41,746 bases of DNA from contig JAKEGK010000173.1 in assembly GCA_022627515.1 (NCBI GenBank), positions 1 to 41,746 on the forward strand. The letters are read 5' to 3'. The position numbers were made by a program, and so were the translations under genes. The notes below the pieces were generated by a model that was not told the DNA's origin, searched no databases, and saw only the letters and a program-made list of their open reading frames with translations. The DNA is from Gammaproteobacteria bacterium. GTDB taxonomy: Bacteria; Pseudomonadota; Gammaproteobacteria; SZUA-152. Shown in pieces: positions 1 through 41,746 of the stretch. Each line of letters starts with the position of its first letter. Position 1 is the stretch's first letter.

Positions 1-966
<966 letters not shown>

Positions 967-983
967 GCAAAAAAAAGTAAACA

Positions 984-1961
984 GTGATTCTTCATAGCCC
1001 GTTTCAACCGCCATGGTGGCTGCGCAACCGGCATGTGCAAACCATCCTGCCGTCGCTCCTGAAGCGCAGCAACAACATCCCCCACCGCAAGCAGCGGCTG
1101 GAACTGCCGGATGGCGATTTTACGGATGTATTCTGGTGCGAAACGGAAAAACATCACCGGCATCCCATCCAGCCATTGGTAATTGTGTTGCACGGCATGG
1201 GCGGATGTTTTGCGTCGCATTACATCCCCGGCATGATCCGGTCATTGCTGGCCCAAGGCTACCGCGTTGCTTTCCTGCACGCGCGCGGCTGCAGCGGTGA
1301 ACCCAACCGCCTGCCGGTTACATTTCATGCCGCGGACACCAGTGAACTGCAACACCTGGTATTAACGCTGAAACAACAAAATCCGGACCTGCCGCTGGCC
1401 GCGGTGGGTTTTTCGCTGGGTGGCAGTATTCTTTTAAAGTGGCTGGCTGAAACCAACGACCGGCAATGGTTGGCCGCGGCGGTCGCGGTGTCCGTTCCGT
1501 TTGATTTAAGCGCAACCGCCGACGCGCTCAACCGGGGTTTTTCCCGCGTGTATCAGCGCTACTTGTTACAGCAATTAATATCGCTGGCGGTACAAAAAAC
1601 CGTGTTGCATCCCGCACCCCTGACCGCAAGACAAATCAGAAAAGTGACAACACTCAGGGAATACGACGACCGCATGACCGCTAAAATCAACGGCTTCGGT
1701 ACGGTTGACAATTATTACCGCATAGCGAGCTGCAAACAGTACCTGAAAGATATTTCCACGCCGGCGTTAATCATTCATGCCGCTGACGATCCGTTCGTGC
1801 CGCAATATGCGATCCCGGAGGAAACAGAACTGGCGCCGCAGGTCACTCTGGAACTGGCGCACCGGGGCGGACACGCCGGTTTCATCCACCAGTATCCCGT
1901 ACACAAATCCCGTTATTCCGAAATCCGTACTTCGGAATTTTTAGGCGATTTTCTCGGCTAA
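984..1961 (+). CDS. YheT-type alpha/beta hydrolase
   Basis: A 325-residue alpha/beta-hydrolase of the YheT/EMB8 family, with esterase-like activity on unidentified substrates. The start is GTG at 984, giving the family-typical N-terminus with PPWWLRNRHVQT. Visible elements are the oxyanion region LHGMGG, the nucleophile elbow GFSLGG (Ser), an acidic residue in AADDPFVP and the catalytic His in RGGHAGFI. Length matches the family. It begins 17 bases after dapE on the same strand and may be co-transcribed, although no metabolic link is known. Physiological function is unknown. Confidence 0.9.
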   Translation: MILHSPFQPPWWLRNRHVQTILPSLLKRSNNIPHRKQRLELPDGDFTDVFWCETEKHHRHPIQPLVIVLHGMGGCFASHYIPGMIRSLLAQGYRVAFLHARGCSGEPNRLPVTFHAADTSELQHLVLTLKQQNPDLPLAAVGFSLGGSILLKWLAETNDRQWLAAAVAVSVPFDLSATADALNRGFSRVYQRYLLQQLISLAVQKTVLHPAPLTARQIRKVTTLREYDDRMTAKINGFGTVDNYYRIASCKQYLKDISTPALIIHAADDPFVPQYAIPEETELAPQVTLELAHRGGHAGFIHQYPVHKSRYSEIRTSEFLGDFLG

Positions 1962-2024
1962 TAAGCAATTTTGTCAAGGCGTTGGCGATATTCTCATTCA
2001 GGGCTTGCCAGTTCCCGCAACTAT

Positions 2025-2058
2025 GGCTTCAATATCTAAAGGGCTTCAATATCTAAGC
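2025..2058 (+). repeat. Two tandem 17-bp repeats upstream of the GDSL gene
   Basis: Two adjacent copies of GGCTTCAATATCTAA(A/G), 17-base period, end about 45 bases before the proposed ATG of the GDSL lipoprotein gene. Copy number could vary by slippage. No function is known. Confidence 0.7.
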
Positions 2059-2103
2059 AGCTTCAACAAGCAAACAGTTTCTTCTATCGCAAATCACACC
2101 ACA

Positions 2104-2745
2104 ATGCGCTTTTTAGTATTGACACGTTATAGCGGCTTTGCAGGCAGAATTCTGCTGACGATCGTTTTCACACTGCTTGCAGCATGTGCCGAAAAAGCGC
2201 CGCCACTCGGTAAATTATCAGCGGATGCCGTTATTGTAGCGTTTGGCGACAGCCTGACATATGGCACCGGCGCCAAAAATCATGAAGCCTATCCCGCCCA
2301 ATTGGCGCTGCTGATACAACGTGATGTCATTAACGCGGGAAAACCGGGTGAATTAACCGCGGAGGGACTTCAACGGCTGCCGGCGATTCTGGAAGAACAC
2401 CAACCCGAACTGCTGATCCTGTGCCACGGCGGTAACGATTTATTGCGCAAGAAAAACCCGCAAGCCATCGTGAGTAATCTCAAAGCCATGATCACGGAAG
2501 CCAAAAAACGCGGCATCCAGGTCGTGCTGGTCGGCGTGCCGGAGCCCGCGCTGTTTTTGCTGGAGTCGGCGCCGTTTTATTTGAAAATCGCCAGCGACGA
2601 AAATATCCCGCTCGAAAAAGACATCCTGCCGGAAATCGAAAGCGATAACGCTTTAAAATCCGACACCATTCATCCCAACGCGGCGGGCTATCGTAAATTC
2701 GCGCAAGCAATTGCCGGGTTGCTCAAGCACGCCGGGGCCATCTGA
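2104..2745 (+). CDS. GDSL/SGNH arylesterase-like lipoprotein (TesA-related)
   Basis: A secreted SGNH-fold esterase or thioesterase. I place the start at 2104 rather than the in-frame ATG at 2005. From 2104 the protein opens with a charged n-region, a hydrophobic stretch and the lipobox LLAAC, predicting a lipid-anchored periplasmic protein of 213 residues. Block I is FGDSLTYGTG (Ser nucleophile), block III is GGND and block V is DTIHPNAAG with the Asp-His pair. These match the E. coli TesA/arylesterase family. The longer frame would bury the signal peptide behind 33 residues and include the tandem repeat. Substrate is unknown. Confidence 0.87.
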   Translation: MRFLVLTRYSGFAGRILLTIVFTLLAACAEKAPPLGKLSADAVIVAFGDSLTYGTGAKNHEAYPAQLALLIQRDVINAGKPGELTAEGLQRLPAILEEHQPELLILCHGGNDLLRKKNPQAIVSNLKAMITEAKKRGIQVVLVGVPEPALFLLESAPFYLKIASDENIPLEKDILPEIESDNALKSDTIHPNAAGYRKFAQAIAGLLKHAGAI

Positions 2746-2934
2746 TATATATAGTATTTCCACCTACTGAATCGTAACGGCAGTATTTCTGCAGCGCGCC
2801 GGAAAATCCAAAAAAATTCCCGCCAGCACTATGCAAAGTCACTGAATTCTGGTCTAAAATTGAATTCAAAGAATGATTTAATTGTATTATTGGTAAGCTG
2901 TACGCAGTCCAGCATAACTCATGGAACACCGGCA

Positions 2935-3294
2935 ATGACAGAAGACTCCCGATTATTCACCCGTATACCGTTTGAAGCCATGGTGCATGTAACCAGCGCC
3001 GAAGGCACCTGGGATTGTGATCTTATCGACGTTTCACTCAAAGGCATTTTGGTCAACCGGCCGGACAATTGGTCGGGGATAATCGACGATCCATTTCTGG
3101 TGGAACTTGAATTGAACGGCAGCGAGGCCAGTATTCGCATGGACGTCTCCGTTGCGCATGTGGAAGCCCAGCACATCGGTTTCCGCTGCGAACACATCGA
3201 TCTGGACAGCATTACCCATTTGCGCCGCCTGGTGGAACTCAACGTCGGCGATACTGATATATTAAACCGCGAGCTGAATGCGCTGGGCCGGTAA
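2935..3294 (+). CDS. PilZ-domain cyclic-di-GMP receptor, MapZ/PA4608-like
   Basis: A 119-residue single-domain PilZ protein expected to bind c-di-GMP in the cytoplasm. The RxxxR region is represented by RLFTRIPFEA and the D-x-S-x-x-G motif by DVSLKGILV. The C-terminal stretch HIDLDSITHLRRLVELN is, from memory, nearly identical to Pseudomonas aeruginosa PA4608 (MapZ). MapZ binds the chemotaxis methyltransferase CheR1 and adjusts motility. The start at 2935 begins just before the PilZ fold; an upstream in-frame ATG at 2860 adds an unsupported 25 residues. It is convergent with the next gene, and no chemotaxis genes lie nearby, so the MapZ role is inferred from similarity. Confidence 0.92.
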   Translation: MTEDSRLFTRIPFEAMVHVTSAEGTWDCDLIDVSLKGILVNRPDNWSGIIDDPFLVELELNGSEASIRMDVSVAHVEAQHIGFRCEHIDLDSITHLRRLVELNVGDTDILNRELNALGR

Positions 3295-3312
3295 ATAATC
3301 ACCGCGGCCGCT

Positions 3313-4050
3313 TCAGGATGATTGACCGGTCTCTCTCGTATTCCCGGTAAATCCGGATTTCGACAATACCAGAAACATCGCCGCTGAAATTCCTGCTGAA
3401 CTGAATATCATGCACATCACCACGATCTGGTACCTTACCGCAACCAGTGGCGAAATCCCCGATAGTATTTGCCCTGTCATCATGCCCGGCAAAGATACTA
3501 GTCCAACAGCAAATAAAGAATTAATAGTGGGAATCATGGCGGCCTGAAACGCAACTGAACGCGCTTTCTCATACTTCAATCCTTTGCTTAATTCCGCCTC
3601 CAGGCGTTCGACGGCAAGGCTCACCGTATTCATCGCGTTGGCAAAAATCATCCCGGCCAATGGAATCATATAGCGCGGGGCATACCAAGGTTCCAGCACC
3701 AGCACGGCCTGGGTGACAACGATCAGGTTAAATCCGCCGCCAACGGCAATGGCGAGCAACGCGTACGTGAATAATTTACCCTGATACTTTTTCGTTACTC
3801 CAAGCGCTATCCAGCTTGAGGCTACCACCATAATGAGCAGCACACCCAGAACTATCCAGGAACTCTCGGTATTGAAAATAAAAACCAGCAGATAACCAAT
3901 GATCAGCAACTGTATGAGCATCCGCAGCATGGCGTAAATCGCATTACCATAACTCATCTGCCATTTATATAAAATGGCCAGTACAAAAACCGTGGGAATA
4001 AACGCAATCGACAGATGGATGAGGGGGATATCCTGAATGGAATTACTCAT
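3313..4050 (-). CDS. fetB: FetB/UPF0014-family membrane permease
   Basis: A 245-residue polytopic inner-membrane protein with about seven hydrophobic segments, full length for UPF0014. E. coli FetB (YbbM) works with the ATPase FetA in iron export linked to peroxide resistance. Conserved features include GNAIYAMLRMLIQLL near the N-terminus, the central IPLAGMIFANAMNTVSL segment, and GMMTGQILSG followed by RYQI toward the C-terminus. An AGGAG ribosome site precedes ATG 4050. The partner ATPase gene fetA is not next to it, so it is an orphan permease here. Iron export is a family inference. Confidence 0.88.
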   Translation of the reverse strand: MSNSIQDIPLIHLSIAFIPTVFVLAILYKWQMSYGNAIYAMLRMLIQLLIIGYLLVFIFNTESSWIVLGVLLIMVVASSWIALGVTKKYQGKLFTYALLAIAVGGGFNLIVVTQAVLVLEPWYAPRYMIPLAGMIFANAMNTVSLAVERLEAELSKGLKYEKARSVAFQAAMIPTINSLFAVGLVSLPGMMTGQILSGISPLVAVRYQIVVMCMIFSSAGISAAMFLVLSKSGFTGNTRETGQSS

Positions 4051-4170
4051 TAGACTCCTGACAATATTCTGGAATTTATAATTATTAAAAAAGTAAGCGC
4101 CAAACTAACCGGTATTATATCGGACCCTATTAAGAAAGTTATCACCCGTGTCACTGTAACCTGTCAGCGG

Positions 4171-4548
4171 TTAACTATCAGCCAGTTCAAGGCTCGTCCC
4201 CTGATGAAACAGCATGGCCCAACCCGCAGCGGTTTTTTTCCAGAGCGAGCTTCGCATGGAGCGTTTGATTATACCGTTTGCGGAATTCATTTTTTCCGCG
4301 CAATAATTGGCAAGTACCAGTTCATTGGATAGCTGACGAATCCTGAAACCGGACAACGACCATTGCGTATTATCATCTTCCCGCAGTAACCACTCAATAG
4401 CATCAGCCTTCGTAACGATATTGCCGGATGCACCCACTTCCTCGAAGTCATCATGCAACAAATTCTGCAGCATCTTTCGGTCCAAGCGGGTGTGACGCCG
4501 CAGCAGTGTTTCTTCCAGTGCTTTTATCTGTTGTGATAGATGTTCCAC
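4171..4548 (-). CDS. DUF4440 / SnoaL-like small protein
   Basis: A 125-residue soluble protein with the pattern of the DUF4440 cone-fold (NTF2-like) family: an N-terminal helix, then RLDRKMLQNLLHDDFEEVGASG and a C-terminal half ending in W-x-x-LFHQGT. Members act as small-ligand-binding or enzyme-like domains of mostly unknown role. The frame begins with GTG at 4548 and no convincing ribosome site precedes it, so the start is uncertain. It lies 21 bases downstream of the beta-propeller gene on the same strand and may be the last gene of that operon. Confidence 0.75.
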   Translation of the reverse strand: MEHLSQQIKALEETLLRRHTRLDRKMLQNLLHDDFEEVGASGNIVTKADAIEWLLREDDNTQWSLSGFRIRQLSNELVLANYCAEKMNSANGIIKRSMRSSLWKKTAAGWAMLFHQGTSLELADS

Positions 4549-4569
4549 CGGTGCAAATATTACCGTTGA

Positions 4570-5766
4570 TTATCGTAGAGAACGCGCGTACCGTAGACTG
4601 ATATGGCCACCCGCATTGTCCAGCCACACCACGTGCAATCGCCCTTGTCCGTCAAATACAATCGAAGGATGTGACTGATGTCCTGGTCCGGTTGCGCCTG
4701 TCAATTCGTAATCATCACTCCATTTACCTTGCGTGCGCAGACTGTAAAACACATCGGAGTTCTCGTTGCGCGTGTCATCCCAGGCTACTGCAGCGATTCC
4801 GTCTTTCCCATGCAGCGCGGCCGCCGCATGCCATTGCGGCACATTTTCCCCGAACATATCCTGCACCTGTTCATTCCCGCCAAAACCTGCGCCGCCATTT
4901 TCACTCACCGCGGCAAAGACGTCATAGCCGCTTTGCCAGTTGCGTTTATCCATCCAGGCAGCGACGGCGAGCTGGCTATTATTGCTTGCCAGCACCGGCC
5001 GCATAGCGCCCGAACCTTTGCCTAATTCGGGATTCGGAGACGCGTCAAATTCATTCAACGGTTGATAACGCTGAAACGGCTGGCCTTTTGGCGCAAATGC
5101 CGAAAAGATACGGGTATGACCATGCCGGCGGTCCTCCCAGGCCACAATTTTGCCCGGCTCTGAAAAAGCAAGCACTGGGTATGATTGCACGTCCTTGTCA
5201 TTACTCGTGTCGACCAATTGCGGCGGTGAAACCAGCACGGTGTAAGCATTTGCTTTCAGATCGCTATAGTATATGTGCTCATTGCGCGGCGGTCCTCCGG
5301 ACCACACCGCACCCGTGTTGCCGCGGTTATCGGCCGCAACACTGATTTGTTTTGCCGGCGCCTGACCAATACTGACAACGTCACCTTTTTTTGACGGACT
5401 CAGCACACGCAACCAGACATGTTCGTCCTCCTCCCAGGCGGCCAGAAACCGCTGTTCATCCAAAGCCATAATGACCGGCTCATAAGCGGAAGACTGCAGG
5501 CTGATTTTTTCGGGTTGAGTAAAACCGCTTTTGTCCGGCAAATAATAGGCAATGTATATGCCGGGTTTACCGCTTCGGTTGTCTTCCCAGACAACGCCAA
5601 CCACGTTACCCGAAACCGCGATGGAACGCCGGCCGCTTGCATCCAGATGAATAAATACTCCGTTTGCTGCGGTGGTGATAGTAAGAGGCGGTTCGAAACG
5701 CAGCGGTTCTGACTGAGCGTTGACATGACTGCACCACAAGAACAAAACCAGTAAAAACCGCTTCAT
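4570..5766 (-). CDS. Secreted beta-propeller (sialidase/BNR-like) protein
   Basis: A 398-residue exported protein with an N-terminal signal peptide ending near HVNA-QSEP. The body carries at least five repeats built around a W-(E/D)-D-x-R core: VVWEDNRSG, VAWEDRRHG, AAWMDKRN, VAWDDTRNE and VVWLDNAGG. Each is followed by a strand such as IYIAYY or VFYSLR, as in sialidase-type beta-propellers. No catalytic sialidase signature is evident, so a binding or scaffold role is as likely as an enzymatic one. Its ATG overlaps the TGA of the upstream thioredoxin-like gene, which implies translational coupling. Specific function unknown. Confidence 0.75.
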   Translation of the reverse strand: MKRFLLVLFLWCSHVNAQSEPLRFEPPLTITTAANGVFIHLDASGRRSIAVSGNVVGVVWEDNRSGKPGIYIAYYLPDKSGFTQPEKISLQSSAYEPVIMALDEQRFLAAWEEDEHVWLRVLSPSKKGDVVSIGQAPAKQISVAADNRGNTGAVWSGGPPRNEHIYYSDLKANAYTVLVSPPQLVDTSNDKDVQSYPVLAFSEPGKIVAWEDRRHGHTRIFSAFAPKGQPFQRYQPLNEFDASPNPELGKGSGAMRPVLASNNSQLAVAAWMDKRNWQSGYDVFAAVSENGGAGFGGNEQVQDMFGENVPQWHAAAALHGKDGIAAVAWDDTRNENSDVFYSLRTQGKWSDDYELTGATGPGHQSHPSIVFDGQGRLHVVWLDNAGGHISLRYARSLR

Positions 5767-6242
5767 CGTTTCGATAAAAACTCATTGATTGATTTTGTTT
5801 TATAGTGCCCTTCCTGAATGTACCGGTCAAATTCCACGAATTCTTCTACTGTCTTGAATCCCGGCGCGCGAAACAACACTTCACCATTCATGTCAAGATA
5901 CAGAAAAACCGGCGTTGCGAATACGTTTAATTGCGCGCCCAGTTCGGCTTCCGTGAGACGCTCGCCGGAAGGCAATGTCAAACGATTGCCGCTTTCAGCA
6001 TCGGCATAGACCAGTATGTAGTTTTTGACATAGCGTTTTTTCAATTCCGGGTCCGAGAAGCTTTCGATATTGGTCTTGGCGCAAAACCCGCAACCATATC
6101 GCCCGAAATAAACAAAAATGTGTTTCTTTTCCTGCTGCGCCTGTTGCAATCCGCTGTCAAAACTGAGGAACGGATAATTATCCGGCGGATCCGCAAACGC
6201 AATATCCGCAAATAACAAAGCAATTAATATTAAATACCGCAT
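5763..6242 (-). CDS. Exported thioredoxin-fold protein (CGFC active site)
   Basis: A 159-residue periplasmic thioredoxin-like protein. The chosen start at 6242 has a CAGGAAT ribosome site and gives a clean signal peptide ending IAFA-DPP. Upstream in-frame codons would displace it. The redox motif is GCGFCAK (C-G-F-C), followed by a cis-proline segment ATPVFLYLD, as in SoxW- or DsbD-gamma-like proteins. It is the first gene of a coupled pair with the beta-propeller protein (ATGA overlap). It probably reduces or isomerises disulfides of exported proteins, possibly the propeller. A MITE sits about 70 bases upstream and may affect its promoter. Confidence 0.82.
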   Translation of the reverse strand: MRYLILIALLFADIAFADPPDNYPFLSFDSGLQQAQQEKKHIFVYFGRYGCGFCAKTNIESFSDPELKKRYVKNYILVYADAESGNRLTLPSGERLTEAELGAQLNVFATPVFLYLDMNGEVLFRAPGFKTVEEFVEFDRYIQEGHYKTKSINEFLSKR

Positions 6243-6300
6243 GGGTATTCCTGATTCTTTATTGAGTATCATATAAAATAATAATACTGAAACCTTAAAC

Positions 6301-6311
6301 TGACCAGACCT
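6301..6311. repeat. Target-site duplication, left copy
   Basis: TGACCAGACCT occurs immediately outside the left terminal inverted repeat and again at 6624-6634, identical over 11 bases. An 11-bp duplication points to mobilisation by a transposase making long staggered cuts, as in the IS4 group (inference). Confidence 0.9.
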
Positions 6312-6623
6312 GAATGGCACTTACTTTATCCGTCCGGTATCCAAATATTCTCAAAACCGGATACTGCTTCAAGCACCAGTTGCCAGGCACAATGAAAAAA
6401 TCGTTGGCGGCACGACTGCATGGATGCAGGAGGTAAGAGCACATGGATGTGCGAGGTAGACTTCGTCTGGAACGAGAAGTCGAGAGTAACACAGGAGCAG
6501 TTACCGAGGGATGCCGCCATCGAGCTACAAGGACGTATTTACAGCGTATTTTTTCATTGCGCCTGGCAGCTAGTGCTGGTAAAAAAGATTTAACTTGTTT
6601 GATTTCTTAAGTAAGCGCCATTC
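6312..6623. mobile_element. 312-bp MITE with GGA-hairpin core
   Basis: A non-coding element bounded by inverted repeats GAATGGC(A/G)CTTACTT, 15 of the first 17 bases matching, and flanked by identical 11-bp duplications. It contains no transposase, so it must have been moved in trans. Inside, a long subterminal inverted repeat pairs CCAGGCACAATGAAAAAAT near 6383 with its near-complement ending near 6565, and TGGCGGCA (6405-6412) pairs with TGCCGCCA (6512-6519). These enclose four short hairpins at 6416-6504, all with GGA in the loop on the + strand. It lies a few bases past the stop of the outer-membrane gene and upstream of the thioredoxin gene, both on the - strand. Confidence 0.88.
6416..6504 (+). 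ncRNA. Candidate RNA: four tandem GGA-loop hairpins (CsrA/RsmA-type sites)
   Basis: Read on the + strand, four stem-loops follow one another. CTGCA-TGGA-TGCAG is at 6416-6429. GCACA-TGGA-TGTGC is at 6439-6452. GACTTCGT-CTGGA-ACGAgaAGTC is at 6459-6481. GTAAC-ACAGGAGCA-GTTAC is at 6486-6504. Every loop carries GGA. The second, ACAUGGAUGU in context, matches the CsrA consensus RUACARGGAUGU at 9 of its last 10 bases. This is the design of CsrB/RsmZ decoy RNAs. Whether it is transcribed is unknown, and no clear promoter was identified. It may simply be the folded core of the MITE. Confidence 0.4.
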
Positions 6624-6634
6624 TGACCAGACCT
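6624..6634. repeat. Target-site duplication, right copy
   Basis: Second copy of TGACCAGACCT, ending five bases before the stop codon of the outer-membrane protein gene. The MITE therefore landed in its 3' untranslated region. Confidence 0.9.
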
Positions 6635-6639
6635 CTTTC

Positions 6640-7350
6640 TTAGAACCATATGACAATACCGGCGCGGATGCCGTAATCCGGCGCGGCGCTATTCAATCCC
6701 GCTGCGCTGTTAATATAAACCGCGTATTTCAGATTCAGCAGATAAAACCAGTCCACGCCCAGTTTCACTGGATCAGTCGCCCCGTCCAGCATGGCTGAAT
6801 CATATTGCAGATAGGCGCTGAGTCCAGCTTGCTGGAACGCTTTGAAACCACCGATACTTAATCGCAATACATTGTTGAAATCAGTCCCCGCGGGTTCACC
6901 GATAAAAATGTAACCCAGGCCCGCCGTGCAAACTATACCGCCACAGTTTTTGTGCGCATCCAGAAATGCGCCAATATCCATTTCACCACTACCCAAACCT
7001 TCATCTTTGTCAGCAGTGGGTAATTTCACTGACAAGGAAGGGAACAATCTCAGACTGCTGTCCTGCGGCCGGTAAATAGATCCCGCCTCAAGAACGACGT
7101 CGCCCATACCACTTTGTTGCTCCAGTCCGTCAGTATCCAGATTGAGATAAGAGGTGGCCGCACTAAAAAAATATTGGGAGCCAAAGTAACCATACTCCAC
7201 CCTAATCAAATCAAGTTCCGACGTAATCCCCGTATCAAAATCGCCACTGACCCGTCCTGCTCCCACATCAAGATAGCTTCGCGCGGCCGCATCAGGAACA
7301 ATGGCCATGAACAGCAGGAGAATGATGGGAAAACGATTTGGATTTATCAT
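6640..7350 (-). CDS. Outer-membrane beta-barrel protein
   Basis: A 236-residue protein with a signal peptide cleaved near DAAA-RSYL. A series of alternating amphipathic strands follows, and the C-terminus is aromatic (IVIWF), the usual signature for BamA-dependent insertion. The pattern of short strands with SLSVKLPTADKDEGLGSGEMDIG resembles the MetA-pathway phenol-degradation-like (transporter) family of outer-membrane proteins, but I cannot assign a substrate. It lies 114 bases downstream of the methionine-rich periplasmic gene on the same strand, so the two may be co-expressed. Its 3' flank carries the MITE. Confidence 0.75.
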   Translation of the reverse strand: MINPNRFPIILLLFMAIVPDAAARSYLDVGAGRVSGDFDTGITSELDLIRVEYGYFGSQYFFSAATSYLNLDTDGLEQQSGMGDVVLEAGSIYRPQDSSLRLFPSLSVKLPTADKDEGLGSGEMDIGAFLDAHKNCGGIVCTAGLGYIFIGEPAGTDFNNVLRLSIGGFKAFQQAGLSAYLQYDSAMLDGATDPVKLGVDWFYLLNLKYAVYINSAAGLNSAAPDYGIRAGIVIWF

Positions 7351-7464
7351 AGGAATTGCCGCGCCCCCATGGACCGGCGGAGCAACTTGGAAAACTGTTA
7401 GTGGTGAAACCGCTTCGCCGACGATGTTCGCTGCAAACTCAATGCTGGGTAAAAATAACCGCTT

Positions 7465-7920
7465 TTATTTGGCTTCCAGCTGCTGTTGAAATTTCACCAT
7501 CATTTGATTCATTTCCGCATGCCGCTGCTTCATCATGGCATGGGTTTGTTCATCGTACTGCCCTTCGTTCATTTTTCTGGACATCTCATGCATGCTGGTA
7601 GACAGATGCTCCATCATCTTTGCAGCTTCTGAAAGCTGCAGCTGGTTCATCATTTGATGTTTTTCCATCAGCTGCGACATTTGCGACATGTCTTTACGCA
7701 TTTGCTCCATCGTTTGCATCATGTTCTGCATGGATTTTTGCGACATGGTTTGATTCATCATTTGCTGAGTGGTCTGTTGGGTGCTCATCATTTGTGATTC
7801 GGTTTGCTTGTCATGCATGGTTCCGCCGGTGTGCATTTCAGCCCATGCGGCACCGGTAATAAAAGCCGTTAACAGAAACATGCAAAAGGAGACGGATAAA
7901 GTTTTTGCTGTAAGTGGCAT
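7465..7920 (-). CDS. Methionine- and glutamine-rich periplasmic protein
   Basis: A 151-residue exported protein. Start 7920 is supported by a GGAGGG ribosome site eight bases upstream; the signal peptide ends GAAWA-EMH. The mature part (~124 residues) holds about 27 methionines, many as MM pairs, plus several histidines and many glutamines, and looks helical or coiled-coil. Such Met/His composition can bind Cu(I) or act as a methionine-oxidation sink, but no named family is recognised. An FNR-like site and -10 box lie about 40-70 bases upstream. Followed by the outer-membrane protein gene. Confidence 0.75.
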   Translation of the reverse strand: MPLTAKTLSVSFCMFLLTAFITGAAWAEMHTGGTMHDKQTESQMMSTQQTTQQMMNQTMSQKSMQNMMQTMEQMRKDMSQMSQLMEKHQMMNQLQLSEAAKMMEHLSTSMHEMSRKMNEGQYDEQTHAMMKQRHAEMNQMMVKFQQQLEAK

Positions 7921-7952
7921 TGTCAAGCCCTCCATTGGTTAAATATTGTAAA

Positions 7953-7993
7953 ATCTTAATATAACTCTGACGGAATGTGTTGATCCAAGTCAC
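7953..7993 (-). promoter_or_regulatory. FNR/Dnr-like site and -10 box for the Met-rich gene
   Basis: TTGAT-CCAA-GTCAC at 7980-7993 matches the FNR dyad TTGAT-N4-ATCAA with two deviations in the second half, one of which gives the common TTGAC half-site. A possible -10 TAAGAT at 7953-7958 would put the dyad near -40.5, close to class II activator geometry. No experimental support. Confidence 0.4.
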
Positions 7994-8084
7994 AAACAAC
8001 TAAATCGAATTACAAAATTAGCATAGCGATCCATCACCAGGATTAACTTTTTGTTTATAAACTTGATCAAAGTCATGACTATTG

Positions 8085-10178
8085 TTAGACGGTCCAATTA
8101 ATGGGCAATGTCCGTACACGTTTGCCGGTGGCGGCAAACACCGCATTGGCGACAGCCGGCGCAATGGGTGGCACGCCGGGTTCGCCAACACCCCCGGGTG
8201 ACCCGGTGCTGGGCACGATATACGTTTCCACGTCAGGCATTTCACCGATCGTTAACAGCGGAAAGTCGTGAAAATTGCTTTGCGCCACGGCGCCCGCGTT
8301 GATGTCTATTTTACCTTTTAACGTTGCAGTCAAACCAAATACGATGCCGCTTTCCATTTGCGCGGCAACGGTGTCCGGATTAATCACAATACCGCAGTCA
8401 ATGGCGCAAACCACACGATGCACCCTGACGCTCTGATCTTTGTTAATTGATACATCGGCGACTTGCGCCACATAACTGTCAAAGGATGCATGCAACGCGA
8501 TACCGCGGAACCGGCCATCAGGCAGCGGATTGCCCCAGCCGGCTTTTTCCGCGGCCAGCTGTAACACGGCTTTGTGTCTTGGTTTGTCTTTTAGCAATCC
8601 AAGACGAAAGCGGTAAGGGTCCTGCTGCATGGCGTAAGCAAGTTCATCGATAAAGGATTCGATCACAAAGGCATTTTGTGAATGTCCGACCGACCGCCAG
8701 GCGCCTGTGGGAACATGCGTCGGTGTATCAACGAAGTCGATAAGCCGGTAGTCGAAAGCATAGGCCACAGCCTCCGCCCCTCCGGCGCTGCGCTGTTTGA
8801 CTGAGCCGGCGATCCGGTGATGCCAGGCGACGGATGCTCTGGCAGGATCTATGGCGGCAATAAGCCGATGGCGCGTGACCGGCCGGTAGTGATCATGCTG
8901 CATATCCTCGCTGCGCGGCCAAATGAGTTTTACCGGCGTTTTTACCGCGCGGGAAATCTGCACTGCTTCGGCGACGAAATCCTGATTCAGGCGCCGCCCA
9001 AAACCACCGCCCAAAAACGTGGTGTGTACAAGAATATTTTCCATGGCCAAGCCCGGCAACAATTCCGCCGCTGTCTTCTGAGCTTCCGAGGGCGATTGAG
9101 TAGGCGCCCAGATTTCGCATTTATTTTCTCGCACATCCGCCGTGCAATTCATGGGCTCCATGGTGGCGTGCGCCTGAAACGGGACTTCATAGCTGGCTTC
9201 GATATGCCGCCGCCCGGAATTTTTCATGGCGCTGGAATCGCCGCGTTCGTCAATAATTTCCGCAGGGCCGTTCAGACTATTTTCAAGCTGCGCGCTGATG
9301 CTGTGATTGTTGATTTTACCGTTATCTCCCAATGCCCATTCAATATCCAGCGCGTCCAGACCTTGCTTTGCCGCCCAGTAATGAGTGGCAATAACAACTG
9401 CCCCGCTGTCAATGACCAGCACATGTTTAACCCCGGGAAGGTTTTTGGTTATTGCATCATCATACCGGGCCAATTTGCCGCCGAATACCGGGCAATGCGC
9501 TATCGTTGCGATCAGCATTCCGGGCAATACAACATCAAGACCGAACAGCGCCTCGCCCTTGACTTTGATTGCAGCATCAAGCCGCGCTACCGGTTTGCCT
9601 ATAATGCGAAATTCGCCCGGCTGCTTGAGCGTAACGGATTCGGGCAACGGTAATGCAGCCGCGGCATGCACCAGTTCACCGTACTTTAACTGCTTCCCGC
9701 TTTGGATATGAATCACCGTACTGTTTTGCGTCCTGCACTCTGATTCGCTCACTTTCCATTGCTGCGCCGCCGCAGTAACAAGCATCTTTCGCGCGGCAGC
9801 GCTGGCCTGCCGCGCGTTTTTCCAGGCATGCCGTATACTGGTGCTGCCGCCGGTACTCTGAATACCAAACGCCGGATCAAGCGGCGCCTGCTCATAACCA
9901 ACCAATTGCCAATCGGCATCCAGTTCCTCGGCAACAAGCATGGGCAGTGATGTCAACACACCCTGGCCCATTTCCGATTCCGGCACCACCACCGTAATGG
10001 AATTGTCCATGGCGATTCTTATCCAGGCATTTGGCTTGAATACATCATTGGCAATGCGCGTCCCGGGGTCCGCCGGTTGCAGATTGCACCCCGGCAGCGT
10101 GAAACTGATTGCAAAAGCAGTTCCCGCTCCCAGGCTGGTCTTGATAAAATCGCGGCGGCTGATTTTATATGTAAGCAT
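8085..10178 (-). CDS. Molybdopterin-binding subunit of an IorB-type molybdenum hydroxylase
   Basis: A 697-residue large subunit of the xanthine-oxidase family, closest in layout to isoquinoline 1-oxidoreductase beta (IorB) and membrane-associated aldehyde dehydrogenases. It opens with a Tat signal ([11 protein letters not shown]), implying folded export to the periplasm with its partner. Mo-cofactor elements include GGGFGRR near residue 390 and the C-terminal VGEPGVPP carrying the conserved catalytic Glu. It begins six bases after the stop of the 2Fe-2S subunit gene, so the two form an operon. No FAD-subunit or cytochrome gene is adjacent. Substrate is unknown: aldehydes or N-heterocycles are the family options. 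Confidence 0.88.
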
Positions 10179-10184
10179 GGTTAA

Positions 10185-10667
10185 TCAACAATCGCCGGTG
10201 AGAAGGGCGTTGCCCTCGAGCACCATTACGGCAGCATGCACCGCGCGCCGCACCCGTTGATAGGCGCCGCAACGGCAAAGATTGCGCGCCAGAGCCTGAT
10301 CAATATCCGCGTCGCTGGGCTCGGGATTTTTCCGCAACAGACTGATAATTGACATAATCATGCCGGGCTGGCAATAACCACATTGCGTCACTTGCTCGGC
10401 AATAAACGCATCAATAACAGGGTGCGGATTTTTTACCACGCCTTCAATCGTGGTAATAGCCTTGCCAGCAAGGCTAGAGACCGGAATCTGGCGGGACACA
10501 CTCAGTTCGCCGTCAATATGCACCATACAGGCGCCGCAAATTCCCGCGCCACAACTGTACTTTGTGCCATTCAAATGGAGGTTATCCCGCAACACCCATA
10601 ACAACGGCGTGTCTGCTTCCACATCCACTGCGACAGATTCGCCATTGACGGTAAGATTGAGTTTCAT
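10185..10667 (-). CDS. 2Fe-2S subunit of the molybdenum hydroxylase (IorA-type)
   Basis: A ~160-residue electron-transfer subunit. The N-terminal plant-type [2Fe-2S] domain shows the motif in KYSCGAGICGACMVHIDG plus an upstream NGESV strand. The C-terminal helical [2Fe-2S] domain has CGYCQPGM and LCRCGAYQR. Start 10667 (MKLNLTVNG) is chosen because AGG lies nine bases upstream; ATG 10673 is an alternative. It precedes and nearly abuts the Mo-binding subunit. No third, FAD-binding subunit is seen, as in IorAB-type enzymes, which pass electrons to another acceptor. An FNR-like dyad lies about 70 bases upstream. Confidence 0.9.
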   Translation of the reverse strand: MKLNLTVNGESVAVDVEADTPLLWVLRDNLHLNGTKYSCGAGICGACMVHIDGELSVSRQIPVSSLAGKAITTIEGVVKNPHPVIDAFIAEQVTQCGYCQPGMIMSIISLLRKNPEPSDADIDQALARNLCRCGAYQRVRRAVHAAVMVLEGNALLTGDC

Positions 10668-10733
10668 CGGCATGCACCTGTTATAAAAACCAATCGTTAT
10701 TTTTAAATTCACCAGTCAATGCCTGATTGTGCG

Positions 10734-10747
10734 TTGACAATGATCAA
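10734..10747 (-). promoter_or_regulatory. FNR/Dnr-like dyad upstream of the Mo-hydroxylase operon
   Basis: TTGAC-AATG-ATCAA matches TTGAT-N4-ATCAA at 9 of 10 specified positions and sits 67 bases before the start of the 2Fe-2S subunit gene. A -10 box at the ideal distance is weak (TGAATT on the - strand). Oxygen- or nitric-oxide-responsive control is inferred. Confidence 0.45.
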
Positions 10748-10772
10748 GCCCTGCCGGTGAAGAGCGCTCCGG

Positions 10773-11526
10773 TTATCCCTGATCGTATTTCTCGCAGGGG
10801 GTGCGGTATTTTTCCGGGACGTTATCCGGGCAAATACCACACTGCTCATTGCCCGGCACCGCAAAATCAATTTTGCGCGGATATGGCAGATTCATGGAGT
10901 TCATAATTGCCACAAACTCCGCCATTGATATGTTCTGCCCCAGCCGAGGATTACGCAGCTTCTCCTGCGCGATGGTTGTGACAAAACGCCCGTCGTAGTC
11001 GTGACATGGATAGACCAGAGTGTCATCCGGCAAGGTGAAGAATTTCCCGTGGATGCTCCTGTAGAGTGCCGCTGCGTCGCCGGATTGAAAATCAGTTGCG
11101 GCCGCACGCCTCGATCAACAGAGCGTCTCCGCTAAACAGCATCTGATGCGTGCCGTTGTCAACAAGATAGGCATGGTGATGACTGGTATGACCGGGAGTA
11201 AACAAAGGATGAATATCAATGTTGCCCACCCGGAAAATCCGGCCTTCTTCTATGCCGGCATCCGCGCAATGCAACTTATCCATTGCCGGAAACGCAATGC
11301 GGCTTCCGGTCAGTGACTTTAAGCGGGCGGCGCCCGTCAAATGATCTGCATGGACGTGGGTATCCAGTGTATAGGTCAGTTTCAATCCCAATTGTTGCAG
11401 TAGTTTAAGATCGCGTTCAACCGTATCCAGTACGGGATCTATCAGCACGGTTGCACCTGTTTCCTGGCAACCAAGCAGATAAGTATAGGTACAGGAATCA
11501 GGTTCCAGCAGTTGCCTGAAAAGCAT
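10773..11526 (-). pseudogene. Persulfide dioxygenase (ETHE1-like), broken by a +1 frameshift
   Basis: Two adjoining frames make one metallo-beta-lactamase-fold protein. The first (11526-11092) carries the Fe-binding THVHADH and TPGHTSHHH segments and stops after IEACGRN. Dropping one A near 11095 (CGCAACTGAT to CGCACTGAT) restores GRTDFQSGDAAALYRS, continuing through DTLVYPCHDYDGR to the typical C-terminus VPGNEQCG ending at 10773. Persulfide dioxygenases oxidise glutathione persulfide to sulfite in sulfide detoxification. As read, the product would lack the C-terminal third, including the ligand region of the PCHDYDGR segment. It could be a real mutation or a sequencing/assembly error. It is the last gene before the Mo-hydroxylase operon. 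Confidence 0.87.
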
Positions 11527-11626
11527 ATTACCTCCCGCTCAATTCCAGCAGCTCTTATTGGCGTACGCGCGCTGATTCCCGCTTATACGCAACACTCGCC
11601 GATGGACTTTATGGTTTGCTTTCGTT

Positions 11627-11648
11627 TATCGGTGAATGGGCACCGATA
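11627..11648. repeat. 22-base perfect inverted repeat upstream of the persulfide dioxygenase
   Basis: TATCGGTG-aatggg-CACCGATA, overlapped by a second palindrome CCGATAATCGG (11643-11653). It lies about 100 bases before the dioxygenase start and 110 after the dodecin stop. It has no T-tract, so an operator seems likelier than a terminator. Confidence 0.5.
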
Positions 11649-11758
11649 ATCGGTACAAGCAACATGCCGCAGCGCCCTGGTAAATGCAATAAATAATCCG
11701 GCGTTGCTATACCTCACTCACAAGGACACACCGGTTGTTGATTGAGCGTCTCTGCACT

Positions 11759-11974
11759 CTACTTGCCATCTTCCAGACGAAACCCCACTTTTAACACCAC
11801 CTGGTAATGCGCAACTTTTCCGCCGTCAATATGGCCCCGCGTTTCCACCACCTCGAACCAATCCAGATGTTTCAAGGTTTGTGATGCCCGCTCAATGGCG
11901 TTGCGGATAGCTTCATCCGTGCTCTTGGCGGATGAACCCGCCAGTTCGATAACTTTGTATACGTGATCGCTCAT
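11759..11974 (-). CDS. Dodecin (flavin-storage protein)
   Basis: A 71-residue protein, the normal dodecin length. Start 11974 has AAGGA seven bases upstream; the upstream in-frame ATG is rejected. Family features include [11 protein letters not shown] at the N-terminus, a helix SIDEAI-like ([14 protein letters not shown]), the flavin-stacking Trp in [11 protein letters not shown] and the final strand [15 protein letters not shown]. Dodecins assemble as hollow dodecamers that store riboflavin, FMN or related flavins and buffer free-flavin photoreactivity. A weak FNR-like dyad lies further upstream. It neighbours redox and sulfur-stress genes. Confidence 0.94.
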
Positions 11975-12106
11975 GCATGTATCCTTTGTAATTTGCCGTT
12001 GAGTTGAATGCAATATCACTACCGCCAATCAGGATTTTGCACTGCATTTTATAACTGGCACAAGTGTTTTGTCCTTGACTGTCCTGTGCACATAAAAACT
12101 TCGCTT

Positions 12107-12120
12107 CCGGTTAAAACCGG
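12107..12120. repeat. 14-base perfect palindrome between bcp and dodecin genes
   Basis: CCGGTTAAAACCGG forms a short perfect dyad roughly 100 bases past the stop of the peroxiredoxin gene. It lacks a following T-tract on the - strand, so a terminator role is doubtful. Confidence 0.35.
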
Positions 12121-12155
12121 TGTCTCAATGATTGATGCAAACCAGAAAATATTTA

Positions 12156-12169
12156 TTGATGATGATCAT
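12156..12169 (-). promoter_or_regulatory. Possible FNR-like dyad upstream of dodecin
   Basis: TTGAT-GATG-ATCAT matches the FNR consensus at 9 of 10 positions. It is 182 bases before the dodecin start, with only a modest -10 candidate (AATCAT) at the right distance, so the assignment is weak. Confidence 0.3.
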
Positions 12170-12223
12170 TCCAAGTTGAGATAAAAACCGGATTTATAAC
12201 GATTAGGAGCGCCGTTTTTCCCT

Positions 12224-12688
12224 TTATAGTTGCCTGACTTTTTCCAGCATTTGCTGCGCGTGCCCATCGGCGGTGACTCCGTATAACGCTTCTTCCAGCA
12301 TCCCGTCTTTATTGATCAGAAAGGTTGACCGGACAATGCCCTTTTTCTTCACGCCATCTTTCTCTTTTTCCTGCCAAACACCATAACGCTCGCAGAGTTC
12401 GCCGCTGGTATCCGCCAGCAAATCAACCTTCAGCGCGTATTTGTCAATAAAAGCCTGATGGCTCTGACAGGAATCCTTGCTGACTCCAAGCACCACGGTA
12501 TCCAGCTCTGAAAATTCTTTCAACAGCCCGGTAAACTGATTGGCTTCGATGGTACAGCCAGGGGTGTCGTCCCTCGGATAAAAATACAGAATGACATGCT
12601 TGCGATTTTTAAAGTCTGCTAATTTTACCGGCTGGTTGTCCTGATTTACCGCGGAAAATGCCGGCGCCGGCTGGTTCTTTCGTAACAT
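12224..12688 (-). CDS. bcp: Thioredoxin-dependent peroxiredoxin, PrxQ/Bcp family
   Basis: A 154-residue peroxiredoxin reducing hydrogen peroxide and organic hydroperoxides in the cytoplasm. Start 12688 (MLRKNQPAPAF) has a GAGGT site upstream. The peroxidatic cysteine is residue 45 in DDTPGCTIEAN. The resolving Cys five residues later, present in E. coli Bcp, is absent. Cys74 in SKDSCQSHQ is in helix alpha-3 and is the likely resolving residue, as in the Xylella-type PrxQ subgroup. The C-terminal RSTFLINKDG strand is typical. It faces the divergent zinc-ribbon gene. Confidence 0.95.
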   Translation of the reverse strand: MLRKNQPAPAFSAVNQDNQPVKLADFKNRKHVILYFYPRDDTPGCTIEANQFTGLLKEFSELDTVVLGVSKDSCQSHQAFIDKYALKVDLLADTSGELCERYGVWQEKEKDGVKKKGIVRSTFLINKDGMLEEALYGVTADGHAQQMLEKVRQL

Positions 12689-12884
12689 AACAATTACCTC
12701 ATCAACACTAGTGTTAAAAAAATGTAACAACGCCCGATGTTAACGTACTATGTTATATAGTAACTCCCGGAACGAAAGGCAAATCCTGTATCGTTTACCG
12801 CATACCGCTGTTGTAGTCGTAAATTCTTTTTGCCAATTGAATCTATTTGGCCTAAATTCAGTGGAGTGACAATCATAATTTTTT

Positions 12885-12890
12885 TATAAT
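12885..12890 (+). promoter_or_regulatory. -10 box TATAAT before the zinc-ribbon gene
   Basis: A perfect TATAAT lies 55 bases before the ATG of the small zinc-ribbon gene. No -35 hexamer is found at 16-18 bases, so this is only a candidate promoter. Confidence 0.35.
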
Positions 12891-12944
12891 CGGCTCCAGT
12901 CACCAGTTACCACCACGATTTATAATTCATACAGGAGAATGCGA

Positions 12945-13139
12945 ATGGCAGTATACACGTGCAAAAAATGCGGCATGAGCATCGGCACCATGACGTGCGG
13001 CAAATGTGGCAAGGAACTGCGGCACAGCACTATCACTACTAACGATGGTAAAACCGTGCATGTCTCCGAATGCCCGGACGGACACGGCAAGGTGAAGTCG
13101 CCCATGTGTTGCGGTCAGGATATGGCCTGCACTGTCTGA
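12945..13139 (+). CDS. Small cysteine-rich zinc-ribbon protein
   Basis: A 64-residue protein with metal-ribbon spacing: CKKC at the N-terminus, CGKC twelve residues on, then a lone Cys in SECPDGHGK, a CC pair in PMCCGQD and a Cys near the C-terminus (ACTV). Start 12945 has GGAG seven bases upstream (AGGAGAATGCGA-ATG); the ATG six bases earlier is too close to that site. Two or more Zn or Fe sites are possible. No named family is recognised. It is transcribed away from bcp and converges on the DUF2892 gene across a 101-bp palindrome. Confidence 0.78.
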   Translation: MAVYTCKKCGMSIGTMTCGKCGKELRHSTITTNDGKTVHVSECPDGHGKVKSPMCCGQDMACTV

Positions 13140-13174
13140 AAAAAAACATCTGAACCAGGGCGAACTGTTTAATT

Positions 13175-13275
13175 GTTTTGAAGTGGCTGACTGATCACAC
13201 GGTAATTGACAGGAAAATGGCCAATAATTATTTAGTTAGTGAAGTCAATTATTAGTGGAGTCAGCACTTCAAAAC
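13175..13275. repeat. 101-bp nested palindrome between convergent genes
   Basis: GTTTTGAAGTGGCTGACT (13175-13192) pairs with AGTCAGCACTTCAAAAC (13259-13275), differing by one extra G. Inside, TAATTGAC (13203-13210) pairs with GTCAATTA (13244-13251). The structure could act as a two-way transcription terminator or be a small palindromic mobile element. No target duplication is evident. Confidence 0.7.
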
Positions 13276-13293
13276 CGCCACCGAACATGATTT

Positions 13294-13332
13294 GATTGTT
13301 TATACCGATTGTTTATGTCAATTGTTTAAAGC
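13294..13332. repeat. Three tandem 13-bp repeats
   Basis: GATTGTTTATACC, GATTGTTTATGTC and AATTGTTTAAAGC follow one another with no gaps, just beyond the long palindrome. The third copy is degenerate. Function is unknown. Confidence 0.55.
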
Positions 13333-13394
13333 CAATGGAAATTACCCGCCGTTATTGCCGTCAATTGTGACAATATCCTGCAACTATTATCCTT

Positions 13395-13595
13395 TTATCC
13401 TTTCTTCGTGGAAAGTTTCAAAATGGCGTAAGTTGGGCACCATCCGATAAGACTTGTCACCAGAAATGCCGCCGCAACCACACCCAGTACAATGGCCAGG
13501 GTGCCGCTGATTTGCCCGGTAACATACAAGGCGGCAATGACCGCCACCACAATTAACCGGATAATCCGGTCAATAGTACCCATGTTATTTTTCAT
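13395..13595 (-). CDS. DUF2892 inner-membrane protein
   Basis: A 66-residue protein of the DUF2892 family, resembling the membrane part of E. coli YgaP. It has an N-terminal NNMGTIDRIIRL helix, two hydrophobic segments, and the conserved GWCPTYAILKLST end. Start 13595 (MKNNMGT) has GAGGAG about nine bases upstream. DUF2892 proteins often accompany rhodanese or sulfur-trafficking genes; here persulfide dioxygenase and thioredoxin-like genes are within 3 kb. Specific function is unknown. Confidence 0.9.
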   Translation of the reverse strand: MKNNMGTIDRIIRLIVVAVIAALYVTGQISGTLAIVLGVVAAAFLVTSLIGWCPTYAILKLSTKKG

Positions 13596-13741
13596 CGTCT
13601 GCAATCTCCTCGTTACGTTTTTTATCTGATTGTTTAATTTATTGCGATTGCCTTATTCCGTATTATCACGTTATGGACTTCAAATTGTTTTTAATATAAC
13701 ACCTTTCGTTTCACGGGAAATTGATTTACAACAGTAATCCA

Positions 13742-13828
13742 TTACCAGCCCTGAACGAGTAACACCACACCCGTTATGATGCCAATACAAATTACGCATG
13801 CAAGCAATAATTTTATAAATTTGCTCAT
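13742..13828 (-). CDS. Possible 28-residue membrane miniprotein
   Basis: A short frame starting MSKFIKLLLACV and ending LLVQGW: a charged start followed by one hydrophobic span of about 20 residues. The only ribosome-site candidate is GGGA about nine bases upstream of the ATG. It could be a single-pass small protein like those common in proteobacteria, or a chance frame. It lies between the DUF2892 and CnoX-like genes, same strand. Confidence 0.35.
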   Translation of the reverse strand: MSKFIKLLLACVICIGIITGVVLLVQGW

Positions 13829-13921
13829 GGGGACATTCCCGCTAATGACAGCTGCTATATAAATTGAATATTATTTAACCTTAAAGAATCGAAAAATACA
13901 TGGGCTGAAATTCCATCCTTT

Positions 13922-14812
13922 TCACGAGCTGTAGGTATAGCGTTTCAATAGCGGCCGGTATTGTGTTACCAGCGCGTTTTCAGCACCCAGTATGTCGAAA
14001 AGTTTCAGCATGGCTTTCCTGGCATAGTTATCGTTATAGGCCGGGTCACTTTCCATGATGTCTGCAAGCTGCTGTAATGCCGGCTCATATTGTTGCTGTA
14101 TAACATAGTGGACCGCCAGTTGCTGTTTCGCCTTGAGATCAGCCGGAACATTTGCAACACGCTTAATGAGGGCATCAATATTTTGTGTCAGATCCGCTTC
14201 CACAAAAAATTCCAAAATCGCCTTTTGCTGCGCAATTTCCGGATTACCGCGCAGGTCCACAGGCAGAGAATTGATCAACGTTAACGCCTCTTCGTAACGC
14301 TTTTCGTGCTTCAGCAATTTACAAAGCGCCAATGGCAACCGGGGATTAACCGGATCTTCCATGATGGCGTTGGTAATCATCAGATACGCTTCCGATTGCT
14401 CGCCTTGCGCATAATGCCGGATCGCGTTCGCCAGCACCTGGTCAGAATCCCTTGTCACATAAAGGTCCAGCAGTTTACGCAGATCGTCTTCCGATTGATA
14501 GCCGTGCCAGCTTTTAACCACCTGCCCGTCCCGGAACAACTTCAGGACGGGAACGCTCGTGATTCCATATTCCCTGGTGACTATAAACTCATTTTCCGTG
14601 TCGATATTTACCAGCAGTAAACGTCTATTGTAGTGATGAATAATTTTGTCCAGGACAGGATATTGCCTCAGGCTGGGTCCGGCTTTTCTTGACCAGAAAT
14701 TTACAAGCACCGGTCCGGCCTTGGAATTGTCCAATACCATTAATTTGAAATTATCTGACGTGGCGGCATGAATATAGGGAGAATCAATAGTGTTTATCAT
14801 GGAATGATCCAT
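13922..14812 (-). CDS. CnoX/YbbN-like chaperedoxin lacking active-site cysteines
   Basis: A 296-residue protein: thioredoxin domain (about residues 10-120) followed by a tetratricopeptide-type helical domain (about 125-290), the CnoX/YbbN architecture of a holdase that hands clients to GroEL or DnaK. At the usual W-C-x-x-C position it reads FWSRKAGPSLRQYP, so both redox cysteines are gone. E. coli CnoX keeps one. The cis-proline segment SVPVLKLFRDG is conserved. It is thus probably a pure holdase without thiol chemistry. The start could be 14812 or the ATG at 14800; neither has a strong ribosome site. It sits among redox-stress genes. Confidence 0.88.
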   Translation of the reverse strand: MDHSMINTIDSPYIHAATSDNFKLMVLDNSKAGPVLVNFWSRKAGPSLRQYPVLDKIIHHYNRRLLLVNIDTENEFIVTREYGITSVPVLKLFRDGQVVKSWHGYQSEDDLRKLLDLYVTRDSDQVLANAIRHYAQGEQSEAYLMITNAIMEDPVNPRLPLALCKLLKHEKRYEEALTLINSLPVDLRGNPEIAQQKAILEFFVEADLTQNIDALIKRVANVPADLKAKQQLAVHYVIQQQYEPALQQLADIMESDPAYNDNYARKAMLKLFDILGAENALVTQYRPLLKRYTYSS

Positions 14813-15158
14813 TGTAAAACCGGTAGCGGAAATAAACCAATAATATAGCTAAATTACCGCTACTGGAGCTGCGGGACAAATTCACCTGAACACGTACTAA
14901 TTCACGTGGATAAATTCATGGCATTGGCGAAGCGGTTGCCGTCTGCAACAGCCTGGGGGAATAACTGATAAAAGAGACAAGAACGTAAACGTGCTCCGTA
15001 GAAGACGGATACTGCCCTCTGACAACACCATTTGGACAGAACGGGAGCGTTCAGAGCCCGGCGCATGTGCCACGAATCAAGCGCATTAAGTGGGCTCTGA
15101 TCTCCGCCTTCACAAGGACTGGATCAACACTTGATGAGTATGTTTTCAACCATTACCA
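14813..15158. other. Intergenic stretch, nothing recognised
   Basis: About 350 bases between the CnoX-like and YbaK-like genes. I see no convincing coding frame, RNA gene or repeat here. Short frames lack ribosome sites and recognisable similarity. Confidence 0.5.
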
Positions 15159-15629
15159 TCAAACATGCCTGGTAAAATCACCCCGTTTTGAATTGCTGAT
15201 CAATCGCCTGAAGTCATCGCTCCTTAAATGCACCAGATTTTTATGATCACCTGCCTCGATATATAAATCTTCACAGTCGAGCAATTTGTTATCGACAACC
15301 ATGTCAATTGCATAGGCAGGACCAATGGGAGGTATCGCGCCAATTTCACAATCGGTAAATATACTGGCTATCTCCGCTTCGGGAACGAGTTGCAGGCGGC
15401 GGCGGAACCTGGACGCAAGATCACTCAACTGGACATGATAGGTCGACGGCACAACCGCCAATACATAGTCCTTCTCATCTTTCAGCAAAACGCTTTTAAC
15501 CAGCTTGTCGCCCGGAATATGGGCGGCCTGTGCGGTTTCCATGCTGGTCTCCGTTGGGACATGCCCTAACACATCATATTTAATACCAAGCTCGTGAAGA
15601 TACTCCTTCAATGTTATTGCAATAGCCAT
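15159..15629 (-). CDS. YbaK/ProX-type aminoacyl-tRNA deacylase-like protein
   Basis: A 156-residue single-domain member of the YbaK/prolyl-tRNA-editing family, which hydrolyses mischarged tRNAs. Start 15629 has GAGGGG about six bases upstream. Family features include HVPTETSMETAQAAHIPGDKLVKSVLLKD with the conserved lysine, then GAIPPIGPAYAIDMVVD and the C-terminal HKNLVHLRSDDFRRLI. The specificity (Cys-, Ala- or other-tRNA) cannot be told from sequence alone. It stands alone between two intergenic regions. Confidence 0.9.
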   Translation of the reverse strand: MAIAITLKEYLHELGIKYDVLGHVPTETSMETAQAAHIPGDKLVKSVLLKDEKDYVLAVVPSTYHVQLSDLASRFRRRLQLVPEAEIASIFTDCEIGAIPPIGPAYAIDMVVDNKLLDCEDLYIEAGDHKNLVHLRSDDFRRLISNSKRGDFTRHV

Positions 15630-15956
15630 AATTACCCCTCCTCTTTGCGTGGCCCTGCAGATCAAAGAAAATTCTCGTTGTTAAATCGAATGCATTAAAG
15701 TAAATGCGAGTTCTTTAACATACATAAATAGCAAATTGACCAGCGTTAAGACCTTAATCTGTGTCAATAACAAATCCAAATGCTTATAAAATGCTTGAAT
15801 GGGTCAAAAACAGAAATTATAAATTGGCTGATTACCAGGATTGACGAGGGATTATGACTTTACAGGCTGAAAGCAAGGACGCCACGCATGAAATCTGATT
15901 TTAGTTAGTCCATCTTTCCCCTTGAGTATTAATAGGCAAGCCGGGTAAATTTCTTG

Positions 15957-16127
15957 TCAATCCAGCGCATCTTTACCTTTATCGATGGCCTTTTCACCTT
16001 TTTCCACAATAGCTTCTTTGGTTTTTTCGTAGACGTCTTCGCCTTTATAAGAAAGCCAGCCCATTTGATAAGCAATGGTTGCCGCAATCGCCACTACGGC
16101 AAAAATAATGATAATTTTTTTTAACAT
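15957..16127 (-). CDS. 56-residue single-pass membrane protein
   Basis: A short gene with a good AAGGATC ribosome site five bases before the ATG at 16127. The product starts MLKKIIIIFAVVAIAATIAY, a basic n-region with one hydrophobic span. A polar tail follows with heptad-like repeats (YEKTKEAIVEKGEKAIDKGKD), suggesting a membrane anchor with a short amphipathic helix. No family is recognised. It stands alone between the YbaK-like gene and the histidine kinase. The 327 bases between it and YbaK hold nothing I can identify. Confidence 0.72.
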   Translation of the reverse strand: MLKKIIIIFAVVAIAATIAYQMGWLSYKGEDVYEKTKEAIVEKGEKAIDKGKDALD

Positions 16128-16315
16128 GAAAGATCCTTATGAGCTGTAAATAAAGCGGCGGGATTTATTTAATCCTTTTTTGCCCTGTTCATCAACAGCT
16201 TTCGGAGGCAACAAAGTCCGCTCAGCCGTAATCTTAACAGGCAAATCAGAACAATTCATTTTAAGAAATGGATTGGTTATTTCCGTGATTGACTGAAAGG
16301 CGTATCTCCGGGAAA

Positions 16316-18049
16316 TCAGGCAACATTTTTTGCCGTGCCCGGGGTAACTCCGGAATCATGACGATGTTCAAATTCAGCAGGTATTCGCACAACAAATGCC
16401 GTACCTTCGCCTTGCGTACTGTTGACAGCTATAGTGCCGCCCATCATGTCACACAAGCGTTTAGTGATAGCCAGTCCCAGTCCCGCGCCTTCATTGCCGG
16501 CGACCACGGTGGACCTTGATTGCGAAAAAGGTTTGAATAAACGATCAACGTCCTGGCCGGGAATTCCGATACCCGTATCTGCAACCGTGAACTCTATCCA
16601 TTCCGAATTCTGGTTGCCATCAATATCATGCGCAATATTAAGAGTAACTACACCATTACAGGTGAATTTTCCCGCATTGCACAATAGATTTATGAGCATT
16701 TGCCTTATGCGCAAGATATCGCCTTGTATTTCTCCGATACCAGTTGTCATCTGCACAATAAACTCATTATTGTTTTTCCAGATGCCGGGCTCAACAATAG
16801 CGGTAAGGTCATCAATAAATTGCGGGACATTTATTGTTGTTATGTGCAATTCCAGTTTGTCCGCCTCAATTTTTGACAAGTCCAGGATATCGCTTACCAA
16901 TGTCAGCAGATATTTGCCGGATTGCCTGATTTTTTCCAGGTCATAGCATAGTTCATTTTGATCCACCTGTTCGATATTCTGCGCGTCCTCCAAAAGGATT
17001 TCGCTGTAGCCAATAATGGCGTTTAAGGGTGTGCGAAGTTCATGGCTCATGGTTGCCAGAAATGCGCTTTTCGCCCGGTTGGCCTGTTGCGCATCATCCC
17101 TTGCGTTGGCAAGTTCCAGGGTCCGTTGCCTTATCAGCTCTTCCAGGTTTTCTTTATGCACTTTCAGCAACGCCTCAGCATGACGGAAATCCGTGATGTC
17201 CTGACAAACACCGACCAACCTCACCGGATCACCATTGTCGTTATAAAACACGCGGCCGCGCTCGCTGATGATCCGTTCGTCGCCATTTGGCAGCAGGGTC
17301 CGGTGTTCGGTCTGATATGGCTCTTTGTTATTAATGGCTTTTGATATTGCCTGATTCACGGCACGCCGGTCATCGGGATGAATTCTATCGATAAACTGTT
17401 CGTAAGTTGTATTTGCGGTTTTCTTGTCGATACCAAATATTTGATAGGTTTCATCAGACCATTTCAGTGCGTTCGTTTTTATATCCCATTCCCAGTTACC
17501 CATATGGCCGATGTGTTGCGCTTCCTTGAGTAAAGCCTGGCTTTTACGCAACGCGTTTTCAGTTTCTTTCAGGTGGGATACATCCCGAATACTCTGCACA
17601 ATACCAATGGGTTCATTGTTTTCCGCACGAACGACTTTAATCGTCACTTCAATGGGTTTTCCCAAAGCATTATGCGGGTCATCGGCCTCCTTGGTAAAAA
17701 AGGCGTCGCGGCGTTCCAGGCGCGCCAAACAACCCGGGCAGGGCTGATCTTCACCTTTAAGATGGATCAGTTTTCTGACATCCGTGCCTACACAATCTTC
17801 GGCGGGTTTGCCAATTTGCCGGTAAAAAGCCTTGTTGGCCCTGACCAGATTGTCGTCCAGGTTGACCAGATACATGGGATAATCCAGCGAATCCATGGCT
17901 TGCGTCCACTCTGCTTCAGCATTGGCGATCAGAAGTTCATTCTTCCGCAAAAGGATATGTTGCCGGTAAATAACCATTCCGGCCGCAAAAAAACCCATGG
18001 TCAAAAAACCGGTAAAAATAACAAATAAGGTCAGCGGAACCTGAAGCAT
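16316..18049 (-). CDS. PAS-domain sensor histidine kinase
   Basis: A 577-residue kinase. Order: one N-terminal transmembrane segment (residues ~5-28), PAS1 (~45-160, containing a CPGC pair that could ligate metal or sense redox state), PAS2 (~175-290, with IHPDDR and a PAC segment), a short coiled coil, HisKA with the phospho-acceptor in SHELRTPLNAIIGY (~335), then HATPase_c with N-box LLCNAGKF, G1 DTGIGIPG and G2 GAGLGLAI. No receiver domain is attached and no response-regulator gene is nearby, so its partner is elsewhere. Ligand is unknown. Confidence 0.92.
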   Translation of the reverse strand: MLQVPLTLFVIFTGFLTMGFFAAGMVIYRQHILLRKNELLIANAEAEWTQAMDSLDYPMYLVNLDDNLVRANKAFYRQIGKPAEDCVGTDVRKLIHLKGEDQPCPGCLARLERRDAFFTKEADDPHNALGKPIEVTIKVVRAENNEPIGIVQSIRDVSHLKETENALRKSQALLKEAQHIGHMGNWEWDIKTNALKWSDETYQIFGIDKKTANTTYEQFIDRIHPDDRRAVNQAISKAINNKEPYQTEHRTLLPNGDERIISERGRVFYNDNGDPVRLVGVCQDITDFRHAEALLKVHKENLEELIRQRTLELANARDDAQQANRAKSAFLATMSHELRTPLNAIIGYSEILLEDAQNIEQVDQNELCYDLEKIRQSGKYLLTLVSDILDLSKIEADKLELHITTINVPQFIDDLTAIVEPGIWKNNNEFIVQMTTGIGEIQGDILRIRQMLINLLCNAGKFTCNGVVTLNIAHDIDGNQNSEWIEFTVADTGIGIPGQDVDRLFKPFSQSRSTVVAGNEGAGLGLAITKRLCDMMGGTIAVNSTQGEGTAFVVRIPAEFEHRHDSGVTPGTAKNVA

Positions 18050-18459
18050 ATTCAGTAGAAGATGTTACCTAAATTCGTATCGGCTGCGGCCAAATTAGTA
18101 GCAAGAAACCTTGGAAATTCGTGTGTTTAAGCGGCGGGATTTCCAACCAATAAGATTCCACTTTATTCTCATCGTCCGTCGGATATAAACCTTTATAAAT
18201 TTGGAGATATTAGGTCAGCCGGACATCGGGAAAGGACTGAATATAAGAACACTCAGAAAACGAAAAAATCAATCTTTTACCATCAGTAAAATTTATTGCC
18301 TTTTCCTATCAATAAGTTAAGTATCCAAGGGTTATCACGATCAAGGATGGATTTCCTGTTGCCGCAAACTCAGCGTTCACGAGCCGGAATCCGTTAAAAC
18401 GGGATTCTCCAAGTGATCCAGCGGTAATTTTTGATTGAATGCGGTTGAATGGACAACAT
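18050..18459. other. Intergenic region between usp and the kinase gene
   Basis: About 410 bases without a credible gene. The only structure noted is an imperfect hairpin, GAATCCGTT with AACGGGATTC, near 18391-18411. It is about 50 bases past the usp stop and has no T-tract. It may be the 3' boundary of the usp message. Confidence 0.35.
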
Positions 18460-19296
18460 CTAGCGGACAACCATTACCGTCCGGTCGCTCATCCCAACCA
18501 CGCGTTCAGAGATCGAGCCCATCAACAAACTAGTTATACCGGTCCGGCCATGCGAACCAACAACAATCAAATCGGCATCATGCGCTTTTGCCGCATCAAT
18601 GATTTCCAGATACGCAGTGCCGTAACATATTACTGCCTCCACACCAACGCCTTCGGAGCTGGCTATATTGTTAATCCAGGCAACGTTTTCTTTTGCCATG
18701 TCAGCGTCAATTCCACCATGCACAACACTGCATGCAATAATGGAACCCTTGGTGCGCCTGGCAAGACTGATTGCCTGCATTGCCGCTTTTTCACTGTATC
18801 CGGAACCGTCGGTGGCAACCAGTAAACGCTTCGCTGTCAAATTTCCCGGGCGCGGCACCACAAATACATTGCACGGCGCATGACCGATAACCAGGTGTGT
18901 AACACTGCCCATCAACAGTTTCATTAATCCCCGGCGTCCCCGCCGGCCGATAACAATCGCATCCGCTTTCTGTTTTTGCGCTTCGCTGACGATATGCTCG
19001 TATGGCTCTTCGCCTTCATGAACAATCGATTCGCATTTGACACCCGCGGCTTGCGCACGTGATTTGACTGCTTCACACGTCTGACGGGCAGCCTTGTCTA
19101 TCTCTGAAACAACTTCCGCTGCGTACTGAAGCTGGCCAAGCGTCACCTGGGCGGTGCACACCACGCAGAGCTTGCTGCCGTATTGCTGTGACCACCGGAT
19201 CGCTTCACGCACCGCGCCTTCGCTATATTCCGATCCATCGGAAGCGACAACAAGTGTTTGCATTTTTGCGATGGGACACTTTTCCACTGCTGCCAC
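18460..19296 (-). CDS. Tandem universal stress protein (UspE-like two-domain)
   Basis: A 278-residue protein with two Usp domains, residues ~12-143 and ~150-278. Each ends with an ATP-binding G-2x-G-9x-G(S/T) motif: GRRGRRGLMKLLMGSV in the first and GSHGRTGITSLLMGSIS in the second, so both sites look able to bind nucleotide. The GTG start at 19296 is supported by AGGAGG eight bases upstream. Two-domain Usps commonly respond to oxygen limitation or energy stress. Here an FNR-like dyad sits at the classic class II distance from a good -10 box, which suggests anaerobic induction. Confidence 0.93.
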   Translation of the reverse strand: MAAVEKCPIAKMQTLVVASDGSEYSEGAVREAIRWSQQYGSKLCVVCTAQVTLGQLQYAAEVVSEIDKAARQTCEAVKSRAQAAGVKCESIVHEGEEPYEHIVSEAQKQKADAIVIGRRGRRGLMKLLMGSVTHLVIGHAPCNVFVVPRPGNLTAKRLLVATDGSGYSEKAAMQAISLARRTKGSIIACSVVHGGIDADMAKENVAWINNIASSEGVGVEAVICYGTAYLEIIDAAKAHDADLIVVGSHGRTGITSLLMGSISERVVGMSDRTVMVVR

Positions 19297-19409
19297 GGCG
19301 ACATCCTCCTGTTCATTTACGCGTTATACGGGTGGATCTTTATAAATTTACTGCCGCCGATATGCGAATATAAAACAGGCAAGGCGGTTATTTCCTGAAT
19401 TTAGCAAAT

Positions 19410-19458
19410 TAGAAAAATTTTAGCTTTTATTCAGAATATATATCTTGATTCAGATCAT
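19410..19458 (-). promoter_or_regulatory. FNR/Dnr-type class II promoter of usp
   Basis: The dyad TTGAT-TCAG-ATCAT (19445-19458) matches the FNR consensus at 9 of 10 positions. On the - strand TAAAAT (19417-19422) is a 5-of-6 -10 box, placing the predicted start at 19410 and the dyad centre at -41.5, the standard activating position. The usp GTG follows about 115 bases later. Confidence 0.6.
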
Positions 19459-19495
19459 CCTATACTCTGGCGCAATCCGCAGCTCAACAAAATTC

Positions 19496-20860
19496 TTAAA
19501 TGTAGTTCAGCACGTCCCGAATTTGTTTCATGCCAATGACTTCGATGCCGTCAATTGGGTGCTTTGGTTTGTTGGCCAGGGGAACAATGGCTTTACGAAA
19601 ACCGTGTTTGGCGGCTTCGGCGATGCGTTCCTGGCCGCTGGGTACGGGACGAATCTCGCCGGATAGTCCGACTTCGCCAAAGACCACGAGGTCTTGCGGC
19701 AGTGGTTTGTTTTTGAAGCTGGAGACGATGGAAAGAATCAGCGCCAGGTCGGCGCTGGTTTCGGCCACTTTTACACCGCCGACGGCGTTGACAAATACAT
19801 CCTGATCGCCCAGGTGAATGCCGCCGTGACGGTGCAACACAGCCAGTAACATGGCCAACCGGTTGCCCTCCAGACCCACCGCCAGGCGGCGCGGATTATT
19901 CAGCGAACTCTGGTCGACCAGCGCCTGCACTTCGATGAGTAATGGCCGGGTGCCTTCCCACAACACCAGCACCACGCTGCCCGGCACCGGTTCTTCGCCA
20001 CGGCTTAAAAAAATCGCAGAGGGATTTTTGACTTCCTTGAGCCCTTTGTCGGTCATGGCGAACACGCCTAATTCATTTACCGGACCAAAACGGTTTTTGG
20101 TGCTGCGCAGAGTGCGGAAACGGCTGTCATCAGAACCTTCCAGCATTACGGAACAGTCGATCATATGTTCCAGGACTTTGGGTCCGGCCAATGTTCCATC
20201 CTTGGTGACATGACCGATAAGGATCAGGATGGTTCCGGTTTGTTTGGCAAAACGAGTCAGGTAAGCGGCACATTCGCGCACCTGCGCCACGCCTCCCGGC
20301 GCGGATTGCACATCATTGAGATACATCACCTGAATGGAATCAATCAGCAATATTTTGGGTTTGAGTTCAGTGGTTGCCGCGCTGATGGCCATAACATCGG
20401 TTTCAGCCAGCATTTTCAAATCGGTGGCAGTCAGGCCCAAACGATGAGCACGCAAGGCAATCTGCTGCAGGGATTCCTCTCCGGTGACATACAAGGCGCT
20501 CATGTGCCTGGAAAGATGACACAATACCTGTAAGAGCAGGGTGCTCTTACCGGCGCCGGGATGACCGCCAACCAATATGGTTGAGCCTTCCACAAAACCG
20601 CCGCCTAATACGCGGTCAAGTTCGGCCGTCCCCGATACAATTCGCGGTGATTGTTCCAGTGCGACTTCATTGAGTGAGTGTATTCTGGAACGCGCGCCGG
20701 CGTATCCATCGAAACGTGGTTGCAATGTGGTTTGCTTTTTGGTGGCAACGACAATTTCACTGAGCGTGTTCCAGGCTCCGCAATTGTCGCATTGCCCTTG
20801 CCATTTGCCATAGTCGGCGCCGCAGTCGTTGCATACATAGGCGGTTTTGCGTTTGGCCAC
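19496..20860 (-). CDS. radA: DNA repair protein RadA
   Basis: A 454-residue RadA (Sms), a DnaB-like/RecA-like ATPase that promotes branch migration during recombination. The N-terminal zinc finger has C-N-D-C then C-D-N-C spacing (YVCNDCGADYGKWQGQ...). The Walker A motif is GGHPGAGKST, followed by Walker B ILLIDSIQ, the RadA-specific KNRFG motif and a Lon-like C-terminal domain ending DVLNYI. The start is GTG at 20860 with GGGAGA upstream. It lies downstream of alr; two small hairpins separate them. Confidence 0.97.
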   Translation of the reverse strand: MAKRKTAYVCNDCGADYGKWQGQCDNCGAWNTLSEIVVATKKQTTLQPRFDGYAGARSRIHSLNEVALEQSPRIVSGTAELDRVLGGGFVEGSTILVGGHPGAGKSTLLLQVLCHLSRHMSALYVTGEESLQQIALRAHRLGLTATDLKMLAETDVMAISAATTELKPKILLIDSIQVMYLNDVQSAPGGVAQVRECAAYLTRFAKQTGTILILIGHVTKDGTLAGPKVLEHMIDCSVMLEGSDDSRFRTLRSTKNRFGPVNELGVFAMTDKGLKEVKNPSAIFLSRGEEPVPGSVVLVLWEGTRPLLIEVQALVDQSSLNNPRRLAVGLEGNRLAMLLAVLHRHGGIHLGDQDVFVNAVGGVKVAETSADLALILSIVSSFKNKPLPQDLVVFGEVGLSGEIRPVPSGQERIAEAAKHGFRKAIVPLANKPKHPIDGIEVIGMKQIRDVLNYI

Positions 20861-20910
20861 GATGATTTAAATCTCCCTTAGTGAAATTTTTCAGGATAAA
20901 GTTAAGGCGA

Positions 20911-20938
20911 TGACTTTTTAAGTCACCCTCTTTGAGGG
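20911..20938 (-). other. Two adjacent small hairpins between alr and radA
   Basis: TGACTT-ttt-AAGTCA (20911-20925) is directly followed by CCCTC-ttt-GAGGG (20926-20938). They may attenuate or terminate alr transcripts, but no T-tract follows on the - strand. Confidence 0.35.
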
Positions 20939-20968
20939 AGAAATACTCTTATTGGTTCTTTTCGACGG

Positions 20969-22060
20969 TTAATTCTTTTCAACAAACTTCACACGCTGGG
21001 TAACATGGCACAACAATTCATAGCCAATTGTGTCCGCGCAGCGCGCCACTTCCTCGACAGGCAGTCCATCACCCCACACTATCACCGGATCACCGGCTTT
21101 GGCATCGGGCTGTTCGCGCAGATCCACGCAAATCATGTCCATGGAAACGCGGCCAATGAGCCTGGCGCGTTTGCCATTTACCAGCACCGGTGTGCCGCTT
21201 TTGGCGTGACGCGGATAGCCATCACCGTAACCGATGGCTACGACGCCCACCAGCATATCTTCAGGGCACACCCATTCGCCACCGTAGCCAATAGCGGAAT
21301 TTTTTTTCTGATAATTTATCGCAATCAGCGCGCTGGATAGTGTCATAACCGGCTGCAAATCGTGATCCAACCCGGCGCCGGAATTAAAAGGCGTCACACC
21401 GTACAGCATGATGCCGGGACGGACATAATCGGCATGCGTTTCCGGCCAACCCAGGATGCCGCCTGAATTGGCAATGGAGCGCGGCGCCTGCAATCCACGC
21501 GTTACTTTATCGAATAATTGCAGTTGCATTTTGGTGACAATGTCTTTTGGATCGTCCGCATTGGCAAGATGGGTCATGACATTCATTTCCTTTACCAGCG
21601 GGATGGCCTGCAAACGTTGCCAGACGATGGGCACGATGTCGGGCGGAAAACCCAGCCGGTGCATGCCAGTATCAATTTTCAGCCACACTGACATGCGCGA
21701 TGCTGCGCTGGACGCCGTACGGGCGTAGTCTTCCAGCATTTCAAGTTGGGATATATGATGAATTACGATTTCGGCATTTTGCAGGCCGGCCTTGCTGAAC
21801 TCGGACGCTTCGAACACGCCTTCCAGTAATACGATAGGTTTGCGGATACCGTTGCTGCGCAATTCCAGCGCTTCATCGAGACTGGCGACGCCGAACTTGT
21901 CGGCTTCTTCGAGCGCTTTCGCGGCGCGCACAATGCCATGACCATAACCATCCGCCTTGATGACGGCAATTGTTTTTGATTTGGGGGCCAGCTGTTTCAC
22001 GCGGCCCAGATTGTGGCGCAAGGCTTTAAGGTTGACCGTCGCCTGGGTTGCGCGGCTCAT
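20969..22060 (-). CDS. alr: Alanine racemase
   Basis: A 363-residue PLP enzyme interconverting L- and D-alanine for peptidoglycan. The PLP lysine is Lys35 in AVIKADGYGHG. The second catalytic base Tyr is in SAIGYGGEW, and RVSMDMICVDLR marks the C-terminal beta domain. Its ATG overlaps the dnaB TGA (ATGA), so the two are translationally coupled. The dnaB-alr order is a common gammaproteobacterial arrangement. Confidence 0.97.
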   Translation of the reverse strand: MSRATQATVNLKALRHNLGRVKQLAPKSKTIAVIKADGYGHGIVRAAKALEEADKFGVASLDEALELRSNGIRKPIVLLEGVFEASEFSKAGLQNAEIVIHHISQLEMLEDYARTASSAASRMSVWLKIDTGMHRLGFPPDIVPIVWQRLQAIPLVKEMNVMTHLANADDPKDIVTKMQLQLFDKVTRGLQAPRSIANSGGILGWPETHADYVRPGIMLYGVTPFNSGAGLDHDLQPVMTLSSALIAINYQKKNSAIGYGGEWVCPEDMLVGVVAIGYGDGYPRHAKSGTPVLVNGKRARLIGRVSMDMICVDLREQPDAKAGDPVIVWGDGLPVEEVARCADTIGYELLCHVTQRVKFVEKN

Positions 22061-23457
22061 GCGTATCCTTCATCAGCGTACATGTTTCTGGCAATATAAT
22101 TTTCAAACCGCGTATATTGTCCGATAAATGTCAGGCGCGCGGTTCCGATAGGTCCATTACGCTGTTTGCCGATAATGATTTCAGCAATGCCTTTATCGGG
22201 GCTATCTTCATTGTACACTTCATCACGGTAAATAAACGTGATGACATCCGCATCCTGCTCGATAGCGCCTGATTCGCGCAGATCGGACATAACCGGCCGT
22301 TTGTTGGGACGCTGTTCCAGGCTCCGGTTCAACTGCGACAACGCAATAATAGGGACGTTGAGTTCTTTCGCCAGCGCTTTCAGCGAGCGTGAGATTTCGG
22401 AAATTTCACTGGTGCGGTTTTCCGAACCGCCACGGACCTGCATCAACTGCAAGTAGTCAATCACCAGCAGGCCCAATCCATGTTCGCGCATCAGACGACG
22501 CGCCCGCGAGCGCAACTCCGTCGGTGTCAACGCGGGCGTATCGTCGATGAACATGGGTGCTTCCGCTAATTGTCCTACCGCGTGGGTTAATCTCGGCCAA
22601 TCATCGTCGTCCAGTTTGCCGGTACGCACGCGGTGTTGATCAATACGGCCCAGTGACGACAGCATGCGCATGGCAAGCTGTTCACCCGGCATTTCCATGC
22701 TGAATACAGCGACAGGTATTTTGTTTTTCACCGCTGCGTATTCGGCGATGTTCATGGCGAAAGTGGTTTTACCCATGGAAGGACGGCCGGCGACGATCAC
22801 CAGATCTGCAGCCTGCAAGCCCGATGTCATGGCGTCGAAATCGGTGAAGCCCGTCGGCACACCCGTAATAGGATTGTCCTGTTGAAACAGCGCGTCAATG
22901 CGATCGACCGCCTTGACCAGCAGTTCTTTTATGGAGGTAAATTCCCGGCGGCCGCGCGCGCCTTGCTCGGCGATTTTGAATACCAGTTTTTCCGCATTAT
23001 CGAGCAACTCTTCACTGCTGCGGCCTTCGGTTTCATAACAACTGGTGCTGATTTTCTGGCTCACCTGAATCAGCTGGCGCAATACCGAACGTTCACGGAC
23101 GATTTTTGCGTAGGCTAATATGTTCGCGGCGCTCGGTGTGTTTTTCGCCAATGCGCCAAGATAGGCAAGACCGCCGGCGGATTCAAGGTGATTGTTGGAT
23201 TCGAGCCACTCAGACATCGTAACGACATCGCATGGACTGCCCTTGTCAGCTAATGCCGCTATTGCGCGGAATATCAGGCGGTGATCGCGGCGATAGAAAT
23301 CATCTTCGACAACAATATCGGAAATCTTGTCCCACGCTTCGTTGTCCAGCATGAGCCCGCCCAAAACGGCTTGCTCAGCTTCTATGGATTGGGGCGCAAC
23401 CTTGAGAGATTCCGCGGTGAAATCCACAGTTTTAGACGATATGGCTGGTTCGGTCAT
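22057..23457 (-). CDS. dnaB: Replicative DNA helicase DnaB
   Basis: A 466-residue hexameric 5'-3' helicase of the replication fork. The N-terminal helical-hairpin domain begins with VAPQSIEAEQAVLGGLMLDN. The RecA-like domain has Walker A GRPSMGKTTFA, Walker B GLLVIDYLQLM, the S-Q-L-N-R motif (ALSQLNRSLEQR) and an arginine-finger region near the end. There is no intein. It is separated from rplI by 489 bases, so it may have its own promoter. Confidence 0.98.
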   Translation of the reverse strand: MTEPAISSKTVDFTAESLKVAPQSIEAEQAVLGGLMLDNEAWDKISDIVVEDDFYRRDHRLIFRAIAALADKGSPCDVVTMSEWLESNNHLESAGGLAYLGALAKNTPSAANILAYAKIVRERSVLRQLIQVSQKISTSCYETEGRSSEELLDNAEKLVFKIAEQGARGRREFTSIKELLVKAVDRIDALFQQDNPITGVPTGFTDFDAMTSGLQAADLVIVAGRPSMGKTTFAMNIAEYAAVKNKIPVAVFSMEMPGEQLAMRMLSSLGRIDQHRVRTGKLDDDDWPRLTHAVGQLAEAPMFIDDTPALTPTELRSRARRLMREHGLGLLVIDYLQLMQVRGGSENRTSEISEISRSLKALAKELNVPIIALSQLNRSLEQRPNKRPVMSDLRESGAIEQDADVITFIYRDEVYNEDSPDKGIAEIIIGKQRNGPIGTARLTFIGQYTRFENYIARNMYADEGYA

Positions 23458-23946
23458 TTAATTCAAGGCTGACAGCGTTTTTGTTGTTCTAATAATACCG
23501 ATAAAACTTTAAAAACCGCTTACATGATCTAGCAGGATGGCTGTGCCGATAACATTACTACCGTTTGACGGCAACACTGGAAAGCATAGCAAAACTCATT
23601 TGGCTTGTGTTGTGTTTGAAAAAATTTTTTAAAAAATTTCCTGTCAACCAAGTGGAATACGATGATAGACACACAATCTAACCGGAAGTTTAATTTGGAA
23701 ACCTAGGGGGCTGTAATACCTAGTGTTTCAATATCGGAAGTAGCGAACGAGTATAAGCAGTAAAGGTGAATGACACCGTTCAGGACACAATGCTGGTTGC
23801 AAAGTAAACGCGATTGTATAAATCGCAACGCAAGGCCGCAATACACGTTAACTGATGACGTAATTAAACTGACTAGAGTGCAGTATTTATTGCCGCAGTA
23901 CTGTGGCTTTGCGCTGCGCAAGACCCGGATAACAGGATTAAATTGT
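23458..23946. other. 489-base intergenic gap between rplI and dnaB
   Basis: No convincing gene: frames on either strand lack ribosome sites and protein-like composition. An A/T-rich patch (AAAAAATTTTTTAAAAAATTT, around 23619-23639) could be a promoter-proximal element for dnaB. A small dyad TTGCG-ctg-CGCAA lies near 23909-23923. Confidence 0.4.
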
Positions 23947-24393
23947 TTATTCAGGCACTATATTTATCGTTACTTCCGCAATGACATCGCTGTGCAGTTC
24001 CACTTCAACTTTGTGTTCACCGATTTGACGCAGCGGCCCCATGGGTAAACGAATTTCCCGTTTCTCAACCGGCACACCCGCATCTGTAATGGCGTGAGCG
24101 ATGTCGCTGGTGCCAACGGATCCAAACAATTTTCCTTCGTCGCCGGCTTTTTGCACGATAGTGATACTCAAATTACCGATCGCGTCTTTACGGGCTTGCG
24201 CCGTATCCAGTTTTTCCGCAGCGGCTTTTTCCAGCTCGGCGCGGCGCGCTTCAAATTTCTTGACGTTTTCAGCAGTAGCGGGAACAGCCTTGCCTTGCGG
24301 AATCAGGTAATTGCGTCCGAAACCGGCTTTTACCTTTACCGTCTCGCCCAGTTTCCCGAGGTTGGCGATTCTTTCCAGTAAAATTATGTTCAT
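23947..24393 (-). CDS. rplI: 50S ribosomal protein L9 (bL9)
   Basis: A 148-residue ribosomal protein. The start [17 protein letters not shown] at 24393 is the universal L9 N-terminus; an upstream in-frame ATG adds ten unlikely residues. The glycine-rich [14 protein letters not shown] segment, the long central helix and the C-terminal domain ([13 protein letters not shown]) are intact. It follows rpsR and the DUF2232 gene. Confidence 0.98.
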
Positions 24394-24493
24394 CGTTATT
24401 ACTCCATCAGTCAAATCATTCAAACTACACGTTGTTAAAATCTCTATTGCTGTCTTTATCAGCTTCGTTATTAAATTCTTTTTTTTTCTGTAA

Positions 24494-25393
24494 TCAGCCC
24501 TGTTTTGCCACGCGCTTCCTGAAATCCAGCCAGGTATCGATGTAACCTGTTATCGCCACCAGTTGCGGGACTAAAGTCACCAACAGATACAAACCCACCA
24601 GCCACGCCCAGTGCAGGCCTTTAATGCCAACAATGGCGTGAACCATCGCTATACCCTGCATCACATAGAGCATCAATACCAGCATCAAGATATCTTTGCT
24701 GATATAGGTGATAACGGACTCCGGAAGCAACGCCAGGCTCGCAATGACCAGTGACACAATCGCAACCTGCTTGCCAAACCGTAATCCGTGAAACTCTTCA
24801 CGGAATCCGCCGGGATTATACAGCATGGCTTGCCAGGACCTGGCGATAAACAGGCTGAAGATCACATTCAGCAAAAACGCCATGGTCACGAAACCGGTCA
24901 TTATTGCTGACCAGGTTTCCAGATTCTGTTTGAAGACCATTTGCTGGTCCATCATCATGGACTCCGTCGCCTGGGCAAAAAACTCGTCGAAGTTTGATTG
25001 CCACCAGGCCGCGGTATCGCCCACTATCAGATGAAACACCGCAACAAACAACACACCAACCACGGAAACCGTGGTTATGGATAGCGCCAGGGACCGTGTC
25101 ACGCGCAACACAACGGCGGCGATCCACACCAGCAACAGCCACGCAAGCAGCGACACAATGGCGGGTATGGCCAGCGGCGTTGCCATGAACATTGCAACCC
25201 CCGACACCACTACACTGCCGGCAACCAGTACGATCAATCCGGTCATCGGCCCGAGTCTTAAGGTAACCAGACCGGTTACGGCGGCACTCAACAGCCCCAA
25301 TAACGGAAAGAACAATGACAAAACCGCAAAGCCCGCTGTGACTGCTATCGCCTGCGGCTGGCCACGCATGATAAATGCCGCTAGTGCTTTCAT
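24494..25393 (-). CDS. DUF2232-type polytopic membrane protein inside the ribosomal operon
   Basis: A 299-residue inner-membrane protein with about eight hydrophobic segments, lying between rpsR and rplI on the same strand. The layout resembles DUF2232 proteins found at this locus in several gammaproteobacteria, and distantly YybS of Bacillus near rplI. No catalytic motif is visible. The spacing to rpsR (88 bases) and rplI (100 bases) fits one operon. Function is unknown. Confidence 0.82.
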
Positions 25394-25481
25394 TTTGACT
25401 CAGTTAGTTAATTGTCCCGCACACAATCACAATAAAACCGTGCTGTACGCGAGCTGTTTTATTAACTTCCAATAGGCGGAA

Positions 25482-25709
25482 CTATTGGTGCGAATCTGTG
25501 TACGGCAACAAGGCCAGCGTACGCGCGCGTTTGATCGCAGTGGCCAGCTGCCGCTGATATCTTGCGTTAGTACCCGTAATACGGCTTGGAACAATCTTGC
25601 CGGTTTCGGTGATGTACGCCTTTAACGTTTGCAGGTCCTTGTAGTCGATTTCTTTAACGCCTTCGGCGGTAAAGCGGCAAAATTTTCTACGGCGGAAAAA
25701 ACGTGACAT
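25482..25709 (-). CDS. rpsR: 30S ribosomal protein S18 (bS18)
   Basis: A 75-residue protein with the classic [11 protein letters not shown]-terminus, the [26 protein letters not shown] core and the [22 protein letters not shown]-binding helix. AGGAA precedes the ATG by five bases. It retains a Cys in KFCRF. It pairs with S6 on the 30S platform, encoded directly upstream. Confidence 0.98.
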
Positions 25710-25793
25710 GGCATTCCTCTCAATGGTTCTCTCAATAATATGGTTTCAAAAAAACCGTTTTGGTTTGAAAATCAGCGGCTGGACGAACCGTAT

Positions 25794-26210
25794 TTATACG
25801 GTGGTTTCGTCTTCCGGCTCAACAAGCTCGTCACTTGCTTCGGATCCGATACCCATTACAGTTTCATCACGCTCTCTGCCCCTGACCTCTTCCTTCGGTT
25901 TAATCAGCGGGGACGGCTCAGTAATAGCCTCTTTGCGGTGCAGAAACATATGGCGAATGACGGCATCGTTGAAACGAAATGCGCTCTTTAATTCTTCCAA
26001 AGTCTGGTTATCACATTCGATGTTCATCAGAATGTAATGGGCTTTGTGAACTTTATTGATAGGATAAGCCAGTTGGCGGCGTCCCCAGTCTTCGAAACGA
26101 TGGATCTTGCCACCGGATGTTTCGATCATGGAACGGTAGCGTTCCACCATACCGGGAACCTGTTCGCTCTGGTCAGGGTGGACCAGAAACACAACTTCGT
26201 AGTGTCTCAC
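25794..26210 (-). CDS. rpsF: 30S ribosomal protein S6 (bS6), GTG start
   Basis: A 138-residue S6 protein. I set the start at GTG 26210, giving (M)[17 protein letters not shown], with GAGGAGC seven bases upstream. The longer in-frame ATG would add nine residues that include the ribosome site itself. The core [23 protein letters not shown] is conserved. The acidic C-terminal tail (EPEDETTV) may be glutamylated by RimK in some species. First gene of rpsF-rpsR-DUF2232-rplI. Confidence 0.97.
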
Positions 26211-26385
26211 GTAGTGCTCCTCAAGGATTATAGCCACCCGCGCTCTGACAGTGTGGCAAGGAGTTGATAATAGGTAGAAAGGCGGCGATTTTACTGCAAT
26301 TTTGCAAATATTGTCCAGATGGTATTGATGCGGGTGAACCGCAATTCCGGGCAGTTAGCCTAACTTATTGTAATACAGTGTGTTA

Positions 26386-27159
26386 TTAGCCATTTTCACT
26401 TCTTTCATGTATTGCCTTATGGGCGCGCTGGCGCAACACTTCGTAGAGGCAAACTCCCGCCGCAACCGAAACATTAAGACTTTCGACCGAACCCCGCATA
26501 GGTAATTGCACCAGATAATCACATTTCTCCTTCGTCAGGCGGCGCATGCCCGTACCTTCAGCCCCCAGCACAATGCCAATAGGGCCGGTGAGATTAAGCT
26601 CGTACAGGCTTTGCGTGGCGGCGCCATCCGTGCCAACGAACCAGACGCCGACTTCCTGCAGGTGAAACATGGTCCGGCTGAGATTGGTCACACTGACCAC
26701 CGGCACGGTGTAGGCCGCGCCGCTGGCAACTTTGACCACAGTCGAGGTAACGGACACGGAACGGTCTTTGGGAATAATCACGGCGTCGGCTCCCACAGCA
26801 TCGGCCGTGCGCAAACAAGCGCCCAGGTTATGCGGGTCCTGCACACCATCCAGCACCAGTAACAACAATGGATGATCAGGCTCTTCAAGCAATCCATCCA
26901 GAAATTCCTCGCGATGCGGCTGGGGCAAGTCACACAACGCGGCGATTCCCTGATGATTCGCATTACCCGCCTGCTTATCCAGTTCATCACGCTGACTCAG
27001 GGTGATCCGCACGCCACTTTGTTTGGCCAGTTGCACTAATTCCTGCATGCGCTTGTCCTGGCGTTTTTTGTCGACAAAAAGCTCCTTGACGCTGCCGGGA
27101 TTGGCTTTGAGCAGGGCGGTGACCGCGTGCAGGCCGAAGATGCGTTGTGCATTGCTCAT
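26386..27159 (-). CDS. rlmB: 23S rRNA (guanosine-2251-2'-O)-methyltransferase RlmB
   Basis: A 257-residue SPOUT methyltransferase modifying G2251 of 23S rRNA. The N-terminal substrate-binding domain begins QRIFGLHAVTALL. The trefoil-knot domain shows the three SpoU motifs: DPHNLGACLRTADAVGAD, IVLGAEGTGMRRLT and LPMRGSVESLNVSVAAGV. It lies 97 bases downstream of rnr, the usual rnr-rlmB pairing. Confidence 0.97.
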   Translation of the reverse strand: MSNAQRIFGLHAVTALLKANPGSVKELFVDKKRQDKRMQELVQLAKQSGVRITLSQRDELDKQAGNANHQGIAALCDLPQPHREEFLDGLLEEPDHPLLLLVLDGVQDPHNLGACLRTADAVGADAVIIPKDRSVSVTSTVVKVASGAAYTVPVVSVTNLSRTMFHLQEVGVWFVGTDGAATQSLYELNLTGPIGIVLGAEGTGMRRLTKEKCDYLVQLPMRGSVESLNVSVAAGVCLYEVLRQRAHKAIHERSENG

Positions 27160-27256
27160 GGTTGTCTGGATCGACTATTTGATAACTGCTGGAATAAGAT
27201 CTTGATTAGGCTCCTGCGCCCCGCTGGAGGAACAACTTAATAAAAACGGCTCCATA

Positions 27257-29647
27257 CTACCGGATCCGTTTTTTTCTCCGAAGTTGCCGCTTCGATGTTT
27301 TTGGGGCTGTCTTTTTACTCTTGCGCTGCCCGGCGCCTGCTTTGGTCTTTCTGGAAGGCCGGGATTTTTCCTGCGCGTGTGGTTTTTCCGGCGCGGTTTT
27401 TCCGGGCTTGCGGGCTTCGTGCTTTGATTTGCCGCGTTGCTTTGCGCCTCGATGTTTCTTGCCGCCCTGTTCGTCGTATTTATTGGCAAGATCAAAATCA
27501 ATGCGTTTTTCGTCTAGATCCACCCTGACGACCCGGACATTGACCTTATCCGCCAGGCTATACACCTGGCGGGTGCGCTCGCCAACCAGGCAGTGCTTGA
27601 CCGGATCAAAATGATAATAATCATTACTGAGTGATGTGACATGAATCAGGCCTTCGACGTAGATGCCCTGCAGCTCCACGAACAGGCCAAAACTGGTGAC
27701 GCCGGAAATAATACCATCGAAGCACTCGCCGACTTTATCCATCATGTATTCGCATTTCAGCCAGGCTTCCACGTCGCGGGTGGCTTCGTCGGCGCGGCGT
27801 TCGGTCATGGAGCATTGCTCTCCCAGGCGCGCCATATCCTCCACGCTGTAATCAAAGTCATCCGCGGTCCCGCCCTTCAGCAGATGCGCAATAGCGCGGT
27901 GCACGAGCAAGTCGGGGTAGCGGCGAATGGGCGAGGTAAAATGGGCATACTGGGTTAACGCCAGTCCAAAATGGCCGATATTGTCCGGGCTATACACCGC
28001 CTGTTTCATGCTGCGCAACAGTACGGTTTGTATCAGATGCGATTCCGGGCGGTCGCCAACCTGACTCAGTACATGGGCGTAATGCGCGGCTTCAGGACGA
28101 GCCCCGCCTTCAAGTTTCAGTCCGAACGACTTGAGGAATTCCCGCAAATCGGCCAGCTTGTCAGCGTCCGGCAGTTCGTGCACGCGATACAGGGTTGGCA
28201 TGGTGTGTTTGTCGAGGTATCTGGCCGCGCAGATGTTGGCGGTGATCATGCATTCCTCGATGAGCTTGTGCGCGACATTGCGGCTCAGCGGCACAATGCT
28301 CTGAATTTTTTTCTGCGGTCCGAACTTGATCACGGTTTCCGTGGTTTCAAATTCTATCGTGCCGCGTTTGATGCGCTGCTTTGCAAACACGTGGTAAAGC
28401 TGATGCAGATTTTCCAAATGCGGCAACAACTCCGCAAACCGTTGACACAGTACCTCGTCGCCCTCGAGCATGGCCGCGACGTCATCGTAAATCATGCGCG
28501 CATGGGATTTCATCACCGCGCTATAGAAACGATAGGACTTTATTGCGCCTGACGCGCTGACATTCATGTCGCAAACCATGCACAGGCGTTCGACGCCCGG
28601 ATTTATGGAACACAGTCCGTTGGACAGCAGTTCCGGCAACATCGGAATGACACGGCCGGGAAAATACACGGAATTACCCCGCTCCTGCGCCGACTGATCC
28701 AGCGCGCTAGCCGGGCCGACGTAATGGGATACATCCGCAATGGCAACGATCAAACGCCAGTCTTTGCCGTTGCGTTCACAATACACCGCGTCGTCAAAGT
28801 CCCTGGCATCGGGTCCGTCAATGGTTACCAGCGGCAGGCGCCGGATATCTTCCCGTCCTTCGGTATCTGCACGGCTGACTTCTTCGGAATAGGACTGGAT
28901 TTCCTCATCAACCTCGGCCGGCCATCGATGCGGCAGTTCATGGGCGCGGATAGCAACATCAATTTCCATTCCTGGCGCCATGTGCTCACCCAATACTTCG
29001 ATGACACGCCCTAATGGCTGGCGGCGCTTGGTGGGCTGTTCGATCAGTTCGACCACAACAATTTGGCCTTCCTGCGCCTGGCCCTGATATTCCGCAGGTA
29101 CGGCGATGTCGTGCGTAATGCGTTTGTTGTCCGGAATGATGAAGCCGATGCCGGACTCGCGGAAAAACCGCCCCACCACACTATGCGTATTGCGTTGCAG
29201 AATTTCCACAATAGCGCCTTCACGGCGGCCGCGCCGGTCGATGCCCGACACCCTGGCCACCACCCGGTCGCCATGAATCACGGCGCGCATTTGCCGGGCG
29301 GACAGGAATAAATCATCGCTGCTGTCATCGGGAACCAGAAAACCATAACCATCGGGATGTGCGGAGACATAACCGCGCACCAGGTCCATCTTTTCCACCA
29401 GCCCATAACCCTCGCGGCGGTTACGGATCACCTGGCCGTCGCGCTCCATGGCCCTGAGCCGCCGCTGCAGCGCGTCGATATCCTGCTCCTCGCGAAAATC
29501 AAGAATGCCGGCAAGTTCCTGCCAGGTTAGCGGCTCACCCTTCTCCGCCAGGATCTCCATAATGTATTCCCGGCTTGCAATGGGCCTTACATATTTTCGC
29601 GCCTCGCGATCGGCAAATTCATCTGCTTTGTGGTGGGGTTTATCCAT
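27257..29647 (-). CDS. rnr: Ribonuclease R
   Basis: An exoribonuclease degrading structured RNA 3' to 5'. Start 29647 (MDKPHHKADEFADREARKY, 796 residues) agrees with family N-termini; an in-frame ATG at 29689 would add 14 residues, and neither has a strong ribosome site. Domains in order: helix-turn-helix (~20-85), cold-shock domains, the RNB catalytic domain with DGPDARDFDDAVY (Asp cluster), an S1 domain (GVTSFGLFVELQGIYVEGL) and a lysine/arginine-rich tail. The basic tail is typical of RNase R and aids duplex unwinding. Confidence 0.97.
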   Translation of the reverse strand: MDKPHHKADEFADREARKYVRPIASREYIMEILAEKGEPLTWQELAGILDFREEQDIDALQRRLRAMERDGQVIRNRREGYGLVEKMDLVRGYVSAHPDGYGFLVPDDSSDDLFLSARQMRAVIHGDRVVARVSGIDRRGRREGAIVEILQRNTHSVVGRFFRESGIGFIIPDNKRITHDIAVPAEYQGQAQEGQIVVVELIEQPTKRRQPLGRVIEVLGEHMAPGMEIDVAIRAHELPHRWPAEVDEEIQSYSEEVSRADTEGREDIRRLPLVTIDGPDARDFDDAVYCERNGKDWRLIVAIADVSHYVGPASALDQSAQERGNSVYFPGRVIPMLPELLSNGLCSINPGVERLCMVCDMNVSASGAIKSYRFYSAVMKSHARMIYDDVAAMLEGDEVLCQRFAELLPHLENLHQLYHVFAKQRIKRGTIEFETTETVIKFGPQKKIQSIVPLSRNVAHKLIEECMITANICAARYLDKHTMPTLYRVHELPDADKLADLREFLKSFGLKLEGGARPEAAHYAHVLSQVGDRPESHLIQTVLLRSMKQAVYSPDNIGHFGLALTQYAHFTSPIRRYPDLLVHRAIAHLLKGGTADDFDYSVEDMARLGEQCSMTERRADEATRDVEAWLKCEYMMDKVGECFDGIISGVTSFGLFVELQGIYVEGLIHVTSLSNDYYHFDPVKHCLVGERTRQVYSLADKVNVRVVRVDLDEKRIDFDLANKYDEQGGKKHRGAKQRGKSKHEARKPGKTAPEKPHAQEKSRPSRKTKAGAGQRKSKKTAPKTSKRQLRRKKRIR

Positions 29648-29866
29648 AATTTTTATTAGTGGCACAGGTGCTGTAAACTCGATTGACATGGCGTATATGG
29701 CAATGTCGTTAATAGTCTGAATAATATTTCACCGTTATATCCATTGACAGGACAGTCCACGGTGGGTACAGTTGCCGCCGATTATACAAATTGCGGTACG
29801 GTAGTGACAGCGGACCAAGGAATCTACACAATTATAGTTGGTTAATAGATAGTTAGCCGTTGTTGC

Positions 29867-29892
29867 TGATCAAATGTTATTGATCAAATGTT
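29867..29892. repeat. Two direct repeats TGATCAAATGTT, 14-base period
   Basis: Identical 12-mers at 29867-29878 and 29881-29892, about 65 bases before tRNA-Leu, each containing the palindrome TGATCA. They could bind a regulator of tRNA or rnr transcription, but no function is known. Confidence 0.5.
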
Positions 29893-29955
29893 CCTGGTTA
29901 AAAGTTGTTAAATCCGGTAACCGCCGTTTGCTGTTAGTCGCTCATTTGTTTTAAT

Positions 29956-30042
29956 GCCGAGGTGGCGAAATTGGTAGACGCACTAGCTTCAGGTGCTAGC
30001 GGGGGAAACCCCATGGAGGTTCAAGTCCTCTCCTCGGCACCA
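29956..30042 (+). tRNA. tRNA-Leu (anticodon CAG)
   Basis: An 87-base class II tRNA with encoded CCA. Acceptor GCCGAGG pairs with CCTCGGC, and the anticodon stem is CTAGC/GCTAG with loop TTCAGGT (CAG, reading CUG). The long variable arm GGGGG..CCCC and T-loop TTCAAGT confirm leucine class II. Its 3' 23 bases are repeated with one mismatch at 36849-36871, marking it as the insertion site of a mobile element. Confidence 0.98.
30020..30042. repeat. attL-like copy: 3' end of tRNA-Leu
   Basis: The stretch from the T-loop through CCA (TTCAAGTCCTCT-c-CTCGGCACCA) is repeated at 36849-36871 with a single C-to-T difference. Tyrosine-recombinase elements typically regenerate the tRNA end in this way. 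Confidence 0.8.
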
Positions 30043-30209
30043 ACTCATTCTAACCTTAACACCTTAACAGGTCAGCTTGGATCACACAAGCATTTGTTCT
30101 GAAAGCGTTTTTTCCCAATCTGACGCTCCATTCATCTTGTCTTACATTGTCGGGCGTGGTCCCTAAAATATAGCGCGAATAGAGCATGGGTGGAGCGCGC
30201 TTCTGACCC

Positions 30210-30500
30210 TCATTTGACAGACAAGAAAGCTTTCGCCCAACTTTGCCCTACAGTTGGTCCGTTAGAACAGATCAGATTGCGGTAAATCGCGAAGCGCGTT
30301 CCCTGCGTCAATGCTTCGGCAGGATGCTGCACAATCCCGAATGTTACCCGGCTCACCATGAGGGCGGTCACGGCGATCAGGCTCGCGCCGCTCCCAAGCA
30401 ACACCCCGCCCGGAGTATAACTCGCCAAGGGATGCACTGCCGCGATACTTCCGACGGATGCGTCAATCAAGGTATCCAGTGCATCATTACCGCCGAATAG
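30210..30500 (-). pseudogene. Permease fragment (possibly COG0701-like)
   Basis: A frame open from about 30500 with hydrophobic, glycine-rich sequence: IAAYLFGGND, then SIAAVHPLASYTPGGVLLGSG, VTALMVSRVTFGIVQHPAEAL and GTRFAIYRNLI. The pattern of a short glycine-rich turn followed by VxxVTALxVSxxTxGIVQxPAE resembles the C-terminal half of predicted permeases (COG0701/ArsP group), from memory. No start codon with a ribosome site and no N-terminal half are visible, so it is a decayed remnant. Family assignment is tentative. Confidence 0.35.
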
Positions 30501-30745
30501 ATACGCCGCTATCCGTTGCGGAAACAGGGTGACTGGCCAGTAACAGCATGCCAGTGATGACAGGCAACGGATTGACGAATGTTCGCGCTGTCATCTTCAG
30601 GCTTTGTTTCAAGCGACGTTTCGGCATAGGTCAAACCCGCCGAGCTTGATCCTGGACAATAATCGTTGGCGAGAAAGATAGCACAATGATGCTTGTCTTC
30701 GGCACTTTCGTCGGCGGTGCAATTCTCACGAAACGAACAAGGGAC

Positions 30746-31582
30746 ATGTATGCCATGCATGTGTACAAAAATATCGTGCTCACCCTGCTTTACGGATGGG
30801 CTCTGTTCATGACACAAGCTACTGTTGCCGTGAGTGGAACGGAGAAGGATCAACCGGTTCGGCTTCGACTCCATATCGTATTCAATAACGTGCCCTATAA
30901 GGCGGGTTTGGCAACCAGCTGGGGCTTTGCCTGCCTGATCGACGGCCTGGAAAAAACCGTACTGTTCGACACAGGCGGCGATGGCGATATTTTGCTCTCG
31001 AACATGCAACGGCTCGGTCTTGACGTTGGAGCGGTTGATGCTGTCGTGTTGTCACATATCCACGGTGACCACACCGGCGGACTGGACACCTTTCTGGCGC
31101 GCAATCCTGATGTCACAGTATATATGCCCGCATCGTTTCCGGCATCGTTCCAGCAGGAAGTGAAACGCATGGGCGCCGCGATTGAAACCGTGGCCGGGCC
31201 GCGGCAACTGATGAAAAGCGTTCATTCAACTGGCGAGATGAACCACGGTATCAGGGAGCAAGCCCTGATTGTGGACACACCGCGCGGGTTGGTCGTGATC
31301 ACGGGCTGCGCGCATCCCAACGTCGCTGATATGGCGGAACAGGCCAAGACCTAACTTAACAGGAACATCTATCTGCTGATGGGCGGATTTCACCTCGGCG
31401 CCAGGAGCGATAGCGATATTCGCGCGATTATCCAGCGGCTCAATACACTGGGTGTCGAAAAGGTCGCGCCCAGTCATTGCACCGGTGACAATGCAATCCG
31501 CCTGTTTCGCGAAGCCTGGGAAAATGACTTTATTGAGGGCGGTCTGGGCGCCGTCATTGAAGTCACGCATACGGCGAATTGA
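30746..31582 (+). pseudogene. MBL-fold hydrolase (COG1237-like) with in-frame stop
   Basis: A metallo-beta-lactamase-fold protein with an N-terminal signal-like segment and metal ligands in HIHGDHTGG, later GCAHPN and, after the break, GGFHLG and PSHCTGDNA. TAA at 31352 interrupts an otherwise continuous frame: MAEQAKT-stop-LNRNIYLLMGGFHL. A CAA-to-TAA change would explain it. Without the stop the protein would be about 278 residues, normal for the COG1237 (DHPP-synthase-like) group. The downstream piece retains protein-like sequence to 31582. The start could be 30746 or 30755. Confidence 0.8.
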
Positions 31583-31643
31583 ATCTATGAAGGTGCAACA
31601 GCACATGGGGTCGAGACAACAGGTTCGCAATGGAGCGTGCACA

Positions 31644-32729
31644 ATGACAGAGGCAGACTATACAGGGTGTGCCATTCGAACCATGGTCACACGTTCGGTT
31701 TTGTTGATATCCGCGCTGTTAACACTGTTAGTAATAGCGGCCTCCGCCGACGGGAAGGAGCCAACGGCTGCGGCGCGTAGTGAGCCACACCTGACGCCAA
31801 TGAAAATTGAATATCCCAGGTATTTTCCGAATCTCTCGCTACCTCCCGGTTATAAAATGACGGAGGAAGGTGTGGCATTGGGCCAGAAGCTCTATTACGA
31901 CAAGATGCTGTCACAGGGCGGACCGCTTGATGGCAATGCCTGCGCCACGTGCCATATGCAGGAATCCGGGTTTGCCAAAACCGGTCCCAAGGACCCACCG
32001 GTTATGCCTCACGTGAACTTGGGCTGGCTCCAGGCGTTTCTCTGGGATGGTCACAAGGAAGGCACGCTCGAAGAAGTCATGGAGTTTGAAGTCAAGGACT
32101 TTTTCAAGACTGATCTTGCGCTGTTTCGAAATGATAAAAAATACACGCGGGCCTTCAAGACAGTTTATGGCGATGACAGTATTACCTACCAGCGCATGGG
32201 GGAAATGCTTGCGATGTTTCTGCGCACGGTCAACAGCTTTGATTCACCCGTGGACAAGTATCTGAGGGGAGAAGAAGTGGCCTTGAGTGAATCGGAGCTG
32301 CGGGGATTTCACATCTACAATTCCGCAGCGGGTTATTGCTTTCCCTGTCACAGGCTCGGCTTGTTTACCGATAAATTGTTTCATAATAACGGCCTTAACG
32401 CGGAATTCAGCGGTTATGACAGAGGACACTACAACGTAACGGGTGACCGGAAGGATATGGGCGCATTCCGCACACCCACTTTGCGCAATGTGGCGCTGCG
32501 CGGTCCCTATATGCACGATGGCCGGTTCGCTACCCTGGAGGAAGTGGTGGAGTTCTATGACTCGGGCGTGCCACATTCGCCCGCGCTTGACCCTCTCATG
32601 ATCCGGCCCCGCAAGGGAATCCAGCTGAATCTCACCGGGCAACAAAAGACCGACCTGGTCAACTTTATGAAGGCCTTGACGGATACCTCCTTCATCAGCA
32701 ATCCCAAGCTTTCCGAACCAGCGGAGTAA
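31644..32729 (+). CDS. Di-heme cytochrome c peroxidase, MauG/CcpA family
   Basis: A 361-residue periplasmic di-heme protein. Start 31644 has GGAG eight bases upstream; ATG 31683 would give a shorter signal peptide. The secretion signal (VLLISALLTLLVIAASA) is followed by two c-type heme sites, ACATCH at about residue 107 and CFPCH at about 233. The family stretch is GAFRTPTLRNVALRGPYMHDGRFATLEEVVEFYDSG. Such proteins reduce hydrogen peroxide or, as in MauG, oxidise partner proteins. It follows the broken MBL gene and runs straight into an aminotransferase stub seven bases later. Confidence 0.93.
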   Translation: MTEADYTGCAIRTMVTRSVLLISALLTLLVIAASADGKEPTAAARSEPHLTPMKIEYPRYFPNLSLPPGYKMTEEGVALGQKLYYDKMLSQGGPLDGNACATCHMQESGFAKTGPKDPPVMPHVNLGWLQAFLWDGHKEGTLEEVMEFEVKDFFKTDLALFRNDKKYTRAFKTVYGDDSITYQRMGEMLAMFLRTVNSFDSPVDKYLRGEEVALSESELRGFHIYNSAAGYCFPCHRLGLFTDKLFHNNGLNAEFSGYDRGHYNVTGDRKDMGAFRTPTLRNVALRGPYMHDGRFATLEEVVEFYDSGVPHSPALDPLMIRPRKGIQLNLTGQQKTDLVNFMKALTDTSFISNPKLSEPAE

Positions 32730-32736
32730 ATGGCGT

Positions 32737-32895
32737 ATGACCTCGATACTGGAAAAAGGCGGCGGCACGTTCGAAGGCATCAAGCTGCTGCTGTGCGAAA
32801 ACCCCCTGCCGCCTATCGATGAGGCGATTGCCGCCGCGCAGGCCGAGGTGCCGCGAAGTAACTCCTTGTCTGGATCTACACACACCAAGGGCTAG
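32737..32895 (+). pseudogene. Aminotransferase N-terminal stub, copy 1
   Basis: A 52-codon frame whose first ~41 residues (MTSILEKGGGTFEG... to AQAEVP) match the start of the longer stub at 35913, about 80-85% at DNA level. It then diverges into unrelated sequence and stops. It starts seven bases after the peroxidase gene with a GGAG site. The intact family member would be a ~350-residue PLP (HisC-like) aminotransferase, so nearly 90% is missing, including the PLP lysine. Confidence 0.75.
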
Positions 32896-33106
32896 AGTGA
32901 ATCTCCGCCGTTCTTGTCTCCCCTACAATCTTTCGCTCATGTTATTTGAATTTTTCTAATTTAATAAATAGCGTATCGGTATTATCTTTTTAAGCGTTAC
33001 TGCGAAAATAACCCGATTAAGTTTATTGTTTTTTAACCGATAATTGAACTATCCAAATTAAGAAAAAAACCATCGTAATTCGGGTAATAACGTCCAAGGA
33101 TCACAC

Positions 33107-33496
33107 ATGAGCGAACGCAGCTACCGTCTTGTTCTGGGATCAACGCTACTGATTCTCATATATGTAAACTATCCCCCCTTGTACTACGCATATATTGGTT
33201 TGTTGTTTTTTGAAGGCATCACCAACTGGCGGATACCCATTCTTATAAACAGGTTACGTTTTGGGCAGGACCATATTATCGGCCGCCCGGCGCTTGCATG
33301 TTCAGCGTCGGCGCTTAATTTTGAAGCCGAACGCGCTATGCGAATAGTATTTGGGCTTATTCTTATACCGGCCATCTTCTTTCTGCCAAAAGACCTGTGG
33401 TTTATTAACTGGATCATCGCATCATTCCTGACGCTGGCAGGACTTGTAAATTTTTGCCCCACGGTCGTAACGCTCCGCTTTTTAGGTTTTAAATAA
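33107..33496 (+). CDS. Small membrane protein, DUF2892-like C-terminus
   Basis: A 129-residue protein with three or four hydrophobic segments (residues ~9-35, ~80-97, ~100-118) and an NFCPTVVTLRFLGFK end reminiscent of the GWCP..YxxL end of DUF2892 proteins. It begins 13 bases before the histidine kinase gene's region and is probably co-transcribed with it, so it may be the membrane partner or sensor accessory. Ribosome site is weak. Function is unknown. Confidence 0.75.
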   Translation: MSERSYRLVLGSTLLILIYVNYPPLYYAYIGLLFFEGITNWRIPILINRLRFGQDHIIGRPALACSASALNFEAERAMRIVFGLILIPAIFFLPKDLWFINWIIASFLTLAGLVNFCPTVVTLRFLGFK

Positions 33497-33509
33497 ATGC
33501 CATATTTTT

Positions 33510-34976
33510 ATGAAAGCAGAACCGCATGTTTTAAGCGATGATTGGAAGCGAAACTGGCAGCAAAGTATTGCTGTTCGCATTTCAGCTCTCGCCTTATGGG
33601 TCGTCCTGCCGATTACCCTTGGCATAACCTTTTACTTCATCGGCAACCTGGATCAAGACCTGGAAAAACAGTTTTTGAGAAACGCTGATATTTTAGCATT
33701 TCAGTTGCAGAGCTACTTTGAAGAAAACTCCTTTGCGCAAAACGCAACTTTAAACTCAACTGTAAAACGGCTGGCGGATGAGCTTGAATTTTCCAGCGTG
33801 AAAATATCTTATGGAGAAAATGAATGGGAGTTTGGACCCGCAGACGCGAATGCAAAAATCATTAGACGCGAAATAAAAGTACCAGCCGGTCGTGCCAACG
33901 AATATTCAACTATCAAGGTGTATGCGTATTATCCCAAGATGGACGAATTGATAATAAAAAAACGTAATCATGTCCTTTTTCCCGTTGTTATTGGTGTGAT
34001 AATTTTTGGCGGTTTTCTTATTTGGGCCATTCGCACCATGGTGCACCGGCCACTTGAAAACATTGTTGATGCTACCCGGGCAATTTCAGACGGGGTTACC
34101 GATCTACGCCTGGATACCAGCAGACAGGATGAGTTTGGGTACATTGCAAGATTCTTCAACCAGATGCTTGACCAACTTATGGAACAACAGCAGCAATTGA
34201 AATATGCCGTTACCGAGGCAAAAAATGCCAACGACGCCAAATCGTCGTTTTTGGCCAATATGTCCCACGAGCTAAGAACGCCTTTGAACGCAATCATCGG
34301 TTATGCGGACCTGCTGGTCGATCAGGCTACGGACCTTCAACAACTGGAATACGTTTCTGACCTTCATAAAATTCGCACTGCCGGTGACTACTTGCTGGAC
34401 CTTATTAACAACGTACTGGACATTTCAAAGATTGAAGCCGGCAAAATGGAAATTTATTACGAAAATGTCAACGTCGAAACCATGATTGGCGATATCGCAA
34501 CAACCATGATTCCCCAGGTCGAGAAAAACAAAAACGAACTGGTGGTTGAAGTCGACGGGAATCTGGGACAAATAATAACTGACTATACCAAGCTACGGCA
34601 GATCATTTTTAATTTGATGTCCAATGCCTGTAAATTTACCGAGCATGGTAGAATTGCGCTGCGCGTCTACAGATATACCTATAAAACAAAAGAGCAAATT
34701 ATCATTGAAGTCGAAGACACCGGCACAGGAATGTCGCGTGAATGCCTGTGTGGTCTATTCGAGCCTTTTGTGCGGGGCCGAAACTCCACCACACTCAAGA
34801 TTTCCGGCACCGGGCTGGGTTTGGCGATCAGCCGGCATTTTTGCAATTTGATGGGCGGAGAAATCTCCGTTGATAGTACCGTTGGTATTGGTACTGTGTT
34901 TAAGATCCACCTCCCTTACCGCAAGGCCAAAGAAGAAGCGGATTCGCTGCGAGCCGCATCGGCATGCTCTAAATAA
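33510..34976 (+). CDS. Membrane sensor histidine kinase with HAMP domain
   Basis: A 488-residue kinase: transmembrane segment at ~25-45, periplasmic domain ~46-150, second transmembrane segment ~153-173, HAMP (~175-230), coiled coil, HisKA with SHELRTPLNAIIGYADLL (~250) and HATPase_c with N-box NLMSNACKF, G1 DTGTGMS and G2 GTGLGLAI. No receiver domain or response-regulator gene is adjacent. It lies 13 bases after the small membrane protein gene and is apparently intact inside the island. Input signal is unknown. Confidence 0.92.
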   Translation: MKAEPHVLSDDWKRNWQQSIAVRISALALWVVLPITLGITFYFIGNLDQDLEKQFLRNADILAFQLQSYFEENSFAQNATLNSTVKRLADELEFSSVKISYGENEWEFGPADANAKIIRREIKVPAGRANEYSTIKVYAYYPKMDELIIKKRNHVLFPVVIGVIIFGGFLIWAIRTMVHRPLENIVDATRAISDGVTDLRLDTSRQDEFGYIARFFNQMLDQLMEQQQQLKYAVTEAKNANDAKSSFLANMSHELRTPLNAIIGYADLLVDQATDLQQLEYVSDLHKIRTAGDYLLDLINNVLDISKIEAGKMEIYYENVNVETMIGDIATTMIPQVEKNKNELVVEVDGNLGQIITDYTKLRQIIFNLMSNACKFTEHGRIALRVYRYTYKTKEQIIIEVEDTGTGMSRECLCGLFEPFVRGRNSTTLKISGTGLGLAISRHFCNLMGGEISVDSTVGIGTVFKIHLPYRKAKEEADSLRAASACSK

Positions 34977-35648
34977 CCTTCCTTTCTCTTGTTAATAAAA
35001 GAATGTTTGTAACGGAATCATTTGTCTGCGTGCCGCCAAGAGCGCGCGCCGTCGACAGTGGTCGATGGCATAGCGCCAATCAGATCCCTGGTTTCACCAA
35101 GCCTCTTAGCTGGTTCATTCTTCCTTCGTAACCGTCGGTGAAAAAGCATCTCCGGTTTCAGCGTCCATTGGCGTTGGGTTGTTTGCTCGATATGCTGTTT
35201 ATCGGTATGTGTCAAAGAATAAGTGTCAGGTCTTGCGTTGCCCTAATATTAGGGACTGTTGTTCACTGACCCCGGTTTTCCATTTTTTTTTTGCCTTTCA
35301 TGACCTGCCTCAATTCAATTTTGGTATAACCGCATAGACTGGAGACACGGAAAGAATCATAGGGCGGAAAATCGCGTATTGCCGCGCAGCAAACCGGTCA
35401 AGCGAGGATACCATGCATGCACACATCACGCGAATGCTTACCGCATATATATAAAATAGTATGGACGCTATTCATGATCCCTCACGCCAGCGCAGAGAGT
35501 GACATGCAACCACGGCAGCAGGAACAACATCGCCTTTTTGTGGTGTTCAATAACCTGTGTGGTGGTCAAACGCTAGCGTGATCACCTTCATGCGTCGCGT
35601 TGGCGCGAAAGCAGTACGCAGGCAAGGACAGGACGGAAGATTTGAGCC
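34977..35648. other. 672 bases of island DNA without a recognised gene
   Basis: Short frames occur on both strands but none has a ribosome site and a recognisable product. The stretch around 35018-35225 (-) reads as a fragmentary basic protein followed by sequence resembling a decayed terminus. It looks like deteriorated coding DNA. A T-rich run lies near 35283-35294. Confidence 0.4.
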
Positions 35649-35867
35649 ATGACAGTGCAGCGCAAACATGAAATGGGTGCCGGTAGCCGTTGCGTTTGTC
35701 CGAAGTGCGGGGTGTCGATTGCGCATCGTGATGGCGTGCCCTGCCAGGAGGAGCGCTGTCCCGCGTGCGGCGCGAAACTGCTGCGCGAGGGCTCTGAGCA
35801 TCATAGGCTGTTTCTGGAAAAACAGACGAGGAAACGGCAGCAACGTCCGGACACATCTGAAAAATGA
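35649..35867 (+). CDS. Small zinc-ribbon/rubredoxin-like protein
   Basis: A 72-residue protein with CVCPKCG near residue 15 and, about 20 residues on, PCQEERCPACGAKLLRE, giving two C-x-x-C knuckles plus extra cysteines. The arrangement resembles a small metal-binding ribbon; Zn or Fe cannot be distinguished. The tail (EKQTRKRQQ) is strongly basic. It precedes an aminotransferase stub by 45 bases and lies near feoA, which hints at metal handling, by inference only. Confidence 0.62.
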   Translation: MTVQRKHEMGAGSRCVCPKCGVSIAHRDGVPCQEERCPACGAKLLREGSEHHRLFLEKQTRKRQQRPDTSEK

Positions 35868-35912
35868 ATGTTCCTGTCAGGTTCACTGAAACATGATGGA
35901 AGGGAATACCGT

Positions 35913-36320
35913 ATGACATCGATGCTGGAAAAAGGCGGCGGAACCTTCGAAGGCATCAAGCTATTACTATGCGAAAATCCTTTGCCCCCAATCGAGGAAG
36001 CGATTGCCGCCGCGCAGGCCGAAGTACCGCACAGCAACTATTACACCGAGCCTTACTCCGAACCGCTGCGCCGCTTCATTGCCGGCAGTCTCGGTGTTCC
36101 GCTGCGACTCGTGCACATCAACGCCGGCTCGGAGTTGATCCTGCGGCAGCTATTCGATCGTCTCGGCCAGCAAGTGCACCTGCTCACCCCCACCTATCCG
36201 CTGTTTCCGGAGATCGCCCGGCGCTATACCGAGACGCGGCTGCTGCCGGAAAACGATTTCGCCTTTGAACTGAGGCCCGTCAGCAGGTTGAAGACAGTCG
36301 ACTTGCCCACATTGGGCTGA
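35913..36320 (+). pseudogene. Aminotransferase N-terminal stub, copy 2, cut at feoB
   Basis: About 120 residues of a PLP-dependent (HisC-like, class I/II) aminotransferase, from MTSMLEKGGG through NYYTEPYSEPLRRFIAGSLGV-type substrate region, HINAGSELILRQLFD and LLTPTYPLFPEIARRY. Homology ends at about 36272, where the sequence becomes the antisense of feoB; the frame then runs 15 more codons to a stop. The PLP lysine and C-terminal two-thirds are lost. GGAAGGGA precedes the ATG by about seven bases. Confidence 0.82.
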
Positions 36321-36409
36321 CCGGCAAGACCTACCACGAGGCTTCTCCCGGATTGCGTGGAATCCTGTGCGGAATCCGGAGAAAGTGCCGGCGGGTTATT
36401 CAGCGGCAT
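36272..36409 (-). pseudogene. feoB: feoB 5' stub, truncated after the G1 motif
   Basis: The N-terminal 46 residues of the ferrous-iron transporter FeoB: a 20-residue lead, then VVGLAGQPNVGKSTVFNLLTGL with the G1 (P-loop) motif. Homology stops abruptly at 36272 and the remaining ~700 residues, including the G-domain rest and all membrane spans, are gone. The frame runs on in junk to 36224. The start overlaps the last 14 bases of feoA, as in normal feoAB operons. It cannot transport iron. Confidence 0.9.
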
Positions 36410-36662
36410 CCGGCTGTCCTTGTTCCGACTCCCTAACCACGATCTTCGACGCTTCGCCGCGGCCTAACGCTATTCGCGTATCCCGCACCCGCATCAGCAA
36501 GGGACCGCGCGCGGGGTTCTGCAACATTTCGATTTCGCAGCCGACTGAAATGCCCATACCGGCCAGGCGGCTCGCAAATCCCCTGCCGCCTTGCAATTCG
36601 CTTACGATCGCCCGTGCGCCCGGGGCGAGTTGGTCGAGATAGGCCTTCTGCTGCTTTAACAT
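36396..36662 (-). CDS. feoA: FeoA, SH3-like partner of the ferrous iron transporter
   Basis: An 88-residue complete FeoA: GGRGFASRLAGMGISVGCEIEMLQN and the RVRDTRIALGRGEASKIVV strands give the SH3-like fold that binds FeoB. Its partner is reduced to a stub, so FeoA here is stranded unless another feoB exists elsewhere. No Fur-type operator was seen upstream. It is close to the right boundary of the island. Confidence 0.92.
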   Translation of the reverse strand: MLKQQKAYLDQLAPGARAIVSELQGGRGFASRLAGMGISVGCEIEMLQNPARGPLLMRVRDTRIALGRGEASKIVVRESEQGQPDAAE

Positions 36663-36848
36663 AGTCTATGTATCCGATTTCCGGGCTTTTCAGGTGATCA
36701 GTTCCATTGTCTATATATTCACCGGGATGATAACCAACGCCGCGACAAATTTTTCGCCAATTGGCCCAGCGAGTACAAATGAGAAACTGTCACCGCACCT
36801 GACGGTCACCAGTGATCTGGGTGAAATATTTATATGTAATTATGGTAA

Positions 36849-36871
36849 TTCAAGTCCTCTTCTCGGCACCA
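36849..36871. repeat. attR-like copy of the tRNA-Leu 3' end
   Basis: TTCAAGTCCTCT-t-CTCGGCACCA, identical to tRNA-Leu bases 30020-30042 except one position. It is not part of a tRNA: the upstream sequence is unrelated. It marks the probable right end of the island. Confidence 0.8.
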
Positions 36872-37453
36872 TCTTATGTATTTATAGTCCGATCACTCTG
36901 TTCCAACCTCTTCCAATTTTGTCCAGCCATCCCAGTCGACTATAAATAAAATATCAACATCCCAAAAATTTTTACGGCCACATTGTGCAGTGTGTTTAAA
37001 AAGCGCCGTTCCTGCCTGTTTAATATACCGGTGACAAGACCTCCAATGTTTTCACACCTGGCGATGACCATTCTCCTAGACTATGCAACGGCGGGTTGAG
37101 CGTTTCAGAAGCAAATGAACTGCTGGCCCAGTCCCGCAAACAATCCACGCGATTCTCCCGTCATGACAGGTATACCAGATGCTGGTATCTTACCCCACGC
37201 TACCTGATTGAAATTGTGATGTTGCAGGGAAGCCCCGGTTATTTTTCAATATCTCTTTTATGAATTTGATAAATTCTTATTGCTGCTGCCGCTACAATTT
37301 TTATGCCCTGCCAATTTTGACATAGTCGAACGGCAGGATAACGGTTGATGCATTATCCAGGTAACGCGCCATGCTCGCGGCGCGTTGCCTAGTGGCATAG
37401 TCTGAAACAGAAATATTGTGCGCACGCCCGACATCATGAACAAGGAATCCAAC
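36872..37453. other. 582-base intergenic region after the island
   Basis: No credible gene. A strong hairpin lies at 37360-37389: GGTAACGCGCC pairs with GGCGCGTTGCC (one wobble) around an eight-base loop, about 65 bases before the PerM start. It lacks a T-tract, so it could be an operator, a leader structure or a terminator for upstream transcripts. Confidence 0.45.
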
Positions 37454-38551
37454 ATGACAACTAATACTGTAATAACGCCACGAGATGAATGGTCTGGCAA
37501 GGTAGCGGAAACCGCCATACGCCTTGGCGTGTTAGCCATCGTAGTGATATGGTGTTTTCAAATTCTGCAGCCATTCATTATCCCGTTTATATGGGGAATC
37601 ATTATCGCGGTTGCGATATACCCGCTCTATCACAGGCTGGCCAACATGCTGGGCGGACGGCGCGGTCTCGCGGCGACTTTTATTACCATCCTGTTTTTAG
37701 TGCTGCTCATGGTGCCCACGATCATGCTGACAAAACTGCTGGTGGACAACGTGGCAACTCTGGCGGGAGAAATCCGCCGCGAACACATCACCATTCCGCC
37801 TCCACCTGACACCGTTAAAGCATGGCCCCTCATCGGTGATTCCGTTGCAAATATATGGAACCTCGCCTCAACGAATTTAGCCGAGGCCCTGAAACTGGTG
37901 CGACCGCAAATAAAAGCCATTGGCGCCTGGCTGGTCAACGTTGCGGCCAGCGCGGGCATCGGCATGATCATGTTTGTGTTTGCATTTGTCATCGCGGGCA
38001 TATTGCTTGCCCATTCCGCCGCCGGTAACCGGGTCGCGCGCGGCATATCCATGCGTCTGGCGCGCGAACGCGGTGATGACTTTGCCATTTTGGCCGAGGC
38101 CACCATTCGCAGCGTGGCGCGCGGCGTATTAGGCGTCGCCGTTATCCAGGCCCTGCTTGCCGGCCTGGGCTTTATGGTGGCCGGTGTTCCCGGCGCGGGC
38201 ATCTGGGCCTTGCTCTGCCTGATCTCCGCAACGGTGCAACTTGGCGTGGGCCCTATCGTGATTCCGGCAGTCGTATATGTGTTTGCCACCGGCGATACAC
38301 TCACCGCGGTAATATTCCTGATCTGGAATGCGCTGATTATGGTAATTGATAATGTTTTAAAACCCCTGCTCCTGGGCCGCGGCGTTGACGTGCCCATGAT
38401 GGTGATTTTTTTGGGCGCCATCGGCGGCATGCTGCTGTCCGGCATTGTCGGGCTATTCGTCGGCGCCATTGTACTGGCGCTGGGATACAAGCTGTTTCAG
38501 GCATGGCTTGATATGGAATCCGCGGCGCCTCCGCTTTCCAGTGATGAATAA
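37454..38551 (+). CDS. PerM/AI-2E-family transporter
   Basis: A 365-residue inner-membrane protein of the AI-2E exporter (PerM, UPF0118) family. Start 37454 has AAGGAA six bases upstream; ATG 37436 is an alternative. Hydrophobic segments cluster at the N-terminus (~30-80) and in the C-terminal half, with the family-typical LKPLLLGRGVDVPMMVIFLGAIGGMLLSGIVGLFVGAI near the end. Members export autoinducer-2 or act as Na+/H+ antiporters, but substrates are mostly unproven. It is convergent with arcC. Confidence 0.92.
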   Translation: MTTNTVITPRDEWSGKVAETAIRLGVLAIVVIWCFQILQPFIIPFIWGIIIAVAIYPLYHRLANMLGGRRGLAATFITILFLVLLMVPTIMLTKLLVDNVATLAGEIRREHITIPPPPDTVKAWPLIGDSVANIWNLASTNLAEALKLVRPQIKAIGAWLVNVAASAGIGMIMFVFAFVIAGILLAHSAAGNRVARGISMRLARERGDDFAILAEATIRSVARGVLGVAVIQALLAGLGFMVAGVPGAGIWALLCLISATVQLGVGPIVIPAVVYVFATGDTLTAVIFLIWNALIMVIDNVLKPLLLGRGVDVPMMVIFLGAIGGMLLSGIVGLFVGAIVLALGYKLFQAWLDMESAAPPLSSDE

Positions 38552-38617
38552 AAGCTCCCCACGCGCGGCGCATGCGCAAGGTGCGTAATCGCTGGCGTCA
38601 CGGAGTTGGGCGGCGTT

Positions 38618-39553
38618 TCAAGTCCCGTAGACTGTGTTGCCCCTGGGCGCCACGGTGGTGCCCGCTTCTCCCGCTATGATCCGGCGCAGGTCTTTTAAGG
38701 CTCCGATCGCCGCCACTTTTCCCGTCTCCGCGGCGAAGCGGCAAGCCGCCTCGACTTTGGGTCCCATCGAACCGGCCGCGAACGTGATCCCGGCTAGCGC
38801 CGCTGGTGAGGTGCGCCGGATGGGCTTCTGCGCGGGCTTGCCCCAGTCCATGTACACCGCATCGACGTCGGTCAGCATGACAAAGAGATCGGCGCCGAGT
38901 TCGCGCGCCAGCAGTCCGGAACACAGATCCTTGTCAATAACCGCCTCCACACCAATGAGCTTGCGATGAGATCCGGGCTCGTACATGGTGGGAATGCCGC
39001 CGCCGCCCGCGCAGATCACGATGACGCCCCGGTCGAGCAACCACTTGATAGGCCGGATTTCGAAGATGCGTTTCGGTAACGGTGATGGCACGACCCGGCG
39101 CCATTTGACGCCGTCCTGCTTGAACATCCAGCCCTTTTCCACCGCAAGCCGGTCCGCATCCGCTTTCCCGTAGACCGGACCGACAAACTTGGTTGGATTC
39201 TTGAAACCCGGATCGCCGGCGTCCACCTCAACCATGGTGAGCAGGGTGGCGAACGCCGCCTCGAATGGCAGCAGATTGCCGAGCTCCTGTTCGATCATAT
39301 AACCGATCATGCCCTCGGTCTCTGCGCCCAGCACATCGAGCGGGTACGCCTCGTCGGGTTTATACGCGGCGCCTTGCAGCGCCAGCAGCCCGACTTGCGG
39401 ACCGTTGCCATGACTAATGACCAGTTGATGTTCGCTGGCAATGGGTGCGAGCGCTTCAGCGGCAATCCGGACATTGGCGCGCTGCACCTCCGAGGTCATT
39501 GGTTCACCCCGCTTCAACAGGGCATTGCCTCCAAGGGCGACGACGATACGCAC
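38618..39553 (-). CDS. arcC: Carbamate kinase
   Basis: A 311-residue enzyme converting carbamoyl phosphate and ADP to ATP, CO2 and ammonia. It opens (V)[16 protein letters not shown], with the GTG at 39553 chosen from family N-termini and a GGGTGA site eight bases upstream; an in-frame GTG at 39565 is an alternative. [21 protein letters not shown] and the [17 protein letters not shown] segment are typical of the amino-acid-kinase fold. It begins just beyond the argF/arcB stop, so the two form an operon for substrate-level ATP synthesis. Confidence 0.95.
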
Positions 39554-39557
39554 GGCG

Positions 39558-40562
39558 TTAATCACCCAATGTCGCCACGAGCAAGGCCTTGATCGTGTGC
39601 ATGCGGTTTTCAGCCTGTTCGAAGGCGATGTTCGCCTCGGATTCGAACACGTCATTGGTGACCTCCACCCCGTTGATCATGCCACAGGTTTCGGCGATCT
39701 GTTTACCAAGCGTCGTTTCCGTGTCGTGGAACGCGGGCAGGCAATGCATGAAGCGGACGTGCGGATTGCCACTCGCCTTCATGAGTCCGGTATTGACCTG
39801 ATACGGGGTGAGCAGACTGATGCGCTGCTTCCACAGTTCTTCCGGCTCACCCATCGACACCCAGACATCGGTGTGAATGAAATCCACGTCCTTCACCGCC
39901 GCCTTGATATCATCGGTGATGGTGAGTTTGGCGCCGTATCTGGCTTCGAGATCGCGCGCGATCTTCTGATGTTCAGCGGATGGCCAGAGCGGTTTCGGTC
40001 CGCAGATCCGCACGTCCATGCCCATGAGACAGCCCGCGATCATCAGCGAGTGTCCCATGTTCGAACGCGTGTCGCCTACGAAGGCATACCTGATTTCGGA
40101 AAGCGGCTTATCGCTGTGCTCGCGCATGGTCATGACGTCGGCCAGCATCTGCGTCGGGTGATATTCGTCGGTGAGTCCGTTGTAGACTGGTACACCCGCA
40201 TATTTAGCGAGTTGTTCCACGCCGGCCTGTGAAGCGCCGCGGTATTCGATGGCGTCGAACATACGCCCAAGCACGCGCGCGGTGTCCTTGAACGATTCCT
40301 TGTGGCCGATCTGCGATCCTGCCGGGTCAAGATAGGTGACATTGGCGCCCTGGTCGTAGCAGGCGACCTCGAAGGCGCAGCGGGTGCGCGTGGAAGTCTT
40401 CTCGAAAATCAGGCAGATCTCCCTACCTTCCAGGTGCTTCTGTTCGGTGCGCGCGTATTTGGCGCGTTTGAGATCGCGGGCCAGGTCGAGCAGGTAACGG
40501 AATTCCCGCTGCGTGTAGTCCTGAACAGTGAGCAGCGAACGGTTGCGAAGATTGAGGCTCAT
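39558..40562 (-). CDS. arcB: Ornithine carbamoyltransferase, catabolic (ArcB) type
   Basis: A 334-residue enzyme that phosphorolyses citrulline to ornithine and carbamoyl phosphate, or runs the reverse in arginine synthesis. Carbamoyl-phosphate site S-T-R-T-R ([18 protein letters not shown]), [12 protein letters not shown], the ornithine loop DVWVSMGE and HCLPAFHD are all present. Length and the pairing with carbamate kinase favour the catabolic form, but arcA (arginine deiminase) and arcD are not in the window. A solo MITE arm lies just upstream of its start. Confidence 0.94.
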
Positions 40563-40607
40563 GGCATTGCTCTCCTATAAGGTGTTCACTGAGATAATGT
40601 CTGATGC

Positions 40608-40668
40608 GAATGGCGCTTACTTAATCCGTCCGACATACAAACATCCTCAAAACCGGGTACTGAATCCG
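40608..40668. mobile_element. Solo end of the MITE family
   Basis: GAATGGCGCTTACTTAATCCGTCCG and about 30 more bases match the left end of the element at 6312 over roughly 55 bases with about nine differences. No right end or target duplication is found, so it is a remnant. It lies between the arcB start and the ABC-2 permease stop and ends about eight bases short of that stop. Confidence 0.75.
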
Positions 40669-40675
40669 GTGTGTT

Positions 40676-41746
40676 TCAATCCAGCCGTTTGTGAAAACGC
40701 AGGATCGCGATGGTCAGCGTAACGGCCATGAACACGCCTAACGCGGCGAATTCAGCGCCCATGCCGGACACACCTGCGCCGCGCAACATTACGCCGCGTA
40801 TCAGTCGCACAAAATGCGTCAGCGGCAAAATTTCGGCGAGATATTGCGCCGGACGCGGCATGCCGTCGAAGGGAAACATGAAGCCGGAGAGCAAAATCGA
40901 GGGCAAAAAGAAAAAGAAAGTCATCTGCATGGCCTGAAACTGGGTGGCGGCCAGGGTGGAGATGACCAGCCCCAGGGTGAGATTGGCCGCGATAAACACC
41001 GAAGCCACCAGATACACGTCCAGCAAACTGCCCTGCACCGGCACCTTGAACAGCAACATGCCAAGCAGCAGGATCAAGGTCACTTGCAGCAGGCCGATGA
41101 TGACGTAGGGTATGATCTTGCCGATCATGAGTTCCGCCGTTCTGACCGGGGTGTTGATTAACAATTCCAGATTGCCGCGCTCGCGTTCGCGCACGATGGC
41201 TACCGCCGTGAATAACACCATGGTCATGGTCAGGATCACGCCGATGAGAGCCGGCACGATATACACCGCCGAACGCCGTTCCGGATTATAGAAATTACGC
41301 ACTTCATACACCTGGCCGCGTTTGACCTCCCTGGGTTCGGTATCGTAACGAATATCCAGCGCGGTCAGGCTGCGGGCCGTTGCCAATATAATACCATCCG
41401 AACCATCGACCAGCAGTTGCGCTGCGGCGCGGCCGGACTGCTGGATACGGCGGCCAAAATCCGGCGGAATATAAATGCCCACCGCGATAGTTCCGCTGCT
41501 GAGCAGTGCCTCCAGTTCCCGCGCATTGGCTGCGCGCGCGACAATGTCCACCACTTGCGAAGCCTGAGTGTCGGCAACGAGCTGGCGCGACAATGACGTG
41601 TTGGCTTCATCAGCGACGGCCGCGCGCAAATGGCGCACATCGGTGTTGATGGCGTAACCGAACAACACGATCTGGATGAACGGAATGCCGACGATCATGC
41701 CGAAGGTCAGGCGGTCGCGGCGCAGTTGCCAGACTTCCTTGCGCAC
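40676..41746 (-). CDS. ABC-2 type transporter permease (N-terminus beyond window)
   Basis: At least 356 residues of an exporter permease in the YhiH/YbhR (ABC-2) class: a first transmembrane segment near the window edge (GMIVGIPFIQIVLFGYAINT), a large periplasmic loop (~40-180), then five hydrophobic segments with ERERGNLELLINTPVRTAELMIGKIIPY and the FLPSILLSGFMFPFDGMP loop. The frame is open at base 41746, so the true start and the ATPase and membrane-fusion partners are probably just outside. Likely exports drugs or metabolites, by family. It precedes the arc genes on the same strand. Confidence 0.92.
   Translation of the reverse strand: MRKEVWQLRRDRLTFGMIVGIPFIQIVLFGYAINTDVRHLRAAVADEANTSLSRQLVADTQASQVVDIVARAANARELEALLSSGTIAVGIYIPPDFGRRIQQSGRAAAQLLVDGSDGIILATARSLTALDIRYDTEPREVKRGQVYEVRNFYNPERRSAVYIVPALIGVILTMTMVLFTAVAIVRERERGNLELLINTPVRTAELMIGKIIPYVIIGLLQVTLILLLGMLLFKVPVQGSLLDVYLVASVFIAANLTLGLVISTLAATQFQAMQMTFFFFLPSILLSGFMFPFDGMPRPAQYLAEILPLTHFVRLIRGVMLRGAGVSGMGAEFAALGVFMAVTLTIAILRFHKRLD

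Follow-up and report, generated by a model that had tools for sequence, protein, structure and literature searches.

How is transcription initiated at a gene for tandem Usp domains that is preceded, in the gap separating it from radA, by an FNR-type dyad? This arrangement is found in the window analyzed here, a stretch of 41,746 nucleotides from a gammaproteobacterial genome. The original prediction placed the dyad exactly 41.5 bases before a start deduced from a -10 box matching at five of six positions and read the combination as a class II FNR-type promoter. The distance proved to be exact, as seen from the following features of the locus.

18460 to 19296, minus strand: usp, 278 amino acids, GTG start, tandem Usp domains (PF00582 in two stretches, 4.2e-51)
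19297 to 19410, minus strand: predicted 5' leader, 114 nucleotides with +1 counted
19305 to 19310, minus strand: Shine-Dalgarno-like sequence AGGAGG, 8 bases 5' of the usp GTG
19410, minus strand: predicted transcription start, deduced from TAAAAT, which places the box at -41.5
19417 to 19422, minus strand: -10-like hexamer TAAAAT, matching TATAAT at five of six positions, at -12 to -7
19445 to 19458, minus strand: FNR-type box, centre 19451.5, 9 of 10 consensus positions (ATGAT and ATCAA around CTGA towards usp; TTGAT and ATCAT around TCAG on the plus strand)
19496 to 20860, minus strand: radA (TIGR00416, 673.8 bits), upstream neighbour of usp, same direction

The radA-usp intergenic region

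The box is located 37 bases from the radA stop codon in an AT-rich gap of 199 bp (37.7% GC). Its plus-strand sequence, TTGATTCAGATCAT, differs from the FNR consensus TTGATNNNNATCAA by a single mismatch, which affects an outer base of the site, and the box reads ATGATCTGAATCAA towards usp. The opposite reading of the box revealed no -10-like hexamer at the -41.5 spacing. On the usp strand, the gap contains six -10-like hexamers with five of six matches, starting at 19440, 19422, 19413, 19372, 19344, and 19328. Thus, the usp start was chosen by its spacing to the box and is not fixed by the -10 hexamer alone. Inspection of positions 19250 to 19560 detected neither a terminator-like site nor a sigma-70 -35/-10 pair, the latter being a weak test with 1.1 pairs expected in shuffled sequences; this outcome is weakly consistent with an activator-dependent promoter. 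Positions 17900 to 21000 gave no Rfam match, and a near-identity search of plasmids returned no match. When the 199-bp gap was shuffled 20,000 times, a box with at most one mismatch was obtained in 2.1% of the cases, and a box combined with a five-of-six -10 hexamer at -41.5 ± 1 in 0.12%.

FNR proteins encoded by the genome

The original prediction, which named FNR, Anr, and Dnr as possible regulators, depended on the presence of a corresponding gene in the organism. The genome was found to encode two FNR proteins (C39 and C211), which score 296.8 and 264.5 bits against a curated NF008365 Fnr cut-off of 228 bits and are 68% identical to each other. The C39 protein could be aligned over nearly its full length with an FNR-type regulator of solved structure (E value of 1.1e-73), and the alignment covers the CxxCx5C motif, the fourth cysteine (VCE), and the VET[IV]SR recognition helix. 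The same four cysteines and E-x2-S-R helix residues are present in the C211 protein. In FNR, the four cysteines hold the cluster, and the E-x2-S-R residues of the helix read TTGAT. Since both proteins have all four cluster cysteines, a regulator of the oxygen-responsive FNR/Anr type is better supported than the NO-responsive Dnr, and this portion of the original prediction is narrowed accordingly. The C39 fnr gene has a one-mismatch box of its own, centred 92.5 bases before the ATG.

Box use and spacing across the genome

The use of the box was analyzed in 61 stretches comprising 753,577 bases, window included, with genes called mechanically as long ORFs. At the gap of 4, this 754-kb sample contains 23 intergenic boxes with at most one mismatch, versus 3 to 14 (mean, 8.4) for the same half-sites at the ten other gaps within 0 to 10 and 1 to 15 for 19 permuted half-sites at gap 4. 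More than half of the intergenic gap-4 sites in the sample appear to be real. A -10 profile around the sampled boxes was dropped as evidence, because loci L074 and L076 had been preselected for usp and fnr.

Spacing was analyzed genome-wide by combining the core TGAT-N4-ATCA with a TANNNT hexamer placed behind it at any of 17 spacings, which gave 111 matches. Among the 100 matches listed, 14 were at -41.5, 11 at -40.5, and 7 at -42.5, versus a mean of 4.9 at the other 14 spacings (binomial, 3.6e-4). The context was established for 97 matches, which are not fully independent, a few sites being counted twice, for both orientations or for two spacings; the class considered comprised intergenic matches with a gene starting between 30 bases before and 300 bases after the predicted transcription start. 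In this class, 8 matches were at -40.5, 9 at -41.5 (usp being one of them), and 3 at -42.5. The 14 other spacings gave 13 in total, or about 0.9 per offset, versus 17 at -40.5 and -41.5. The comparison of 20 matches at -40.5 to -42.5 with 13 elsewhere has a binomial p value of 4.5e-8 (1.6e-7 without usp), for contexts fetched on purpose at -40.5 and -41.5 and less fully at the other spacings (63 contexts versus 68 matches listed).

The two FNR proteins, the intergenic enrichment, and the peak at -40.5/-41.5 support the class II FNR-type promoter that had been proposed, and the radA-usp gap probably holds such a promoter, of the FNR/Anr type, for usp. Upon a fall in oxygen, a [4Fe-4S] FNR dimer, supplied by one or both paralogues, would bind ATGATCTGAATCAA at -41.5, where it would replace the -35 element and contact RNA polymerase sitting at TAAAAT. 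Transcription, activated rather than repressed and dependent on oxygen, would begin near 19410 and provide a leader of about 114 nucleotides, followed by translation of the tandem Usp protein, which may contribute to survival at low oxygen.

The site could instead be a chance near-palindrome in an AT-rich gap, with usp read through from radA or transcribed from another promoter in the gap. The window contains four sites with at most one mismatch versus about 2.3 expected (2.23 + 0.09), and at least four were obtained in 19 of 100 shuffles, indicating that the occurrence of the motif in the window is not by itself significant. Likewise, 432 places in the genome are within one mismatch of the FNR box. 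The 22 perfect boxes include several inside ORFs, and few of the genes behind them are among the classical FNR targets. Read-through would fit the common direction of radA and usp and the lack of a detected terminator between them, and another promoter in the gap would fit the six candidate -10 hexamers. We nevertheless consider this explanation unlikely, since nine sites are at -41.5 before gene starts against a background of about 0.9 per offset, which puts the estimated share of false cases at the usp spacing at about one in ten.

Binding of the box by a different member of the Crp/Fnr family, namely, a CRP/Vfr-like or an NO-sensing Dnr-like protein, appears very improbable. The genome contains seven Crp/Fnr-type helix-turn-helix genes, and the TGA-N6-TCA core is common to CRP and FNR boxes. 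However, the site is a poor match to the CRP box (about 6 of 10 positions by eye), and a CRP-like R-E-x3-R helix is present in L003 and L007. Among the seven proteins, E-x2-S-R without a preceding R was seen by eye only in L002 and L004, both of which have the cluster cysteines. L005, for which no NCBIfam model scored above its cut-off, is a further candidate binder. FNR might also bind the box and act as a repressor, or control a different start within the leader, for which the -10-like hexamers at 19413, 19372, 19344, and 19328 would be available. The exact -41.5 distance matches the spacing peak of the genome itself, and we give this last explanation hardly any credence.

Comparison with other bacteria and additional candidate targets

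The probable class II FNR/Anr promoter of usp has counterparts in excerpts of published reports. The uspA gene (SGRAN_3353) of Sphingopyxis granuli TFA has an Fnr box centred at -41.5, in a promoter of the type termed class II (PMC7713065). The excerpt shows the same combination as in the present genome, a -41.5 box before a usp gene and two fnr genes, but control in Sphingopyxis was shown by expression data from fnr mutants (PMC7713065), whereas it is predicted from the sequence here. In Pseudomonas aeruginosa, several Usp proteins are Anr dependent, including the tandem proteins UspN, UspL, UspM, and UspO, and anaerobic survival is supported by UspK and UspN (excerpt of a review, PMC8509486); the likeness consists of the control of tandem Usp proteins by an oxygen regulator of the FNR type, as predicted here. 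For Dinoroseobacter shibae, the excerpt reports that FnrL activates three usp genes and that the boxes of other targets are at -39.5 to -41.5 (PMC5398030). That regulator is of the FnrL type, whereas both FNR proteins of the present genome score far below the FnrL model cut-off. Since FNR/Anr control of usp genes is already known in other bacteria, the predicted usp promoter is credible but ordinary.

Tandem Usp proteins had also been described in the original prediction as frequent targets of these regulators. The published Anr-dependent tandem Usp proteins and the Fnr box at -41.5 of uspA, as given in the excerpts, agree with this view, but it did not extend to the same taxonomic family: a one-mismatch box was present only at the window's own usp and at none of the 30 other usp upstream regions, in a set of 31 (28 from relatives and 3 from the own genome, query included) in which L234 is without upstream sequence and a few mechanical ORF calls may be wrong. 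The idea that usp genes in general are enriched in the box was rejected, as the count at gap 4 with two mismatches (10 of 31) was not above those at gaps 1 and 7. No usp orthologue was found in the family (23 other genomes) or in a sample of the class comprising 369 genomes, among them the own genome; in that sample, the best match (41% identity) is in the own genome, with at most 39% in other genomes. Apart from the query, the family search yielded only two fused homologues with weaker matches (41% and 35%), and the gene-order search of relatives involved the identical 24 genomes. A scan of genome contigs gave one distant Usp, with 29% identity. At 19 other radA loci of the family, several of them cut by contig ends, no credible usp match was found beside radA (best E value of 0.70).

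Other FNR-like sites were observed in the window. At 29860 to 29873, TTGTTGCTGATCAA, which has one mismatch, is located upstream of an RNase R-like gene (27257 to 29689, minus strand), and a TATAAT without mismatches follows at the -42.5 spacing; this is a possible second FNR promoter in the window. Further intergenic one-mismatch sites are at 12156 to 12169 and 10734 to 10747, the latter having its centre 28.5 bases 5' of the start of a [2Fe-2S] protein gene, taken as the longest ORF. Elsewhere, two near-identical FNR-like sites are 14.6 kb apart on one contig (L185, 1730 to 1798, and L186, 1732 to 1800; G000 C22:5029-5097 and C22:19631-19699), each with a class II spacing to TANNNT in both directions. 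Locus L074 (3129 to 6620) contains a cluster of genes for cytochrome-c-like proteins and a single-domain usp, with several one-mismatch FNR boxes, two of which have -10 boxes near -41.5. At L178 (1733 to 1773), TTGATCTATATCAG is combined with a perfect TATAAT at the -40.5 spacing, upstream of a ribosome-hibernation/cold-shock fusion gene (PF02482 plus PF00313). Predicted promoters of this kind also precede genes for a PPK2 polyphosphate kinase and a helix-hairpin-helix protein and, at L074 and L179, genes for proteins in which CxxCH motifs resembling haem-binding sites were seen by eye.

In relatives, a box with at most one mismatch was found at none of six HPF-like genes (1 of 7 overall, that of the own genome), in a set from which 3 of 10 loci were dropped for want of an ORF (L243, L245, and L246) and in which L247 probably has the wrong ORF. 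The same result was obtained for PPK2 (none of six relatives; 1 of 7 overall, again the own genome), and in two PPK2 relatives, a box with two mismatches is located about equally far away. The boxes that are not conserved may reflect either a lineage-specific regulon or the chance occurrence of some of the sites.

According to an excerpt of a study of Burkholderia cenocepacia (PMC3759415), universal stress proteins, a CBS protein, DNA polymerase X, and an FNR-type regulator are upregulated under micro-oxia, and the candidate target set described here resembles that response. Our literature search found no paper joining hibernation, Anr, universal stress, and polyphosphate kinase. We propose only tentatively, and with more doubt than confidence, that FNR runs a low-oxygen dormancy set composed of usp, the hibernation/cold-shock fusion, PPK2, and haem proteins and that this set was rewired in comparison to the family, in which the one-mismatch box was missing from the usp, HPF, and PPK2 genes examined. 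As FNR control of usp is known in principle, the gain would mainly be in regulon annotation: if the predicted promoter is correct, an oxygen-controlled usp gene would be added for an unstudied genome, together with a short list of candidate FNR targets, dormancy genes among them.
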